A DNA stretch of 64,000 nucleotides from NCBI GenBank assembly GCA_018052735.1, contig JAGPMT010000006.1:62001-126000 (forward strand), read 5' to 3'. Source of the DNA: Phycisphaerae bacterium (lineage in GTDB: Bacteria; Planctomycetota; Phycisphaerae; Sedimentisphaerales; Anaerohalosphaeraceae). The notes beneath the pieces were generated by a model that was not told the origin of the DNA, made no database searches, and saw nothing but the letters and a program-made list of their open reading frames with translations. Of this stretch, positions 1 to 64,000 are shown piece after piece. How positions within the stretch are numbered: the stretch's first letter is position 1; the number at the start of each line of letters is the position of its first letter. The position numbers and the translations under genes were made by a program.

Positions 1-1777
1 ATGCAGAAAGCGCCTGCCAGTCATAGTGAGCCTCCACGTCCCCTGATATCCGGGTCAGACTGCTGCTGACTTTTTTTTTAACTTCCCCTTTGGTGATGCT
101 GATAAGCGTCTGGCCCGCAGCCCCTTTCAGGTCAAAAGCCCCAATATCTATCGTCTGCTGTTCTGTATCCAGAACAATATCGCATTTCAGCGTTATCCGG
201 TCCTGAATAAACGGTTCGCCGGCTTTCGGGATGATTTTTAAGCCGTCAACTTTTGTATTTTCGGACTGCAGCCGCATCTGCGAACCCGCCGTAGCCGCTT
301 TCAGCGTCGCATCCAGCAGACCGGCTATCTGCATCCCTTCCGGCACCTCGGCAAAAACTTGAGCAAACGGCCATGCCTTGGCAAGGTCAATCTGTGCGCT
401 GGCATCTGCTGAGATAGTCTTTTCCCCGGCCTCCCCCATTGGAACCACCACATTCGATATTTTCACTGCACCCACAGGCGGGGCGGTCATATTGGCCATG
501 GCCACCCGGAGCTGATTTTTGGCCTGATCGACGGTGCAGTCAAATTCCAGCGCATCAACATTCGTTTTGGGGGTTTCGACATCTCCCTTCCGGACAATCA
601 GTTCTCGGACGGTCCCCTTGCCGGCGGCCTTAATCTCCTGCTCTTTCATCAGGACTTTGCCGCGCAGATCCAGCATTCCCCTCATCGAAAGCCCGCCCAT
701 ATCCGCAAACTGGGCAATCAGATTCTGGGTCTGTGCTAAATCGGCGTCAACAGCATAATCGATTGCTTCTGCGGTGCCGGAACAATTGACATTGAAAAAC
801 TCCGAAGCAACAGCGAATTTGTCAATTTTGATTCCCGAATCCTGCTGGGCAGCCGAGACCGTCACAGTAATCGGCTTGGCGGTTTTAATCTGCTGCTGGC
901 CGGTCCCCTGTGAAAAATTATCAATTGTTGCCGTAAGGAAGGCTTGCCCGACTGCATTATTCTGAATTGCAATCGTTCCTTCGGCATTCAAGACACCTGC
1001 GATATCAACTGTCTTGCCTGCCAGTGCAAACAACGGCTTAAGCGAGGCAAGCTGCAGCTTATCAATCTTCACATCAAAGGCGCCTTCTTTGAGTTTCCAG
1101 CCGGTTTTATCGGTTGTTGCCTGCCCTTTGGCCGACAGGGCTGCCGGCTCTCCCTGCCCAACAACATTCATGGATACATCCAGCATGGATCGCTGTCCGG
1201 CGGCTGCCAGATTCACAACCGAAGCAATATTCGTAAAAGAAACCGCCTGCGGCACATCCCCGCCTAATTCCACTGTTGCCCTGCCGTCCACAAGCTCCAG
1301 ATTGATTTGATGAATCGGAAAAGCAGACGGCGTTGCGGATTGCTGCCCGCTTTCACGCTTTTGGGTTTTTCCAGCCGGTTCCTGAACCGCAGGAATCTTC
1401 ACATAAACATCGGGGCCTTCAATCAGCGTTTTGCCCAGATTGATTTTGCCGCCCAGCAGGGCCCAGTATTGCGGCTGGGTTTCCAGCCGGCGGACTTTGA
1501 CCGAAGCCATTCCTGCATTGTCGGCATAAGACAGATTGGTCAGATGGATGCCTTTGAACCAGCCGATAGAGAAATCGTCCATCTGGACCTTTCCATCCAC
1601 CGATTGATTGATTTTGCTTAACAGAAATTGCGTCCCGCCGGCGGATGACAAAAACAGCGGTATCCCGAACAATATCAGCACTGCCAAGCCGGCGATGGAA
1701 ACCAGCCCCCACACGATAAACCATACCCTGCGGTTTGATGGTTTGGGCTTTTCTGCACTACTTGTCTGGCCGCTCAT
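1..1777 (-). CDS. AsmA-like membrane-anchored protein (3' end cut by window edge)
   Basis: About 592 codons are visible and the frame is open through base 1, so the C-terminus is missing. The start is the ATG at 1775-1777, 17 bases after the frr stop. Residues about 17-42 form one hydrophobic segment (VWFIVWGLVSIAGL...), giving a short cytoplasmic N-terminus and a large exported part. The rest alternates beta-rich stretches of the kind 'F.G..L.NL..ad..g...v..v', with many Asn-Leu and Gly-Lys turns and almost no Cys. This pattern is typical of AsmA/DUF748/TamB-like proteins, which are thought to form lipid-conducting grooves between the membranes. It follows frr closely and may share its transcript. 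The family assignment rests on overall pattern, not on a catalytic motif, so function is an inference. Confidence 0.6.
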   Translation of the reverse strand, partial: MSGQTSSAEKPKPSNRRVWFIVWGLVSIAGLAVLILFGIPLFLSSAGGTQFLLSKINQSVDGKVQMDDFSIGWFKGIHLTNLSYADNAGMASVKVRRLETQPQYWALLGGKINLGKTLIEGPDVYVKIPAVQEPAGKTQKRESGQQSATPSAFPIHQINLELVDGRATVELGGDVPQAVSFTNIASVVNLAAAGQRSMLDVSMNVVGQGEPAALSAKGQATTDKTGWKLKEGAFDVKIDKLQLASLKPLFALAGKTVDIAGVLNAEGTIAIQNNAVGQAFLTATIDNFSQGTGQQQIKTAKPITVTVSAAQQDSGIKIDKFAVASEFFNVNCSGTAEAIDYAVDADLAQTQNLIAQFADMGGLSMRGMLDLRGKVLMKEQEIKAAGKGTVRELIVRKGDVETPKTNVDALEFDCTVDQAKNQLRVAMANMTAPPVGAVKISNVVVPMGEAGEKTISADASAQIDLAKAWPFAQVFAEVPEGMQIAGLLDATLKAATAGSQMRLQSENTKVDGLKIIPKAGEPFIQDRITLKCDIVLDTEQQTIDIGAFDLKGAAGQTLISITKGEVKKKVSSSLTRISGDVEAHYDWQALSA

Positions 1778-1794
1778 TGCTGGCCCCTTTCCGA

Positions 1795-2355
1795 TTAATT
1801 GGTCATAATTTCTTCAGACTTATGCTTGATAATCGAATCCACCTCATCGATGAACTTTTTGGTCAATGTATCTATTGTCTCTTTGGCCTTCTTGCAGTCG
1901 TCTTCCGTAATTGTCTTGTTTTTCTGCTCATCATCCAGCTGCTTGTTGGCATCCCGCCGGATATTGCGGATGCTGACTTTGGTTTTTTCGCCCATCTGCT
2001 TGACTTGCTGGACAATCTGCTTGCGGCGTTCCTCGCTCAGCGGCGGAATATTCAGGCGAATCATTTTACCGTCAAGAACAGGAGCCAGACTCAAATCGCT
2101 GGTTTTAATAGCTTTTTCAATATCTTTTAGACAGGCCGGATCAAACGGCTTAATCACAATCGATGATGGTTCCGGCACCGCAATCGTCGCCAGCGACTTC
2201 AGCGGTGTCGGAGAACCGTAATAATCGACACTTAAATTTTCTACAAGTCCCGGCGAGGCTCGCCCTGTTCGCACCGATTTGAGCTCATTGCGGAGAAAAT
2301 CTGCTGTTTTCTCCATTGCGCTTTCATGCATGGCAATTATTTTTCGCGTCGGCAT
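1795..2355 (-). CDS. frr: Ribosome recycling factor
   Basis: This 186-residue protein has the full length of ribosome recycling factor (about 185). It splits post-termination ribosomes together with EF-G. Family hallmarks are visible: an N-terminal helix with 'LRTGRASPGLVENLSVDYYG', then 'PLKSLATIAVPEPSSIVIKPFD' for the beta domain, and the C-terminal 'RKQIVQQVKQMGEKTKVSIRNIRRDAN' helix. A second Met at residue 9 (MHESAMEK) is an alternative start, since the first residues MPTRKIIA are not well conserved. It lies 38 bases after pyrH, in the common bacterial order rpsB-tsf-pyrH-frr. Confidence 0.97.
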   Translation of the reverse strand: MPTRKIIAMHESAMEKTADFLRNELKSVRTGRASPGLVENLSVDYYGSPTPLKSLATIAVPEPSSIVIKPFDPACLKDIEKAIKTSDLSLAPVLDGKMIRLNIPPLSEERRKQIVQQVKQMGEKTKVSIRNIRRDANKQLDDEQKNKTITEDDCKKAKETIDTLTKKFIDEVDSIIKHKSEEIMTN

Positions 2356-2393
2356 ACCATTCCTTTCTATTTCTCAAGCCGTTGGTACTCTTA

Positions 2394-3119
2394 TTACGCC
2401 ACATCCGAAATCAGAGTTCCGACTTTTTTGCCTTCGAGTGCAGCCGTTAAAGCGCCCTCCTTGAAAATGTTCAAGACGACCACAGGGATATGGTTTTCCC
2501 GGCATAAGCTGACCGCCGCCGGGTCCATTATCCGGAGATTTTGCTCCAGAACCTGCTGATAGGACAGCGACTCCACTAGATGCGCTTTCGGATTTTTCAT
2601 CGGATCATCCGTATAAACACCGTCTACTTTCGTCGCTTTAATCATAATATCGGCATTCAGTTCAGACGCCCGCAGGGCGGCGCAGGTGTCGGTGGAAAAG
2701 AACGGATTGCCCGTTCCGCCGGCCAGAATAACCACACGCCCGTTTTCGAGATGCGCTATGGCCTGGCGACGGATAAACGGTTCACAAATAGCCGATATTT
2801 CTATCGCACTGCACACACGGGTCGGCTGGCCCATTTTTTCCAGCGTTTCCTGCAGTGCACAGGCATTAATCACTGTCGCCAGCATTCCCATATAATCGGC
2901 CGTCGTTCGCGGAATATGGCTCTTTTCCGAAAACGCTGCCCCGCGCAGGAAATTGCCTCCCCCTACCACAATGGCAACCTGCGGACCCAGCCGGCAGATT
3001 CTGGCAATTCGCTGCGCTATCGATTCAAGAGCTTCACCCTCTACACCAAAGCCGCCGGGCTTGCAGAAGCTTTCCCCAGACAGTTTCAACAGCACCCGCT
3101 TATATTTTACCGCCGTCAT
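2394..3119 (-). CDS. pyrH: UMP kinase (uridylate kinase)
   Basis: UMP kinase converts UMP to UDP with ATP, the first committed step after UMP synthesis. The 241-residue product shows the amino-acid-kinase fold motifs: KLSGESF near the N-terminus, VGGGNFLRG (glycine-rich phosphate loop), 'ADYMGMLATVINACALQ', and 'VILAGGTGNPFFSTDT'. The chosen start is ATG 3117-3119, preceded by AGGA at a good distance. A longer reading to 3158 would run through the tsf terminator hairpin at 3148-3182 and is rejected. That terminator implies either a separate promoter or read-through for pyrH and frr. Confidence 0.96.
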   Translation of the reverse strand: MTAVKYKRVLLKLSGESFCKPGGFGVEGEALESIAQRIARICRLGPQVAIVVGGGNFLRGAAFSEKSHIPRTTADYMGMLATVINACALQETLEKMGQPTRVCSAIEISAICEPFIRRQAIAHLENGRVVILAGGTGNPFFSTDTCAALRASELNADIMIKATKVDGVYTDDPMKNPKAHLVESLSYQQVLEQNLRIMDPAAVSLCRENHIPVVVLNIFKEGALTAALEGKKVGTLISDVA

Positions 3120-3147
3120 CGTTTTTTCCTGTTCCCATAGATGCAAT

Positions 3148-3182
3148 AAAAAAGGCATCGGAAACTCTTGTTTCCGATGCCT
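3148..3182 (-). terminator. Intrinsic terminator after tsf
   Basis: Perfect 13-bp inverted repeat (3153-3165 with 3170-3182, loop TCTT). On the minus strand it is followed by six T residues (A run at 3148-3153). It lies between the tsf stop and the pyrH start. Confidence 0.88.
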
Positions 3183-3199
3183 GTCATTATATCACAGCA

Positions 3200-4060
3200 T
3201 CAGCCGATTTCAATCCGCACAAACCGTTTTATTTTTGCCCTTCCGCCGGCGGCTTTCGCTGCTTCAGTCAACACCTGCGCCACCGTTTTGCTGTCGTCTT
3301 TGACAAAGGACTGATCAATTAGACAATGTTCCTTGAGAAACTTGGCAATCTTGCCGTCCACAATTTTGTCAATGATGTTGGCAGGTTTGCCTTTGACCTG
3401 CTCGGCAGCAATAGCGCGTTCCCGCTCGATCACAGCCGGATCAAAAGAATCTTTGTCAAGAGCCATCGGATTCATCGCGGTAATGTGCATGCATATTTCA
3501 TCCGCAATCGTTTTGAGTGCCCGGGCAACCGTTGGACTGTCGGCTTCTATTTCCGCCATGGCCCCCACTTTATGATTAAAGTGGACATAGGTGCCAATGA
3601 TGCCGTTAGGACCGGCGGTGTACCGTGCAAAATCACCTACTTCGGTTTTCTCGCCGGTTTTGCTGACGGTATCTGTCAGAATATCAGCAAATTTCCTGCC
3701 TCCCACGGCAACTTCCATCAGTGCAGCTGCGCCCTGTTCAGCCGCTGCTGCAAAACCGCATTCCAGCAAAGCCTCCGCGGCTTGAATAAAATCATCGCTT
3801 TTGGCGACAAAATCCGTTTCACAGCAAAGCGACACCATGACCGCTGTTTTGCCGTCGTTTCGTGTGCTGCAAAGAACGCGCCCTTCCGTGGTTTCACGAC
3901 CGGCTCGTTTCTCCAATGTGGCCAACCCTTTCTTGCGAAGCAGCTCCATTGCCTTATCAAGGTCCCCATTGGCCTCTTCAAGGGCTTTTTTACAATCCAT
4001 CATACCCTGTCCGCTCATCCTGCGCAGTTTAACAACACTTGCCGCTGAAATTTCCGCCAT
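3200..4060 (-). CDS. tsf: Elongation factor Ts
   Basis: EF-Ts is the nucleotide exchange factor for EF-Tu. The 286-residue product starts with the UBA-like N-terminal domain carrying the near-invariant 'GMMDCKKALEEANGD' motif. The core follows with 'VSLCCETDFVAKSDDF' (the TDFV contact to EF-Tu), and the C-terminal part contains 'LKEHCLIDQSFVKDDSKTV'. Length matches the standard two-subdomain form. It is downstream of rpsB and separated from it by 115 bases that contain a terminator-like hairpin. Confidence 0.97.
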   Translation of the reverse strand: MAEISAASVVKLRRMSGQGMMDCKKALEEANGDLDKAMELLRKKGLATLEKRAGRETTEGRVLCSTRNDGKTAVMVSLCCETDFVAKSDDFIQAAEALLECGFAAAAEQGAAALMEVAVGGRKFADILTDTVSKTGEKTEVGDFARYTAGPNGIIGTYVHFNHKVGAMAEIEADSPTVARALKTIADEICMHITAMNPMALDKDSFDPAVIERERAIAAEQVKGKPANIIDKIVDGKIAKFLKEHCLIDQSFVKDDSKTVAQVLTEAAKAAGGRAKIKRFVRIEIG

Positions 4061-4107
4061 TGTCTAACTCCTGATATTTCGTCTGTTTATTCTGTACATA
4101 ACCGATG

Positions 4108-4151
4108 AAAAAAAGGCGGCCCCTGCATCTGTTGAGGCATCTGCCGGGGCC
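4108..4151 (-). terminator. Terminator-like hairpin between rpsB and tsf
   Basis: GGCCCC (4118-4123) pairs with GGGGCC (4146-4151), with an inner GCA/TGC extension after one mismatch and a loop of about 14 bases. On the minus strand a run of seven T follows (4108-4114). It probably attenuates rather than fully blocks transcription into tsf. Confidence 0.65.
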
Positions 4152-4175
4152 AGTCGTTTTAATCACCGAATACTG

Positions 4176-5012
4176 TTACTGAGCAGGGCTCTCGGCCGGC
4201 TGGGAGACCTCAGTACTGCTCTTTTCTTCTGTCTGCTCCTGCGTTTCCTGGGCAGCCGCTAAAACCCGGCGGCGGGAACGCGTACGGGCGGCACGTGCTC
4301 CTGCCGCTGCCGTGACATCCTCCTGCTTGACCATTGTCTTGCCCTCTGCCACAGCCGAAGCCATCTGGTCCAGCAGAATCTCGATTGCCTTGATAGAATC
4401 GTCATTGCCCGGGATTGCCACATCAACGGTATCCGGATCAGAATCGGTATCAATTATGGCAATAGTCGGAATGCCCAATTTCCGTGCTTCACGCAGCGCG
4501 ATATACTCCTTTTTGGCATCCACCACCACCATAGCCCCCGGCATCCGGCTCATCCGGCGAATGCCTTCAAGGTTGGTTTTTATCTTGGCAAGTTCGCGTT
4601 TCAGACGCGCCCCCTGTTTCTTGCTTTGGGATTCAATCTGGCCGGAGGCCTCCATCGCTTCCAGTTCCTCCAGACGCTGAAGACGGGAACGAATGGTTCG
4701 GAAATTGGTCAATGTGCCGCCCAGCCACCGTTCAGACACATAGTGCATTCCGCACTTTTCGGCCGCACTTTGAACGGCTTTCTTCGCCTGCCGTTTAGTA
4801 CCCACAAATACCACATCGCGGCCGTTGGAGACCACATTGGCAAGGAGCTTTTTGGCAATCATCAGCCCCTTTAAGGTTTCTTTTACATTGATAATATGGA
4901 TCATCCCGCGTTTGCCGAAGATGTACGGCTTCATCTTTGGATCCCAGCGGCTGACCGCATGCCCGAAATGTACGCCCGCGCTGATTAGCTCGCGGGCAAG
5001 TTCCTTATTCAC
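4176..5012 (-). CDS. rpsB: 30S ribosomal protein S2
   Basis: Ribosomal protein S2 of the small subunit, 278 residues. Typical blocks are visible: 'LISAGVHFGHAVSRWDPKMKPYIFGKR', 'VFVGTKRQAKKAVQSAAEKCG', 'ERWLGGTLTNF.TIRSRL', and 'IPTIAIIDTDSDPDTVDVAIPGNDDS'. The last about 35 residues are a Gln/Glu/Ser-rich tail beyond the usual end. Translation starts at GTG 5010-5012 with a strong GGAGG (5022-5026) upstream. It is the first gene of the rpsB-tsf pair and has a long leader (see promoter entries). Confidence 0.97.
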   Translation of the reverse strand: MNKELARELISAGVHFGHAVSRWDPKMKPYIFGKRGMIHIINVKETLKGLMIAKKLLANVVSNGRDVVFVGTKRQAKKAVQSAAEKCGMHYVSERWLGGTLTNFRTIRSRLQRLEELEAMEASGQIESQSKKQGARLKRELAKIKTNLEGIRRMSRMPGAMVVVDAKKEYIALREARKLGIPTIAIIDTDSDPDTVDVAIPGNDDSIKAIEILLDQMASAVAEGKTMVKQEDVTAAAGARAARTRSRRRVLAAAQETQEQTEEKSSTEVSQPAESPAQ

Positions 5013-5088
5013 AGAAACTTACCTCCACTGCAATTAAAATTACATTGACTTCTTGCCTATACTGCTTCTCGGCCTACGCAGCCGACAG

Positions 5089-5125
5089 GACAAATAAGGT
5101 ACTTGATAAACCCTATGCCTGTCAA
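5089..5125 (-). promoter_or_regulatory. Candidate proximal rpsB promoter
   Basis: On the minus strand, TTGACA (5120-5125) and TACCTT (5096-5101) are separated by 18 bases. This would give a short rpsB leader of about 75 bases. Confidence 0.4.
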
Positions 5126-5177
5126 GAAATTAAGAGAAAAAATGGAAATTTTTTACTGAAATCTCTCCATCCCAAGA

Positions 5178-5213
5178 CTTGATGGCTATTATGCTCCCAT
5201 ATTTGGCTGTCAA
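5178..5213 (-). promoter_or_regulatory. Candidate distal rpsB promoter
   Basis: On the minus strand, TTGACA (5208-5213) and TAATAG (5186-5191) are separated by 16 bases. Transcription from here would give a leader of about 165 bases before rpsB, long enough for the S2 autoregulatory leader known in many bacteria. No specific S2-binding structure was identified. The rest of the 5013-5597 gap holds no credible gene. Confidence 0.5.
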
Positions 5214-5494
5214 ATGCACGCCTTTTTTTATGAAAACTTGTCAAAAACACCCCATTACAGATATATTTAGTCCCATTATGGAATAGTGAAAATAGTTCGG
5301 GTTTGTACTTATCAAATTCTACTCCTGCATAACGCTGTTAATGCTGTTAGTCTGGATATTCGCAATGGAGGGTATCAGGCAAGGCCCCTAAAGCGGCACA
5401 AATCGGGGATTTGCCAACGCCGGTCAATATTTACAGATTTTATTGCCCCCCCTGTACCTATTGCAGCTTTCCGTTAGGGCTAATCCAAATATTG

Positions 5495-5526
5495 AAAAAA
5501 ACTTCCGGCACCTCTTATGCTGCCGG
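5495..5526 (-). terminator. Intrinsic terminator downstream of the MCE gene
   Basis: CCGGCA (5505-5510) pairs with TGCCGG (5521-5526), loop 10. On the minus strand it is followed by seven T (5495-5501). It lies about 70 bases past the stop of the MCE/MlaD gene. Confidence 0.65.
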
Positions 5527-5597
5527 CTGGAAAAGTACAAGCAACAAATTTATTGAAGACCACAGGCTGAGCAATCAATCCAAGTCATTTCAAGAGC

Positions 5598-6509
5598 TTA
5601 CCACTTGATGCGGATGCCTTTTTCGCGGGCATCGGCGGCCCATTCTTTTATCTGCTGAAGAGCCATTTGAAGCTCCCGGCTGCTTTCGATGAGGTTTTCA
5701 TACAGCCGACCGTCATTCAGCAATTTACCTGCAGTACCTTGACCGGATTCGATTTTTGCCATTACCTGCCGGAATTCGGACAGCGCCCCTTCCAGCTGCT
5801 CGGCAGCAAGTCCGATTTTGTCGGATATTTGCCGTACTTTTTCATTGCCGGTATCGGAAAACTGCTGAATCGATTTAAGGGTGGTATCGGCTTGTGCGGT
5901 AGCGGCTTCTATGTTGGCCAGCATTTTCTTAATATTGGTCTGGTTATCCTGATCTCCTATTATCTGATTGGCATTATCCGCCAGCGCTGCAATGGAATCG
6001 ACCAAATTTTCCAGCTTGGCCTGTATCTGGGGCGGGAAAAAGTCGCTGGTTGTCCCTACTTTGCCGTTTTCCAGCACCATTTTATCTTCTAAAAATCCTT
6101 CTGCTAATGCGGTTTTCTGCGGATCCTGAACCAGTTCAATATAGCTGCTTCCAAGTCCTCGCTTCATCACATAAATATCAACATTTTTTGGTATATCGGT
6201 ATAGCGGTTTTCGATTGCCATTGTAACCCCGACCCGGTGGAATTTAAGGCCGTTCACTTCGTACACCTGCGGTGGAGCGACATTCATCACCCGGCCTATC
6301 TGATAGCCGCAGTAATTGACCGGCGTATCTTTCTGGACCCCCGGCGCTTCAGGAAAATAGACCAGAACAACAAATGATTTTATTTTGCTGACAGCCAGTG
6401 GAAGGTCACGGAAGCGGAACAGCATCCATAAAAAAGCAATCAATGCAATAAGAACAAAGACTCCGACGACCATATTTTTCTGCCGCTGTCTGGTTTGATA
6501 ATCGGTCAT
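5598..6509 (-). CDS. MCE/MlaD-family lipid transport protein
   Basis: 303 residues with a short cytoplasmic N-terminus, a transmembrane helix at about 13-32 (NMVVGVFVLIALIAFLWMLF), and an MCE domain at about 42-125 containing 'VLVYFPEAPGVQKDTPVNYCGYQIGRV'. An alpha-helical, coiled-coil-prone C-terminal half follows. MCE proteins form periplasmic rings that carry lipids between membranes; MlaD is the best-known member. No MlaE permease, MlaF ATPase or other MCE partner is next to it. Its start overlaps the MerR stop (ATGA), so the two are translationally coupled, which is unusual. Confidence 0.87.
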   Translation of the reverse strand: MTDYQTRQRQKNMVVGVFVLIALIAFLWMLFRFRDLPLAVSKIKSFVVLVYFPEAPGVQKDTPVNYCGYQIGRVMNVAPPQVYEVNGLKFHRVGVTMAIENRYTDIPKNVDIYVMKRGLGSSYIELVQDPQKTALAEGFLEDKMVLENGKVGTTSDFFPPQIQAKLENLVDSIAALADNANQIIGDQDNQTNIKKMLANIEAATAQADTTLKSIQQFSDTGNEKVRQISDKIGLAAEQLEGALSEFRQVMAKIESGQGTAGKLLNDGRLYENLIESSRELQMALQQIKEWAADAREKGIRIKW

Positions 6510-6796
6510 TTTTCTAATCCCTTCCTGTCTTGCTGGCTTTTGACAAAGAGTTCCCGTATTGCTCGCAGCGGATAGCCGCTCTTGTTGAGCTTGTGAATCA
6601 GCCGAATCCGTTCAATTGCCTGTTGGTCAAACAGACGACGTCCGGTAGGAGAAATCTCAGTCGGCTCGAGCAATCCAACCATCAGATAATACTGAAGCGA
6701 CTGCCGCGACACACCCGCCTTTCGGGCCGCCGGACCTATCTGCATCAACTTAGGCTGCTCGTTATGGCTGGTCTGGCTTTCGGCTATGGTATTCAT
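6506..6796 (-). CDS. Small MerR-family regulator
   Basis: 96 residues, essentially only the winged-helix DNA-binding domain: 'QIGPAARKAGVSRQSLQYYLMVGLLEPTEISPTGRRLFDQQAIERIRLIHKL'. The HTH, the Y-Y/L-x-x-GLL turn and the R-R-x-F wing fit MerR. No cysteine or ligand-binding C-terminal domain follows, so the signal, if any, is unknown. It starts three bases after rnpA and overlaps the MCE gene by four bases, so it may regulate its own operon. Met at residue 18 is an alternative start. Confidence 0.85.
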   Translation of the reverse strand: MNTIAESQTSHNEQPKLMQIGPAARKAGVSRQSLQYYLMVGLLEPTEISPTGRRLFDQQAIERIRLIHKLNKSGYPLRAIRELFVKSQQDRKGLEK

Positions 6797-6799
6797 TAT

Positions 6800-7222
6800 T
6801 TATTTATTTTCTGCTTTATTAGACTTTTTTATGAGATTATGGAGCATAGACAAAAAAAGATGCTCCAAGTCCTCAACCTGCATTTGAGACAATTCCTGTT
6901 TTTTTGGCTTAGCCGTTCCTGCTTTTTGTTTCGGCATTTTCTGCGTAAAAATCAAAATATAGTCATAGCCTGCGGGAATTTGATGCTGATTAAGCCGAAA
7001 GACCTCACGCGCAAGCCGTTTGAGCCGGTTGCGAAGAACGGCATTACCTATCGCTCTGCCGACCGATACGCCGAAACGGGGTATGTTCAGGTTGTTGGGG
7101 GCTGCATACAGCCGCAGCATTTGCGAGCAGACAAAGCACTTCTGCGACAGTACTTTAGCAAATTCCCGTTCCGATACCACTCGCTGCGATTTTCGAAAAA
7201 ATAAACGTTCCAAACTAAACAC
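6800..7222 (-). CDS. rnpA: Ribonuclease P protein component
   Basis: RnpA binds RNase P RNA and aids 5' maturation of tRNAs. The basic RNR signature is visible as 'RFGVSVGRAIGNAVLRNRLKRLAREVFRLN' (residues about 49-78), after 'LERLFFRKSQRVVSEREFAKVL'. The ORF begins with GTG at 7220-7222, but GGGAG lies only one base upstream. The TTG three codons later (7213) has a better spacing of eight bases and may be the real start. A C-terminal tail rich in Lys, Gln and Asn makes it longer (140) than most homologues. The usual partner rpmH is not found upstream. Confidence 0.93.
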   Translation of the reverse strand: MFSLERLFFRKSQRVVSEREFAKVLSQKCFVCSQMLRLYAAPNNLNIPRFGVSVGRAIGNAVLRNRLKRLAREVFRLNQHQIPAGYDYILIFTQKMPKQKAGTAKPKKQELSQMQVEDLEHLFLSMLHNLIKKSNKAENK

Positions 7223-7294
7223 TCCCGATATATCCTGTGATTATTATCGGCTATCGCAGCTTATATGCTAAAGATTTGATTGGAAGAGAGTTAA

Positions 7295-7326
7295 ATAAAA
7301 AAGGCCCTGTCCAAAGACAGGGCCTT
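7295..7326 (-). terminator. Intrinsic terminator of cspA
   Basis: Perfect 11-bp stem (7301-7311 with 7316-7326, loop CAAA), followed on the minus strand by a T-rich run (7297-7302). It ends the cspA transcript about 25 bases past the stop. Confidence 0.9.
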
Positions 7327-7349
7327 TCGAGTTTGTCAAGCTGTGAACC

Positions 7350-7553
7350 TTAGGCGGGGACTACATTGGTCGCGCACGGACCCTTTTTGCCCTGCCCCAC
7401 TTCAAAACTGACTTTCTGGTTTTCATCAAGGCTTGCATAGCCCTGCATCCGGATTTCGGAGAAATGCACAAACAAATCATCGCCGCCGTCATCCGGTTTG
7501 ATGAAACCAAAACCTTTACTCGCGTTGAACCACTTTACTGTACCTGTACTCAC
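7350..7553 (-). CDS. Cold-shock protein (CSD nucleic-acid chaperone)
   Basis: Single cold-shock domain of 67 residues, an OB fold binding single-stranded RNA and DNA. RNP1 is KGFGFIKPD and RNP2 is DLFVHFSEI, both intact, with the usual opening [16 protein letters not shown]. The start is taken as GTG 7551-7553, because AAGGAG ends seven bases before it. The ATG at 7574, seven codons upstream, sits inside a hairpin and has no ribosome site. The gene is monocistronic, with its own promoter and terminator. Confidence 0.95.
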
Positions 7554-7565
7554 TACTGTACTCCT

Positions 7566-7685
7566 TGGTCTCATAGAGACCGTCTAACTGTTGTCTCTCG
7601 ATTTAATTGAAGGAGACTACCCTTGAGAGACCAAAGGATACTCTCCAAAGGATAGCATTATATCGTATAGCCAGGATAAAAAAAA
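7566..7685 (-). promoter_or_regulatory. cspA promoter and structured leader
   Basis: A consensus -10 (TATAAT, 7657-7662, minus strand) is preceded by a T-rich, poor -35. The leader is about 100 bases long. It contains a GGTCTC/GAGACC hairpin immediately 5' of the AAGGAG site of cspA, plus further GAGAC/GTCTC complementarity. Long structured leaders are usual for temperature-controlled csp mRNAs. Confidence 0.55.
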
Positions 7686-7738
7686 GAAAAAATACTCCAA
7701 AAGTAAAGAATTTTTTATTCTGCATAATCTGTATCGCA

Positions 7739-8848
7739 TTATGCTGTTAATGTGCCGTAAAGCTTTGAGTAAGCCATAATAATGAAAAAGGCAATCAAAA
7801 AAATTACGATAAGATAGATAACAAATGGAACTATTTTAGCAAGCATTGTGAAATGCCGCTGTGCATTTTCAGCGTGCATATTCCCCAGCCGATAAGCACT
7901 GTCATCCAGCTGGCCGGTTTCTTCTCCAACCTGCCAGATATTGATAAACTCAGCAGGAAGATACCGACTGAAGCCGTCGCTCATTTCCCGGCCTGCTTTT
8001 ACATTTTCATACGCACCGGTTAACCGGCTGCGGAGGACGCTATTGCCGATGGAATCTGCTGCCATCTTTGCACATTGCAGAATGGGCAGGCCTGCTTTAT
8101 ATGTAATTGCAAATATATTGCAATAGCGGCTAAGTGATAATTCTCTGACTGCTTTTCCGACAAGAGGAATTATCAGGATTATCTGATCCAGAATGCGGCG
8201 TAATAAACCCTGACGGGGTGTTAAATAGAAGACAGCCAGAATTGTCAATGCCGGAACATAAGCAAGAGCCAAAATAGCAAACATCCCCTCAAAAAAAATA
8301 CTCCAGTCCCACCCGCTGAGTGCAAAGGAGACAAAGGGGATAAGAACTGCCGCCGCGTGAATGTAGAAGACCGGCAGCAGAAGTCCGAAGCGGACTGTGT
8401 TTATCATCCTCTGGCGAAAGGCGTACCATTGAGAAAGGGCTTCAAACATTTCGGCGGTTTGGCCTGTTTCGTCTCCGACTCGAATCAGGGCTATGTCCAA
8501 AGGGGCAAAATCCTTGTTGTGCTTTTCGAATGCATCGGCCAGCGCTGTGCCGCCGGCAACATCCTGCTCTATACACGAAAACAAACGCCCGTATTTGCCC
8601 GTGCTATGTCCCAGCCGCAAAGCACGAACAATAGGAACTCCCGCATTCAGCATCACGGAAAGATTATGATATATCTGAATTCGCTTGTCGGCCATAAATC
8701 TCTTGCTGCATCCTGAACGAGATTGAAATACCTTCAGAAAGCCTGTTGCACCTTTTTGCTTTTGTTTTCGTCTGGATCCGGCGAAATGCCTTTGGGGATA
8801 ATAACAGCCGGATGAAAACGCCAAGCTACATCTCCAGTGAGCCGGCAA
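7739..8848 (-). CDS. Type II secretion / type IV pilus F-family inner-membrane protein (GspF/PilC-like)
   Basis: GspF/PilC proteins anchor the assembly ATPase in the inner membrane of pilus and type II secretion machines. Two repeated helical T2SSF domains are visible. The first is 'IQIYHNLSVMLNAGVPIVRALRLG ... ALIRVGDETGQTAEMFEALSQWY'; the second is 'LSRYCNIFAITYKAGLPILQCAKMAADSIGN ... NIWQVGEETGQLDDSAYRLG'. Hydrophobic segments separate them and close the C-terminus. The open frame begins at TTG 8848, overlapping the preceding gene by 23 bases. The first 51 residues are basic and not family-like, and ATG 8695 (MADKRIQIYHNLS) is an alternative start with a weak ribosome site. No ATPase or prepilin gene is adjacent. 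Confidence 0.85.
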   Translation of the reverse strand: MPAHWRCSLAFSSGCYYPQRHFAGSRRKQKQKGATGFLKVFQSRSGCSKRFMADKRIQIYHNLSVMLNAGVPIVRALRLGHSTGKYGRLFSCIEQDVAGGTALADAFEKHNKDFAPLDIALIRVGDETGQTAEMFEALSQWYAFRQRMINTVRFGLLLPVFYIHAAAVLIPFVSFALSGWDWSIFFEGMFAILALAYVPALTILAVFYLTPRQGLLRRILDQIILIIPLVGKAVRELSLSRYCNIFAITYKAGLPILQCAKMAADSIGNSVLRSRLTGAYENVKAGREMSDGFSRYLPAEFINIWQVGEETGQLDDSAYRLGNMHAENAQRHFTMLAKIVPFVIYLIVIFLIAFFIIMAYSKLYGTLTA

Positions 8849-9635
8849 AATAGCTTAATTCCTGAACCGTTACCATCACTCCAGTGCATTCAAGCAGGGG
8901 ACCGGTGATGGTTTCAACACGCCGTATCACTTCGTTGGTTAGGCTGTGCTCAACAACCGCCACAACCACTTTGCATACTGCTTTGCCGTTTTTGGAAAAA
9001 TCCGCATACAATGAGGTTTTCGACAGATAGGAACGGGTCGGTTTGGCATCCATTACAGTCAGCAGGATATCATCCAGCCCGGCAAGCTTTTCGAGAATGC
9101 TGCGAAAGATTTTTTCATTCTGAACAAAGATATGAATCTGGCAGCGTACAACAGGAAGCTGCTCGGCAAGGTCATCTCTGGCAGACTCAAACAGGACAGC
9201 TTTTACCTCGTCGGCTGATTTAGCCTCGACCAATTTCTCCACCACAGAATCATCCTGAAGCATGCGGGAAACCATCGAAAGCAGACGGATATGACGGTCG
9301 CTCTGTTCGTGCGGGGCAATAATAAAGACAATTAGATGAACCTTCTGGCCGTCTTCCGATTCGAATTCGATTCCCTGCGGACTGGTCAGTACCCCTACTA
9401 CAAAATCCCTCAGGCCCGGCAGACGGCAATGGGGGATTGCAATACCGCGGCCGAAGGCGGTTGTGCCGAGGGTTTCCCGCTCCTGAAGGGCTTCGAGAAT
9501 GGTTTCTTCCGATACAGATTTCAAGAGCCTGCATTTTTTCGCCAGAGATGCAATTTCACATAAAGCCATTGCTTTGTCATCAACCGCAGAGCCGGCTTGG
9601 ATACATTCGTACCGCAGCACATCCGTCAACTTCAT
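8826..9635 (-). CDS. PTS EIIA type-2 domain protein with C-terminal PII-like region
   Basis: Residues about 1-150 form an EIIA(Fru/Ntr)-type domain. It has the phosphoacceptor His in 'GRGIAIPHCRLPGL' (about residue 69) and the following 'LIVFIIAPHEQSDRHIRLLSMVSRML', as in PtsN and FruA EIIA. Residues about 160-269 are a second domain with alternating hydrophobic strands (CQIHIFVQ..., VCKVVVAVVEHSLTNEVIRRVETITG..., GVMVTVQELSYF), suggesting a PII/ACT-like alpha-beta fold. No HPr, EI or sugar permease lies nearby, so a regulatory role is more likely than sugar uptake. It precedes the F-family secretion gene with a short overlap. Confidence 0.83.
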   Translation of the reverse strand: MKLTDVLRYECIQAGSAVDDKAMALCEIASLAKKCRLLKSVSEETILEALQERETLGTTAFGRGIAIPHCRLPGLRDFVVGVLTSPQGIEFESEDGQKVHLIVFIIAPHEQSDRHIRLLSMVSRMLQDDSVVEKLVEAKSADEVKAVLFESARDDLAEQLPVVRCQIHIFVQNEKIFRSILEKLAGLDDILLTVMDAKPTRSYLSKTSLYADFSKNGKAVCKVVVAVVEHSLTNEVIRRVETITGPLLECTGVMVTVQELSYFAGSLEM

Positions 9636-9699
9636 AGCCCAACCCTAATCCGAAGAATCTATATATGTTTTTTAAACAAGGTAACCGCCAACGAGCTGA

Positions 9700-12567
9700 T
9701 TAGCAAGCATTTTCCTGCCATATCCGGCACAGAATTTTAATCGGATGCATCGCCGGTTTTCCCGAAAGATGCTCAATCTGCATTCCGCAGGCGGCGCATT
9801 CCGTCAGGATAATATCAGCACCGGCAGCCGAAATGGCTTCGGCCAGAGGTCTGCCGACAGAAATCGAAAGATCGCGATGCTTTTTCTGCATTCCGGCGGT
9901 ACCAGCCAGCCCGCAGCATCCGGCGTTGAGATCGACTGCATTTACACCGAACTTGTTGAGGAGCTTCAGAGCGGCTGAAGTGCTTTTCAATGCCTTGAGA
10001 TGACAGGGGGCATGGTACGCAAACTTTTTCCCTGCCCAGCCGGAGATATTCTTGTTTTCCGGGACTGCCCTTTTATTGCGACACCATATATCCTCAATGT
10101 AAGACGTCAGCTCCACTGTATTCCGGGCAATCTGTGCAGCAGCTTCTGTATTGAGAATTAACCGCATCTCTTCCTTCAGGCACAGCGCAGCACTGGGTTC
10201 GGAACAAACGATTTTATACCCCTGCTGAACATAGGGCAAAAGCTGCCGGACATTATATTCCAAATCTTTGCGGGCGGTTTTGAGGTTGCCGTACACATAT
10301 GCCGGCAGCGGCGCTGGACGCTGGGGGGGAACAGCCGTCTGGATGCCTAATTTGTTCAGAACATCCAATACTGCAAAGCCAAGTTCGTGGTCGTTCCAGT
10401 TGGCAAAACTGTCCACAAAATAAACTGCCTTGTCTATCGGCTCAGCAAGCGGCGGCTGTTTCTGAAGATGCCGACGGGCTTTTCGGATAAAACTGCCATG
10501 CTCAAAATGCGGAAATCGCCGGTTTCGGTCAAGTCCGATGAGCTTTTCCAGAAGCCATCGGACCCCACCCAGCGACAACACCCTATTGCTCAGAGGCGAA
10601 AAGGCAGAGGCAAGCATGCTCAGCCGCCGATTATTGGAAAGGACTGTTTCGGCTGCTGAAAAACCGGTTTGGCGGGCCAATTGGGTACGGGCTTCAATGA
10701 CCAGTTTTGATACATCTACCCCCGCCGGACAATCAATAGAACACATTTTGCAATTGATACACAAGCTCAGCATATCCTTGAGGGCAGCAGCTTCCAGCGG
10801 CTGGCGTGCCATCCAAGCAGCAATCAGATTAGCTTTGGCACGGCTGGAAGCCAGTTCATCATCCAGCCCCCGAAAAACCGGACACATTCTGGAGCCGGCC
10901 GTGCGGGCCAGACAAACACCGCAGCCATTGCATTGTTCGACTTCATAACGGTATTCCTGAGGCTTAAAGAATAATTGGGTTTGAAAATCCTCCGCTGCTT
11001 TAAGGGCCGGCGCCCGGAGATTTTTGATCATAACATCGGGGTCATCGGACAGGATTTTGCCGGGATTCATCAGGCCCGCGGGATCAAAAATGCGTTTGAT
11101 CTGTCGGAGAAGCTGACAATAATCCTTTCCATACTGGCCTTCGAGAAAAGCGGCCCGCAGCAGGCCGTCGCCGTGTTCCCCGCTGATTGAGCCGCCTAGC
11201 GACCAAGCCAGTGCAAATACCTCCTCGGCAATACGACGCATTCTTTCGATTTCCTCTGGGCGGCTCAGGTCCAGATAGGGACGAATATGCAGCTCCCCAT
11301 CCCCCGCATGGCCGTAGAATGCCATAGGGATATCATACCGCCGGCCGATTTCCTGAAGCCCTAAGATGTATTTCTCCAGATGATGGTAATCTACGGAGAC
11401 ATCCTCAATAAATGCCACCGGATGGGATGGTCCTTTTTGCCGGTTGAGCAGCGGAACAGCATCCTTGCGTGACTTCCACAAAAAGGCCTGCCGATCAGGC
11501 TCAAGAACCTTCATGGCGTCAGCAGCCAGAGTTCCAACAGCAGAAATTGTATGCTCAATCTTGACCGACACCTCGCCGGCTGCATCTCCGACATGCTCTA
11601 CCAGCAGAGCCGCCGCACAGCCGGCCGGCAGCACATCCCGGTATCGCGGCAGGGCCTGCCGAGCCATATCCATCAGGGTGCGGTCCATGAGTTCACAGGC
11701 AGCCGCACCGGAACGGACAATAATCGGAACAGCTCGAGCCATTGCCTCCATTGAAGCAAACTCGAACTGAATCAATCCGACAGCAGCGGGAACAGGTACC
11801 GTGCGCAGGGTTACTTCCGTAAACACCCCCAATGTACCTTCAGAACCAACCATCAGCCGAGCCAAGTTCAGCCTTCCGTTCTGGACAACATTAACAAGCG
11901 TATAGCCGCACCGGTTGCGCTTGGTGGCCGGCTGGGCTTTGTCTATAAGCTCACGGCTGGGGCCAAGAACTTCAGCGCATGCGGAGGCCAGTTTCGCAAC
12001 TGGCGCTGGAGCCGATTCAGGGCAAATACAGCTGGACAGCGTTACAGGAGTTCCATCGGCCAGAACAACGCGAACAGAGTCCACATAATCAGCAATATAG
12101 CCGTATTGCAGAGAATGAGCACCGGTGGCATTGTTGGCAACAACACCCCCCATAACCGCCCTATTGGAACTGGATGGATCCGGCCCGATTTTGCGGCCGA
12201 AAGAAACCAGATGAGCATTCAGTTTATCGAGAACAACACCGGGCTGAACCCGCACCCACGAGCCGTCCGGAGCAGTATCAACAATAGCGTTCATAAAGCG
12301 GCGGCAGTCAATCACAATGCCGCTGGTCAGTGATTCTCCGGCCAGCCCGCTGCCGGCTCCGCGCGGAGCAACCGGAATCTGATTGGCGGCTGCATAGGAG
12401 ACAACGGCAATGATATCCTGCTCATCCCGGGGCGACACCACACACTGCGGCAGAATGTGGTAGATGCTGGCATCGGTACTGAAGGCCGTCCGAGTGCACA
12501 GATCAATTCTGACAGTCCCTTTAATTAGACCCGCAAGTTCCGCTCCAATGGTTTCAGCAGTTTTCAT
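9700..12567 (-). CDS. FAD/Fe-S oxidoreductase (YdiJ-type 2-hydroxyacid dehydrogenase)
   Basis: A 955-residue fusion. The N-terminal FAD-binding type 4 domain (about 40-230) has 'PVAPRGAGSGLAGESLTSGIVID' and 'NATGAHSLQYG'. A GlcD/DLD-type oxidase C-terminal domain follows, with 'YGHAGDGELHIRP' and 'SGEHGDG'. Next come two 4Fe-4S motifs (CNGCGVCLARTAGSRMCP and CINCKMCSIDCPAGVD), and last a cysteine-rich CCG-type domain with HAPCHLKAL, CCGLAGTAGM and TECAACGMQ. The order matches E. coli YdiJ (D-2-hydroxyglutarate dehydrogenase) and fused D-lactate dehydrogenases. It oxidises a 2-hydroxyacid and passes electrons to the Fe-S chain; the exact substrate is unknown. ATG 12567 is chosen; a TTG six codons earlier is possible. 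Confidence 0.9.
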   Translation of the reverse strand: MKTAETIGAELAGLIKGTVRIDLCTRTAFSTDASIYHILPQCVVSPRDEQDIIAVVSYAAANQIPVAPRGAGSGLAGESLTSGIVIDCRRFMNAIVDTAPDGSWVRVQPGVVLDKLNAHLVSFGRKIGPDPSSSNRAVMGGVVANNATGAHSLQYGYIADYVDSVRVVLADGTPVTLSSCICPESAPAPVAKLASACAEVLGPSRELIDKAQPATKRNRCGYTLVNVVQNGRLNLARLMVGSEGTLGVFTEVTLRTVPVPAAVGLIQFEFASMEAMARAVPIIVRSGAAACELMDRTLMDMARQALPRYRDVLPAGCAAALLVEHVGDAAGEVSVKIEHTISAVGTLAADAMKVLEPDRQAFLWKSRKDAVPLLNRQKGPSHPVAFIEDVSVDYHHLEKYILGLQEIGRRYDIPMAFYGHAGDGELHIRPYLDLSRPEEIERMRRIAEEVFALAWSLGGSISGEHGDGLLRAAFLEGQYGKDYCQLLRQIKRIFDPAGLMNPGKILSDDPDVMIKNLRAPALKAAEDFQTQLFFKPQEYRYEVEQCNGCGVCLARTAGSRMCPVFRGLDDELASSRAKANLIAAWMARQPLEAAALKDMLSLCINCKMCSIDCPAGVDVSKLVIEARTQLARQTGFSAAETVLSNNRRLSMLASAFSPLSNRVLSLGGVRWLLEKLIGLDRNRRFPHFEHGSFIRKARRHLQKQPPLAEPIDKAVYFVDSFANWNDHELGFAVLDVLNKLGIQTAVPPQRPAPLPAYVYGNLKTARKDLEYNVRQLLPYVQQGYKIVCSEPSAALCLKEEMRLILNTEAAAQIARNTVELTSYIEDIWCRNKRAVPENKNISGWAGKKFAYHAPCHLKALKSTSAALKLLNKFGVNAVDLNAGCCGLAGTAGMQKKHRDLSISVGRPLAEAISAAGADIILTECAACGMQIEHLSGKPAMHPIKILCRIWQENAC

Positions 12568-12629
12568 TTGCTTGTTTCGGCTCAATTGTTGGCTGGTTAT
12601 GAGTTTTAAATCGCCTTTCCATTCTGCGC

Positions 12630-12656
12630 AAAAAAATCCCGGTTTTCAACCGGGAT
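12630..12656 (-). terminator. Intrinsic terminator of the coiled-coil lipoprotein gene
   Basis: Perfect 9-bp stem (12636-12644 with 12648-12656, loop of three), followed on the minus strand by seven T (12630-12636). It separates the lipoprotein gene from the dehydrogenase gene. Confidence 0.88.
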
Positions 12657-12688
12657 AGAAACCAATCGGTCATTCCGCAGTCTGCTCA

Positions 12689-14434
12689 TTAAAAGAGTGA
12701 ATTCGGCTCGCCGGGACCCCCTGCCGCAGGGACAGGTTCTTTGAAACCGCGTTCTTTGGCGGCCAGCATTTCCTGTTTAAGCGGTTCGAGAGCATCGGCC
12801 ATCTGCTGGCCGTATTGAGTAATCAGGGCGTCAATTTGAGGAAGAGCTTCGTTGACGGCCGCTTCCTGCTGGCTGATGGGCAGCCGTTTCCAAGCAGACA
12901 ATTCCTGCCGCTTTCCCTCGATGAAAACTTCCATATTTAACGGCATTGACGGCAGGTAATTGAGGCCCTCACTTTCGATGATCTTAAGCACTTCGGACTG
13001 CGTAAAGCAGACTCCTTTTTCAGTCCCTTTTTGAATCAGTGCCATCATCGCCGTTTCTGCAGCATTGGCCAAATCAAAGTCTTGGCATAAATCGGCGAAT
13101 TTCATTTTGTCATGGGAAGCAATCACCAGCGATTTCAGCAGACTGCATTCGGCTTCAGATCCAAAACGCGATGCTTGTGCCAGGGCTTTCTCATAGTTTT
13201 CAATTGCCCGGTCATAAAGTGCCAATATCTTCTGTTTTACTTCCGGCTGAACCTGAAGCGGCAGCGACAGCCGACTCTGCAGTACGCCGGCAAAGTTGGG
13301 ATCTGCGGTTTCTGTCATGTTCTGGAGCCGGCGAGCCAGATCGAGCTGAATTTTTACAGGGGCTTCGCCGGCGAGGGCAGCACGATGAGTACTTTCGGCC
13401 AGTCCTATTGCAGCAGAAAACTGTGCATCATTTGAATGAATCTTTTCAAATTCCGCTGAGGCCTCTTCAAAAATCGCCGCCGTTCGATCGGCTGTCTCCT
13501 GATAGGCTGAAAAGTCGTTTTTTAATTTATCGGCCAAAGCCGTCAAAGACTGCTGATAAACAGCAATCTCCCGTTCAATATCTGCCATCTGCTGTTTGAG
13601 CGAGACGCGTGCTTCGGATGCCTCTATTGCTGCAGCCTTTTGGCCGACTTGCTCAATGCTCTGTTTGATGCCGTCAATCCGGACCTGCACCAGAACCGTA
13701 TCGGCATCCAGATTTTTTATTGCATTTTCGGCTGCTTGTGCCTGAACATAAAAATCTTTCCGCTGCAGCAAGACGGCATAGGCCTGCTGCTGGAGCGACA
13801 GCTTCTCATCGCCGCGAGCCATTTCAGCCTTGCGCAGCAGGGCATCGGCCTGCGCCTGCTGCTCATTCAGTGCCGCCTGGACTTTATTCTTTTCTTCCTG
13901 AAGCTTCTGCTTTTGAGAAAGCAGCTGGCTCAACTGTTCATTGGCCTGTTCCAGCTGCGCCTGCAGTCCGGGACGTTCAGCGTCACCGACAAGCAGTTTT
14001 TTCAGCTCGGCAACTTCTAAATCCCCGCCGGCCAAAAGCCCCTCGATACGTTTTTTCTCAAGGAGCAGCTGCTCCAAACGCCGAAGGGTTTTTCGAATGT
14101 TGTCTGCACATTGATTTAAAGGCAGCGTTTTCAGACCCAAGTCAGACTGCATCTGCCGCCCATTTGCCAAAGCTATTGTTCCACTGGCCAACAGTGCTGC
14201 ATCCTGAGTCAGTCCGCCGGTGCGATTCTGCACCAAAGCCGCCATTACCTTCTGCTGAGCTGCTGGGTAATCCTTTTCTGTAGCCGATACTCGAACCGCT
14301 TCCGCCGTCTGCTTGCGGACAGCTTTGGCGGCTTTTGTCTCCGGATTGTCCCTGCAGCCGGCAACTGCAAACAGAATGATTCCAAGACCTGTCAACAGGC
14401 GATATGTAATATACGTATCGTTTCGCTCTTGCAC
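12689..14434 (-). CDS. Coiled-coil lipoprotein of unknown function
   Basis: About 581 residues. A signal sequence (LLTGLGIILFAVAGC) ends in a lipobox Cys near residue 27, so it is probably a lipoprotein. Residues about 110-330 are strongly coiled-coil (LRRLEQLLLEKKRIEGLL..., QLEQANEQLSQLLSQKQKLQEEKNKVQAALNEQQAQAD...). The C-terminal third is helical and resembles TPR-like packing (AIENYEKALAQASRFGSEAEC). An envelope spacer or scaffold role is possible, but no family is recognised. AAGGAG is seven bases before the GTG at 14434 but only one base before the ATG at 14440, so GTG is preferred. It has its own promoter and terminator. Confidence 0.8.
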   Translation of the reverse strand: MQERNDTYITYRLLTGLGIILFAVAGCRDNPETKAAKAVRKQTAEAVRVSATEKDYPAAQQKVMAALVQNRTGGLTQDAALLASGTIALANGRQMQSDLGLKTLPLNQCADNIRKTLRRLEQLLLEKKRIEGLLAGGDLEVAELKKLLVGDAERPGLQAQLEQANEQLSQLLSQKQKLQEEKNKVQAALNEQQAQADALLRKAEMARGDEKLSLQQQAYAVLLQRKDFYVQAQAAENAIKNLDADTVLVQVRIDGIKQSIEQVGQKAAAIEASEARVSLKQQMADIEREIAVYQQSLTALADKLKNDFSAYQETADRTAAIFEEASAEFEKIHSNDAQFSAAIGLAESTHRAALAGEAPVKIQLDLARRLQNMTETADPNFAGVLQSRLSLPLQVQPEVKQKILALYDRAIENYEKALAQASRFGSEAECSLLKSLVIASHDKMKFADLCQDFDLANAAETAMMALIQKGTEKGVCFTQSEVLKIIESEGLNYLPSMPLNMEVFIEGKRQELSAWKRLPISQQEAAVNEALPQIDALITQYGQQMADALEPLKQEMLAAKERGFKEPVPAAGGPGEPNSLF

Positions 14435-14463
14435 CAGCATACTCCTTAATTACGAGTCTATTA

Positions 14464-14500
14464 TGGGCATATCGTACCGGCTTATCGAGGTTTCTGTCAA
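14464..14500 (-). promoter_or_regulatory. Promoter of the coiled-coil lipoprotein gene
   Basis: On the minus strand, TTGACA (14495-14500) and TACGAT (14471-14476) are separated by 18 bases. The leader would be about 30 bases. The rest of 14501-14725 shows nothing else. Confidence 0.6.
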
Positions 14501-14725
14501 GGATTTTATCAAATGCAAAAATATACCGGTGATTACTGAATATCAATCATCGGCAAAAGGCAGACTGCACCCGTTTGTTCCTTGAGATACAAAAGCAAAC
14601 TTCCGACGAAGTTGTGCGGAGGACTGTTTTGCAGAACAAGATTCTCGATATCACTTGTCTTTTTGTGTTTCATTTTCTTGGCTGTTACACCGGTTTGCCC
14701 GATTTGCCGAAAATATGCTGCGATT

Positions 14726-15856
14726 TCAAGGCGAACAGCTCTTTTCCCAGACAGCTATTTCTTCAAGCCGGCGGATAATATCCAGATGCTGGGTGCAAGC
14801 CGATTCACACCTGCCGCACCGCACACAGTCCTCGGCACCAGCTGGACGGTCGGCCAGCATTCCCCATTCGTACTGCTCTTTGAGCAGCTCAATCATTTTG
14901 TCATCAGACCGTTTATCAAGCAGCTTGTAATTGTAATATTGCATGTAGTTGGAAATAGGGATATTGCGCGGGCAGTATTCCATACAGTAACCGCAGCCGG
15001 TACAGAGATTGTCCATACTGCAGGTCAGCCGCCGGCGGATACGCTCTATATCCTCTTGGCTGAACAGTTCCGCGCTGTCGACTATCCTGCAAGCCGTATC
15101 AATATGCTCCCGCAGAGTAAAACCAACCAGTGTTACTGTTATCTGAGGACAGCTGATACAGAACCGCAGGGCCGCTTCGGTAGGAGTTTCACCGGGACCT
15201 GCTAAAAAACCTAACTGCTCGTGATGCCGGGGGATAATCCCCCCTGCCAGAGGATTCATTGCTGCAACTCCCAAGCCGAGCTCACTGGCGGCTTGGACAC
15301 CTTGCCAGCGGTACATAAAATTGAGGATATTGACGCCCAGAAGAACCCCTTCGAACTCCATTTTTCCCAAAAGGCGCTGAACATCTGGACCGCGGAGATG
15401 CGTAGAAACGACCAAATGACGGATTTTGCCCTGCTGAAGGCATTTGAGAAGCCCTTCATATTGTCCGCCGGGCCTTGTCGCCAGTTCATATTCTTTCCAG
15501 CGGCGAATGCACCAGACGTAATAAAAATCAATATAGTCCGTGCGGAGACGCTTCAGGGATTTTTCGACTGCTTCCTGTGCTTTGGCGGCCGTGGGGCAGT
15601 TTTCGGGCATTCCTTTGGTAGAGACATAAAATGCACTGCGTCGAGAAGCCATTTGCCCAATGGCAAGCCCGAAAATATCCTCGCTCTGGTCATCGCAGTA
15701 GCCCGGAGCAGTATCCAGCCAGTTAATGCCCTTATCCACTGCATAGCGCAGGAGGGCGGCGTTTTCTTCCTTTGAGCGTGCGGTATCAAACCGCATGCCG
15801 CCGAAGCCAACTGCACTGACGTTCAAGCCGGTTTTCCCATAGGTTTTGTATATCAT
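14726..15856 (-). CDS. Aldo/keto reductase with two C-terminal 4Fe-4S clusters
   Basis: 376 residues. The N-terminal TIM-barrel of the aldo/keto reductase superfamily (about 1-270) shows 'VSAVGFGGMRF', 'GINWLDTAPGYCDDQSEDIFG' (Asp and Tyr of the catalytic set) and 'YVSTKGMPE' (Lys). A ferredoxin-like tail has two clusters: CTGCGYCMEYCP (about 288) and CVRCGRCESACT (about 345). This architecture is frequent in anaerobes and suggests electron exchange with ferredoxin instead of, or as well as, NADPH. The substrate is unknown. It stands alone, upstream on the minus strand of the coiled-coil lipoprotein gene and divergent from tRNA-Pro. Confidence 0.9.
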   Translation of the reverse strand: MIYKTYGKTGLNVSAVGFGGMRFDTARSKEENAALLRYAVDKGINWLDTAPGYCDDQSEDIFGLAIGQMASRRSAFYVSTKGMPENCPTAAKAQEAVEKSLKRLRTDYIDFYYVWCIRRWKEYELATRPGGQYEGLLKCLQQGKIRHLVVSTHLRGPDVQRLLGKMEFEGVLLGVNILNFMYRWQGVQAASELGLGVAAMNPLAGGIIPRHHEQLGFLAGPGETPTEAALRFCISCPQITVTLVGFTLREHIDTACRIVDSAELFSQEDIERIRRRLTCSMDNLCTGCGYCMEYCPRNIPISNYMQYYNYKLLDKRSDDKMIELLKEQYEWGMLADRPAGAEDCVRCGRCESACTQHLDIIRRLEEIAVWEKSCSP

Positions 15857-15980
15857 TGTCTTTGGCCTCTTTTTCCTTTGGCAGGCATTATAAATCTCAA
15901 AACTGGGTATTTCAAATCTTTTTCAGCCCCTCGGTACCGCAAGAGCAGGCGTTGGTCTTGGGAAAATCCAAAGAAAATCG

Positions 15981-16009
15981 TTGTCTATTTTCTATTAAGG
16001 TGTTATATT
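15981..16009 (+). promoter_or_regulatory. Promoter of tRNA-Pro
   Basis: TTGTCT (15981-15986) and TATATT (16004-16009) with a 17-base spacer. The tRNA begins ten bases later, which fits a short 5' leader. Confidence 0.75.
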
Positions 16010-16018
16010 GGCATCGAA

Positions 16019-16093
16019 CGGGGCGTAGCTCAGGTTGGCTAGAGTGCTTGACTGGGGGTCAAGAGGTCGCTGGTTCAAGTCCAGTCGCCCCGA
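16019..16093 (+). tRNA. tRNA-Pro (anticodon GGG)
   Basis: A complete cloverleaf can be folded. The acceptor stem CGGGGCG pairs with CGCCCCG, with discriminator A16093. The anticodon stem CTTGA/TCAAG encloses the loop CTGGGGG, giving anticodon GGG. The T arm is GCTGG-TTCAAGT-CCAGT. The 3' CCA is not encoded (CTG follows). GGG reads CCC and CCU proline codons. Confidence 0.95.
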
Positions 16094-16273
16094 CTGTCTT
16101 TCAGCAGGTAAATGCGGGGCATATTTGCCCGCTCTTGGCTGGTCCTGAGGGCTGCAGGATTATTGATAATTGCCGGCAATTCAAACGAAGGGCCGTCGTC
16201 TCGGTTAATTCTTCAGATTATCCGTCTATTTACCGGCCTGTTTTTCACAGACCAAGTTCCCTGTACTCCTGTT

Positions 16274-16319
16274 AAAAAAACACTTGTGCCGCATCGACTG
16301 TTCATGCAGCACAAGTGTT
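16274..16319 (-). terminator. Intrinsic terminator of the pilMN operon
   Basis: Perfect 11-bp stem (16279-16289 with 16309-16319), loop of 19, followed on the minus strand by a run of seven T (16274-16280). It lies about 70 bases past the last gene of the operon. Nothing else is seen in 16094-16273. Confidence 0.82.
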
Positions 16320-16388
16320 CCTGCGGGCAGTTGTAATTTCTTATAATAGAAGCCGGATCGCGGCACCTTGATATGCAGCTGACTGCAT

Positions 16389-18302
16389 TTAAGCACCCGG
16401 TCCCATCATCAATAACGGATCTATCGGCATCATTTCAGGCATTGCCGGCTGCATAAAGCCCGGACTTAACTGCTGGAGGGCCTGCTGCTTGGCATTCTGA
16501 ATTTCTTCGTAATCCCGGCGTATATCCACGCTCCAATTGGTTCTGCCGACAGCTATCTGCTGCATCCTTTGTTCCTTGTCATAGTAGAGCATCTGATAGA
16601 CAGGGCGTTTGTTCCATAAAGCCTTTTGGATAATATCAACCAGCATTAAATCGGTTGTAAAATCAACCTTTTGGGGCTGTCCCAATTCGCCGGCCATCAT
16701 CGGCATAAACTCGCCCATAACCGCCGGAGCAGTCTTGGGATCGGTTTTTTTGTCAACATCTTCTACTTCATAGCCGATAATTTGGCCGGGATACACATCA
16801 AAGTCAAAATCCCGCCATTGTCCTAAATAATATTTGTCCACTTCCACCTTGACCCCTTCGACTGCTTTGGAAGCATCTGCTTTAAGGATAACTTCCATCG
16901 GGAAAACATAAACCCGCTTGGGAACATATACTTCAGGCGTAGGATCTGTGTAGGAACTCCATAGGACAGTTTGGTTTTTAAAAGCCACCTGATCGCTTTG
17001 GAACCAATCCTTGCCGGCGATGGGATTAAATACTCCCAGACGAATGCGGTACTGATAGGTTTTACCGGGCACTGCCGTATCATCATGCGCCCAGACCAGA
17101 AGCGGATCTTTACGGATTTCGATATTGTCTTTTTCCTTCAGGATTTCTTTCTGCATATCGTTCTTGACATCCGTTATTGTCCGTTCCTTGCGGACTTCAG
17201 GACGCAGTAGAGCAGGATTTTCGAAACCCGGTCCCATCAGCAGCTCATCTTGTCCTCCCCTGCGGGCAGTGCCGGGACGCGTTTGCTGCTGCTGCGGACG
17301 CTGCGGCTGAACGGGCTGTCGGCGCTGCGGGGTTGGCCGGGTTGGGTCCGTTACATTGGGAGTCGTACGCTGACGGCTCTGTTCTTCGCGGCGCTTGCGT
17401 TCCTGCGCCTGCTCTTCTTTTTTCAGAATATCAAAGGCTTCCAACAGGAATTTAGGCGGCATCCATTCGGTACGGCTGATAGTGAATGTATAGGCTTCAG
17501 GCTGCAGGATATCAAACTGAACATTGGTATTTTCAAACTGGGACCGCCAGATGCCGACTCCAAGCTGGGCCTGTTCGAGAGTCATCGGCAGCTCTTCTAA
17601 AAGCTTTTTGTAGGCATCGATTTTGGCACGGGGTACCGTCTCCCAATCTCCCCACGTTCCATCGCCCTGCTTGACGCGCCGCTGCAGCTCGAGCTTGGCA
17701 AAGACCGGTTTGGCCAAAACAGGATCCTGCCACGAGGATTTAAGCCGCGGCCCTTTAAAACTCTGCATAAAATTATTATAAAGGTTCTGGACATTGAGCT
17801 TGGCCGAGACGGTTATCAGGTCTATATCTCCCAGCTCACAAACAACCTGCTTATACGGCCGGTCAGGACCAATCTCTTCCGTCGGCAGCTGGGCAGCGCC
17901 TCGCAAAGCAGCTACCGCCACATCGGTCAGAGGCGGTATCTGCGGCAGTGCATACATCCGCTCTTCTTCAATTACAATATCTCCGGCTCCGGGATAAGGC
18001 ACAGAAAGAGTAGAAAGCTGCGGCACAGCACAGCGCACATACTGGTCAAAATCGGCCAGATAAGTCTTGTCATATACCACGGGAACAGCCGGCTGCTCCA
18101 TCGCCGGCAGCGCCTGTTCAACCTTCTGCTTGATATAGCGGTCTATATCGCCCGGGCCTAAACGGCGGCGATCAATCTCAACGCTGTAGGGACTTCCGAT
18201 GACATAGACCCACAGCAGAAACAAACTAATCAGCGCAATCACGCCCAGCACGATCTTATCAATCTGATTTTCAAGAATCCGCAGAATATCCTTGCTTTTC
18301 AT
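16389..18302 (-). CDS. Membrane-anchored protein of a pilus/secretion operon (PilP-position, unknown family)
   Basis: 637 residues. A short cytoplasmic N-terminus is followed by one transmembrane helix (about 18-38, VLGVIALISLFLLWVYVIG) and a large exported part. Residues about 290-350 are a low-complexity linker rich in Gln, Arg and Pro (RPTPQRRQPVQPQRPQQQQ). After it comes a strand-rich domain with 'VWAHDDTAVPGKTYQYRIRLGVFNPI', reminiscent of a fibronectin-like fold. It is the last gene after the PilM-PilN fusion and a PilO-like gene, the place held by pilP or pilQ elsewhere. No sequence motif of PilP was recognised. AGGAAA precedes the ATG. Function in inner-membrane alignment of a pilus or type II secretion machine is inferred from context only. 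Confidence 0.7.
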   Translation of the reverse strand: MKSKDILRILENQIDKIVLGVIALISLFLLWVYVIGSPYSVEIDRRRLGPGDIDRYIKQKVEQALPAMEQPAVPVVYDKTYLADFDQYVRCAVPQLSTLSVPYPGAGDIVIEEERMYALPQIPPLTDVAVAALRGAAQLPTEEIGPDRPYKQVVCELGDIDLITVSAKLNVQNLYNNFMQSFKGPRLKSSWQDPVLAKPVFAKLELQRRVKQGDGTWGDWETVPRAKIDAYKKLLEELPMTLEQAQLGVGIWRSQFENTNVQFDILQPEAYTFTISRTEWMPPKFLLEAFDILKKEEQAQERKRREEQSRQRTTPNVTDPTRPTPQRRQPVQPQRPQQQQTRPGTARRGGQDELLMGPGFENPALLRPEVRKERTITDVKNDMQKEILKEKDNIEIRKDPLLVWAHDDTAVPGKTYQYRIRLGVFNPIAGKDWFQSDQVAFKNQTVLWSSYTDPTPEVYVPKRVYVFPMEVILKADASKAVEGVKVEVDKYYLGQWRDFDFDVYPGQIIGYEVEDVDKKTDPKTAPAVMGEFMPMMAGELGQPQKVDFTTDLMLVDIIQKALWNKRPVYQMLYYDKEQRMQQIAVGRTNWSVDIRRDYEEIQNAKQQALQQLSPGFMQPAMPEMMPIDPLLMMGPGA

Positions 18303-18353
18303 TGTTCTATTTCCTGTGTTAGCGCAGCTGCTTATTTGTTCAATTGCCCCATG

Positions 18354-19688
18354 CTACATTTCAAAGCCCAATCCGCCGGCCGGGGCTGCCGGCGAAGAAG
18401 CAGCCGGGCCTGATCCCGGCATCCCGGAGGCCGTTTCCAGCCGTTTTTTGACGGGTGCCGGCTTGATCGCATCATACCCTTTCCGATTAAACTGATACTC
18501 GCAGACAAGGTCCAGCTTCATCACGGCCCCTTTGCCATAGCGGTAAAGCTCGTGTTCAGCGGCGGATTTGTCGATGACTCTGACATCGCTTTGAAGAATT
18601 GTAATCTGATTATGACGGGATTCAACCAGCTGACCGTCTTTGGTAAAATCGGTTCGGAATGTATGCGGCTTTTCGCTGCACAGCTCCTTCATAAACGCCA
18701 GCACAAAACGGTTATCCACCAGTACCGAAACGGCAAAATGAATAATATCCATCTCCTCATTGCAGAGCCGTCCGGTAGGCGAAGCCGCCACAAAGATGCC
18801 CGGCTGGGCCGCTGTGACATACTGGGGAATGTCCCGCATGCCGGCGGTATAACCGTAATATTCACTGGCCGCATACGAGGAAGACACACCCGCTGCTACA
18901 ACCGGACCGGAAAAACTCACTCCCATTAGTCGCTTCACAGGCGCATTTGTCACCTGTGCAGATGTGCCGTTGAGTTTTACAATCGTATCAACAATATCTT
19001 CATAAATCCAAAAGGCAACCTGCGAATCCCAGCAATCCTGCAGGGCTTGGTCTTTGGATGTATAGCTGTACTTCTCCCAGAAATCATACCAAGTAAATGC
19101 TTTGGGGTGTGCATAGACGGAAATCTCCTGCGCCCGCGTCTGACACAAGGCATCCACCATCGGATCCTGGGCAGTACCGGGTCTTCGCACCGGACTGTAC
19201 GCTTCTCCTATCGGGCGGGCTGCCGCACCGGTTCGGGCACGGATTTCCGCATCGCTGGGGGCATCCAGAGCATGCATTCGTCTTATCAGATCTTCTATCC
19301 GGCTGCGGTAACGCTGGCCGAACCCTATATAGATTTGCGAGGATGGATCCGTCGGCTCCGGAAAAATGACATAATCGTATGTAATCAAATCCCTCTGGCT
19401 GCTCTGAACAGCCAAGGTTCGTATGCCGGCGGCTTCCTCTTCCAGCTTGTCCATATAGCGTTTGACTTCGGCCGGCTGATCTTTCGATGGAACCTGACTG
19501 ACAGCAGACTGAACGGAACGAGCCGTTCGGACGCTGTTTTCCATTCTCCCTTTGACTTTATTGCCCAGCCACAGAGTGGGAATAAACATCATCAGTGCCG
19601 CAATAGCAATAATCACCGAAGGCAGCAGCGAGGTGTACTTTTTCAGCGTACCAGAAACCGGTTTGAGAAATCCCATCGATATATTCAT
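18354..19688 (-). CDS. PilO-position membrane protein (unknown family)
   Basis: 444 residues, bitopic. A transmembrane helix spans about 24-44 (VIIAIAALMMFIPTLWLG) after a short cytoplasmic tail. A helical stretch follows (VRTARSVQSAVSQVP...VKRYMDKLEEEAAGI), then a mixed alpha-beta periplasmic part. The last about 30 residues are rich in Gly, Ala and Pro. The layout (N-tail, TM, coiled coil, globular domain) is that of PilO/GspM, and it follows the PilM-PilN fusion directly. It is larger than PilO (about 200), and no family motif is evident, so the assignment is positional. Its stop is 52 bases before the next gene, consistent with one operon. Confidence 0.65.
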   Translation of the reverse strand: MNISMGFLKPVSGTLKKYTSLLPSVIIAIAALMMFIPTLWLGNKVKGRMENSVRTARSVQSAVSQVPSKDQPAEVKRYMDKLEEEAAGIRTLAVQSSQRDLITYDYVIFPEPTDPSSQIYIGFGQRYRSRIEDLIRRMHALDAPSDAEIRARTGAAARPIGEAYSPVRRPGTAQDPMVDALCQTRAQEISVYAHPKAFTWYDFWEKYSYTSKDQALQDCWDSQVAFWIYEDIVDTIVKLNGTSAQVTNAPVKRLMGVSFSGPVVAAGVSSSYAASEYYGYTAGMRDIPQYVTAAQPGIFVAASPTGRLCNEEMDIIHFAVSVLVDNRFVLAFMKELCSEKPHTFRTDFTKDGQLVESRHNQITILQSDVRVIDKSAAEHELYRYGKGAVMKLDLVCEYQFNRKGYDAIKPAPVKKRLETASGMPGSGPAASSPAAPAGGLGFEM

Positions 19689-19729
19689 AGCAAAAAACCT
19701 GTCTTAAATCCTGTATTGTTGCGTATTTC

Positions 19730-22057
19730 CTACATTCCTATCATAGCGCCGGCTGCAGTGCCTTCCGGTTTGGGCGGGGCTTCTTTCCAGACAAACTTTG
19801 CCTGTATCCGGAACCAGTAATCCCGCTCAATATACTGCGGGGCACCGGATATGGGATTAAATTTCTTCTTGCCCAGATCTTTGTCAGTCAGCCGGGGATC
19901 CGCACTGATATCCTTTTGCGTAATGATATCGAAGGTCTTGCTGATTTCTTCCCCGGTCATCGGGTCAACCAATACGGTTTCAGTATACACATAGTCGGCT
20001 CCCCGCCCGCCGACTCCGTAATCGCCGATATAGACCGGCATCGCTGCGACTCCGGTCGGTGACGTTGGTTTCGGAACACGTTCGACTTCCTTGATAATGC
20101 CGATGCCCGGCGGAACCGTCTTTGAATCCAAATCAACCAATCCCGTTTCTACTTTAAAATGAGCCACATCGTGCCTGTCAAACAGCTCGAACGGAATACC
20201 CGGAAACAATTTGGCCAGATTTTCAAATCGGGTAACAACACCCCAGCGGCTTTGGTCCTCTCCGACACTGACCGGATCGAGCAGTTCGGATATCTTGCGA
20301 TAGGGGCTGTAGCCCTCGATGAGCAGGGTAAAGCCCATGCCTGTTTTTTCCGTTTGGGTCCCCGGCATAGGGGCACCGGGAATTCCCATATCTCCGCCGG
20401 GCATAACAGGCGGCTGCATCATTTCGAGCATCGGATCAATCAAAATAGGCATCGTCGGAGTACGTCGGCGCGGTGTCATCGTTCGGTCCTGTGTGCCCGG
20501 CTGCGGAAATTTGGCTTTGGCCAGATCATCGGAATATTCCATTGCGATACGGGTTATAAACAGCAGCTTGCGCTCGGGCCTTGGCACTGCAAGAACACCT
20601 TCCACATTGCCGCTCTCGACAGCTTCATAGAGGTCTTTCTGTTCGGGCGTGTTCTCTTTATTGGGCAGGCATTTAACCAGGGTTTCTACGAATTGCGGAA
20701 CGGCCTGACGATACTTGAAGGACTCCATATATTTCTTGATTTCGTCCTCCAAAGGCTGAAGCCGGCTTTGCTGCTCGGCAATACTGCCGGTGATGGCATT
20801 GATCTGACCGAGAATGGCTGCCGCTTCATTGCGCGTGGCCTGATGGCTGTCGTAAGTTTTCAGGTCTTTATAGGCACGTCCAAGACCCAGCACCATCACC
20901 GCCAGCAGAACACTGGCTGCCGCCGTAAAGATGCGGGCTTTTCGCGTCCACGCCATAGCCCGGGCAATTTTGCGGGGCAGCAGATTGGTCCGGATTTTGG
21001 CTTCGCCCAGCAGCTGAACGCCCAATCCGTATGCAATGCCGAAATCAGAAACATTCTCGTGAAACTTTGCAACCGAAATATCCGGCGACACGGCTAACCG
21101 TTCGAATGTGTCGGGCTTGATAACCTGCATGCCGAGAGTTTGAGTCAGATATTTCGACAGCCCCTGCAGCTTCATCCCGCCGCCCATGGCAATGACTTTG
21201 CTGAATGTCTTATCCCGGCCTTCGGGGCTGCTGCTGTAAAAGCCCAGCGACCGCTGAATTTCGCTGCCCAGATCGGTATAAACGGATTTCATTGCTGTAT
21301 AAATCTGCCGCATGTATTTGCTCATCGGCGCTGTCCGCTTGAGCTTTTCGGCGGTTTCAAAGTTTTTATGAAACGCGTCGGCAATGGCTCGGGTGAAAGT
21401 GTTTCCGCCGATGCGGATGCTCCGCTGCCAAATTGTGTCCCTCGAGCAGACGGCCAGTGTGGTATTTTCTGCCCCCACGTCAAGAATGATCACCGCTTTC
21501 TGCGGAAACTGCTCCAGCTCCTTTAAGTCATACACAGCATAATTGTACAAGGCCATCGGGGCAATCTGGACGCAGGTTACACGGAGCTTTTCCTTTGTAA
21601 AATGGTCCATTACTTCGGCTATCAGCTCATTTTTTATGGCAAACAGACCAACGGATTTATCAGGACTGTCTTCGGCTTCCATCAGCTGCCAATCCCATTC
21701 GACCTCGTTGATATCGAAGGGAATCTGCTGGACAGCTTCGAATTGGACAATTTCAGGGATTTTTTTGGGTTCAACAGGAGGCAATTTAACAAAGCGGGCA
21801 AAACTATTTTGGCCGGCAATCGAGATAGCCACCTCGCTTTTGGACAAATCCTTTTCATCGAGCAGCTTCCGCAGGGTCTCGGCAATAATCTGGTCTTTGT
21901 CTTCCTGCTGAAGGTCACCCGAAGAAAGGTTTTTCGAATGTTCGATGTATGCAAAATCGGTCACTTCCAGCCCCTGATCGCCATGACGCATCTGGAGCGC
22001 CTTGAGGGCATTGGTTCCAACATCGATTGCCCACACACCTTGTGCCGCTGCGGCCAT
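19730..22057 (-). CDS. pilM: PilM-PilN fusion protein of type IV pilus / type II secretion
   Basis: 775 residues. Residues 1-350 are PilM, an actin-fold cytoplasmic protein, with phosphate motifs AIDVGTNALKAL (10-21) and ILDVGAENTTLAV (191-203) and the adenosine motif AMGGGMKLQGL (290-300). It runs straight into a PilN-like part: the conserved PilM-binding peptide TNLLPRK (357-363), a transmembrane helix (about 376-394) and a periplasmic coiled coil (about 395-450). A long C-terminal extension with Pro/Met-rich linkers reaches residue 775. In most bacteria PilM binds the N-terminal INLLP peptide of a separate PilN; here both are one chain. GGGAGA precedes the ATG. Confidence 0.88.
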   Translation of the reverse strand: MAAAAQGVWAIDVGTNALKALQMRHGDQGLEVTDFAYIEHSKNLSSGDLQQEDKDQIIAETLRKLLDEKDLSKSEVAISIAGQNSFARFVKLPPVEPKKIPEIVQFEAVQQIPFDINEVEWDWQLMEAEDSPDKSVGLFAIKNELIAEVMDHFTKEKLRVTCVQIAPMALYNYAVYDLKELEQFPQKAVIILDVGAENTTLAVCSRDTIWQRSIRIGGNTFTRAIADAFHKNFETAEKLKRTAPMSKYMRQIYTAMKSVYTDLGSEIQRSLGFYSSSPEGRDKTFSKVIAMGGGMKLQGLSKYLTQTLGMQVIKPDTFERLAVSPDISVAKFHENVSDFGIAYGLGVQLLGEAKIRTNLLPRKIARAMAWTRKARIFTAAASVLLAVMVLGLGRAYKDLKTYDSHQATRNEAAAILGQINAITGSIAEQQSRLQPLEDEIKKYMESFKYRQAVPQFVETLVKCLPNKENTPEQKDLYEAVESGNVEGVLAVPRPERKLLFITRIAMEYSDDLAKAKFPQPGTQDRTMTPRRRTPTMPILIDPMLEMMQPPVMPGGDMGIPGAPMPGTQTEKTGMGFTLLIEGYSPYRKISELLDPVSVGEDQSRWGVVTRFENLAKLFPGIPFELFDRHDVAHFKVETGLVDLDSKTVPPGIGIIKEVERVPKPTSPTGVAAMPVYIGDYGVGGRGADYVYTETVLVDPMTGEEISKTFDIITQKDISADPRLTDKDLGKKKFNPISGAPQYIERDYWFRIQAKFVWKEAPPKPEGTAAGAMIGM

Positions 22058-22230
22058 AACTCAATCTCCCAAGATATGGAATAATTACCTGCATTCACAA
22101 TACGCTGGTTTGCTCTTTTCTGTCTGGACTGTTTTTCGCCCTTTTCCGGAAATTCCAGACCAGCAACAGAGCCAAAACCCTCTTTTAGAGTGAGACAACA
22201 TTAGATTCATTACCGCCCACATCTGTAAAA

Positions 22231-22276
22231 TCAGGTTTAATAGTGTAATATAACACAGGAATTACCTGATTAACAA
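22231..22276 (-). promoter_or_regulatory. Candidate promoter/operator of the pilMN operon
   Basis: On the minus strand, TTGTTA (22271-22276) and TATATT (22247-22252) are separated by 18 bases. An inverted repeat TCAGGT/ACCTGA (22231-22236 and 22264-22269) brackets the -10. The rest of the 362-base gap up to the hydrolase stop shows nothing further. Confidence 0.35.
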
Positions 22277-22419
22277 CCGAAAAATAAGGTAAAATCCGCA
22301 TATTCGGGACTGTCTGTCTTTTTATACCCGACAAGAAACATCGAGGTTTGTAACAACAATGTAAAAAAACAATTTTACCGGAAAAATTGTGTCTCAGTTT
22401 TGTTTTGCCTGTCAGGTTT

Positions 22420-23328
22420 TCATCGATTGACAGTATCAAGATTTGTCAGCCAGTTTATCCATATATGCCTGTAAAGGTCGATATTCTCGATAAAACCCTC
22501 ATTGTGTGATCCCTTAAGCATCCCAAACCACTTCGGTTCGTTGGCGGCATCGTAAATCGTTTTTCCGAAGCGAAACGGAACTATCTCATCATCCGGGCTG
22601 TGAATAACCAGAATGGGGCAATGGAGCTGTCTGACAGCTGTAAGGGTGTCATATCTGAAACGGCTGAAGAGCCGCACAGGCAGCCAAGGATAATAATGAG
22701 AGCCGATATCGGGAATTGAAGTAAACGTGCTTTCTAAAACCAATCCAGCCGGATTGACATCCTTTGCCGTCAAAGCGGCGATGCATCCCCCCAAAGAGCG
22801 TCCAAACAGAATAATCCTGCGGGCGGGGATGCCTTTTTTTATCAGCCAATCCCATCCGGCACGGATGTCTTGAAGCGTTCCCTTTTCGGTAGGTTTGCCG
22901 GTACTTTGACCATAGCCGCGATAATCCACAATCAGTACGGCCAGTCCTAACTGATGAAACAATTTGAGGGTATCGAGCCGATGGGAGATATTCCCTGCAT
23001 TGCCATGGCAAAACAGTATAGTCCAGCATTCATCGGCATTATGGCCGGCCGGGATAAACCACCCAGCCAGACGCTGCCCATCGGAAGTGTTCAGTGAGAT
23101 CGATTCATAGACAAGCCCCGCATCTGCCGGCGTATTGTCATAAGTACGGCTGGGCTGATATACCATGGCCGGCTGGAAAAGATACAGAAGTAAGCCGACA
23201 CCGCCGTAAACGGCGGCAGCAATAACTGCTATTGCCAAAAGAACACCCATAAATCCGCCTTTTTTATAACGAAGGTAACAGACCGCCGCTGTTAAGACAG
23301 CAGCCAATATCCACATAATCCATCGCAT
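22420..23328 (-). CDS. Membrane-anchored alpha/beta hydrolase
   Basis: 302 residues. Two hydrophobic N-terminal segments (about 4-20 and 27-52) anchor a catalytic domain of the ABHD13/ABHD17-like group. Visible elements are the oxyanion strand 'ILFCHGNAGNISHR', 'VLIVDYRGYGQSTGKPTEKG', the nucleophile elbow GRSLGG (Ser at about 174), the acid in 'VIHSPDDEIVPF', and the base His in 'LKGSHNEGF'. The triad is complete, so it should be an active serine hydrolase, likely on lipids or acyl esters. It has no operon partners: pilMN lies 362 bases downstream and the next gene upstream is divergent. Confidence 0.88.
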   Translation of the reverse strand: MRWIMWILAAVLTAAVCYLRYKKGGFMGVLLAIAVIAAAVYGGVGLLLYLFQPAMVYQPSRTYDNTPADAGLVYESISLNTSDGQRLAGWFIPAGHNADECWTILFCHGNAGNISHRLDTLKLFHQLGLAVLIVDYRGYGQSTGKPTEKGTLQDIRAGWDWLIKKGIPARRIILFGRSLGGCIAALTAKDVNPAGLVLESTFTSIPDIGSHYYPWLPVRLFSRFRYDTLTAVRQLHCPILVIHSPDDEIVPFRFGKTIYDAANEPKWFGMLKGSHNEGFIENIDLYRHIWINWLTNLDTVNR

Positions 23329-23416
23329 CCTGTCTCCATTCTTTTTGGTGTTGCCGCAATTGAGAAAACGTATAAAGTTGATACGGTGTCAGCTGCTTTG
23401 AATACGGCATTTTCAC

Positions 23417-23445
23417 TTGTTTTCTTCTTAAAAACCGCTTATTAT
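23417..23445 (+). promoter_or_regulatory. Promoter of the frameshifted lipoprotein gene
   Basis: TTGTTT (23417-23422) and TATTAT (23440-23445) with a 17-base spacer. The gene's AAAGGA ribosome site lies just before the ATG at 23504. Confidence 0.6.
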
Positions 23446-23503
23446 TTTAACATATGGAAGTTTATAAGGATATGATTCTCCTTACAATATAAAAGGAAAT
23501 TGT

Positions 23504-24534
23504 ATGTCTAAACTCGCCTTACTTATTCTCACTGTCTTTTCTCTGGTTTCCTGTACCGCTTTATCGGCCGCTTCCGGCAAAAAAACCGGTTCCCCCCTTG
23601 ACAATCTGCCGCCTTATATGCGCCAGATTACGCACTTCGGCGAGCGAGCCGACTGGTCCGGCGACGGGAAAAAAATTCTCTTTTTAGAACGAACTTTCGG
23701 CGATGTCTTTGAGGTTGAGCCGGCCACAGGAATCATCCGGCCGGTAACACATCACTTTTCCATGAGGGTTTCACCCGGGCGCTATATCTGGCCAACGGTG
23801 ATATTCTGCTGTCTGGCTCACGCACATTTGATGCTGCCGATCCATGGGCCAGCCGCAGCGAAAAACAAGCGGAATTATGGGTGCTCAGCAAAGACTTGAA
23901 TGCCCCCGCGGTGCCGCTGGGGGTGCATTGCTCGGAAGGTCCGGCCGTATCACGAAAACGGATGTATATCGCCTGGACACAAGGGAATGCATTCTGGGGG
24001 GCTGATATCGTTTATGAAAATGGCAAACCCAAACTTTCCGGCAAGACAAAACTGCTGGATAAAAAAGACCTGCCCTTTGAGTGCGGACTGGAAACCCAGA
24101 ACTTTCGGCCGCCTGCCGAGGAGGAATTGATATTTTCTGCCTATGACTATCAAGGCACAGAAGTCTGCGGTCTGAACCTCAAAACGGGAAAAATCACCAA
24201 TTATTCGAATGCTCCAAATCAGCATGACGAACCTGAAGGCATTTTCCCCGATGGGCAATACACGCTTGTCGAATGCAACAAGCATATGGATATTGCAGAG
24301 GGCATTCAGGAAATTGATATTTACAAACTCGCCCTCGACGGCTCCGGCAGAATGGAGCGCATAACATATTTTGCTGACTACATCGGCTACAAAGCCACAA
24401 ATCCGGTCGTCAGTGATGATGGGCGTTTTATTGCGTTTCAATTCGCTAAAAAAGGCGATCCGGCCGGAGTCGGCCGCGGCATTCTGGTCCTTGACATGGC
24501 CGCTTTTGAGAAATCGCTTCAGGAGAGAAAATAA
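23504..24534 (+). pseudogene. Beta-propeller-like (PD40) lipoprotein, broken by a one-base frameshift
   Basis: Two overlapping reading frames together give one coherent protein of about 343 residues. Frame one (23504 to about 23760) gives a lipoprotein-like signal (LLILTVFSLVSC), then 'ITHFGERADWSGDGKKILFLERTFGDVFEVEPATG'. At about 23758-23762 the sense moves to another frame, which continues 'HEGFTRALYLANGDILLSGSRTFD' and runs to the stop at 24532-24534. Restoring one C in the CC at 23759-23762 joins them. Repeated 'W/F-S-x-DG-x' blades (WSGDGKKI, VVSDDGRFIAFQF) suggest a WD40/PD40 periplasmic propeller. It is either a real pseudogene or a sequencing/assembly error; coding quality after the break is high, which favours a recent event or an error. 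Confidence 0.8.
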
Positions 24535-24798
24535 ACTGTTTGAATTTCACAAAACCTGAATGTTACAGCCGTCGCTTAAAGCGGAGAAACCGCCTGCTTG
24601 CATCGCTGCTTTGAATTCTACAGTATTCTGCAGTTCATCGGTGTCATTTATCAGCGCAATAAAAAAGGGAGGCCGGCGCGTTTTATCAAAAATAGGTTGT
24701 GGGCCGCACTCCCTGTTGCCGCTGTGCCGTTAGTGCACCTTACCGCGGATGGTACGAGGCGATGTTCGCCAGTATGCACCGGCAACATCTAAATCTTA

Positions 24799-24822
24799 CA
24801 AAAAAAAGACGGCTGCGTCAAG
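24799..24822 (-). terminator. Possible weak terminator of the 3D-domain gene
   Basis: A short GC-rich stem (GACG/CGTC, loop CAGC) is followed on the minus strand by eight T, 25-50 bases past the stop of the 3D gene. The stem is only four or five pairs. The rest of the 312-base gap 24535-24846 shows no gene. Confidence 0.35.
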
Positions 24823-24846
24823 AAAAAACTGAAATGTGAAGTTCAA

Positions 24847-25446
24847 TTACTCCGCTTTAACCAGAATATCCATATATTTGACGCCCCATTTACGGGCCTG
24901 CTCATGCGAGCTGAAGAAGACGTCGATGCGGTTTCCTTTAATCGCCCTGCCGCGATCCATTACCTTCACGGGCTGACCTGCATTATAGCCGGGGATAATC
25001 ACTTCTGTTCCAAACGGAAACTTCTTATCGGCAGCAACAAAAACATCTCCCTGCCGGATGCGGTGGCTGCAAGCGGTCCGGCCGTCTGAATATTGACCGC
25101 AGCATTTGCTGCACGGACAATAGCCTGTTACTCGCATCCGCATCACCTGCCAGTGTTCGGTCTCTTGCGGTTTTTCATAAGCAGGGGAAGGTTCGGCTGT
25201 TATAAGCATAGCAAGCAGCTCATTGTCGCTGATTTGCGAAGGCTCATCCGGCAGAATAGACTGTTCTATATCTTCAGTATCAGGATCCGTCTGAGGAAGA
25301 GTTGTCTGGAGATAAACCACGGAATCACCTTCCAGCACCTGCGGTATCACCCACGCTGCCGGCAGTATGCCGGCAAGAAGCAATCCCGCCGCCAGTGCCG
25401 TCATCAATTTACTGCCGATGTAAAAACGCCCTTGATTCTGTGCCAA
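24847..25446 (-). CDS. 3D-domain protein (MltA/RlpA-like double-psi barrel), membrane-anchored
   Basis: 199 residues. A hydrophobic anchor spans about 14-34 (LMTALAAGLLLAGILPAAWVI), followed by an acidic linker. The C-terminal 3D domain (about 102-195) contains 'MRVTGYCPCSKCCGQYSDGRTACS', 'IRQGDVFVAADKKFPFGTEVIIPGY' and 'VKVMDRGRAIKGNRIDVFFSSHEQARKWG'. The three conserved Asp residues that name the domain are present. Such domains act on or bind peptidoglycan, as in MltA-type lytic transglycosylases and Firmicutes YabE/YocH. Four Cys in CPCSKCC could bind metal or form disulfides. It is monocistronic. Confidence 0.88.
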   Translation of the reverse strand: MAQNQGRFYIGSKLMTALAAGLLLAGILPAAWVIPQVLEGDSVVYLQTTLPQTDPDTEDIEQSILPDEPSQISDNELLAMLITAEPSPAYEKPQETEHWQVMRMRVTGYCPCSKCCGQYSDGRTACSHRIRQGDVFVAADKKFPFGTEVIIPGYNAGQPVKVMDRGRAIKGNRIDVFFSSHEQARKWGVKYMDILVKAE

Positions 25447-25634
25447 AACAGCACCTTTCCAAATGAACTTCTCTTACAGACGATCTCTGCAGGCAATCGC
25501 CTCTTTTGCCAAAACTCAACGCCCTCTCCTGCGTTTTCAGCAAAACCGCTCTGGTAAAATTGAAAAGGCCATCCCTGGCAAATTGATTAAATTATGCAGA
25601 ACAAAGGTGTTTTAAGCATTTACTGCTGTGGGAA

Positions 25635-25663
25635 AAGATACGGAGTATAGTAGAAAAAGTCAA
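25635..25663 (-). promoter_or_regulatory. Promoter of the 3D-domain gene
   Basis: On the minus strand, TTGACT (25658-25663) and TATCTT (25635-25640) are separated by 17 bases. This gives a leader of about 180 bases before the ATG at 25446. Confidence 0.6.
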
Positions 25664-25764
25664 GATTTTTTTGTATCAAATATCACAAAAACGCCCGATA
25701 AAAAACAACTTAGAAGACATAATAAGACGGCCTATTAAAAAAAATTTAAAACTTCAGGATATAT

Positions 25765-25790
25765 GGACTCTATAAATAGAGTCCCTTTTT
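25765..25790 (+). terminator. Plus-strand intrinsic terminator without an assigned gene
   Basis: Perfect 8-bp stem (25765-25772 with 25777-25784, loop TAAA), followed on the plus strand by CTTTTT. No plus-strand gene lies upstream between 25447 and 25764, so it may end a small RNA or unwanted antisense transcription. Confidence 0.6.
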
Positions 25791-25835
25791 GCTGATCCCC
25801 CATTTCAACCGTCAGGAATTACCCCTCTCCCATCC

Positions 25836-25868
25836 AAAACGAGCCGCGGGCTTCCATGCCCACAGCTC
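25836..25868 (-). terminator. Intrinsic terminator of the sensor-kinase transcript
   Basis: An 11-bp stem (25841-25851 with 25858-25868, loop of six) that is fully paired only as minus-strand RNA, where two G-U pairs replace plus-strand mismatches. A short T run follows (25836-25839). It is about 185 bases past the microprotein stop. Confidence 0.55.
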
Positions 25869-26053
25869 ATATACCGCCTGATAAAAATTATCTTGTTTGC
25901 AGACGCGGATTCTTCGTACACAAACTACCCTGACTATAGATGTAATCGAAATGCAATCTGCCGGTTAGCATCCACCCAGCATCCAATTGATTCGCATTAT
26001 ATTATAACGCTGCATTTGGAGCGTGCAATCATTTTCAGCGGTTTTTTAAAAAA

Positions 26054-26161
26054 TCAACGGTTTGCCTTTCCTTTGCCGCCGCGGCAGAACAAGAAAACAA
26101 CAACAGCCGTGATAACAACCACAACAAGCACTTCACTAGGGCTTAACAACACAGCTGTCAT
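26054..26161 (-). CDS. 35-residue single-span membrane microprotein (TatA N-terminus-like)
   Basis: ATG at 26159-26161 is preceded by AAAGGA; TGA is at 26054-26056. The product is a single hydrophobic helix (residues about 10-27) with a short polar N-terminus (LSPSEVL) and a basic Gly-rich tail (CRGGKGKANR). The opening 'SPSEVLVVVVI' and the 'GG-K' after the helix resemble the start of TatA-type proteins, but the amphipathic helix of TatA is missing. It starts 46 bases after the stop of the sensor kinase on the same strand, so it is probably co-transcribed. It could be a small regulator of the kinase or unrelated. Confidence 0.5.
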   Translation of the reverse strand: MTAVLLSPSEVLVVVVITAVVVFLFCRGGKGKANR

Positions 26162-26207
26162 AACATCCTTTCTTTTTTGAATGAATCCTTATCGCAAGAC
26201 ATAGAAG

Positions 26208-27854
26208 CTATCCAGAAGTCTGCGAAGATGCTTCGGCTGGCTGTTCCTGTTTGGCTTTCAGATTGACCGGCAGGTCCAGAGAAAATGTCGAACCCTTTCC
26301 CACTTCACTTTCCAAATGAATGGATGCCGCCAGCAAATCGGCAAGCTGCCTGCAGATGGCTAATCCCAAGCCCGTTCCCTCGCCCTTTCGGGTAATCGAA
26401 CCATCCAGCTGATGAAACTTTTCAAAGATATACGTCTGGTCCTGCGGAGAGATGCCGGGGCCTGTGTCGGATATTGAAATGCGGACAATGGCCGTTTCGG
26501 GCATCGCGGCGGAAATACGAACACGGCCTCCTTCAGGGGTAAATTTAATCGCATTGCTCAGGAGGTTATAGAGAATCTGCTGAACCTTGTGCGGATCAGT
26601 CTGAACCAGCGGCAGTTGCGGATCTATTTCCAAGTCCACCTGTATTTTCTTCTGCTCGCTCAACGGAGAAAAAAATGCCGTTAATGTTTCTAAAAGCTGA
26701 GGGATGCTGGTTTTTTCGATATGCAGGCTCATCTTGCCGGCTTCGGCTTTGGCCAAGTCCAGCAGGTCATTGATCATATTCAGCAGAGACCGTCCGCTGG
26801 AAATGATATTCTCGGCCCAGCGGCGGACCTTCTCCTCTTCGGCCTGCGGCTTTTCCCGAATCAGCTCGGCAAATCCAAGAATTGCATTAAGCGGCGTTCT
26901 GAATTCATGGGACATATTGGCCAAAAATTCACTTTTGAGCTTGTTGGCCTTAAACAGCTCGATATTCTTTTCGGAAAGCTGGCTGATTTTGGCATCCAGC
27001 TGCTGATTGGCTTTTTCGAGTTTGTGCTGCGACTCCATCAGGTTATCCAGCATATGGTTGAAAGCATCCGAAAGCCGTTCATATTCATCGCCGGTTTTGA
27101 TGGCGCTTCGAATGTCGTAATTGCCTTCGGCTATATTATTGACCAAAGCGCGAAGCTGGCGTATCGGACTGAGAATGACCCTCTGGGTAATAGCATAAAA
27201 AGCCACCATTGCCCCTGTAGCTGCCAGAAGTCCCGCTACTACAACCCACAGGCGATTCATAAACAGCGTCCAAGCCAGACCTTGGGCTGTTGTCCGGGCG
27301 ATTAACAGCCCGATTTCCTGATTTTTGCTGAATACCGGTGCCGGGCCCTGTTCAAAATGGCACCGCAGGCAGTTTTCGTCAGCCAGCACAAGACGCAGAT
27401 AATGATTTTTGAATCCCCCCTCTGCCGTTCGTTCGGTCCAGGCGATATCACTGATGGAAGCATCTTTCAGCAGCAGCTCAAGCCGCTGGCGTTCGGATTC
27501 GCTGGCCTCTTCGGCTGGAATCCGGCCTTCGTTGTCAAATCGGAGCCATCGAATAACCGGCTGAGCACCGGTAATGGCCCCACCGACTTCGGAAAGACGA
27601 GGCAGCTGCTGCGGGTCCAATGCTGTCCATCGAAAATGATTTTCATAGACGGCCTGACTGATAGCCCGGCCTGCATCAAGAGCCGATTTTTCAGTCAGTT
27701 TGTTCATCCAGAAATAGGGAATCAGCAGTGCCAAAACAAGGCTGAAAAGCACAGCCCCGCCAAACTGCAGGCGGCATTTCTCCGCAAGCGTAAGAGGCTT
27801 GCGGTACACCGCGGTCCGCAGCCGCAGGCAGTATCGCTTGAGTTCGGCCAGCAT
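26208..27854 (-). CDS. Membrane sensor histidine kinase with periplasmic c-type heme motif
   Basis: 548 residues in the order: TM1 (about 32-50); a periplasmic sensor domain (50-200) with a C-x-x-C-H motif CLRCH at 162-166, as in Tll0287-like (DUF3365) heme sensors; TM2 (about 202-222); HAMP (223-275); a coiled coil; HisKA with phosphoacceptor His316 in MSHEFRTPLNAILGF; and HATPase with N box 'YNLLSNAIKF', G1 DTGPG (463-467) and G2 GEGTGLGLAI. All catalytic boxes are intact. Covalent heme would make it a redox or gas sensor. No response regulator is adjacent. The ATG has GGGGA upstream. Confidence 0.92.
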   Translation of the reverse strand: MLAELKRYCLRLRTAVYRKPLTLAEKCRLQFGGAVLFSLVLALLIPYFWMNKLTEKSALDAGRAISQAVYENHFRWTALDPQQLPRLSEVGGAITGAQPVIRWLRFDNEGRIPAEEASESERQRLELLLKDASISDIAWTERTAEGGFKNHYLRLVLADENCLRCHFEQGPAPVFSKNQEIGLLIARTTAQGLAWTLFMNRLWVVVAGLLAATGAMVAFYAITQRVILSPIRQLRALVNNIAEGNYDIRSAIKTGDEYERLSDAFNHMLDNLMESQHKLEKANQQLDAKISQLSEKNIELFKANKLKSEFLANMSHEFRTPLNAILGFAELIREKPQAEEEKVRRWAENIISSGRSLLNMINDLLDLAKAEAGKMSLHIEKTSIPQLLETLTAFFSPLSEQKKIQVDLEIDPQLPLVQTDPHKVQQILYNLLSNAIKFTPEGGRVRISAAMPETAIVRISISDTGPGISPQDQTYIFEKFHQLDGSITRKGEGTGLGLAICRQLADLLAASIHLESEVGKGSTFSLDLPVNLKAKQEQPAEASSQTSG

Positions 27855-27931
27855 ATTTATCCCCGATTATGCCGAAACAGGCAGTCAATTACATTTGACC
27901 GGTTTCTACGCTTTTCTGCCCGACCGTCCGT

Positions 27932-29749
27932 TCAGCTTTCCTTGTCCGGGTCGCTTTCCACCTGATGCAGATGTTTTTGCACGCGCAGATTCAGTTCATC
28001 CAGCTGCGATTGTTCAACACTCGACGGCGCATCGGTCAACAAACACTGTCCGCGCTGTGTCTTGGGAAATGCAATAACATCACGAATATTCTCCGTGCCG
28101 GTCAGCAGCATCGTCAGACGGTCCAGACCAAATGCAATGCCCCCATGGGGCGGAGCGCCGTATTCGAGCGCCTTGAGGAAGAAACCAAAACGGTCCTGTG
28201 CCTGCTTTTTAGAGATATTCAGTAAATCAAATACCTTTGCCTGCACAGCCGGATTGTGAATACGCACAGACCCCCCGCCGATTTCCGAACCGTTGACCAC
28301 CAAGTCATAGGCCTGTGAACGGATATGGGCGGGATCCGTATCCAGCTTGCCCAAATCCTCTTCCACCGGCGAGGTAAACGGATGATGCAGGGAATCATAC
28401 CGCTTTTCGTCTTCATTCCATTCAAACAAGGGGAAGTCCACCACCCAGACAAATTTGAAATCGTCCGGCTTGAACAAGCCCAGTTCACGTCCCAGCTTGA
28501 CCCGCAGCGGCGCCAGTGCTTTGTTGGCTGCATTTTCCGCATCTGCCACAAACAGCATCAAATCGCCTTCCTTGGCATCAAACCGCCGGACCAGCTCCAG
28601 CAGCTGGTCTTGCGTGAAAAACTTGCTGATGCTGCTCTTGGGCAGAACTTTTCCGCTTTCATCCTTTTCCACTTTCATCCAGGCAAGACCTTTGGCCCCG
28701 AAATCGCTGACAAAGGCGGTAAGGGTTTTTTCGATGTCGCTGCGGCTGTATTTGGAACCGCCGGGAGCACACAGCCCCTTGACAACGCCGCCCTTTTGAA
28801 CAGTCGAAACAAAAACCTGAAACGTGCTTTGGGCTGCGATATCCGAGATATTCCGCAGCTTCATCTCAAACCGCATATCAGGCCGGTCAATCCCGTACTC
28901 CTCCATCGCCTGCTGATACGTTATCCGCGGCACAGGATTGGGCAAATCCACATTGATAATCTCCTTAAAGATTCGACGGATCAGGCCTTCGTTCATCCGC
29001 ATCACATCATCGGAATCGACAAAACTCATTTCCACATCAATCTGGGTGAACTCTGCCTGCCGGTCAGCACGCGGATCCTCATCGCGAAAACACCGCACAA
29101 TCTGAAAATACCGGTCGGTGCCGGCGACCATCAATATCTGCTTAAACAGCTGAGGCGATTGAGGCAGAGCATAGAAGGCTCCGCGGACCAGCCGGCTGGG
29201 CACCAGAAAATCGCGGGCTCCTTCGGGCGTGCTTTTGCCGAGCATCGGAGTTTCAATCTCCCAGAAGCCGTTCTCGTCAAAGTAATCCCGAGCAATCTTG
29301 GTAATACGATGCCGCACAGCCAGTTTTTCCTGCATGGCCGAACGGCGCAAATCGATATAACGGTATTGCAGGCGGATTTCCTCACTGACTTGGTTGGCAG
29401 CATCAATCTCAAACGGCGGGGTTTTGGCGGTATTAAGAATTTCCAACTGACAAGCGAGCACTTCAATCTGGCCGGTGGCCAATTTGGGATTTTCCAATCC
29501 CTGACCGCGGGGACGCACCTTGCCGGCAACCGTGATAACCCACTCGCATCGCAGCGTGCGGGCAAGCCGGTGCATTTGGGCATCCTGCTCCTGATCAAAT
29601 ACAATCTGAGTCAGACCGGTTTTGTCACGTAAATCGATAAAAACAAGACTGCCATGGTCTCGATACGAATTGACCCAGCCGCTCAAAATCACGGCCTGAC
29701 CGTCATCTGTTAACCGCAGCTGTCCGCAAAGGTGCGTTCGTTTCAGCAT
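27932..29749 (-). CDS. aspS: Aspartate-tRNA ligase
   Basis: 605 residues, the length of bacterial-type AspRS. The N-terminal OB anticodon-binding domain has 'VILSGWVNSYRDHGSLVFIDLRDKTGLTQIV'. Class II motif 2 is seen as 'FQIVRCFRDEDPRADRQAEFTQIDVEMSF', the GAD insertion domain occupies about 290-420, and motif 3 is 'GGIAFGLDRLTMLLTG'. It charges tRNA-Asp, and in organisms without AsnRS also tRNA-Asn. No gatCAB gene is in view to decide which. GGAG precedes the ATG. Confidence 0.97.
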   Translation of the reverse strand: MLKRTHLCGQLRLTDDGQAVILSGWVNSYRDHGSLVFIDLRDKTGLTQIVFDQEQDAQMHRLARTLRCEWVITVAGKVRPRGQGLENPKLATGQIEVLACQLEILNTAKTPPFEIDAANQVSEEIRLQYRYIDLRRSAMQEKLAVRHRITKIARDYFDENGFWEIETPMLGKSTPEGARDFLVPSRLVRGAFYALPQSPQLFKQILMVAGTDRYFQIVRCFRDEDPRADRQAEFTQIDVEMSFVDSDDVMRMNEGLIRRIFKEIINVDLPNPVPRITYQQAMEEYGIDRPDMRFEMKLRNISDIAAQSTFQVFVSTVQKGGVVKGLCAPGGSKYSRSDIEKTLTAFVSDFGAKGLAWMKVEKDESGKVLPKSSISKFFTQDQLLELVRRFDAKEGDLMLFVADAENAANKALAPLRVKLGRELGLFKPDDFKFVWVVDFPLFEWNEDEKRYDSLHHPFTSPVEEDLGKLDTDPAHIRSQAYDLVVNGSEIGGGSVRIHNPAVQAKVFDLLNISKKQAQDRFGFFLKALEYGAPPHGGIAFGLDRLTMLLTGTENIRDVIAFPKTQRGQCLLTDAPSSVEQSQLDELNLRVQKHLHQVESDPDKES

Positions 29750-29849
29750 ATCATCTCCACTTATACAGTATTTTCCGGCTCGGCATACATCCTTTTGACA
29801 CCCGTTTCGTTAACAACAACTAAATATCGATAAAGGAGGTACAATACAG

Positions 29850-29889
29850 AAAAAGCCCGCCTGCGTCAATAAGAATCCCGCAGACAGGC
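29850..29889 (-). terminator. Intrinsic terminator of trxA
   Basis: An 11-bp stem (29855-29865 with 29879-29889), loop of 13, fully paired only as minus-strand RNA with two G-U pairs. Five T follow (29850-29854). It lies about 105 bases past the trxA stop. Confidence 0.7.
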
Positions 29890-29993
29890 CTGTGCTGATT
29901 TTTGACTTTTTTGTGGCCGGCACAGTATATTCGCACGACAGCTGTGGCTTTTTTTATCATGCAAGTTATTGCATGACAAGACATTGCCGCCAC

Positions 29994-30320
29994 TCAGCCC
30001 AGCAGTTCATCTATGGCTTCGGTTATATCATCTTTGGAAGTCAGCCCAACCCATTTTTTCGCAACTTGACCGTTTTGGAAAAGTATCAGCGTGGGAATGG
30101 CGCTGATGGCGTGCTGAATAGCTGCCTGACGGTGCTCATCCGTATTTACCTTTCCGATTGTTGCTTTACCAGCATATTCAGCGGCTATTTCCTCAATAAC
30201 AGGGGCAATCATCCGGCAAGGACCGCACCAAGGCGCCCAGAAATCAACCAGCACCACCCCATTGCCATTGACGACTGTATCGAATGTATCGTCCGTTAAT
30301 TCAACCACATTGCCGGCCAT
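29994..30320 (-). CDS. trxA: Thioredoxin
   Basis: 108 residues with the complete thioredoxin fold and active site WCGPC, in 'VLVDFWAPWCGPCRMIAPVIEEIAAEY', the cis-Pro motif AIPTLILFQNG, and 'KWVGLTSKDDITEAI'. The start is ATG 30318-30320, with AAAGGA upstream. A longer reading to 30398 would overlap the promoter -35 and is rejected. It reduces protein disulfides in the cytoplasm. It is monocistronic with its own promoter and terminator. Confidence 0.96.
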   Translation of the reverse strand: MAGNVVELTDDTFDTVVNGNGVVLVDFWAPWCGPCRMIAPVIEEIAAEYAGKATIGKVNTDEHRQAAIQHAISAIPTLILFQNGQVAKKWVGLTSKDDITEAIDELLG

Positions 30321-30369
30321 AAATAATCCTTTCGTGTCAGGTATTTGGGTTTTTGTTTCATCCGACGGC

Positions 30370-30398
30370 ATTCTATCGGCGGCTTGTCCACTTGTCAA
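30370..30398 (-). promoter_or_regulatory. Promoter of trxA
   Basis: On the minus strand, TTGACA (30393-30398) and TAGAAT (30370-30375) are separated by 17 bases. The leader is about 43 bases. Confidence 0.8.
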
Positions 30399-30443
30399 AT
30401 ACCGTTTTTCATTTTGATTGTATTGCCTGAAAGAGAAGGGCTT

Positions 30444-32309
30444 TTACTTGCTCAAATCATACTTAATGGAGTAAGAATCGCCGTCAAATTCGGTATTAAT
30501 TTTGTAGCCGGAATTGTAAAAGATGGTCAGCATCGCTTTATTGGTCGGCAAAACCGTTGCATAGAAGGACTTGACGCCGCGGTCTTTGGCAATGCGGGTC
30601 AGATAATCCAGCAGCATGGCCCCCATTCCTTTATCCTGCCATTCGTCCTGCACAATAAACGCCACTTCGGCGACCTGCGTCTTAGGATCGAGAAAATACT
30701 GGGCAATAGCGACGATTTCCTCGGCGCCTTCCGGGCCGGGGACAACTCCCACAATTGCCAGATTCTGTTCATAATCAATATTGGTTATTTTCTGCACATC
30801 CTTGTGGGGGAATGTTTTGGTATGCGTAAAATACCGCTTCTTAACCGACTCGGAAGATAGGGAATAGAGCATATCGGCCAAAGCCGCCTCATCCGTAGGC
30901 TTGACAGGCCTGAAAAATATTTCTGTGCCGTCCTTGAGAGTAACAAAGCGTTCCAGTTCCTGAGGATAGTGAACTTTGTCCCATTCGAGTTCAATTTGGT
31001 CCGGCTGCAGGTAGCGCTGGGCTTTGGCTGCCTGAATCAGTTCTTTGCGGAATTTCGGATGGGCAATATTGATCAGCGACAAAACCCGCTGACGAATCGA
31101 CTTGCCGTGCAGGTAGGCTATGCCGTATTCGGTAACGACATAATGCACATCACCGCGGGTTGTTACCACACCGGCTCCATCGGCCAGCTTGGGAACAATT
31201 CGCGACACAGTATCGTCTTTGGCGGTTGAAGGCATCGCAATAATGGGTTTACCGCCGCGCGAACGGGCACAGCCGCGGATGAAATCGACCTGCCCCCCGA
31301 TGCCGCTGTAAAAGCGGTAGCCCAGCGAATCGGCACAGACCTGACCGGTCAAATCTATCTCCAGACCGACATTGATGCCGACCATTTTGTCATGCTGGGC
31401 GATAATGAACGGATCATTAACATACTCGGTCGGATGAAATTCAAAAAACGGATTGTTGTCGATATATTCATAGAGCTTCTGCGAGCCCATGCAAAAGCTG
31501 GCAACAACTTTGCCGTTGTTGATGGTCTTTTTAGAACAGGTTACCGCACCGCATTCAATCAGCTCGATAATCCAATCACCGAACATCTCGGTATGAACGC
31601 CTAAATCCTTCTTGTCGTGAAGGAATTCGGCCATGGCCTGCGGGATGCGGCCAATCCCGCACTCAATCGTGCTGCCGTCTTCCACCAGCCGGGCCAGATT
31701 TCGTCCAATGCGGCGAAGCACATCGTTGGGGGGATCCATCACAACAGTAATGATGGGCTCGTCATACGGCACCATGGCATCGATGTTGTTGACGTGAATA
31801 AAGCTGTTGCCCATGGTGCGGGGCATCTGCTGGTTAACTTGCGCAATAACATATTTAGCATTGTCCGCTGCAGACTTGACAATGTCCACTGACACCCCCA
31901 GACTGCACAGCCCGTTTACATCCGGCGGGGTAACAGAAATCAGCGCCACATCCAAAGGAATACGGCCGCTTTCAAACTGCCGGGGAATATCGGACAGAAA
32001 AATTGGGGTATAATCGCCGATACCCTGCTCGAATGCGCCGCGGACATTCTCGGCAATAAAGAAACTGTTCATCTTGAATTTTTCACGATACTTTTCATCG
32101 GCATAAGGAGCATCGCCCATCGTCAGCAGATGAATGATGTGGGCATCATAGATATGGCTGCCGTATTCCACCAGCGCCCGAACCAGATGCTGGGGCTGTC
32201 CGCAGCCGGTGCCGATAAAGATACTGTCCCCCGGCTTAATCAGTTTCATCGCTTCTTCGGCGGTTTGAATCAAATGGCTGTATTTTTGCTTCCAATCAAA
32301 CACACTCAT
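30444..32309 (-). CDS. Acetyl-CoA hydrolase/CoA-transferase fused to a GNAT acetyltransferase domain
   Basis: 621 residues. Residues 1-440 are a CoA-transferase of the acetyl-CoA hydrolase / 4-hydroxybutyrate CoA-transferase family: 'IKPGDSIFIGTGCGQPQHLVRAL', 'VALISVTPPDVNGLCSLGVSVD', 'GLEIDLTGQVCADSLG' (catalytic-Glu region), 'GIGGQVDFIRGCARSRGGKPIIA' and 'TEYGIAYLHGKSIRQR'. Residues about 460-621 are a GNAT domain with 'LAIVGVVPGPEGAEEIVAIAQYF', 'VAFIVQDEWQDKGMGAMLLDYLTRIA' (acetyl-CoA loop Q-x-x-G-x-G/A) and a closing 'SGYKINTEFDGD'. It follows the ADP-forming acetyl-CoA synthetase gene by about 50 bases. Acyl-CoA substrate and acetylation target are unknown. Confidence 0.92.
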   Translation of the reverse strand: MSVFDWKQKYSHLIQTAEEAMKLIKPGDSIFIGTGCGQPQHLVRALVEYGSHIYDAHIIHLLTMGDAPYADEKYREKFKMNSFFIAENVRGAFEQGIGDYTPIFLSDIPRQFESGRIPLDVALISVTPPDVNGLCSLGVSVDIVKSAADNAKYVIAQVNQQMPRTMGNSFIHVNNIDAMVPYDEPIITVVMDPPNDVLRRIGRNLARLVEDGSTIECGIGRIPQAMAEFLHDKKDLGVHTEMFGDWIIELIECGAVTCSKKTINNGKVVASFCMGSQKLYEYIDNNPFFEFHPTEYVNDPFIIAQHDKMVGINVGLEIDLTGQVCADSLGYRFYSGIGGQVDFIRGCARSRGGKPIIAMPSTAKDDTVSRIVPKLADGAGVVTTRGDVHYVVTEYGIAYLHGKSIRQRVLSLINIAHPKFRKELIQAAKAQRYLQPDQIELEWDKVHYPQELERFVTLKDGTEIFFRPVKPTDEAALADMLYSLSSESVKKRYFTHTKTFPHKDVQKITNIDYEQNLAIVGVVPGPEGAEEIVAIAQYFLDPKTQVAEVAFIVQDEWQDKGMGAMLLDYLTRIAKDRGVKSFYATVLPTNKAMLTIFYNSGYKINTEFDGDSYSIKYDLSK

Positions 32310-32362
32310 ACTTCCATCCTTCCCGCACGATATTGTGGGTTTTTGGTTCTGTCAGGCCGATC

Positions 32363-34474
32363 TTATCGCTGTTCCAGCGTCATCATCGCATCAACCGCAA
32401 TAGGCGTTGTTCCTTCTCTGCCGACGACATACGGATTGATGTCAATTTCCTTAATCTGAGGGAATTCGGTTGCAAGCTGAGAAAGCCGCTGAAGCCCCTC
32501 GGCAATGGCTCCAATATCAACACCTTCTTGGCCGCGCGTTCCTTTGAGAACATCATACGTTTTCGTACGCACCAGCATTTGGCGGGCTTCTTCGGCCGTC
32601 AGCGGAGCCGGATAAAAAACCACATCCTCCAGCACTTCCACCAGCCGTCCGCCCATGCCGAACATCATCAGCGGCCCAAAACGGGGATCCCGGTTCATCC
32701 CTAAAATAACCTCACGGCCCCCAGTGCACATTTTTTCAACATAAATACCCAATATCTTGGCCTGCGGCACTTTCCTGGGTATGCGGTACATCATCAAATC
32801 AAATACATCAAGAACTTCCTGATCGCTGTTAATATTGGTTTTTACGCCGCCGACGTCGGCTTTGTGCAGGATATCCGGCGACCAGACCTTCATCACAACC
32901 GGATAGCCGATTTGATTGGCAATATTGGCGGCCTGTTCGGGCGTCGCCGCAATGCCCCCTTCGGGCGTAACAAAACCATAGGCCTCCAGAATTTCCTTGG
33001 CTTCCATCTCGCCCACCTCTGCCTGCTGCAGGCGAATATGCCGCTCTATAATCCGTTCGACCTTGCGGCGATTAACATTAAACAGCTTGACAACACGCGG
33101 GGGGCGTGACTTCCACTCGGCATAGCGCGACATCGTTTTAACAGCACGCACCGCGCTTTCAGGGGAATCATACGGAGGTATTTTGCCGTCCCGTAGGACG
33201 CGAACCGCCTCGGCAACTCGGCCGGCACCGAGAAAACAAGCCAGAATGGGCTTGTTGCGGCCGTTCTGATTGGCAACACGCACTACCGCATGAGCCGTCT
33301 GTGTGCATTCGGTCATCGCATGGGGGCTGAGCAATACCAGCGCTGTATCTACATTGGGATCTTCCAGCACTGCCTGCAGCGCAAACTCGTAGCGGTCCGA
33401 AAGAGCATCACCAAGCAAATCAATAGGATTATTAATGCTTGCTGCCCGCGACAGTTCTTGTGATTGCGAAAGTCGTTTGCGGGTTTCTTCGGAAAACTGG
33501 GCCAATTGCAGGCCTTCCCGCTCGATGGCATCCGTTGCCATGATGCCAGCTCCGCCGGCGTTGGCGATAACAGCTACCCGCGAGCCTTTCGGCAGCGGCT
33601 GGTAGGCAAATGCTCTGGCGTAATCAAACTGGTCCTTAATCGATTCACACCGAATAACTCCTGCCCGTTCAAAAACGCATTCGTACGCGCTTTCGGTTTC
33701 GGCCAGCCGTCCTGTATGAGACGAGGCCGCACGGGCACCTGCGGCCGTAAAACCGGCTTTGAGCAGCAGAATCGGCTTCTGGCGGCTGATGCTTTCGGCC
33801 TGCCGTATAAAAGCATCGCCATCAGCAATCGTTTCCAGATAGCCGGCAATCACTTCCGTCTCGGCATCTTCGCCCAGAGCACGGATAATGGTCAGTTCAT
33901 CCACATCGGCCTTATTGCCGATACTGATAAGTTTGCTGAATCCCAGATGGGTATCCCGCGCCATATCAACAATTGCCGCCAACAGCGAGCCCGATTGGGA
34001 AAAATAACCGATTGAGCCGGGCTGGGGCAGATCGCCGCCGAAACTGACATTCAATTTGCGAGATGGCACCATAAGCCCGATACAGTTGGGGCCAATAATG
34101 CGAAGGCCGGATGTTTTTGCGATGCGCACTATCGACTTTTCAAGTTCCGCCCCTTCAGGCCCAGCTTCCTTGAAACCGGATGAAATAATGATAACTGCTT
34201 TAACGCCCAAGTTGGCACAATCCTGAACTGCCTGCGGGACAAGCTTAGCCGACACAACCAATACAACCAAATCCGGTACCTGTCCAATGGATTTCAAATC
34301 CGGATATGCCTTCAGACCCTGAATCTCCGGTGCTGTTGGATTAACAGGAAAGATTTTGCCGGGATAGCCCCCCTTCAGCAGACCAGCAAGAATCTCATAA
34401 CCAACCTTGGTCGGCTGACGGGATGCGCCCACAATCGCCACGGATTGAGGATTAAAAAAACGATCCAGCGTCAT
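32363..34474 (-). CDS. ADP-forming acetate-CoA ligase (alpha-beta fused acetyl-CoA synthetase)
   Basis: 703 residues. The CoA-binding domain comes first (SVAIVGASRQPTKVGYEIL), then succinyl-CoA ligase-like domains with 'IIGPNCIGL' and 'SQSGSLLAAIVD'. The phosphohistidine region is 'ASSHTGRLAETES', with His253. The C-terminal ATP-grasp domain has 'GYPVVMKVWSPDILHKADVGGVKTNI' and 'EKMCTGGREVILGMNRDPRFGPLMMFGMGG'. The enzyme makes ATP from acyl-CoA, ADP and phosphate, a fermentative energy-saving step, or runs in reverse. With the adjacent CoA-transferase-GNAT gene it forms an acyl-CoA metabolism pair. AGAGGA precedes the ATG. Confidence 0.95.
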   Translation of the reverse strand: MTLDRFFNPQSVAIVGASRQPTKVGYEILAGLLKGGYPGKIFPVNPTAPEIQGLKAYPDLKSIGQVPDLVVLVVSAKLVPQAVQDCANLGVKAVIIISSGFKEAGPEGAELEKSIVRIAKTSGLRIIGPNCIGLMVPSRKLNVSFGGDLPQPGSIGYFSQSGSLLAAIVDMARDTHLGFSKLISIGNKADVDELTIIRALGEDAETEVIAGYLETIADGDAFIRQAESISRQKPILLLKAGFTAAGARAASSHTGRLAETESAYECVFERAGVIRCESIKDQFDYARAFAYQPLPKGSRVAVIANAGGAGIMATDAIEREGLQLAQFSEETRKRLSQSQELSRAASINNPIDLLGDALSDRYEFALQAVLEDPNVDTALVLLSPHAMTECTQTAHAVVRVANQNGRNKPILACFLGAGRVAEAVRVLRDGKIPPYDSPESAVRAVKTMSRYAEWKSRPPRVVKLFNVNRRKVERIIERHIRLQQAEVGEMEAKEILEAYGFVTPEGGIAATPEQAANIANQIGYPVVMKVWSPDILHKADVGGVKTNINSDQEVLDVFDLMMYRIPRKVPQAKILGIYVEKMCTGGREVILGMNRDPRFGPLMMFGMGGRLVEVLEDVVFYPAPLTAEEARQMLVRTKTYDVLKGTRGQEGVDIGAIAEGLQRLSQLATEFPQIKEIDINPYVVGREGTTPIAVDAMMTLEQR

Positions 34475-34646
34475 AGGTTCCTCTTAGTCGTCTTGTGCGA
34501 GTCGGCAGCAATACAAAATTCCTTGCCGCATCTATCATCCATCCTCTTTTATAGCGTTTTGATAGGCAATTGTAAAGGATTTTTGTCCCTTTTGTGTCGT
34601 TATTTGGAACAAAAATCCCCCGAAAGGGTGAAAAAACAGAAAATAC

Positions 34647-34675
34647 TTTACATAAAACGGGATTGTCAGTATAGT
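34647..34675 (+). promoter_or_regulatory. Promoter of tRNA-Thr
   Basis: TTTACA (34647-34652) and TATAGT (34670-34675) with a 17-base spacer. The tRNA starts 11 bases later. Confidence 0.75.
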
Positions 34676-34686
34676 ACAGCCGACGT

Positions 34687-34758
34687 GCCGAGGTAGCTCA
34701 ACGGTAGAGCACAGCTTTCGTAAAGCTGGGGTTGTGGGTTCAAATCCCATCCTCGGCT
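34687..34758 (+). tRNA. tRNA-Thr (anticodon CGT)
   Basis: A complete cloverleaf can be folded. The acceptor GCCGAGG pairs with CCTCGGC, discriminator T34758. The anticodon stem CAGCT/AGCTG encloses TTCGTAA, anticodon CGT, which reads ACG. The T arm is GTGGG-TTCAAAT-CCCAT. CCA is not encoded. It is convergent with the end of the rhamnose operon. Confidence 0.95.
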
Positions 34759-34786
34759 GTTTCTTTTGGCCTGAAAACAGGAAGAT

Positions 34787-34972
34787 TTAATCCCCTTTAC
34801 CGCCGTTTTCTTTCCACATTGCCAGCGGTGCGGCTATAAACCAAACAAACGTTGCCCACAGCATTACGTTTTTGGCTGTTTCAAGTGTTATCGCATTTGC
34901 CAAAAAAAGCACAGCCGGAGCTACCAGCACAATCAGGGAAATCCAAGCCGTTAACTTTGCACATAATCGCAT
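34787..34972 (-). CDS. 61-residue two-helix membrane protein downstream of the permease
   Basis: The product has two hydrophobic helices (about 8-26 and 37-53) and a charged C-terminus (MWKENGGKGD). ATG 34970-34972 has GAGGAAC upstream. It starts 11 bases after the stop of the NCS1-type permease, so the two are almost certainly co-transcribed. Small membrane partners of this size accompany some sodium-coupled transporters; whether this is one is an inference. No family is recognised. The longer in-frame reading to 35146 lies inside the permease gene and is not used. Confidence 0.6.
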   Translation of the reverse strand: MRLCAKLTAWISLIVLVAPAVLFLANAITLETAKNVMLWATFVWFIAAPLAMWKENGGKGD

Positions 34973-34983
34973 ATTCCAGTTCC

Positions 34984-36477
34984 TCAGGCCGGATTTTTCT
35001 TTTGATAAATAAAACTTAAAACGATATATAAAACCGCTGTCATAAACCATCCCGGCAATGAAACGAAATAAATCTGCATCCGGCCGGAAAGAACAAGCCA
35101 GCCGCATACAGCCAGTGTAATGAACCACGCCAGACCTGCTGCCCAATTAAACTGCGATCCGGAAAGCCGGGCATAATTGCTCCGCAGACCGAGCTTGTCC
35201 ATCAGCCAGAAATCGACAAAAATTACAGCTCCCATCGGCATCAGCACCAGAGCGAATGTCGCGACAAAATCCAGCAGATTCATCGCTACAGCAGGAAACA
35301 TCCCCGAGACTGTTGCCACCAGACCAATTACCAATGTAACCCAAAAAAGAGGTTTTTTCGGCATAATACCCTGAAATGCCAAACCTGCACGGTAAATAGT
35401 CGGATTGGCAGTTGTCCAAGCAGCTACAATAACGCAAATCAGGCCGGTCAAGCCGGCAGCCCGATAGGTCATCGGTCCGGGCAGGACATCGGTATCGGCC
35501 GGATTCAGGTGCAGCTGATAGGCATACAAAATCGATGCACAAATCCAAGCCATAAAATGGCCGACATACATTCCTGCCGCCGATGCGACACCATACCAGG
35601 ACTTGCGGGCATAGCGGAAAACCGACAAATCACTCATTCCGATATGCCACGCCATATTGCAGAACCAGGCAAAAAACATAATATGCCAGAATGTAAACTT
35701 AACCTGTCCCGGCAAGGGCGGCCCCCCTTTCCAGATACGCATTTTTGCCAGCGTCCAAAGATCCGAATAAGATTGAATCTCCATATCAGCGGCGTTTAGA
35801 AACTGCCGAAAACCAATGAGGCCAAAAGCCAGAAAGACCAAGACCATCCACGGCGCGGCAATATTGGCAAACTTTGCAACCGTTTTATACCCGCAGGCGG
35901 CAACAACAGCAATGGTCGTTCCTGCGGCAGCCACCGCCAGAATCCAGCCGATGCTGTTGGGATACAGATCATCAAGACCCGGCATTGGAAACTTAAACCA
36001 GATGCCGAAGGCCGTCGCTGAAACCGTGATCATTGCGCCGGCAAGGATGGTAAACATCACGCCGTTGGCCAGATTGTACACCATAACCAGACGGCGGCCG
36101 CAGATTTTCTCAAGCTGGTAGTACAGCGTCAGCCGGGCACGGGTTGCTATCGGAGCGCACAAAAACATCCAGCTCAAAACAGCTAATGCATTGCCGACCA
36201 GCAGACCGACAATCATATCAAAAGCACTGATGCCGGAAGCAACAAACAGCGGTCCAATCATCAGTTCTGTACCTGCACAATGTTCGCCGGCGTACATTCC
36301 GACAAAACTCTTAAATCCCAAAAGGGCATGCGGAGGCACAGGAGTTCGCTCATACTCCGCAGCAGGATGAAAACCGTCAGAATGACAGGATTCGGTTTGC
36401 GGGCTATTCTGAGCTGCACCTTGGGTCTGTGCACAGGTGTTTGTTGTATGGTCGGCGTTCACGGCTGTTTTACCCAT
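34984..36477 (-). CDS. NCS1-type (purine-cytosine permease-like) transporter
   Basis: About 497 residues, with roughly 12 hydrophobic segments after a hydrophilic N-terminus of about 55 residues that is rich in His, Thr and Cys. The first segment 'GFKSFVGMYAGEHCAGTELMIGPLFVASGISAFDMIVGLLVGNALAVLSW' and the later 'GMFPAVAMNLLDFVATFALVLMPMGAVIFVDFW' fit the nucleobase/cation symporter-1 family. The start is ATG 36477, overlapping the rhaT stop by eight bases; the longer reading to 36579 lies inside rhaT. Its place inside a rhamnose operon is unexpected, since NCS1 proteins normally carry nucleobases, allantoin or hydantoins. The substrate here is unknown. Confidence 0.82.
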   Translation of the reverse strand: MGKTAVNADHTTNTCAQTQGAAQNSPQTESCHSDGFHPAAEYERTPVPPHALLGFKSFVGMYAGEHCAGTELMIGPLFVASGISAFDMIVGLLVGNALAVLSWMFLCAPIATRARLTLYYQLEKICGRRLVMVYNLANGVMFTILAGAMITVSATAFGIWFKFPMPGLDDLYPNSIGWILAVAAAGTTIAVVAACGYKTVAKFANIAAPWMVLVFLAFGLIGFRQFLNAADMEIQSYSDLWTLAKMRIWKGGPPLPGQVKFTFWHIMFFAWFCNMAWHIGMSDLSVFRYARKSWYGVASAAGMYVGHFMAWICASILYAYQLHLNPADTDVLPGPMTYRAAGLTGLICVIVAAWTTANPTIYRAGLAFQGIMPKKPLFWVTLVIGLVATVSGMFPAVAMNLLDFVATFALVLMPMGAVIFVDFWLMDKLGLRSNYARLSGSQFNWAAGLAWFITLAVCGWLVLSGRMQIYFVSLPGWFMTAVLYIVLSFIYQKKNPA

Positions 36478-37603
36478 AGATGGAAGATACCTGCTGTGCA
36501 TTCGGAAGATTTCGACTCTGGCCGGCGGATTTGCTCTGGCCCAGATAGCCGCTCCAGCCGGCAATAACCGCTGAGGCAATCAGCAGCACAAGCCCAGCCG
36601 CCAAAAGCCCCTGTGTTTTTCTGCTGGTCCCTTTCCACTCGCCCAGCATCAAACCCAGCAGCTGGCTGAAGAGAATCTGACTGGCCATCAGCACCGCCCA
36701 GCCGATATAGGCGGTAGTCCCCATCATGGGCTCACCGGTTTTAAAGCAGATGAATTGCGAGCACCAAATCGCTCCGGCCAGACCCGCCAACACAAGATTG
36801 GCAAGCACAGGAGCATCTTTCTTGACATAATCTCCTGCCGTCTTGTTTTTGAGATTTAAAAAGATGCACCAGACGGCATTGACAACAAAACCTCCCAGCA
36901 GCACCACCACCAGCACCGGCATGCCAGCCCAGGCACGGGATGTGTGCGGCTCTGTTGTCATTGCCAGATTCTCAATTTCCGGCCCGCCCTGAAGACCAAA
37001 ACTCATCGCCGAACTCATCAGGCCTGAAAACAGGGCCGCCAAAATGCCCTTTTTGAAGTTAAACTCTGCTACCGCTTTTTTCTTTTCTTCCTCGGACAGC
37101 TCGCTTTCTTTGGACATTCCGGCCATTCCGACAAAGACAATGCCCACCACCGAAACGACTGCCGCCGCCACTGATACAAGTCCCGACGGCGTTTTAAACA
37201 TCGCCGATACGGCATCAGAACCCTTGAGCATCGGCGGAATGAGCGTGCCGGCAGCCGAACACAGACCGCAGCCCATCGCCAACCCCAATCCGAAGCCCAA
37301 ATAGCGAATCATCAAACCCCATGTCAAGCCGCCGACTCCCCACGCTGCCCCGCACAGGAAACATTTGATTATTTCGTTCCGCGGAGCGCCGGCCAAAACC
37401 GAAAGAACATTGGGCGAGGTCGTCAGGGCCAAAATCCACGGCACAATAACCAGTCCAAAAACCGCATAAACCAGCCAATAGCTTTCCCATGCCCATTTGG
37501 TCACTTTTTTAAACGGCAGATAAAAAACGGCTCCGGCCAGACCGCCGAGCATAAAAATCACGATACCAACGGCCGGATTGGCTGCTGCAAGCAGAGTCGT
37601 CAT
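36470..37603 (-). CDS. rhaT: L-rhamnose/proton symporter RhaT
   Basis: 377 residues, about ten transmembrane helices, somewhat longer than E. coli RhaT (344). Typical blocks are 'NPAVGIVIFMLGGLAGAVFYLPFKKVTKWAWESYW', 'CFLCGAAWGVGGLTWGLMIRYLGFGLGLAMGCGLCSAAGTLIPP' and 'GLMSSAMSFGLQGG'. It imports L-rhamnose across the inner membrane with a proton. AAGGAG with good spacing precedes the ATG, and the gene follows the isomerase by 27 bases. Confidence 0.93.
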   Translation of the reverse strand: MTTLLAAANPAVGIVIFMLGGLAGAVFYLPFKKVTKWAWESYWLVYAVFGLVIVPWILALTTSPNVLSVLAGAPRNEIIKCFLCGAAWGVGGLTWGLMIRYLGFGLGLAMGCGLCSAAGTLIPPMLKGSDAVSAMFKTPSGLVSVAAAVVSVVGIVFVGMAGMSKESELSEEEKKKAVAEFNFKKGILAALFSGLMSSAMSFGLQGGPEIENLAMTTEPHTSRAWAGMPVLVVVLLGGFVVNAVWCIFLNLKNKTAGDYVKKDAPVLANLVLAGLAGAIWCSQFICFKTGEPMMGTTAYIGWAVLMASQILFSQLLGLMLGEWKGTSRKTQGLLAAGLVLLIASAVIAGWSGYLGQSKSAGQSRNLPNAQQVSSIYG

Positions 37604-37630
37604 CGTGTTCTCCTTAACAGACGGTTTTTA

Positions 37631-38896
37631 TTAGCGTTTTGAAAGAACATCGGCCTCGTATTTTTTCACTTCATCCAACCACGCCATACCGACAGGCACA
37701 TTGCGGCTCATGCAGTAGTAGTCCCAGACAGCAGCCCACGGCAGGGTTTTGAGCTCCTCCAGCATCGCCAGCCGGCGGGTGTAGTCCATCTTCAGCTCAA
37801 TTTTCCGGAGGGTTTCTGTCGGCTCCAGCAGAGCTATCAGGAGGGCTTTTATCATATTGCGCATTCCAATGGTCCAGGCCGCTACACGGTTGATGCTGGC
37901 ATCAAAGAAATCCAGTCCGATATGCACCTTGTCCAGCTTGCCGCTGCGAACCAGCTCTTTGGCAATGGCCTGCAATTCATCATCCAGAATAACCACATGG
38001 TCGCTGTCCCAGCGGACAGGCCGGCTGACATGCAGCAGCAGCTGGGGACAGAACATCATTACCGAGGAAATTTTTTCGGAAATCATCTCCGTCGGATGAA
38101 AATGCCCTGCATCCAGACAAAGAAGTTTCTGCCGCGAAACAGCATAGCCCAGATAAAACTCGTGCGAACCGACTGTGTAGCTTTCGGCACCGATACCGAA
38201 AAGTTTGGATTCCACTGCATCCAGATTGTGAGCAGGATTCACTTTGACCGCAAAAATTTTATCCAGCGAATCCATCAGTCGCAACCGCGGCGAAACACGG
38301 TCAACAGGGACATCTTTGTAGCCGTCGGGAATCCAGAAATTGGTGACCGTGGTGCTGCCCAGCTGCCTGCCGATGGCAGCGCCGATTTTGCGGCAGGCGA
38401 TGCCGTGCTCAATCCAGAAGTTGCGGATACCCTTATCGGGATGACTTAGGGTAAATCCATCGGCAGCCTTCGGATGTGAAAAATAGGTGGGATTAAAATC
38501 CATCCCCAGCTTATTGGCCTTGGCCCAGTCAATCCAGCTCTGGAAGTGGCGGGGCTGCATTTCGTTGCGGTCGATATATTTGCCGCCGTTATCAATGTAG
38601 CAGGCATGCAGATTCAGCCGATGCCGGCCGGGAATCAGACTGAATGCCTTTTCAATATCGGCTCGAAGCTGGTCAATCGTGCGGGCTTTGCCGGGATAGT
38701 TGCCGGTGGCCTGAATGCCGCCGCCGGACAGCTCTGCCCCGACCGTTTCGAATCCGCCGACATCATCGCCCTGCCAGCAATGCATCGAAATCGGGATGGC
38801 CGCCAGTTTCTTGAGAACCTTGTCTGTATCGATTCCAATCTGGGCATACTGCTCTTTGGCTATGCTGTATGCTTTTTCAATAGTCTTTTTCGTCAT
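37631..38896 (-). CDS. rhaA: L-rhamnose isomerase
   Basis: 421 residues, matching E. coli RhaA (419). It converts L-rhamnose to L-rhamnulose. Conserved parts include '[15 protein letters not shown]', '[10 protein letters not shown]', '[24 protein letters not shown]', '[24 protein letters not shown]', '[12 protein letters not shown]' (metal ligands) and '[14 protein letters not shown]'. GGAG lies six bases before the second ATG (38894-38896) and directly touches the first (38902), so the second is chosen. Confidence 0.96.
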
Positions 38897-38929
38897 TGGC
38901 ATCTCCTGTAAAAGGCGTTTGTGTTGGCA

Positions 38930-40405
38930 CTAAATCCGGGCTTTTTTGAGCTTCATAAAACGTTCAAACGGCGCCTCCCATGCAGCCGTATTTTTCGGAG
39001 CATAGGTATGCATTTCAAAGGACTGGCGGATGATTTTTCTTGCTTCGGCCAGCGACGGGATATGCCCCAGCCCGATCGCCTGCATCGCAATATTTCCGAT
39101 AACGGTGGCTTCCACCGGGCCGGTAATGACCGTGGTACCGGTGGCATCCGCCGCCAGCTGATTGAGCAGCGTATTCTGTGTGCCGCCGCCGACAATATGC
39201 AGCTTTTCAATTCGGGTACCGTAAATCTCGCAAAGCTGCTGCATCACCAGCCGATACTGCAGCGCCAGACTTTCCAGACAGCATCGGACATAAGCCCCTT
39301 CCGAAGCAGGAACAGGCTGGCCGGTCTTGCGGCAGAATGCGGCGATGGCCTCGGTCATCGAAGGCGGATTCATAAACATATCCCTGTCGGGGTCAATTAA
39401 GCTGGCAAAGGCCGGAGCTTGCGCAGCCATCTGGGTCAGTGTGCCGTAATCCAGCTCCTTGGCAAAGGCCGCACGGCAGCGCTGGACCAGCCACAATCCC
39501 ATAATATTTTTGAGAAACCGAATCGTATCAAACACCCCGCCTTCATTGGTAAAGTTGTACTCGAAGGCTTTGGGAGATGAAACGGGGCTGTCGGCTTCAA
39601 TCCCCATCAGCGACCATGTTCCAGAACTGATATAAGCCCAGTTTTTGCCCTCTGCCGGCACAGCCGCCACAGCCGAAGCAGTATCGTGCGTGCCGGGGGC
39701 GATAACCGGAATCGGCCCCAGACCGGTAACAGCCTGCAGATAGCTGCTGATAGGCCCGATTGTGGTGCCGGGCTTGATTAACGGATGCAGAATCGACGGC
39801 GATACGCCGATGGCCTTGAAAATGTCTTCATCCCAGCTTTTGGTCTTGAGATTAATGCCCTGTGAGGTGGTGGCATCGGTGTACTCGTTGGTGAGTTTGC
39901 CGGTAAACAGATAATGGAAATAATCGGGTATCATCAGAAAATGAGCGGCATTTTTGAGCGCTTCGCTTTTTTTCTCAGCCAGAGCCAGAAGCTGATAGAT
40001 AGAATTAAACTTCAAAAACGCAATACCGGTCTTTTCATAAATGGTTTCAGACGGAATCCGCTTGAAAAGCGTTTCCATCATCCCATCCGTTCGGCTGTCG
40101 CGATAGGCCACAGGCAAGCCCATCTGGGTTTCGTCCCTGGCCAGCAGCACAAAATCCACCCCCCAGCTGTCCACGCCGATGCTCTCAATGGGCACATCCG
40201 AACCGGCACACTTCTTGAAGGCCTCCAGCATCGACTCATACAGGCGAACCAGATTCCAGCAGTACTGGCCGCCGATGGGGACCATTCCATTGGGAAAACG
40301 GCTGATTTCTTCCAGACGCAGTTTGCCATCCTGCAGGATGCCTTTTACGACCCGGCCGCTTTCGGCCCCCAGATCAATGGCTGCATAGGCATGTACTTCG
40401 GCCAT
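38930..40405 (-). CDS. rhaB: Rhamnulokinase
   Basis: 491 residues, FGGY carbohydrate kinase family, the size of E. coli RhaB (489). It phosphorylates L-rhamnulose to rhamnulose-1-phosphate. Motifs include 'YAAIDLGAESGRVVKG' (phosphate 1), 'IGVDSWGVDFVLL', 'GTHDTASAVAAVPAEGKNWAYISSGTWSLMGIE' and 'LHIVGGGTQNTLLNQLAADATG'. A strong GGAGG lies before the ATG. It sits 11 bases after the aldolase gene. Confidence 0.95.
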   Translation of the reverse strand: MAEVHAYAAIDLGAESGRVVKGILQDGKLRLEEISRFPNGMVPIGGQYCWNLVRLYESMLEAFKKCAGSDVPIESIGVDSWGVDFVLLARDETQMGLPVAYRDSRTDGMMETLFKRIPSETIYEKTGIAFLKFNSIYQLLALAEKKSEALKNAAHFLMIPDYFHYLFTGKLTNEYTDATTSQGINLKTKSWDEDIFKAIGVSPSILHPLIKPGTTIGPISSYLQAVTGLGPIPVIAPGTHDTASAVAAVPAEGKNWAYISSGTWSLMGIEADSPVSSPKAFEYNFTNEGGVFDTIRFLKNIMGLWLVQRCRAAFAKELDYGTLTQMAAQAPAFASLIDPDRDMFMNPPSMTEAIAAFCRKTGQPVPASEGAYVRCCLESLALQYRLVMQQLCEIYGTRIEKLHIVGGGTQNTLLNQLAADATGTTVITGPVEATVIGNIAMQAIGLGHIPSLAEARKIIRQSFEMHTYAPKNTAAWEAPFERFMKLKKARI

Positions 40406-40416
40406 AAAGTCCTCCG

Positions 40417-41490
40417 TTATTGCTTGGTTAACTGATTTTTACGGTACGACTCAACTTCCCAGTTTTCAATAAATTGCCGCGCTGTGTCGGTCATATAGTC
40501 CACACCTCCGAAGGCAGCCGCCAACTGCCTGACCAGCCCTCCATCCTGTGCCAGTTCCAGCGCCAGACGGGCTGCCTTGGGGCTTGTTGAAACTCCAAAA
40601 ACGGCCTCATCAAAGATCATTACCTGCGGGGTGTATCCATATCGGGATTGAAATGCTTTTATGGATTCTGCACTCGGGCGGCCGACAAACGGATAGGATT
40701 TGGCATAGACAATGTGGTCGGGCGTCAGCGGACCTGCAGCTGGTTCGAAAAAACCGCTGGCAGCAATATGCACAGATTCATCCTGCACAGCCGCGCTGAT
40801 AAGCTGTCGGGCACGGTCTGTCTGCCCTGCTGATGGCATAGGCCCCATCTGAAGGTCAACAGATATGCCGGCAGCTGCATATTCGGCTTCCAGCCGGCCC
40901 ATGACTTGGGCATATAAAGAGCGAATTGTCTCGGCGTTGTCACCCGCAGCAAAAAGACCGTGATTTTTAAGAAAAATCAAGGCCGGCTCTCTGCCGTACG
41001 CCTGCCGGTATGTCTGAATCTCCCGGCGGACCCGCATGCAGAGCGTATAGCCCGGATCGATATAATCCAGCCACAAGGCATCGGGGAAGAGCTGACGGCA
41101 GGCAACAGAGCCGTTTTTTGAGCAGGTCATCCCGTTGACAAGGGACGGATGCGTGTGCACGACAAAACGTGCTTCTAAGGCATTGTGGAGAGGGGCCTCG
41201 ACAGAAGCCCGGCCGGAGATGCCGGGCAAGACGGCTTTTTCCATTTTTTCCTTAACCAGCGCCTCGCGTGCGGCCGAATCCGGCGGGGGTTCTATTGTAT
41301 ACAATTCAGACAGCTTATGCCTGTCCAGGGCGATAAAGTCGCCGGGCTTCAGATCTGCCAGTGTCGTTCCGGACGGCTTGACCCAGAGCGTGTGCGCATC
41401 TTTGCAGGAGGTATTGCCGCCGCCACCGCAAACATAACGCCGCGTGCCGAACTCATGCGATAATACCGTAATCGTGTCAAGGATGTCCAA
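40417..41490 (-). CDS. Class II aldolase, probable rhamnulose-1-phosphate aldolase
   Basis: About 357 residues. Class II aldolase/adducin features are visible: 'YVCGGGGNTSCKDAHTLWVKPSGTTLADL', zinc His pair in 'VVHTHPSLVNGM', and 'IFLKNHGLFAAG' with the third zinc His. It is longer than E. coli RhaD (274); the extra C-terminal domain resembles the aldolase half of RhaE-type fusions, but no dehydrogenase domain follows. It cleaves rhamnulose-1-phosphate to DHAP and lactaldehyde by context. Starts are TTG only: AAAGGA lies six bases before TTG 41490, preferred over TTG 41517. No lactaldehyde dehydrogenase or microcompartment gene is in the operon. Confidence 0.87.
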   Translation of the reverse strand: MDILDTITVLSHEFGTRRYVCGGGGNTSCKDAHTLWVKPSGTTLADLKPGDFIALDRHKLSELYTIEPPPDSAAREALVKEKMEKAVLPGISGRASVEAPLHNALEARFVVHTHPSLVNGMTCSKNGSVACRQLFPDALWLDYIDPGYTLCMRVRREIQTYRQAYGREPALIFLKNHGLFAAGDNAETIRSLYAQVMGRLEAEYAAAGISVDLQMGPMPSAGQTDRARQLISAAVQDESVHIAASGFFEPAAGPLTPDHIVYAKSYPFVGRPSAESIKAFQSRYGYTPQVMIFDEAVFGVSTSPKAARLALELAQDGGLVRQLAAAFGGVDYMTDTARQFIENWEVESYRKNQLTKQ

Positions 41491-41589
41491 TCCGAGTCCT
41501 TTCAGAAAATCAAGCAACCTTCATTCTTATAACAGCAAGTCCGGCAATTTACAACTCTTTCTCCCCCGCCCCAGCAGCAATACAATGCT

Positions 41590-42267
41590 CTACTTGACGG
41601 AACGAATCTGCCGGATAAGAGTCAATGTATCCTGCACCTTGCGTGTTATGCCGGCGAAATCACCAGCCGCCACAAGCTCTTTGGTAATCAGTTTGGAGCC
41701 CATCCCCGCACAGGCAATACCAGCATCAAACCACTCTTTTAAGCTTTCCGGCGTTGGGGAAATGCCCCCGGTCGGCATCAGTTCAGCCCAGGGGCAAGGC
41801 CCTTTAACGGCTTTGGCAAAAGCCGCTCCGCCGACCTGACCGCCCGGGAAAATCTTGCAGATTTCCACACCCAATTCGTGGGCTTTGTGAATTTCGGTAA
41901 CCGAACCGCAGCCCGGGCAGTACGGTATTTTACGTTTATTGCACAGCTTGGCTGTTTCCTCATCCAAAAGCGGCCCGACTATAAAATCTGCACCCGCAGC
42001 AATATACATCGCCGCCGTCGGGGCATCGCAGATAGAGCCGACTCCCAGAATCACCTCCGGCCGCTTACTGTCGCGGTATTCGGTCAGTTTATTAAAAACA
42101 TTGATGGCCCGGTCGCCCCGATTGGTAAACTCCACCACCCGCGCCCCGCCTTCGGCACACGCATCAATGATTCTGCAGGCAGTTTCAGAATTGGGATTGT
42201 AAAAAACCGGAACAAGTCCGATTTCCTTCATAACTGTCAAGGTTTGCAGTCTGCTGTAACGCGCCAT
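41590..42267 (-). CDS. KDPG/KHG-type aldolase (Eda family)
   Basis: 225 residues, class I aldolase TIM barrel. The Schiff-base Lys is K138 in 'VEICKIFPGG', the catalytic Glu is E46 in 'RVVEFTNRGD', and 'LMPTGGISPTPESLKEWFDAG' binds phosphate. Eda cleaves 2-keto-3-deoxy-6-phosphogluconate to pyruvate and glyceraldehyde-3-phosphate. It is the first gene of the rhamnose operon, about 100 bases before the aldolase gene. A KDPG-type aldolase is not needed for the RhaA-B-D route, which hints at joint use with uronate breakdown. ATG 42267 has AAGG upstream; the longer reading to 42345 is not needed. Confidence 0.9.
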   Translation of the reverse strand: MARYSRLQTLTVMKEIGLVPVFYNPNSETACRIIDACAEGGARVVEFTNRGDRAINVFNKLTEYRDSKRPEVILGVGSICDAPTAAMYIAAGADFIVGPLLDEETAKLCNKRKIPYCPGCGSVTEIHKAHELGVEICKIFPGGQVGGAAFAKAVKGPCPWAELMPTGGISPTPESLKEWFDAGIACAGMGSKLITKELVAAGDFAGITRKVQDTLTLIRQIRSVK

Positions 42268-42330
42268 TTTTGATGCCTTTCGAATTCTTCTAACAGAATT
42301 TTTTACCAGCTTCAACCGCCGCTTTCTTAC

Positions 42331-42360
42331 CCAAATTGCCCGCATACTATAACACAGGAT
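42331..42360 (-). promoter_or_regulatory. Possible promoter region of the rhamnose operon
   Basis: On the minus strand a TATAGT -10-like element lies at about 42345-42350, with no good -35. Operon transcription should start in 42268-42450, between the divergent genes. Confidence 0.3.
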
Positions 42361-42418
42361 AAGATTTCAGGAAAGAGAGCAAAAATGACTTTTTTTCTAT
42401 TCAGGATAACAACTCGGA

Positions 42419-42446
42419 TTGACGATATTTTATGTCTGCATATGTC
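42419..42446 (+). promoter_or_regulatory. Candidate promoter of the WYL regulator
   Basis: TTGACG (42419-42424) and TATGTC (42441-42446) with a 16-base spacer. It shows that the translation start must lie downstream, at 42533. Confidence 0.45.
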
Positions 42447-42532
42447 CCGATAAAACAGAGTTGATTTTGGCAAAATTCGATTGTATCATTCCAAGCTGGA
42501 GAATCAGATTTTTCTTGCAGAAGGTAAAGACT

Positions 42533-43525
42533 ATGTCCCGCGGAGAACCGCTTATTCGGCAATGGAATTTATTGAAAGCCCTTCAGGCTTATCACTATGG
42601 ATTGAGTGCAGACGAACTGGCCTGCCGGCTGGAGTGCAGCAAACGGCAGGTCCAGCGGGATTTAAACGTCCTTCAAGAAGTCGGCTTTCCGATTTCGTAT
42701 GAGCAGCGGGATTTCGGCAAACGATTTTGGAAGCTGTCGCACCATTTTATAGAGAGCGATAAGCTGATTTTCTCGGTTACCGAGATGCTGAGCATCTTTC
42801 TGAGCCAGAAACTGCTGGCGCCGCTGGCAGGCACACAATTTGGTGAAGGTCTTGACTCGCTGTTTGAAAAGATTAAAGCTACTCTGACCCCTCGTGCATT
42901 AAGCCATTTTACCCAAATGGACAGCACGCTGCTTGTTAAAAGCCATACGTTCAGCGACTATTCCGCCCACGACAAAACCATTCGGCTGCTTACCAAAGCA
43001 ATTCAGGACTCTGTTGTCGTAAATCTGACCTATAAATCGCAGAGCCGTCAGAAACCCTACCAGACTCGCTATCATCCGTATGGAATGGTCTTTTTTGACG
43101 GCGATTTATACTGTATCGGTCTGATGGAGATTTACGGCCAGATTCGAACCCTAAAGCTTAACCGCATTATCAGCAGTGAACTGACCCCAGACAGATTTCG
43201 CAAACCTGCAGATTTTTCCATCCAAGAACAGATGGAAGGCTCATTGGGCATTTTCAGCTCGCCGGGACCGACACAAACCATCCGGATTCAACTGGACGGC
43301 TGGGCTGCCAGCAGTGTCCGTGAAGCCATTCATCATCCCAGCCAGAAGATTCTTGATGATAACGACAGCCGTGTTATTGTCCAGTTTAAATTGGCCGATA
43401 CCACCGAACTGAAACGTTGGCTGCTGAGCTTTGGCTGTCATGCCTGCATTTTAAGCCCAAAACAGTTAGCCGACCAGATAGCATCAGAAATCAAGAAAAT
43501 GTCCCAGCGCTACACAAAAAAATAA
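42533..43525 (+). CDS. WYL-domain transcriptional regulator (DeoR/HTH_11 type)
   Basis: 330 residues. The N-terminal winged helix (about 8-60) reads 'QWNLLKALQAYHYGLSADELACRLECSKRQVQRDLNVLQEVGFPI'. The middle WYL domain (about 145-220) reads 'VVNLTYKSQSRQKPYQTRYHPYGMVFFDGDLYCIGLMEIYGQIRTLKLNRI'. The C-terminal WCX extension closes the protein. WYL proteins sense nucleic acids or other ligands and mostly repress. It is divergent from the rhamnose operon, so it is the likely local regulator in place of the AraC-type RhaR/RhaS. The start at 42533 has AAGG; a longer frame from 42419 overlaps the promoter. Confidence 0.88.
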   Translation: MSRGEPLIRQWNLLKALQAYHYGLSADELACRLECSKRQVQRDLNVLQEVGFPISYEQRDFGKRFWKLSHHFIESDKLIFSVTEMLSIFLSQKLLAPLAGTQFGEGLDSLFEKIKATLTPRALSHFTQMDSTLLVKSHTFSDYSAHDKTIRLLTKAIQDSVVVNLTYKSQSRQKPYQTRYHPYGMVFFDGDLYCIGLMEIYGQIRTLKLNRIISSELTPDRFRKPADFSIQEQMEGSLGIFSSPGPTQTIRIQLDGWAASSVREAIHHPSQKILDDNDSRVIVQFKLADTTELKRWLLSFGCHACILSPKQLADQIASEIKKMSQRYTKK

Positions 43526-44277
43526 AAAAAAATTTTCACTTTTCGCCATCACAGCATATAGGTTCTTTCTTGTCGCGAAACCCCAAAGCGTTGTAGGTCT
43601 GGCCAGAGATGTCATACCCTGACGCAAGTTTTCAAAAAACAGCTTCGACCAAACCTGTCATACCCCTGTTTTATACTTTGGATTGATGATGCAATTCTCT
43701 AATTTTGTTAAAGAGCTGAAAAATGATTAAATTGCCTTATCCAAGGAATGCACGGGGATTACGGCAGCTGTTTTCGGTCGGTTTGCTGCGACGGATGCCC
43801 CTGATAACTCGGGCGGCATTTGAAAGAATCTGGAATCGTCCGGCAGCCGGTTATTCTGCAAATGCATTGCATAGGCGGCAGAAGGAGAAAAGCATGACCA
43901 GCATGACAGACAACAGAGTGTGCCGTCATCCCATTGAGGACGCCGCCGGCATTATGTCGCTGAACAATAAACAAGCGTTCTCTCATTCATACAGCAGATG
44001 CGGAACGCCTGCAGATCCGCAGCAAGGGCAAAGCGGCAGAAGGGAAAAGAACCCGTTGCGGCATTCCGCACAGCGGGGGGACCGCAGGATTCGGTTTCCC
44101 CGCATCGTTTTTTACATCGGCCGGCAACCTCAACTTTAGATTAAGGGAAAAATTAGACGCTCCGGCGGCCGGAGAAGGCAACATCGCTGCGGCCAATCTG
44201 GAAGGTTAATATGATGCTGCTATTTTTAATAATTCCAAAGGGCTTAACCGTGTCAACACCGATCAGCCGCTGCCCGG
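43526..44277 (+). other. Gene-poor stretch, possible decayed coding sequence
   Basis: No convincing gene is seen in about 750 bases. One plus-strand frame is open for 138 codons (43723-44139), but its product is rich in Arg, His and Gln with no fold-like pattern. Another plus-strand frame gives a protein-like stretch (FPASFFTSAGNLNFRLREKL then GEGNIAAANLEG) that hits a stop at about 44206 and continues sensibly after it (YDAAIFNNSKGLNRVN). This looks like debris of a former gene whose family could not be recognised. Confidence 0.3.
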
Positions 44278-44784
44278 TCATCGGTTTAATGCAAATTCAA
44301 TCTTGAAAAGATCCCCCAGCCGTCGGCGGCCAATCATACAGGTCGCCTCCAAAATATAATTCTTTCCAGATGTCAGCGGAGTTTCAACGGGCAGGAGAAA
44401 CTCATAACCTTCCAGATACTCTTTCCAATGCTGGTCGTTTCTATCGGAATCCGTTAAATCCTGCAGCGGCCACAATATGATCTGTCTGCCGCGAGGATTA
44501 GAGGAGACAGGTGAATATTCATACAATTCAAATCGCATAACAAACGGGGCACGGATTGAAAAACCCTGCGGACTAATAAGTTCGGCCAATATCTTGAGAT
44601 TTATTCCATTTCCCGACTCCACCGGTACAAATTCAGTCAACGATGAAATCCTCATTTTGGCCGGCTCATCGGCTGGTGCGGCGCTTGGGGGGCTGGACAG
44701 TTCACATCCCGTCCATCCCAACAGCCAAACGGCAATCCACAGCGGCAGGAAGCACCCCCTGTCATTGGCCTTATAAATCTTCAT
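44278..44784 (-). CDS. Small lipoprotein of unknown function
   Basis: 168 residues. The N-terminal signal (CFLPLWIAVWLLGWTGC) ends in a lipobox Cys at about residue 27, followed by a Ser/Pro/Ala linker. The mature part is beta-rich: 'FVMRFELYEYSPV', 'QIILWPLQDLTD', 'YEFLLPVETPLTSGKNYILEATCMIG', which suggests a small beta-sandwich. It starts inside the end of ribBA (14-base overlap), so it is translationally coupled to it, although a link to riboflavin synthesis is not evident. Confidence 0.7.
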   Translation of the reverse strand: MKIYKANDRGCFLPLWIAVWLLGWTGCELSSPPSAAPADEPAKMRISSLTEFVPVESGNGINLKILAELISPQGFSIRAPFVMRFELYEYSPVSSNPRGRQIILWPLQDLTDSDRNDQHWKEYLEGYEFLLPVETPLTSGKNYILEATCMIGRRRLGDLFKIEFALNR

Positions 44785-46009
44785 CCAGCAAATGCCCGAA
44801 ACGAATCTTTTTGGTTCGCAGATAATCCCGATTATGCTCGCTGGGGGAAGCCAGCAGCGGTATTTGTTCAGCTACCTTGATTCCGTACACTTCCAGACGG
44901 GATATTTTTTTGGGATTATTGGTCAGTATCCGCACATGCGTTAAACCAAGGTCGCGGCAAATCTGTGCACCGATGCCGTAATCGCGTTTGTCCGGCAGAA
45001 ATCCGAGTTTGATATTGGCATCCACCGTATCCAGCCCCTGCTCCTGCAGCTTGTACGCATGGAGTTTGTTGGTCAACCCTATGCCTCGGCCCTCTTGACG
45101 CAGATAAATCAAGGCGCCTTTGCCCTCCTGCTGAATCATTTTCATTGCGGTGATAAGCTGATAGCCGCACTCGCACCGCTGGGAATGAAACAAATCCCCT
45201 GTCATACATTCTGAATGCACGCGAATCAGAACCGGTTCAGGGTGCAGTATCGGATTGCCGCCTTCGTCTAAATCCCCCACTCCGCCCTTGCACAAGGCCA
45301 GATGCGGCTCGGTTGTGCCGGGACTGGAGTAGCCAATCATCTTAAACTCGCCGTAGTCGGTCGGCAGCCGGATTTCCTGAATGCGATGAATATGCTGCTC
45401 CCGCTGCAGCCGGTACTCCACCAGCTTGGCAATAGACGTCATTTTCAGCGAATGCTTTCGGCAGTATTTCTCCAGATCCGGTACACGAGCCATTGTGCCG
45501 TCATCGTTGATGATTTCGCAAATCACCGCCGCCGGTTCCAGCCCCGCCAGTTTCATCAAATCAACAGCTCCTTCCGTCTGGCCTGCCCGCACCAATACCC
45601 CGCCATTGCGTGCCCGCAGGGGGAAAACATGCCCCGGGCGGACAAGGTCCGACGGGCGGGAGGCCGGATCGGCTGCTACCCGTATTGTGTGAGCACGGTC
45701 AGCCGCACTGATGCCGGTTGAAATGCCTTCGCGGGCATCTACACTAACGGTAAAGGCCGTTCCCAATCGGGCAGTATTTTCGACCGTCTGGGGGTGCAGA
45801 TTCAACTGATCGCAGCGTTCCTCAGACAGCGGCAGACAAATCAGCCCTCGGCCGTAAGTAGCCATAAAATTGACCATTTCAGGGGTTGTCAACTGAGCAG
45901 CACATACAAGGTCCCCTTCGTTTTCACGGTCTTCATCGTCCACCAGAACAATCATCCGGCCTTGTTTGAGTTCTGACAGAATTTCAGGAATTTCACTGAA
46001 TAGGCTCAT
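44771..46009 (-). CDS. ribBA: Bifunctional DHBP synthase / GTP cyclohydrolase II
   Basis: 412 residues. RibB comes first (about 1-200): 'ILSELKQGRMIVLVDDEDRENEGDLVCAAQLTT', 'STGISAADRAHTIRVAADP' and 'RPGHVFPLRARNGGVLVRAGQTEGAVDLMKLAG'. RibA follows (about 205-400): 'VLIRVHSECMTGDLFHSQRCECGYQLITAM', with the three zinc Cys, then 'LIYLRQEGRGIGL' and 'VRILTNNPKKI'. It makes the two precursors of riboflavin from ribulose-5-phosphate and GTP. It lies six bases after the pgsA-like gene. Confidence 0.97.
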   Translation of the reverse strand: MSLFSEIPEILSELKQGRMIVLVDDEDRENEGDLVCAAQLTTPEMVNFMATYGRGLICLPLSEERCDQLNLHPQTVENTARLGTAFTVSVDAREGISTGISAADRAHTIRVAADPASRPSDLVRPGHVFPLRARNGGVLVRAGQTEGAVDLMKLAGLEPAAVICEIINDDGTMARVPDLEKYCRKHSLKMTSIAKLVEYRLQREQHIHRIQEIRLPTDYGEFKMIGYSSPGTTEPHLALCKGGVGDLDEGGNPILHPEPVLIRVHSECMTGDLFHSQRCECGYQLITAMKMIQQEGKGALIYLRQEGRGIGLTNKLHAYKLQEQGLDTVDANIKLGFLPDKRDYGIGAQICRDLGLTHVRILTNNPKKISRLEVYGIKVAEQIPLLASPSEHNRDYLRTKKIRFGHLLDEDL

Positions 46010-46015
46010 AGGGAT

Positions 46016-46636
46016 TTACCTGTTCGAATCTGATTTTGCTGTTTCACCAAAACTTTCAATATACTGAATTCCGCGCCGAATGTAAATAAAAGTTGCCGTT
46101 AACGCCCATAAGCCGGTTATCCACCACACAATCCGTGTCCATAGGGGCCAAATCTCCAGCCCGCGGGTCATTTCCGGCCCCATCAGGATAGACAAAACCA
46201 TGAGCATCTGGAAAGCTGTCGATGCTTTGCCAACCCATACCGGCTGAATATAGATGCTGCCTGTCAAAAAATAGGTTATTACAAATCCAAGAAGCAGCAG
46301 AATATCCTTTCCGATAATCAAAACAACCACCGTCAGCGGCAGTCGGAAGCCCTCAACAGCCGTCTGCGGGAGACTCAAAATTATACAAGCACAGGTAATC
46401 AGCAGCTTATCGGCCAGCGGGTCAAGAAATGTTCCGAGCGGCGTTGTCTGTTTCCGAATGCGTGCCAGAAAGCCGTCCAAAGCATCACTGCCGGCAGCGA
46501 TCCCAAAAAGCCCCAGGGCCGCCCACCGGAAATATAATCCCGCTGAAGGATCGCCCGTTTTGATCAGACAAATGACAAATGGGGCAACCAGCAGTACTCT
46601 CAAAATCGTAATCTGATTGGCTATTGTAAAAAGCAT
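46016..46636 (-). CDS. CDP-alcohol phosphatidyltransferase (PgsA-like)
   Basis: 206 residues, multi-spanning. The family signature D-x2-DG-x2-AR-x8-G-x3-D-x3-D is complete in 'SDALDGFLARIRKQTTPLGTFLDPLAD' (about 50-76). The N-terminus 'IANQITILRVLLVAPFVI' is typical of phosphatidylglycerophosphate synthase, which joins CDP-diacylglycerol to glycerol-3-phosphate at the inner membrane. Another CDP-alcohol substrate cannot be excluded. It has its own promoter with a very short leader. Confidence 0.88.
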   Translation of the reverse strand: MLFTIANQITILRVLLVAPFVICLIKTGDPSAGLYFRWAALGLFGIAAGSDALDGFLARIRKQTTPLGTFLDPLADKLLITCACIILSLPQTAVEGFRLPLTVVVLIIGKDILLLLGFVITYFLTGSIYIQPVWVGKASTAFQMLMVLSILMGPEMTRGLEIWPLWTRIVWWITGLWALTATFIYIRRGIQYIESFGETAKSDSNR

Positions 46637-46657
46637 GGCAGACAGCCCTTATTTTAC

Positions 46658-46685
46658 TTTATAAATCCTCTTGAGAAAAGGACAA
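46658..46685 (-). promoter_or_regulatory. Promoter of pgsA-ribBA
   Basis: On the minus strand, TTGTCC (46680-46685) and TATAAA (46658-46663) are separated by 16 bases. Transcription would begin about 15 bases before the pgsA-like ATG. Confidence 0.5.
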
Positions 46686-46807
46686 AAACAGCATACCGGC
46701 AAATCCATCACATTCAACTATGGATTGGGACGGGACGGACTTAGCAGAAAAGCCGATAAAGGTGCTGTTGCGGCGGACTTGCTGCGGTGCCGTTCTGTGC
46801 GAATTTC

Positions 46808-47800
46808 TTAGAATTGCCGCAGGAAACGGATGTCGTTTTCAAAAAGATGCCGAATATCGGTAATCCCGTATTTTTTCATTGCCAGCCGCTCAATGCCGAA
46901 GCCAAATGCCCAGCCGGTGTATTTTTCGCTGTCGATGCCGACGGCGTCAAAGACATTCGGATCAACCATTCCGCAGCCGCCGATTTCCATCCAATTCTGC
47001 CGGCCGGTTTTGTCCACCCACAGAATATCGACCTCGCAGCTTGGCTCGGTAAACGGGAAGAAACTCGGCCGGAAGCGCCACTGGGTTTGTGCGCCGAAAA
47101 ACGTCTGAATAAACTGATCGATGCTGCTTTTCAAATCGATCATCGATACGCCTTCATCGACTACCAGCGCCTCGAGCTGATGAAACATAAACATATGCGT
47201 CGCATCAACCGTGTCCGGCCGATATACCCGGCCGGGTGCTACCACGCGGATGGGCGGTTTCTGCTTTTCCATCACCCGAATCTGAATTGTCGAGGTTTGG
47301 CTTCGCAGCAGCATGGATTCATTGATGTAGAAATTGTCTGCCGGGTCTCGGGCCGGATGCTCCGGCGGGATGTTCAGAGCAATAAAATTGTGCCACTCAT
47401 CCTCCACCTCCGGCCCATAAGCCACATCGAAGCCCATCCGCCCAAAAATCTCCAGAAGTTCGGCGATGGTCTGGGTGATAATGTGCCAGCGGCCCTGCCG
47501 GACCTCAATGCCGGGCAGTGTAACATCCACCATCGGGGCTGTTTTGCGGCCGGCGGTTTCAAACCGCTTTCGGGCTTCTTCAAAAGCGTGGGTGATGTCA
47601 TTTTTGATGCGATTGGCCAACTGGCCGCCGGCTTTTTTGTGTTCCGGCGGAAGTTTCCCGATCATCCCGAGCATCTCTGTAATTAATCCTTTGCGCCCAA
47701 GATACTTGATTCGGTAAGCTTCCAGCGCTTCGGCTGTCCCAACAGCATCAAGCTCTTCTTGTGCCTGTCGGCCAATTTGTTCAAACTGCTCCAGTGTCAT
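46808..47800 (-). CDS. pheS: Phenylalanine-tRNA ligase alpha subunit
   Basis: 330 residues, class II synthetase. The N-terminal coiled coil is followed by 'EYLGRKGLITEMLGMIGKLPPE'. Catalytic motifs are 'HPARDPADNFYI' (motif 1 region), 'VVAPGRVYRPDTVDATHMFMFHQLEALVVDEG' (motif 2) and 'GWAFGFGIERLAMKKYGITDIR' (motif 3). The beta subunit gene pheT, usually next, is absent here; the pgsA-like gene follows instead. AGAGGA precedes the ATG. Confidence 0.96.
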   Translation of the reverse strand: MTLEQFEQIGRQAQEELDAVGTAEALEAYRIKYLGRKGLITEMLGMIGKLPPEHKKAGGQLANRIKNDITHAFEEARKRFETAGRKTAPMVDVTLPGIEVRQGRWHIITQTIAELLEIFGRMGFDVAYGPEVEDEWHNFIALNIPPEHPARDPADNFYINESMLLRSQTSTIQIRVMEKQKPPIRVVAPGRVYRPDTVDATHMFMFHQLEALVVDEGVSMIDLKSSIDQFIQTFFGAQTQWRFRPSFFPFTEPSCEVDILWVDKTGRQNWMEIGGCGMVDPNVFDAVGIDSEKYTGWAFGFGIERLAMKKYGITDIRHLFENDIRFLRQF

Positions 47801-47851
47801 CCGGGCATCCTCTCGGTTTTAGAACCGGCTGCCGCCTTGGGCAGAAGCGGT

Positions 47852-48208
47852 TCATGCCAGAGCGGCACGCACCTTTTCGATAATCTGGTCAAAGCCGGCC
47901 GGATCATGGATGGCGATTTCGCTGAGCATCTTGCGATTAACGGCGATCTGGGCTTTCTTGAGGCCGCTGATGAACTGGCTGTAGCGCATATTCCGTGCCC
48001 GGCAGGCAGCGCTGAGACGGATAATCCACAGCCCGCGATACTGGCGTTTTTTCTGACGCCGCCCAATGCGGGCATTGGCCATAGCATTTGTCCGGGCTTC
48101 CTTGGCCAGACGGTACTGTGTATGGGTTGCACCGCGGTATCCTTTAACCGCTTTGAGAATGCGTTTTCTTGCTTGGCGGGTGGCCGCCCCTTTACTGACT
48201 CTTGGCAT
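47852..48208 (-). CDS. rplT: 50S ribosomal protein L20
   Basis: 118 residues, the standard L20 length: MPRVSKGAATRQARKR, 'KGYRGATHTQYRLAKEARTNAMANARIGRRQKKRQYRGLWIIRLSAACR' and a C-terminal 'EIAIHDPAGFDQIIEKV'. The start at 48208 has AGGAAAG upstream. Longer readings to 48283 are leader. In many bacteria L20 also represses its own operon. It follows rpmI by 87 bases. Confidence 0.96.
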   Translation of the reverse strand: MPRVSKGAATRQARKRILKAVKGYRGATHTQYRLAKEARTNAMANARIGRRQKKRQYRGLWIIRLSAACRARNMRYSQFISGLKKAQIAVNRKMLSEIAIHDPAGFDQIIEKVRAALA

Positions 48209-48295
48209 ACCAGCTTTCCTTTCTGTCTGTAATTGAATCGGCTGCTTCGGCAAGCTGATGGGGCCGGGCAGCAGCCAGGGCAAAAAACGCCCGTG

Positions 48296-48490
48296 TTACT
48301 TGTTCAGCAAAATACGAATCTTTTTGGCCAAAACGCCTTTGACGATTTCCTGTCCGCCGCTTATTCGGCGTTCTTTTGAACTTTTGCCGCTGAGCAGGTG
48401 GCCATGGTTGCAGCGATGGCGTTTTACCTTGCCGCTGCCGGTTATTTTCACCCGCTTGGCAAGCCCTTTATGTGTTTTTAATTTCGGCAT
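48296..48490 (-). CDS. rpmI: 50S ribosomal protein L35
   Basis: 64 residues, very basic: MPKLKTHKGLAKRVKITGSGKVKR, then 'GHLLSGKSSKERR' and 'KKIRILLNK', all typical of L35. It is first in rpmI-rplT-pheS. The gene infC, usually just upstream, is missing here, and a glycosyltransferase gene precedes instead. Confidence 0.96.
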   Translation of the reverse strand: MPKLKTHKGLAKRVKITGSGKVKRHRCNHGHLLSGKSSKERRISGGQEIVKGVLAKKIRILLNK

Positions 48491-48550
48491 ATAATATTTT
48501 CCTGATATTGAAGTTATAAAAAATCACATCCATCTCTTGAAAGACCACAT

Positions 48551-48579
48551 AAGATAATTCCGGCCCGGCGGCTTGTCAA
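48551..48579 (-). promoter_or_regulatory. Promoter of rpmI-rplT-pheS
   Basis: On the minus strand, TTGACA (48574-48579) and TATCTT (48551-48556) are separated by 17 bases, giving a leader of about 54 bases. The remaining stretch up to 48955 shows no gene and no clear terminator for the upstream glycosyltransferase. Confidence 0.8.
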
Positions 48580-48955
48580 CCAAAAATCTCTGGAAAATTT
48601 TACATCTCCAAAAACCGGATGGCATGCAATGGACTATTCTGAACGGAATACTATCCTAATATCTTAATATAAAAAGTTTTATGCGATAAAAGAACCGCAC
48701 AACATCCATCGCTTTAATAGCGTGTTCTGCAAAATAGTAATTTCAAGACATATTTCGATTTGAATCCAGCAGGCAGTCCCCTCTGCATACAGAACTATTT
48801 CCTCCGGTCTGAGTAGCAAGATACTTACCCTACATGGACAGTGTTAAAGTAATCTTTCCTTTGAGGACCGTATTTAACCAATTTCTCCACCCCTATAAAA
48901 TTGCTGTTGATAAGTAATAGAACAGGTGTATAATCCTCCGGCAGGGCCAAAGATT

Positions 48956-49822
48956 TTAGTTTTCTTTCGGCACTTTCGACTGACCATTGAGAACCTTAAG
49001 TGTTTCCCGATTAACAGCGCTTCTCTTTGAATCGCGCCACCATCCCCATTTGTTAAAATATTTGACAGCCGAAACAAGGTGATTCCAAAGTAGCCGGAGA
49101 TCCTTATAAGAACCTTTGCGATAACGATGCATTACCGTTGCATAAGGCCAATAAACCGTTCTGTATTTGCATCCGATACGCCGGACCAGGTCTACATCTT
49201 CAAAATACAGAAAAAAACGTTCATCAAAAAGCCCCACGTTCCGCAGAACATCCGTCCGCAAAAACAGAAAGCAGCCGGACAGATTAGGACAGTCAAACGG
49301 AGCCCCATAATCGGCATCTTCCAGCTGATAGTAATGATTGTACTCAGCTGCCAGCAGAGGCAGAAAACGCCGTTTGAACAGATGCCCCGGTGTCGGCAGC
49401 AGCTTGCACAATCTCTGGGGCGTACCATCAGGAAAAACAAATCTCGGGGACAGCAGACCAATCGTGCTGTCCGTATTCATCGCTTCGACAAGCGTCTCAA
49501 TCGTCCCCCGCTCAAAAGAGACATCGGGATTCATCACCAGACAGAAACGGCTTGTACCTTCTTCCAATATTATCTTTAACACCCGGTTATGTCCGCCTCC
49601 ATAGCCGCTGTTTTCACTGGGCATATATTCCAGATGCCCCCAAGGAGGAAACCTTCGGCCCAATCCGCCGACTACGGCCTCAACAGAAGCACTGCGCGAG
49701 TTGTCAACCACCCAGCAGGTAAAAGGAAAGGTAATATGCGATACACTTTCAAGACAATCAGAAAGCACCTGCGGTTCGGTATGATAAGCGACAATGGAAA
49801 TCCCGATGTGGTTTGTATTCAT
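48956..49822 (-). CDS. GT2 glycosyltransferase (rhamnosyltransferase-like)
   Basis: 288 residues, GT-A fold of family 2: 'ISIVAYHTEPQVLSDCLESV', 'VVDNSRS', 'SENSGYGGGHNRVLKIIL', metal-binding 'VMNPDVSFERGTIETLV', and 'NLSGCFLFLRTDVLRNVGLFDERFFLYFEDVDLVRRI', the acceptor region typical of WbbL-like enzymes. It should add a sugar, perhaps rhamnose, to a lipid-linked glycan. It begins four bases after the ABC transporter stop, so the two are in one operon. Confidence 0.9.
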   Translation of the reverse strand: MNTNHIGISIVAYHTEPQVLSDCLESVSHITFPFTCWVVDNSRSASVEAVVGGLGRRFPPWGHLEYMPSENSGYGGGHNRVLKIILEEGTSRFCLVMNPDVSFERGTIETLVEAMNTDSTIGLLSPRFVFPDGTPQRLCKLLPTPGHLFKRRFLPLLAAEYNHYYQLEDADYGAPFDCPNLSGCFLFLRTDVLRNVGLFDERFFLYFEDVDLVRRIGCKYRTVYWPYATVMHRYRKGSYKDLRLLWNHLVSAVKYFNKWGWWRDSKRSAVNRETLKVLNGQSKVPKEN

Positions 49823-49826
49823 TTGG

Positions 49827-51647
49827 TTAAAGTGTTGACATTTCTACCATTTGGCGAAACTTTTCATATTTTTCCGACAGGCTTTCAAATGTGCCTGTAT
49901 CCACCAGCCGATGCTTGTCAAAATAGAGAATCCGGTCGCAGCTTTTTAATGTCGATAAACGATGCGCAATCGCTATGATAGTCTGCCGGCCTTTAAGAGA
50001 ACTGATAGAACGGGCAATTTCGCTTTCTGTCGGCACATCCAGAGACGATGTGGCTTCATCCAGCACCAGCACATCGGCCTGATAATACAGGGCCCGGGCA
50101 ATCCCAATACGCTGTTTCTCGCCGCCGGACAGTTTGCGGCCATTTTCGCCCAGCGTGGTTTCAAGCTTATTGCCGAGTCCCATCACATAATCATATAAAT
50201 TGGCCATTTTAAGAACCTTTTCCACTGCCTCTACGTCAATTTGATCATTGGGAAGGCCGAATGCCACATTCCGAATCACCGTGTCATTGGCAATATAAAC
50301 CTGCTGCGGAACATACCCCAACCGCCGCTGCCAGCGGCGAACCGTATCCGGGGCCAGAACAGCCGAATCTATCCATACCCGCCCTTCCTCCGGCTCCAAA
50401 AGCCCCAGCAGGATATCCACAAAGGTTGTTTTCCCCGCTCCGGATTCCCCGACAATGCCGACATATTCTCCCTTCTTTATCACCACCGAAACATTACAGA
50501 GGGCTGGCCGCTTGGCCCCGGGGTAGGTATAAGAAACATTTTCAAATCGGATTTCTTTTTGAAAATCCAGCGGTGCAGGGTCCTGTCCGGCCGAATTCCC
50601 CCCTGCGGCCTGAAGATAGTCCCGCCACAAAGGACTCTGCACTTCTTCCAGAAGCACTTCGACGGCATGCTGCGAATGGTTAATCTGCTGAAGTGCTTTT
50701 AGAATCCGATTGACAATCGAGGACGTACGAAATGCGATGGCCGCCAAGATGCCCAGAGAAGCCACCATCGCCGGATTGTCCCCGAGAGTCGAATGAATCA
50801 CGCCGATACACATTACCACGACGCACAGGATAGCGGTAATCTCGGTAAGGTGATGGGGGAACTGATGATAAAACTGCGTCCACATATCATTATCCATTGT
50901 GGCGCGGTTGATGCCGTCAAAGCTGTCCAGAAAAAACTGTTCCCTCCCAAGAACTTTGGTCTCCTTGATAGCGTGAAGTCCCTGAAAGATATTTTTATAC
51001 TGCTCGGACATTAAGGCACTCTTTTCCGCTCCCAGCGATTTGAATTTCCGCTTGAGAAAATAATACTGGCACAAGGATGCAGCCGTTAAGATGCCGGCGG
51101 TGATAACTGCAAAAAGAAAAAAACGGGTTATCAGCACCGACAGAATAATCAGGCCGGCAATGATATTGGAAATAAGCAGAAATCCCTGCAGGACAAAGTT
51201 GTTTAAGGCATGAACTGCAATGTGATTCACATTGCGTGTAATTTTTTCCGTAGTTTTCAGCAGATGCAGCTTGTAGGGTGCCAGCAGATAAAAACGCATC
51301 AGAGCAGTGCTGATTTCAATCTTCCAGCGGCGAAGGATTTTGTTCTGCCAAAAATAATAAAACAGAAGATAGATATTTTTAGCCACAAACAAAAAAACGA
51401 TAAGCCCCCCCAGAAAGCAGGCCTGCTGCAGCGGGGACTGGACGCCAAACAGCCGCATCAGCTCCATCAGCCACCGGTGATGACGCACCGACTCGGGACG
51501 TACCAGAATCCGTATAAACGGCAGCAGCAGCATCAATCCCGCAATTTCCAGCAGCCCCGCGGCAGCAGCCCCGACAATAACCAGAGGAATATACCGCTTA
51601 TATCCCTTGCCGAAATATTTAAAGAATTCAATATAGTATTTAATCAT
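49827..51647 (-). CDS. ABC exporter, fused permease and ATPase
   Basis: 606 residues. The transmembrane domain of about six helices (20-320) opens with 'YIPLVIVGAAAAGLLEIAGLMLLLPFI', as in MsbA/PglK-like half transporters. The nucleotide-binding domain has Walker A GESGAGKTT, Q loop 'YVPQQVYIANDTVIRNV', signature LSGGEKQRIGIARAL, Walker B VLVLDEATSSLD and a switch His in 'IAIAHRLST'. It works as a homodimer. Position between a sulfotransferase-like gene and a glycosyltransferase points to flipping of a lipid-linked glycan, as PglK does. Confidence 0.92.
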   Translation of the reverse strand: MIKYYIEFFKYFGKGYKRYIPLVIVGAAAAGLLEIAGLMLLLPFIRILVRPESVRHHRWLMELMRLFGVQSPLQQACFLGGLIVFLFVAKNIYLLFYYFWQNKILRRWKIEISTALMRFYLLAPYKLHLLKTTEKITRNVNHIAVHALNNFVLQGFLLISNIIAGLIILSVLITRFFLFAVITAGILTAASLCQYYFLKRKFKSLGAEKSALMSEQYKNIFQGLHAIKETKVLGREQFFLDSFDGINRATMDNDMWTQFYHQFPHHLTEITAILCVVVMCIGVIHSTLGDNPAMVASLGILAAIAFRTSSIVNRILKALQQINHSQHAVEVLLEEVQSPLWRDYLQAAGGNSAGQDPAPLDFQKEIRFENVSYTYPGAKRPALCNVSVVIKKGEYVGIVGESGAGKTTFVDILLGLLEPEEGRVWIDSAVLAPDTVRRWQRRLGYVPQQVYIANDTVIRNVAFGLPNDQIDVEAVEKVLKMANLYDYVMGLGNKLETTLGENGRKLSGGEKQRIGIARALYYQADVLVLDEATSSLDVPTESEIARSISSLKGRQTIIAIAHRLSTLKSCDRILYFDKHRLVDTGTFESLSEKYEKFRQMVEMSTL

Positions 51648-51674
51648 AAGCCGTCTTGTATCCTGTTGCAGCCG

Positions 51675-54260
51675 CTATTTAACAGACGACTGCATCTTGT
51701 GTTCCATCCGCCTCACAATCCGCAGTGCCGGCCGCTGCAGAAAGGAAGGCATACGGCGGTAAATCCGGACAGCAATCATACCGGCTCTTCTGACCTGCTG
51801 CATATCCATTTCACCATCCTCTATCGCCATTGCCTTGACGTCTTTGGAGAAGCAAACCAGATATCTGCCCAAAACGGAGCGGATGCGTTGGGATTCGATG
51901 CCCGGCAGCAGCCGCAGTGCTGCCTGCCGGGCATTTTCTTCTCTGGCGGAGAATGCTTTCAGCAGACCTTGAATTATAGTCTCCAGCGCAGCAGGATAAT
52001 GTTCCTCGAGATAGGCATTGATTTGCTTGGCATCTTCTTCCAGCAATTCCTCATAGGGCTGCCAGTCTTCATTGGGATCCGGTAGAGGATCGTAAAACAG
52101 CTGGCCGTCCGGCCGCCCGAGATAGTCGCGGGCAATCGCAGCACTTTCCTCCGCATACCGCGCAAGAAGCTCCAACCGCTGGGCCGGCGAAAATACCGAA
52201 TAATCCTTCCGCCCCTGCTGTATCATATAGTCCGATACCGCGCGAAGAGGATTCACCGTGCTTCGCTTTTCAGACCGGGAAAGGGGGAGCAAATTAACCA
52301 GACGTTTATATTCAACAACAACCCGATGAAGACGCGTATTGACTTCTTTCTCAGGAAGAACAAATTCACCCGTCAGTTCCAGTCCCAGAATATGATGCAG
52401 GAAATCCGCCGCCACATCGCCGCGATAGAGCTGGCCCCTTTCATAGGGTCTGACACAGAGATGTTCTTTTCCGAAGACATCGGCCCACCTGTCAAGACAG
52501 CATTTGGCCGGCAGATTTGTCAGGAATTGCGGCCGGTTGGTTATTTCTCCCCCTTTAATTCTTTGATTATACCACAAGTCTTCCAGCCCGTCACGTCTGC
52601 GCCAATAGACGACAATCTGAACATCATAATCCCTCAGAAGCGATTTTAATTGGGAAATCTGCCGACCAGAAAATCCTAAAAAATGTTCTGAACTCAATAT
52701 ACCCGAATTGGATGAAATCTGCCGCCGCAGCTGCTCCCATTCCCGCCTTGGATGCTGTAAATCGTCTGGCCAATCTGGCTTTTTTACTTTCTGCGCCGTC
52801 ATAATAGACCAGACGAGGCGATGGTGGGCAGCCAAATTTTCGGGGGATTTTGGATAAACAATCCCCATCTTCTGGAGTAATTCCCTGTTAAGGCCTAAAA
52901 AACGCTGCAGTGCAGAAGTGCCGGTTTTAACCATTCCAATATGAACATACAGCCGACTCCGGCCGGCCATGTCGGCACCTGTCTTCTTACGGACTGTCAA
53001 ACGGCTGGCAGCAGCAGCCGTTGCAACCGCACATTTTATAACATTAGAAGGCAATCGGTTGTAAAGCGGCCGAAAATACTGGAGAACCTCCCACATGCGG
53101 GATGCGTAGAGGTCATCAAAAGCAGCTGTTTGCTGACTTGCTGTTTGAATCGGCGGCATCAACACGGCCGATACAGCATCTGCTTTGAAATATTCTGACG
53201 CAATCCCCGGCGACAGCCGGCGGGCAGCCAAACGCATTTGCGGGTCTGCAGCCGTTTGAGCCCGGACAATACCGGCGGCAATCACCCCCAGCACAGTCGG
53301 AGCAGCATCGGCTAAACAGCGATTGATTTCGGCAGCATCTTCTTCCAGCAGATCTCTGTAAGGCCGCCACAGATCTGATTCAGACGGTTCCGGTTCATAA
53401 AAAAACATTCCGTCATCCCGTCCACAGTATTCCCGGGCAAGATAATGGTAGAATTTGCGGTTTTTTTCAATCTCCCTGCGGCGCAGCGCCGGGGAAAACA
53501 CGAAATCGCTGGATTTGCCTTTCTGAAAAAACAATTCCGATATCCGCTGCAGAGGTTCAACGGCTGCATATATTTGCTGAAGGCTTAAGGGCAAATAATT
53601 GACCAGCCGTTTGTATTCGAGAACAATCCGGTGCAAACGCAGGTTTAAGTCGGCAGGGATTTTGTATTCTTCTGTTAATTCTGCATTCCAGACAGAGTTG
53701 AGAAAATCGGCATAAATACTGCCCTTATAAAACTGACCCCGCTCATATGGACGAACAATTATCGAATCGCGGCCGAATGTTCGTTCCCACAAGGCAAATT
53801 TCTCCCACCCAGCGCCGATTTTCACATCTGTTCGCTTTTCAATACCCATCTTGACCTTTTCGGCATAGAGAGATTCCTTTAAGAAATCCTGCCGTCGCAA
53901 ATATACAACAACAGTCGTATGATAGGAACGGCTCAAATCTTTCAGAAAAGCGACATCCTCCCGTGTGCAGCCCCAGAAGGTTTCCGTACTAATCAGATTT
54001 CGAGGCAGCACACACTGCCGGCTGATCTGCTGCCATTCGAAATCACACGTGCCCACATCCCTGTCGAACCACCAATGCCTAAAACCTCTTTTCAACCTTA
54101 ATGCCCACCCGATGCGATGGTGGGCTTCCAGACCCCCGGCAGCAGGGTAGGCAATCCCTTTCTGTGCGAGTAGATCCCGGTTGATGGAAAAAAACCGCTG
54201 CAGCGCCGAGGTAGCCGTTTTGGGCATTCCAATATGTAAGTACAGTTCCTTTGAATTCAT
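51675..54260 (-). CDS. Protein with two tandem sulfotransferase-like domains
   Basis: 861 residues made of two related halves. Half one starts with a 5'-PSB-like loop 'LHIGMPKTATSALQRFF' (residues about 8-24), half two with 'VHIGMVKTGTSALQRFL' (about 439-455). Both share 'VRPYERGQ-Y-G---ADFL', 'LHR-V-EYKRLVN-LPLS' and a 'W-PY--LLEEDA--IN' block. In half one the 3'-phosphate motif reads 'YLRRQDFLKESLY'; in half two it is 'YWRRRDGLEDLWY', without the Ser. PAPS-dependent sulfation of a glycan is the likely role, with half one the better candidate for activity. The start at 54260 is fixed by a promoter just upstream. The gene leads the ABC/GT2 operon. Confidence 0.82.
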   Translation of the reverse strand: MNSKELYLHIGMPKTATSALQRFFSINRDLLAQKGIAYPAAGGLEAHHRIGWALRLKRGFRHWWFDRDVGTCDFEWQQISRQCVLPRNLISTETFWGCTREDVAFLKDLSRSYHTTVVVYLRRQDFLKESLYAEKVKMGIEKRTDVKIGAGWEKFALWERTFGRDSIIVRPYERGQFYKGSIYADFLNSVWNAELTEEYKIPADLNLRLHRIVLEYKRLVNYLPLSLQQIYAAVEPLQRISELFFQKGKSSDFVFSPALRRREIEKNRKFYHYLAREYCGRDDGMFFYEPEPSESDLWRPYRDLLEEDAAEINRCLADAAPTVLGVIAAGIVRAQTAADPQMRLAARRLSPGIASEYFKADAVSAVLMPPIQTASQQTAAFDDLYASRMWEVLQYFRPLYNRLPSNVIKCAVATAAAASRLTVRKKTGADMAGRSRLYVHIGMVKTGTSALQRFLGLNRELLQKMGIVYPKSPENLAAHHRLVWSIMTAQKVKKPDWPDDLQHPRREWEQLRRQISSNSGILSSEHFLGFSGRQISQLKSLLRDYDVQIVVYWRRRDGLEDLWYNQRIKGGEITNRPQFLTNLPAKCCLDRWADVFGKEHLCVRPYERGQLYRGDVAADFLHHILGLELTGEFVLPEKEVNTRLHRVVVEYKRLVNLLPLSRSEKRSTVNPLRAVSDYMIQQGRKDYSVFSPAQRLELLARYAEESAAIARDYLGRPDGQLFYDPLPDPNEDWQPYEELLEEDAKQINAYLEEHYPAALETIIQGLLKAFSAREENARQAALRLLPGIESQRIRSVLGRYLVCFSKDVKAMAIEDGEMDMQQVRRAGMIAVRIYRRMPSFLQRPALRIVRRMEHKMQSSVK

Positions 54261-54281
54261 ATATCCCTGCTTTTGTCCGCT

Positions 54282-54310
54282 ACTATATCCCAAAAGTCTT
54301 GCCATTTCAA
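54282..54310 (-). promoter_or_regulatory. Promoter of the sulfotransferase-ABC-GT2 operon
   Basis: On the minus strand, TTGAAA (54305-54310) and TATAGT (54282-54287) are separated by 17 bases. The transcript would begin about 15 bases before the ATG at 54260. Confidence 0.75.
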
Positions 54311-54360
54311 GAACACAATCGGCAGTACCCGGCTGTTTGAGATTCTGGAAAGACTTGCCC

Positions 54361-54389
54361 TTGACAACGGAACACTTTTGCTCTATAAG
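54361..54389 (+). promoter_or_regulatory. Promoter of the glf operon
   Basis: TTGACA (54361-54366) and TATAAG (54384-54389) with a 17-base spacer. It is divergent from the sulfotransferase promoter, about 50 bases away. Confidence 0.78.
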
Positions 54390-54444
54390 TTCCGAATATG
54401 CAGAATAATAAGCGTAATGGCCGCAGACAGGTCAGGAATGGTCC

Positions 54445-55593
54445 ATGAATTATGATTATCTTATTGTCGGCGCTGGGTTGTCCGGTGCTGTATTCGCCCA
54501 GACGCTGGCTCAGGCAGGCCACAAAGTACTGATTCTCGAAAAACGTAGTCACATTGGCGGCAACTGCTTTGACTGTGTAGACACGGCAGGTGTGATGATT
54601 CATCGGTACGGGGCACATATTTTCCATACCGAGTTTGAGGATGTCTGGCAGTATCTGTCCGGCTTTACCCGCTGGCGTCCGTACAGCCATCGGGTTGTCT
54701 GCTTCGTGGAAGGCCGCTATATCCCCATTCCCTTCAATTATTACTCACTGCAAGAGGCCTTTGACGGCAAGGCAGCAGCCATCCAGTGTCTTTTAGAGCA
54801 GAAATATGGACGGCAAACAAAATTGTCCGTGCTCGATATCCTTCATTCGCAAGAACCCATGCTTGGCAATTTAGCTGTTTATATTTACGACAAAATCTTC
54901 AAAAATTATACCGCCAAGCAATGGGGTATTCGTGTCGACGAAATCTCGCCGGATGTCATCGCCCGGGTACCCATTTATACAGACTACGACAATCGGTATT
55001 TTACGGATACTTATCAGGCCGTTCCTGCAGACGGCTATACGGCTATGATTCAGGCACTGCTGTCCGACCCGCATATCGAGCTGAGGTTAAATACCCCCTT
55101 CGAATCGGTATGCCAGTTTACGGACGGCATCATTCGTCTGGACGGGCAGCGATTCAATGGAATACTGATTTATACCGGCCGGCCCGATGCTCTTTTCGGT
55201 TATCGTTTTGGTCTCCTGCCCTACCGCTCGGTACATTTTGAATTCGAAACATTTGCCCAAAGCTATTATCAGCATGCTCCCGATATTAACTACCCAAACG
55301 ATTACAACTATACGCGTATTGTTGAGTTTAAGTATCTCACGGGGCAGAAATGTCCAAATACAACTATTTGCCGGGAATATCCGCGTCCCTGTCAGACGCA
55401 GGCCGATGAGCCATACTACCCTATTCTCACCCCCGCATCCGTTCGGCTGTATCAGCTCTACGCCGAGCAAGCCAGACAGTACGACAATTTGATTTTGGCC
55501 GGCCGGCTGGGACGATTTCAGTACGTTGATATGGATGATGCGGTCAAAAATGCCCTCGATGCGGCAAGGACGCTTTTGCAATGCCGCGTTTAA
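54445..55593 (+). CDS. glf: UDP-galactopyranose mutase
   Basis: 382 residues, the usual Glf length. It interconverts UDP-galactopyranose and UDP-galactofuranose with reduced FAD. Visible are the dinucleotide fold 'YLIVGAGLSGAVFAQTLAQAGHKVLILEKRSHIGGNCFD', 'YGAHIFHTEFEDVWQYL', 'NYTAKQWG', 'PIYTDYDNRYFTDTYQAVPADGYTAMIQALL', 'YTGRPDALFGYRFGLLPYRSVHFEFE' and 'GRLGRFQYVDMDDAV'. AGGA precedes the ATG. It is the first gene of the plus-strand operon and supplies the donor for the GlfT2-like enzyme two genes on. Confidence 0.96.
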   Translation: MNYDYLIVGAGLSGAVFAQTLAQAGHKVLILEKRSHIGGNCFDCVDTAGVMIHRYGAHIFHTEFEDVWQYLSGFTRWRPYSHRVVCFVEGRYIPIPFNYYSLQEAFDGKAAAIQCLLEQKYGRQTKLSVLDILHSQEPMLGNLAVYIYDKIFKNYTAKQWGIRVDEISPDVIARVPIYTDYDNRYFTDTYQAVPADGYTAMIQALLSDPHIELRLNTPFESVCQFTDGIIRLDGQRFNGILIYTGRPDALFGYRFGLLPYRSVHFEFETFAQSYYQHAPDINYPNDYNYTRIVEFKYLTGQKCPNTTICREYPRPCQTQADEPYYPILTPASVRLYQLYAEQARQYDNLILAGRLGRFQYVDMDDAVKNALDAARTLLQCRV

Positions 55594-56666
55594 CAATCCT
55601 CATCCCTGTTTATAATCAGGCCGGCTATCTGCCTTTATGCCTTCAGTCTATCGGCAAACAGGAATTCACCGATTTTGAAATTATTGCCGTTGATGACGGC
55701 AGCACTGACGGGAGCCGCTCTATTCTCGATGCCTATGCCGCAGACGAAAGACGAATCAGAGTCATCGCGAAATCCAACGGCGGATACGGCAGCGCCCTGA
55801 ATGCCGGACTTGCGGCCGCAAAAGGCGATTATATCGGAATTGTAGAGCCGGATGATACCATCGAAGCCCCAATGTACCGGGTCTTAATGGCCGCCGCCGA
55901 ACAAACGCAGGCGGACATTGTAAAATGTTCCTTTCGCAGGATTTTTTCCGAAGGTCTCTGCCTCGAAGAAAAGGGCTGGTACGCCGCGGCCGGCAGAGTT
56001 TTTTGTCTCCGCCAGCACCCGGAATTGTGCCGCCTGCATCCGGCGATATGGGCTGCCGTTTACAGGCGGCAGCTTCTGGAAGACAATCATATCCGTTTTG
56101 CTGAAACCCCCGGGGCTACCTATCAGGATGTGCCGTTCTTTGCGGAAGCGTTTTCCGCCGCCCGGACTATTTTCATCGTCCCGCAGGCACTCTACAATTA
56201 CCGTCTCGAATCCGAAAACGCGTCTTCCTCTTCCAATGCCATCGATGCCAAAGTCTTTTACCGGCTGGAAAATCATCAGCGGGCGCGTCGTGTCTATCAG
56301 GCCCGCGGACTGTGGGAAATTGTCAAATATTATGAGCTGCAGCGGGAATTTATCACGCTGAATAATTTCGCGCTGCGTATCAAAGGTTCGCTGCGGCGGG
56401 CACTGTTTGAAAAAATACGCGGCTATTTTGCCGAGATTCCTGTCAGCGAGGCGGTGTCGTTTCTGCCCTCGGGATTCCGAACCTCTTTTGAGCTGATCAA
56501 AAAAGGCAGCTACAGCCGATGGATGCTGCAGTATGCTCTGCTGCCTGTTATAATCATCCGCCTTGCAGAACAGCTTGGGCTGTCAGACCGGCTCAGGCAG
56601 AAATACTACACATGGAAAGATACCGGGCCAGCCGCCTATGTTCAAGATCCAGAATATAGTTACTGA
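55581..56666 (+). CDS. GT2 glycosyltransferase
   Basis: 361 residues. The GT-A domain reads 'LTILIPVYNQAGYLPLCLQSIGKQEFTDFEIIAVDDGSTDGSRSIL', 'GYGSALNAGLAAAKGDYIGIVEPDDTIEAPMYRVL' (metal-binding D-D) and 'TYQDVPFFAEAFSAARTIFIVPQALYNYRLE', as in WcaA-like enzymes. The C-terminal 130 residues are helical. It overlaps glf by 13 bases and the next gene by 29 bases, so the three are translationally coupled. Donor and acceptor cannot be told from sequence. Confidence 0.92.
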   Translation: MPRLTILIPVYNQAGYLPLCLQSIGKQEFTDFEIIAVDDGSTDGSRSILDAYAADERRIRVIAKSNGGYGSALNAGLAAAKGDYIGIVEPDDTIEAPMYRVLMAAAEQTQADIVKCSFRRIFSEGLCLEEKGWYAAAGRVFCLRQHPELCRLHPAIWAAVYRRQLLEDNHIRFAETPGATYQDVPFFAEAFSAARTIFIVPQALYNYRLESENASSSSNAIDAKVFYRLENHQRARRVYQARGLWEIVKYYELQREFITLNNFALRIKGSLRRALFEKIRGYFAEIPVSEAVSFLPSGFRTSFELIKKGSYSRWMLQYALLPVIIIRLAEQLGLSDRLRQKYYTWKDTGPAAYVQDPEYSY

Positions 56667-58407
56667 CAATCAGATGCTTCAAAACTGCAGCCGCTTGTTT
56701 TACACGCAGGAGCATCGTCTCGGCCGCAGCATGCTGAGTTTTCAGACTTATTTCAACACACTCTGGCTTCAAGCATGGAAGGAGTACACCTGCGCCAGCC
56801 GCTTTTATCTGAATATACGATTTCGCGGCCAATGCAGCATCCGGCTGATTCAGAGTCATCTGGCAGAAGTAAAATACGATTCGGCTTCCAGCAGCCCCCT
56901 TGGCGAAATAGCGTCCGAACGCCTTTTCTTCCAACAGACCTTTTATTCGGACGGATCGGACTATCAGCAGATTGAAATCACCGGCTCTGACGCCGGCGCC
57001 CGGATGGTCTATTTTGAAATAGACCATGCGAGCGATTTTGAATACATCGACGCTTTTTACTCGGTCGATTCTGCTTTTCCGCCTGCTCGTGTTAAAACAG
57101 CGATTGTTATCTGCACATTCCGCCGGGAGCAATTTGTGCGTCGGAACCTTGAGATTTTGACAGCATATTTCCGCAAGGAGCCGGACTTGCGCGAGGTGTA
57201 TGATGTCTTTGTTGTGGACAACGGCCGGACGCTTTCGGCAGACCTTGCACAATATCCTGTTTTTCTCTGGCCCAACAAAAACACAGGCGGCACAGGCGGT
57301 TTTACCCGCGGCATCATTGAAGCACTCCGCTCCGACCGAAATTATACCCATGTGCTTCTGATGGATGATGACATTGAAATTTTTCCCGAAGCGCTGCAGC
57401 GGACGTATGCTTTGGCCGCCCTGCTCAAGCCGGATTGGCACCGGTCTTTCATTGCCGGCAGCATGCTGCGTGCGGACATGCAGCATTTCCAATGGGAAGC
57501 CCGCTCGCACATCAAAGGACTCCAGCTGGAGGCTTACGGCCGGCTTTTTTTGTCGGACTTTTCGTCGGTCGTAAAAAACGAAATCCTTGCCAGCCGGCAT
57601 ACCCCGCGGGATTATGCCGCCTGGTGGTACTGCTGCATTCCGCTGGCAGCGATACAGCCGGACAGATTGCCTCTTCCCTTCTTTGTCCGCGGGGATGATA
57701 TTGACTATTCACTCGCATGCGCCGATAAAATCATTCATCTTAACGGCATCTGCGTCTGGCACGAGCCATTTGAGAGCCGCCGAAACAATGTCGTGGATAT
57801 GTATATGACCGTGCGCAACTTTACAGCCCTCAGCATCCTTCATAAAAGCCCCCTGCCGCTTACCGTGTATCATCTGATGGCTCTTTTTGCCGGAAATATC
57901 TTCACCTACAATTATAAGGGCGCGTTTCTGGTATGCTGCGGCCTTCGCGACGCTGTGCGCAGAATTTGCAGTTTTGAAGACAACCAGACGGAGCTGCTTG
58001 ACCGTTATGCAGCTTACAATGAAATCGAAACAAACTGCGCCGGCGACCCGTCCGAGGCCTTTAAAAAGATAAAACTCCATGTGCCGGTCAAATTGCTGAT
58101 TGTCCTGACCTACGGCGGCCATCTGCTGCCGGGATTCTTTTTTAGAAAAAAAACATTTGCTTTGGCCGGCTATCGGGTTGCAATCGCAAAATGTTTTGCC
58201 AGCAGACACGTCTGTATTTATAATCCCTTCACCGGCAAATGGACAGAACGAAAAATCGACAGGCTCGCGGCTTTTGCCCTTGGCTTTCGGTTTCTTTTTC
58301 TGCTTCTTTATGTTGTCTTGTTTTACCCCGGCATACGCAGGAAGCTCCTTCAAAAAGAAGCCCAATACCGAACACTGGAATTCTGGAAACGGTATCTGGA
58401 GCTTTAA
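56638..58407 (+). CDS. Galactofuranosyltransferase-like GT2 (GlfT2-like)
   Basis: 589 residues. An N-terminal beta-sandwich-like domain (about 1-150, 'FQTYFNTLWLQAWKEYTCASRFYLNIRFRG') precedes a GT-A domain with 'VKTAIVICTFRREQFVRRNLEIL', 'VFVVDNGRTL', 'NKNTGGTGGFTRGIIEAL', the triple-Asp metal motif 'HVLLMDDDIEI', and 'AAWWYCCIPLA ... FVRGDDIDYSL ... ICVWHEPFESR'. This layout and the DDD motif match mycobacterial GlfT2, a processive galactofuran polymerase. The C-terminus ends in a hydrophobic helix (FALGFRFLFLLLYVVLFYPGI). With glf two genes upstream, a galactofuranose product is strongly suggested. The start at 56638 is preferred over 56563. Confidence 0.88.
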   Translation: MFKIQNIVTDNQMLQNCSRLFYTQEHRLGRSMLSFQTYFNTLWLQAWKEYTCASRFYLNIRFRGQCSIRLIQSHLAEVKYDSASSSPLGEIASERLFFQQTFYSDGSDYQQIEITGSDAGARMVYFEIDHASDFEYIDAFYSVDSAFPPARVKTAIVICTFRREQFVRRNLEILTAYFRKEPDLREVYDVFVVDNGRTLSADLAQYPVFLWPNKNTGGTGGFTRGIIEALRSDRNYTHVLLMDDDIEIFPEALQRTYALAALLKPDWHRSFIAGSMLRADMQHFQWEARSHIKGLQLEAYGRLFLSDFSSVVKNEILASRHTPRDYAAWWYCCIPLAAIQPDRLPLPFFVRGDDIDYSLACADKIIHLNGICVWHEPFESRRNNVVDMYMTVRNFTALSILHKSPLPLTVYHLMALFAGNIFTYNYKGAFLVCCGLRDAVRRICSFEDNQTELLDRYAAYNEIETNCAGDPSEAFKKIKLHVPVKLLIVLTYGGHLLPGFFFRKKTFALAGYRVAIAKCFASRHVCIYNPFTGKWTERKIDRLAAFALGFRFLFLLLYVVLFYPGIRRKLLQKEAQYRTLEFWKRYLEL

Positions 58408-58587
58408 CCTGCAGCAGGACAAGTCTAACACAGACGGATTCACCGCCGGACAGTTCTGCTGAACGCATTCGCTGCTCTTTTTCGCAGCAGATTCTTTACT
58501 TTTTGACGGGGGATTGTAAACTTGTGAAATAACAGCCCAGCCCGATAAACGCCGGCGGACTGTAAAAGCCCAACATAGAAAACAGAT

Positions 58588-60102
58588 ATGACAATGAACA
58601 GCAGACAGCTTTCAGATTATATAAAAGTCAGACAAGATTCATGGAGGGGATATATCCAGAGAGATTTTGCGGACTTGGAGCCGGGGGTTCTGGCCGGCGA
58701 AACTCCGCTGGACAGCCGCCGCAGCGCTCTGGAAAGAGTGGCCTCATCCCATACCGCAGAGGTATTTCGCTATGCTGTTCAGGCAGGCGGACGTTCCTAT
58801 ACGCTGTATCTCAAAAAATTTCCGCCCCGTTCACCAGCGGACTGGTTCAAGCACCTGTTCCGCCCCAGCCGGGCACAGCGGGCATTCCGGGCAGGATTGC
58901 TGCTGCGGCAGCACGGATTCGGCACTCCGCCGATTGCCGCCTGTCTTTGCCGAAAGAAAGGCCTGCTGATGAGCCAGTATATCCTTATCACGCAGGAAAT
59001 GAAGCAGGCCTGTCCGCTTTATCTCGCTTTGGAATCACTTTGCGGCCTGCAGGACAAACGCCGGCTGATTGCCGAACTGGGCAGAACCATCGGCCGAATG
59101 CACGCGGCAGGCATCACGCACGGCGATTTGCGGGGCGGCAATGTATTCGTTTCTCAAGAGGCCGGTCGGGCCGTCTTTTTCTTCATCGACAATGAGCGTA
59201 CGGTTCGGTATCCGATTCTTCCGGGCTGGCTGCGGATTAAAAATCTTGTGCAGCTTAATATGCTCGAAAAAAATATTACCTTTTCCGACCGGATGCGTTT
59301 TTTAAAAGCCTATGCCGGCGCAGCGGGGCTTAACAAAAGGACAATGCGGCGGCTTGCTCGGGCAGTTATTCGAAAAACGCAACGGCGTCTCAGGCATCGG
59401 GCCAAAACGCGGCTGGGCTGTGCGGACGGACCAGCTGACCACTGGAATTTTCAGCGGACCCGATGGGAAAATCGCCGGGGAACATTTCGGATGGATTTCT
59501 GCAAAGGGACATCTGCCGTCGCATTCCTGCGTGAGATCGATAATCTAACGGAACACGGCGTTCTATTAAAAAACGATACCGCCGCCCGAGTGGTTCGCTG
59601 CACGTATAACAACCGGGATATTGTCATCAAGCGGTACAATCATCAGGGCCTGTGGCACTCGCTGCGCTATACCTTCAAAGGCAGCCGGGCAAAAAAATGC
59701 TGGCGGTTCGGCCATCGGCTGACGGAGGCCGGCATTGCCTGTGCCGCTCCGCTGGCGTGTATCGAACAATATCAATGCGGACTGATATGGACATCGTATA
59801 TCGTCAACGCATTTGTCGAAGGTCCGCTGCTGTACGATGTGATGAACCGGCCGGGCTACTCGCCGCAGGAAAAGGATGCAGTGATGCAACAGGCCCGGCA
59901 GCTGCTGGAAGACCTTGGACGGCACCGGCTGACCCACGCCGATATGAAACCGGCGAATCTGATTATTCATCATGGAAAGCCGGTGCTGATTGATCTGGAT
60001 GCGATGCAGGAGCACCGGATGCGGCTGTTTTTCCAGTATCGGTATAAAAAAATGGTCCATTATTTTCACTGCCGCCTGCACGGCAAAAAGAAGCAAAACT
60101 AA
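58588..60102 (+). CDS. Protein with two tandem WaaP/KdkA-type kinase domains
   Basis: 504 residues holding two small kinase folds. Domain one (about 45-275): candidate Lys in 'YLKKFPP' (76-77), catalytic 'THGDLRGGNVFV' (178 on), and Asp201 in 'FFIDNERT' at the DFG place. Domain two (about 300-500): Lys348 in 'IVIKRYN', 'THADMKPANLII' (450 on), and 'VLIDLDAM' (469-471). Both carry the 'R-x-x-G-x-x-L...G(F/I)-x-x-x-x-P' pattern of LPS-core heptose/Kdo kinases. The protein is therefore predicted to phosphorylate two sites on a surface glycan. It ends the plus-strand operon and its stop overlaps that of the convergent GT4 gene. No strong ribosome site is seen at ATG 58588; the ATG two codons on is an alternative. 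Confidence 0.83.
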   Translation: MTMNSRQLSDYIKVRQDSWRGYIQRDFADLEPGVLAGETPLDSRRSALERVASSHTAEVFRYAVQAGGRSYTLYLKKFPPRSPADWFKHLFRPSRAQRAFRAGLLLRQHGFGTPPIAACLCRKKGLLMSQYILITQEMKQACPLYLALESLCGLQDKRRLIAELGRTIGRMHAAGITHGDLRGGNVFVSQEAGRAVFFFIDNERTVRYPILPGWLRIKNLVQLNMLEKNITFSDRMRFLKAYAGAAGLNKRTMRRLARAVIRKTQRRLRHRAKTRLGCADGPADHWNFQRTRWENRRGTFRMDFCKGTSAVAFLREIDNLTEHGVLLKNDTAARVVRCTYNNRDIVIKRYNHQGLWHSLRYTFKGSRAKKCWRFGHRLTEAGIACAAPLACIEQYQCGLIWTSYIVNAFVEGPLLYDVMNRPGYSPQEKDAVMQQARQLLEDLGRHRLTHADMKPANLIIHHGKPVLIDLDAMQEHRMRLFFQYRYKKMVHYFHCRLHGKKKQN

Positions 60103-61076
60103 GTCGCTGTTTTGACAATCAGTTCGCACAGCTTTCGGCCAACGGCGGAAATATCATAATTTCGGGCCTGCTGGATGCCGTTTTGTCCCATTTGACACCG
60201 CAGGGCTGGATTTTCAATCAGCAGCGAGAGTTTTTCAAGCCACTCCTGTTCAGTTCGGACCAAATATCCGGTTTGGCCGTCGATGACATGATCGGGATTG
60301 GTGCCGATAGGCGATGCAACCACCGGCAGGCCCGAAGCGGAATATTCGAGCACCTTAAAACTGCATTTGCCGCGGGTAAACGGATTGTCCGGCAAGGGTG
60401 CCAGTCCGATATCGCACTGTCCCAGACAATACCCGCGTGCATGCGGCGTCCATTTCATTTTTTCGATGGTTACGCCTTCCATGTCAATAAAATCGTCGCC
60501 GATCAGACGCAGCACAAGGCCGGGGTAACGAGCCGCCAGTTTCTGCAGCACCGGTTTCAATTCCGCAATATATCCGAGGGTCGCCCTGCTGCCGATCCAG
60601 ACAAGGCGAATGTTGCCGTCATCGCTTTTCTGCGCTGCAGGATGGTAATCGTCCGTTTTTAATCCCAGCGGCAGGATAATGATATTGGAGTGGTACGGGC
60701 GGGCCCGGTCGGCGAGATAGGAACTGCCGACCAACACTGCATCGGCTTTCTGAAGAGAACGCCGGAAACGCTTTTGATGAGCCGGTGTCGGACAGCCTTT
60801 GTCATTAAACATCACGGCGTCGTCGTAGTTGAATATCACCTTTGCTTTTCGGGGTCTAAAAAACCGCGCATCCAAAAAATTCAGGCATTTTTTATGCAGC
60901 AGGACGACATCATAGGTGTCGGCCTGTCGATATTGGCCCCAGCGTTTCAGCGGGTTGGAGGACAGCACCGCCACCGTCGGCTCAATCCCAGCAGCCCGGA
61001 ATATATCCAGATACCTCCCGATGCGGTCTTTGAAGCTGCCCCGCTGGGGATTGTTTGTCAATATCAGCAATTTCAT
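60099..61076 (-). CDS. GT4-type glycosyltransferase (GT-B fold)
   Basis: 325 residues. The N-terminal half has 'KLLILTNNPQRGSFKDRIGRYLDIFRAAGIE' and 'DAVLVGSSYLADRARPY'. The C-terminal donor domain has 'RLVWIGSRATLGYIAELKPVLQKLAARYPGLVLRLIG' and 'CDIGLAPLPDNPFTRGKCSFKVLEYSASGLPVVASPIG', the E-x7-E-like nucleotide-sugar site of family 4. The last is 'GYLVRTEQEWLEKLSLLIENP'. ATG 61076 has AAGG upstream. It transfers a sugar onto the surface glycan; the sugar is unknown. Confidence 0.9.
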   Translation of the reverse strand: MKLLILTNNPQRGSFKDRIGRYLDIFRAAGIEPTVAVLSSNPLKRWGQYRQADTYDVVLLHKKCLNFLDARFFRPRKAKVIFNYDDAVMFNDKGCPTPAHQKRFRRSLQKADAVLVGSSYLADRARPYHSNIIILPLGLKTDDYHPAAQKSDDGNIRLVWIGSRATLGYIAELKPVLQKLAARYPGLVLRLIGDDFIDMEGVTIEKMKWTPHARGYCLGQCDIGLAPLPDNPFTRGKCSFKVLEYSASGLPVVASPIGTNPDHVIDGQTGYLVRTEQEWLEKLSLLIENPALRCQMGQNGIQQARNYDISAVGRKLCELIVKTAT

Positions 61077-61107
61077 AACGCCTTCTCTGAGTCTTGCAAT
61101 CGGCAAT

Positions 61108-62478
61108 TCAGATTCCCAAACTTAGAAACAGCAGAATCGGCAGACAGGTTACCAGCAAAAACAAACTTCGCAACAAAAAAACCGATTTCAGGTTGAAGCC
61201 GCTTTGCGATTTCATCAGTTTAATTTTTCTGCTGATTAACTGCCGTATGCCGCCCGATGCACAGGAACTTAATATTTTTGTTCCGCTGTTTTCATCTTCG
61301 CCGGCTTCCACCATGATTATGCCCGCAAGGGCGGTCCTGACGGCAAGTTCCGTTTGTCCGTTTGTTCCCTCCGATAGGCATTCTTTCGCCAGCCGAATGA
61401 ATATTTTGCCGATTTCACCAATCCTGTTTATCGGGTCACCAGCCGCTGTAACAGCAGCAATTTCTTTACCCAAGTTATCCCATGTTATCGTTTTGGTGCA
61501 AAAGGACTGTACAGATGGGCTGCTCAGGCCGTTCAGTGATTCTTTTAATCGTTGACATTTTGTTTTGATAATATGGTTTTTGTCTCGGGGGGTTAATTTA
61601 TCCAGTACCCGAAACGCTTTTTTATGCTGCTCCGGTGACTCTGTCAGCATGAGCGTCCCCAAGGCAAGCCGTATAATCGCATGTGTGTTATCGTTTTGCT
61701 TCAGCATACGGCGTGCCATGCTGCCGATGCGGCCGCCGACTGCCTCTGCCTTTAAGTCCATCGGGGCCATCCGGGCAGCCACTTCAATTTGGGGACCGAA
61801 CCATTTCCAGATATGGCGGCTGGTATTTGTTTCATGGCTGCGCCCAGTCCACAGGGGTTCTTCCATAAATCCCACCTTATATTTCTCAAACAAACGAATA
61901 TTCACTGGCCAATCATCCAGGAGAAATTCCCTCCAAATAGGAATAATATCCTTTTCAAAAACAGAACGTTTGGCCAAAAGACCCTGTATCGAAATGCAGG
62001 CCAAGTTTTGAGTTTTTAAATACATTATGGCTTCTCCGGAGCGAATAATCTTGCTTGTTTCGGCCGTATTGCGTTTCCGAATGCGTCCGCTGGACTCTTC
62101 CAAAATATCCCCAACTGCATAAACAGCATCTAGCCTCCTTTCTTTGAGTTCTATCATCTGTCTTTCGATTTTCTTCGGCTTAAAAAGGTCATCTTGAGAC
62201 AGCTCTGCAATATATTCGCCGTGCGACGCTTCCACTGCATCAGCCATGGTTTGCCCAGGTCCTTTATTGGTGGGATGAACAATGAGCTTAAAGGCCAGTT
62301 CATCAGAAAGACGCTTAATATACACCGCATCTTCCGGTTCAGGCGAGGCATCATCAACCACAATGATTTCAATATTGGGGTAAGTCTGATTTAAGATAGA
62401 CTGCACCGCCTCCCGAATGAATTTTCGACCATTATAGTAGGGCACAATAACAGACACCAAAGGAATATCTTTAAGCAT
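61108..62478 (-). CDS. GT2 glycosyltransferase with C-terminal membrane anchor
   Basis: About 456 residues. The GT-A domain is in the first 240 residues: 'LVSVIVPYYNGRKFIREAVQSILNQTYPNIEIIVVDDASPEPED', 'GPGQTMADAVEASHGEYIAELSQDDLFKPKKIERQM' and 'LDDWPVNIRLFEKY'. A helical region with TPR-like character follows (about 240-410). The last about 25 residues form one transmembrane helix (LLRSLFLLVTCLPILLFLSLG). AGGG is eight bases before ATG 62478, so this start is preferred over 62496. It is 31 bases upstream of the GT4 gene. Confidence 0.88.
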   Translation of the reverse strand: MLKDIPLVSVIVPYYNGRKFIREAVQSILNQTYPNIEIIVVDDASPEPEDAVYIKRLSDELAFKLIVHPTNKGPGQTMADAVEASHGEYIAELSQDDLFKPKKIERQMIELKERRLDAVYAVGDILEESSGRIRKRNTAETSKIIRSGEAIMYLKTQNLACISIQGLLAKRSVFEKDIIPIWREFLLDDWPVNIRLFEKYKVGFMEEPLWTGRSHETNTSRHIWKWFGPQIEVAARMAPMDLKAEAVGGRIGSMARRMLKQNDNTHAIIRLALGTLMLTESPEQHKKAFRVLDKLTPRDKNHIIKTKCQRLKESLNGLSSPSVQSFCTKTITWDNLGKEIAAVTAAGDPINRIGEIGKIFIRLAKECLSEGTNGQTELAVRTALAGIIMVEAGEDENSGTKILSSCASGGIRQLISRKIKLMKSQSGFNLKSVFLLRSLFLLVTCLPILLFLSLGI

Positions 62479-62520
62479 AGGCATTTCCCTTGCCATTATA
62501 TGAATATAACGGGATGTATG

Positions 62521-63612
62521 CTAAAGACATCTTATCACCTCGGCTATTATTTCGCCCAGAATCTGATCAGACATTTCAGGAAAAATGGGAAGCGACAGAA
62601 TGCGGCTGCAAATCCGTTCTGTAATCGGCAGCTTCAGGCCGCAGCAGTAACTTAAGTAAGCTTTTTGGCGATGGATGGGTATAGGATAATGAATCTGCGT
62701 TTGAATACCCCGTTCGGCAAGCTTGTTTTTAAGCGCATCCCTATTGTCTGCCGCAATTACGTACTGGTGATAAACATGCTTAACGGGTCCATAGGGAATA
62801 GGCAATTGTAAGTTTAAGGCAGCAAGCTGCTGCGAGTAGCGCTGTGCAATAGCAATTCGCTTCTGGTTGCGCGCATCCAAATATTTCAGCTTGATTCTTA
62901 AAATTGCCGCCTGCATCTCATCCAGCCGGCTGTTGACTCCAATAAAGTTATGCTGGTATTTAACCGGCTGACCGTAATTGCGCATCATTCTCAGCTTATC
63001 CGCCAGCGCATCATCATTCGTTGCAACTGCTCCGCCATCGCCATAGGCCCCCAGATTTTTTGTTGGATAAAAGCTGAAACATCCTACCTGCCCAAAAGTT
63101 CCTACCTTCCGCCCTTCAAATTCTGCACCGTGTGCCTGACAGGCATCCTCTATAATCAGCAGATTATGAGCCGAGGCAATATCCATAATCGCTTTCATAT
63201 CTGCAGGATGGCCGTATAAATGAACAGGAATAACCGCTTTTGTCCTAGCTGTAAGATGCTTCGTGATTTCCGCAGGTTCAATGCAATAAGTATAAGGATT
63301 AATCTCAGCAAAAACCGGCGCCGCTCCGTTCCGCACAATTGCATCCGCCGTCGAAATAAAAGTATGGGAGGCTGTAATCACCTCATCACCGGGCCCGATT
63401 CCCAATGCTTGGAGAGCAAGATACAAAGCATCGGAGCCGGAATTGACTGTTACAATATGACGAACTCCCAGATATGCAGCGAATTCCCGCTCAAAAGCTT
63501 CCACCTGCCGGCCAAGAATAAACCAGCCGTCTTTCGCAACCTGCTCCATTACCTCCAACAGCTCATTGCGAATCGCAAGATATTCAGCTTTTAAATCTGT
63601 AAAAGGCACCAT
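62521..63612 (-). CDS. DegT/DnrJ/EryC1-type sugar aminotransferase
   Basis: 363 residues, PLP-dependent nucleotide-sugar aminotransferase. Motifs: '[74 protein letters not shown]', '[15 protein letters not shown]', PLP Lys in '[18 protein letters not shown]', and '[19 protein letters not shown]'. It is closest in style to FdtB/QdtB enzymes that make dTDP-3-amino-3,6-dideoxy sugars. It starts four bases after the formyltransferase stop, so the pair is one unit. Confidence 0.94.
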
Positions 63613-63616
63613 TGCT

Positions 63617-64000
63617 TTAAGAAGTTTTTTTAAATAGTTTCAAATCGTAATCGATCGTTGCAATAACCATAAATTCTGGCTTCTCTTCGACAAGATGCCC
63701 TGCCTTAAACGTGCTGGCCTTATTTAATATTTCGCTCCCGATAATGCTGCAGCCGTGGATTTGAGGAAGCTGGTATTCCGGAAATATAAACGCCCTAATC
63801 TGGTTGTGAATCTCAAATGCGGTTTTGTTCAGATCAATTTTGATACACCCGTAATCAATACTCGCCTTTGAGTAGTAACTTGAACCATACCACGATTGAG
63901 GACGGGCTGTGTATTGTTTGCTTAAGATATTGCAGATATTGGACTTGAACAGTTCACATCCGAACCGATTGTACTTAAAGTAGAGGTCTCTGCATGTATC
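63617..64000 (-). CDS. Sugar N-formyltransferase, C-terminal part (5' end beyond window)
   Basis: About 127 codons are visible; the start lies outside the window. The frame, read on the minus strand, contains '[18 protein letters not shown]', '[36 protein letters not shown]' and ends in '[12 protein letters not shown]'. The 'N-x-IRAF-FP-YQLP' block is the C-terminal pattern of methionyl-tRNA formyltransferase-like sugar formyltransferases such as VioF and FdtF. These put a formyl group from N10-formyl-THF on an amino sugar nucleotide. Pairing with the aminotransferase supports this. Confidence 0.75.

Follow-up and report, generated by a model that had tools for sequence, protein, structure and literature searches.

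A tandem glycan sulfotransferase-like protein of a Phycisphaerae bacterium with one selectively altered putative PAPS site

The window, i.e., the whole 64,000-nucleotide stretch of a Phycisphaerae bacterium contig that was analyzed, carries on its reverse strand an ORF at 51675..54260 that encodes two sulfotransferase-like domains in a single chain. The first ATG of the frame lies at 54305 and would yield a protein of 876 amino acids, but the ATG at 54260, which has AGGG a few bases 5' of it, is the more likely start; it gives 861 amino acids, and all residue numbers in both halves are counted from it. Half 1 occupies 52986..54260 and half 2 occupies 51678..52985, both on the reverse strand. 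Next on the same strand come an ABC exporter gene (49827..51647; Pfam ABC_tran) and, as the third gene of the module, a GT2 glycosyltransferase gene (48956..49822; Pfam Glycos_transf_2). PglK structures are among the PDB matches of the ABC protein, and its best NCBIfam match is to PglK (E=4.6e-77, nearly full length), but its 259.7 bits fall below the curated equivalog cut-off of 1000, and the protein is thus named only as PglK-like. The initial annotation had assigned the double enzyme to one operon together with exporter and glycosyltransferase genes, and this arrangement not only holds in the window but recurs in a genome of the same genus (G002, below).

Divergent from the module on the forward strand is glf, encoding UDP-galactopyranose mutase (54445..55593; PF03275; TIGR00031 at 418 bits over a cut-off of 303.75). 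It is followed by two further cluster members, a GT2 glycosyltransferase gene (55581..56666, forward; PF00535, E=3.7e-32) and a second glycosyltransferase gene (56563..58407, forward), which matches PF00535 at the cut-off and has a weak galactofuranosyltransferase-2-type N-terminus (PF17994, E=2.1e-4, below the cut-off). The true start of the latter probably lies further in, as the listed TTG start overlaps the preceding gene. From these neighboring genes alone, a galactofuranose-containing acceptor glycan can be offered as a lead only. Homologues of the double enzyme also have glf nearby in Paracoccus pantotrophus, P. methylovorus, Paroceanicella, Leisingera, and a proteobacterial locus (L002), and glf is absent from the gene listings near several other homologues; the association is likewise only a lead to galactofuranose. 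About 4 kb from the double enzyme, an ORF at 58588-60102 has two stretches that match the Kdo/WaaP kinase family and may be another internally doubled protein.

The 861-amino acid protein is an internal duplication. In a protein alignment, half 1 and half 2 are 40% identical over 362 amino acids (E=1e-88), a similarity far above chance, and the repeated blocks that had first suggested two domains were found as described, in the same order in both halves. At the DNA level the halves resemble each other only in places (71% over a 94-base stretch at the P-loop), and the duplication is therefore old; most likely, one ancestral sulfotransferase gene was duplicated end to end. The tandem layout was looked for in sampled genomes of the genus, family, order, class, and phylum, and in fetched plasmid and viral loci; over this sample, two full domains in one frame were found outside the window only in G002, where the protein has 785 amino acids, and no further tandem was seen. 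The double enzyme of G002 is followed by orthologues of the ABC and GT2 proteins that are 73% and 54% identical to those of the window, whereas the double proteins themselves are only 39% identical end to end. In a domain tree, the four halves from the window and G002 formed one clade with support of 99/98, and the pairing of halves within that clade gave an AU p of about 0.5; the possession of a common module favors one duplication over two. Another genome of the genus (G004) has an ABC protein 64% identical to that of the window on a short contig, with different genes beside it, and the genes around the exporter therefore vary. The relatives in G183 are separate tandem genes, plausibly the precursor state of the fusion. 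The middle one of three such genes there (L050:5508-6754) is split into two overlapping frames, which is a frameshift or an assembly error.

Assignment of the domains to a family was not straightforward, because neither the whole protein nor either half matched any Pfam entry, and an NCBIfam scan of the separate halves and their relatives gave no sulfotransferase match for the window protein. Relatives were gathered from genomes, IMG/VR contigs, and plasmids, and a 31-domain family profile run against the PDB matched 3rnl, a sulfotransferase of solved structure, with E=4.2e-7, and structures of SULT2A8 with E of about 0.002. An 8-row profile had returned only spurious matches, to RbsD and a designed PPR protein, and the larger profile was needed. 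Six of the 31 family members match PF00685 (best 1.4e-6), and two match PF13469. Using HMMER, the Y-L-R-R-x-D-x4-S segment of the family aligns to LRNPVDRAFS of 3rnl and to IRNPRDVLVS of SULT2A8. A 2024 review (PMC11625862) lists as conserved in sulfotransferases a Lys and a Gly in the phosphosulfate loop and, within the motif RXXXDXXXS, the Ser of the 3'-phosphate helix; the Arg-to-Ser spacing of this motif is the same in the window family, but the Asp is shifted by one position. Both halves have a 5'-phosphosulfate loop of the form K-T-[AG]-T, in which the Lys is present in 18 of the 18 other alignment rows. At the 3'-phosphate site, half 1 has both Arg and Ser, and half 2 has the Arg, with Leu in place of the Ser.

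AlphaFold models of the two halves, built on alignments that excluded loci retrieved by genome search, were similar in quality (half 1, pLDDT 84.9 and pTM 0.81; half 2, pLDDT 85.5 and pTM 0.80). PDB fold matches were led by 3rnl, TPST2, and NDST1 for half 2 and by TPST1 and NDST1 for half 1, for which adenylate kinase ranked third; kinases and GTPases occurred among the weaker matches of the halves. The best matches of both models were thus sulfotransferases with a probability of 1.00, at E-values all >0.001 and TM-scores of 0.2-0.5, and these model-based matches are supportive, though not strong, evidence of a PAPS sulfotransferase identity. Structure prediction might have returned no P-loop sulfotransferase fold for either half; that outcome did not arise, and the relationship to PAPS sulfotransferases suggested by the initial annotation is supported by the match of the 31-row profile to 3rnl and, less strongly, by the top fold matches. 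In comparison with Sulfotransfer_1 (PF00685, e.g., 3rnl), the P-loop K-x-G-T and the Arg-to-Ser spacing align with the window family, some relatives match PF00685 itself, and 3rnl is the top or a near-top fold match for both halves; the window protein differs in having no Pfam match, in being doubled, and in lacking the Ser in half 2. NDST1, the heparan sulfate N-deacetylase/N-sulfotransferase found among the fold matches, also has its glycan sulfotransferase domain in a two-domain chain, but its second domain is a deacetylase and not another sulfotransferase (PMC10864358).

Half 1 contains the core residues of a PAPS site: K14 and T15 in its KTAT P-loop, S91-x-E93, R122-R123, and Ser130. Half 2 retains the P-loop (KTGT), the S-x-E, and the Arg. 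When the halves are aligned, Ser130 (codon TCT, 53871..53873, reverse strand) falls exactly opposite Leu562 (codon TTG, 52575..52577, reverse strand), so that the Ser-to-Leu change proposed from the initial reading of the sequence is precise. The Ser column is invariant in the 18 domain-alignment rows other than the window halves. The wider set comprised 55 distinct family domains in which none of the four core columns is empty, and 53 of them have K, E, R, and Ser at the core positions. Half 2 of the window is the only domain among the 55 in which K, E, and R are intact and the Ser is lost. The other exception is a degenerate domain in another genome (G517, L070:382-2622), which is fused to a GT2 domain and in which none of the four core residues remains (M, K, H, and A stand in their place); the same cluster also holds several intact relatives. 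Half 2 deviates at only one of 30 conserved columns, that of the Ser itself, whereas half 1 deviates at four of the 30, including the KTGT-to-KTAT change in its P-loop that is common to two other of the 18 rows. The idea that half 2 is a generally decaying copy was ruled out on these counts. Judged by its sequence, half 2 appears to have lost one specific residue without wide decay, and the options open for it are that it is altered but active, that it has a specific non-catalytic role, or that the Leu is a very recent mutation or a base error.

The host can make PAPS, as the synthesis genes, when sought in the genome of the window, proved to be present and adjacent: cysC, cysD, and cysN lie in a row with a gene for a CysQ/HisN-type phosphatase (L015:782-4838, G000:C6), although both scores of the phosphatase are below their cut-offs. 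The CysN of this operon has a C-terminal APS-kinase-like stretch despite the separate CysC. No CysH/PAPS reductase was found in this genome, which is 96% complete and in which PF01507 matches only CysD, and sulfation is therefore the likelier use of the PAPS. Further sulfotransferase-like genes are present in the genome, so the PAPS operon need not serve the double enzyme alone, and the products of these other genes could be the main users of PAPS. Among relatives, co-occurrence of the family and APS kinase was uninformative, as cysC occurs with or without the family. The marine Vibrio KMM 8419 has a sulfated capsule locus with sulfotransferases, PAPS genes, glycosyltransferases, and an ABC exporter (PMC11641403); the PAPS genes lie within the capsule locus there but on another contig here, and the likeness drawn is one of gene content.

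We favor, with moderate confidence, the interpretation that the double protein is a PAPS sulfotransferase of two domains whose substrate, before export, is a cell-surface glycan that possibly contains galactofuranose, with a standard site in half 1 and an altered one in half 2. The analysis establishes the duplication, the family relationship, the residue change, the gene context, and the PAPS genes; a sulfation activity, its acceptor, its timing relative to export, and a division of labor between the halves are inferred. Sulfate would be added to the cell-surface glycan, probably as a lipid-linked oligosaccharide in the cytoplasm, and the PglK-like ABC transporter would then flip or export the sulfated oligosaccharide. 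Half 1 retains each of the four core residues and is presumed to be the standard catalytic site. In half 2 the P-loop Lys, the S-x-E, and the Arg are still in place; because the Ser that would hold the 3'-phosphate of PAPS is gone, weaker PAPS binding is expected of this half, which might serve as a partner that holds the acceptor or resembles a dimer subunit, or as a second site whose kinetics are altered.

What half 2 does admits several explanations. It is a real, if tentative, possibility that half 2 is a pseudo-sulfotransferase, i.e., catalytically dead but selected as a partner in acceptor holding, in a dimer interface, or in regulation. It has of course lost an otherwise invariant cofactor residue, and the fully degenerate domain at L070 indicates that dead copies are retained in the family; however, dead copies usually lose more than a single residue, as that at L070 did, and the better conservation of half 2 would, on sequence, fit a purely structural role poorly. 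Somewhat more doubtful is that both halves are active, on two positions or two sugars of one glycan, with the Leu tolerated because other contacts hold the PAPS. The retention of P-loop, S-x-E, and Arg in half 2, with one deviation in 30 conserved columns, is consistent with this, as is the presence of all core residues in both halves of the G002 protein; yet all other domains that retain the remaining core residues have the Ser as well.

The Leu might instead be accidental. A single transition separates its codon, TTG, from the Ser codon TCG, and a recent point mutation in the strain, or an assembly error at this base, is therefore possible; the normal protein of the species would then have two complete sites. 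That half 2 is otherwise unchanged at conserved columns and that its sister genome G002 carries Ser in both halves also point this way, but the frame is intact and shows no positive sign of error, although only one genome per species was compared, and we consider this explanation unlikely. Still less probable is that the two sites on the one chain have diverged in their use of donor, half 1 being a normal PAPS site and half 2 an otherwise intact site with no need of the Ser; half 2 would then have different kinetics, take another form of the donor, or act as a PAP or acceptor sensor that sets the sulfation pattern of the exported glycan. That the domains are P-loop proteins using another nucleotide in a kinase-like manner is very improbable: some kinases and GTPases do appear in the weaker fold matches, but the profile match to solved sulfotransferases (E=4e-7) spans the 3'-phosphate motif, PF00685 is matched within the family, a PAPS-synthesis gene adjoins one homologue, and annotated sulfotransferases of other families lie near homologues in related loci.

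A literature search, largely of openly available papers, found none on tandem or two-domain sulfotransferases. The initial annotation had also raised the matter of homologues with the same two-domain layout, and the one found, in G002, is of particular value here: a tandem with an altered site and a tandem of the same genus with two complete sites together constitute a natural test of the 3'-phosphate Ser, and of whether fused sulfotransferases make patterned sulfation. Our favored interpretation is thus of a putative tandem glycan sulfotransferase whose family is poorly annotated and of whose two PAPS sites one has been selectively altered, so that the two halves of the doubled enzyme may no longer share one job.

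Bacterial glycan sulfotransferases are poorly annotated in general. No Pfam entry matches the window protein, and the plasmid members of its family are mostly listed as "hypothetical protein"; the family is nonetheless found in polysaccharide loci and, at one of them, has a gene for PAPS synthesis as its neighbor. The relatives on Rhodobacterales and cyanobacterial plasmids have the same domain and core residues and likewise lie in polysaccharide loci, but they contain one domain only and are 22-34% identical to half 2 of the window protein. On a Paracoccus saliphilus plasmid (L092:7870-10996), an unannotated family member lies directly 3' of a gene for a bifunctional ATP sulfurylase/APS kinase. 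A Qingshengfaniella alkalisoli plasmid encodes two proteins of 1268 and 1323 residues (L089:7670-11473 and L089:125-4093) in which Capsule_synth, GT2, and sulfotransferase-like domains are joined, and these fusions, together with the P. saliphilus gene pair, link the family both with PAPS and with glycans. A different fusion occurs in G655 (L064:118-2193), where a 692-residue frame combines a sulfotransferase domain with a lipid A acyltransferase domain.
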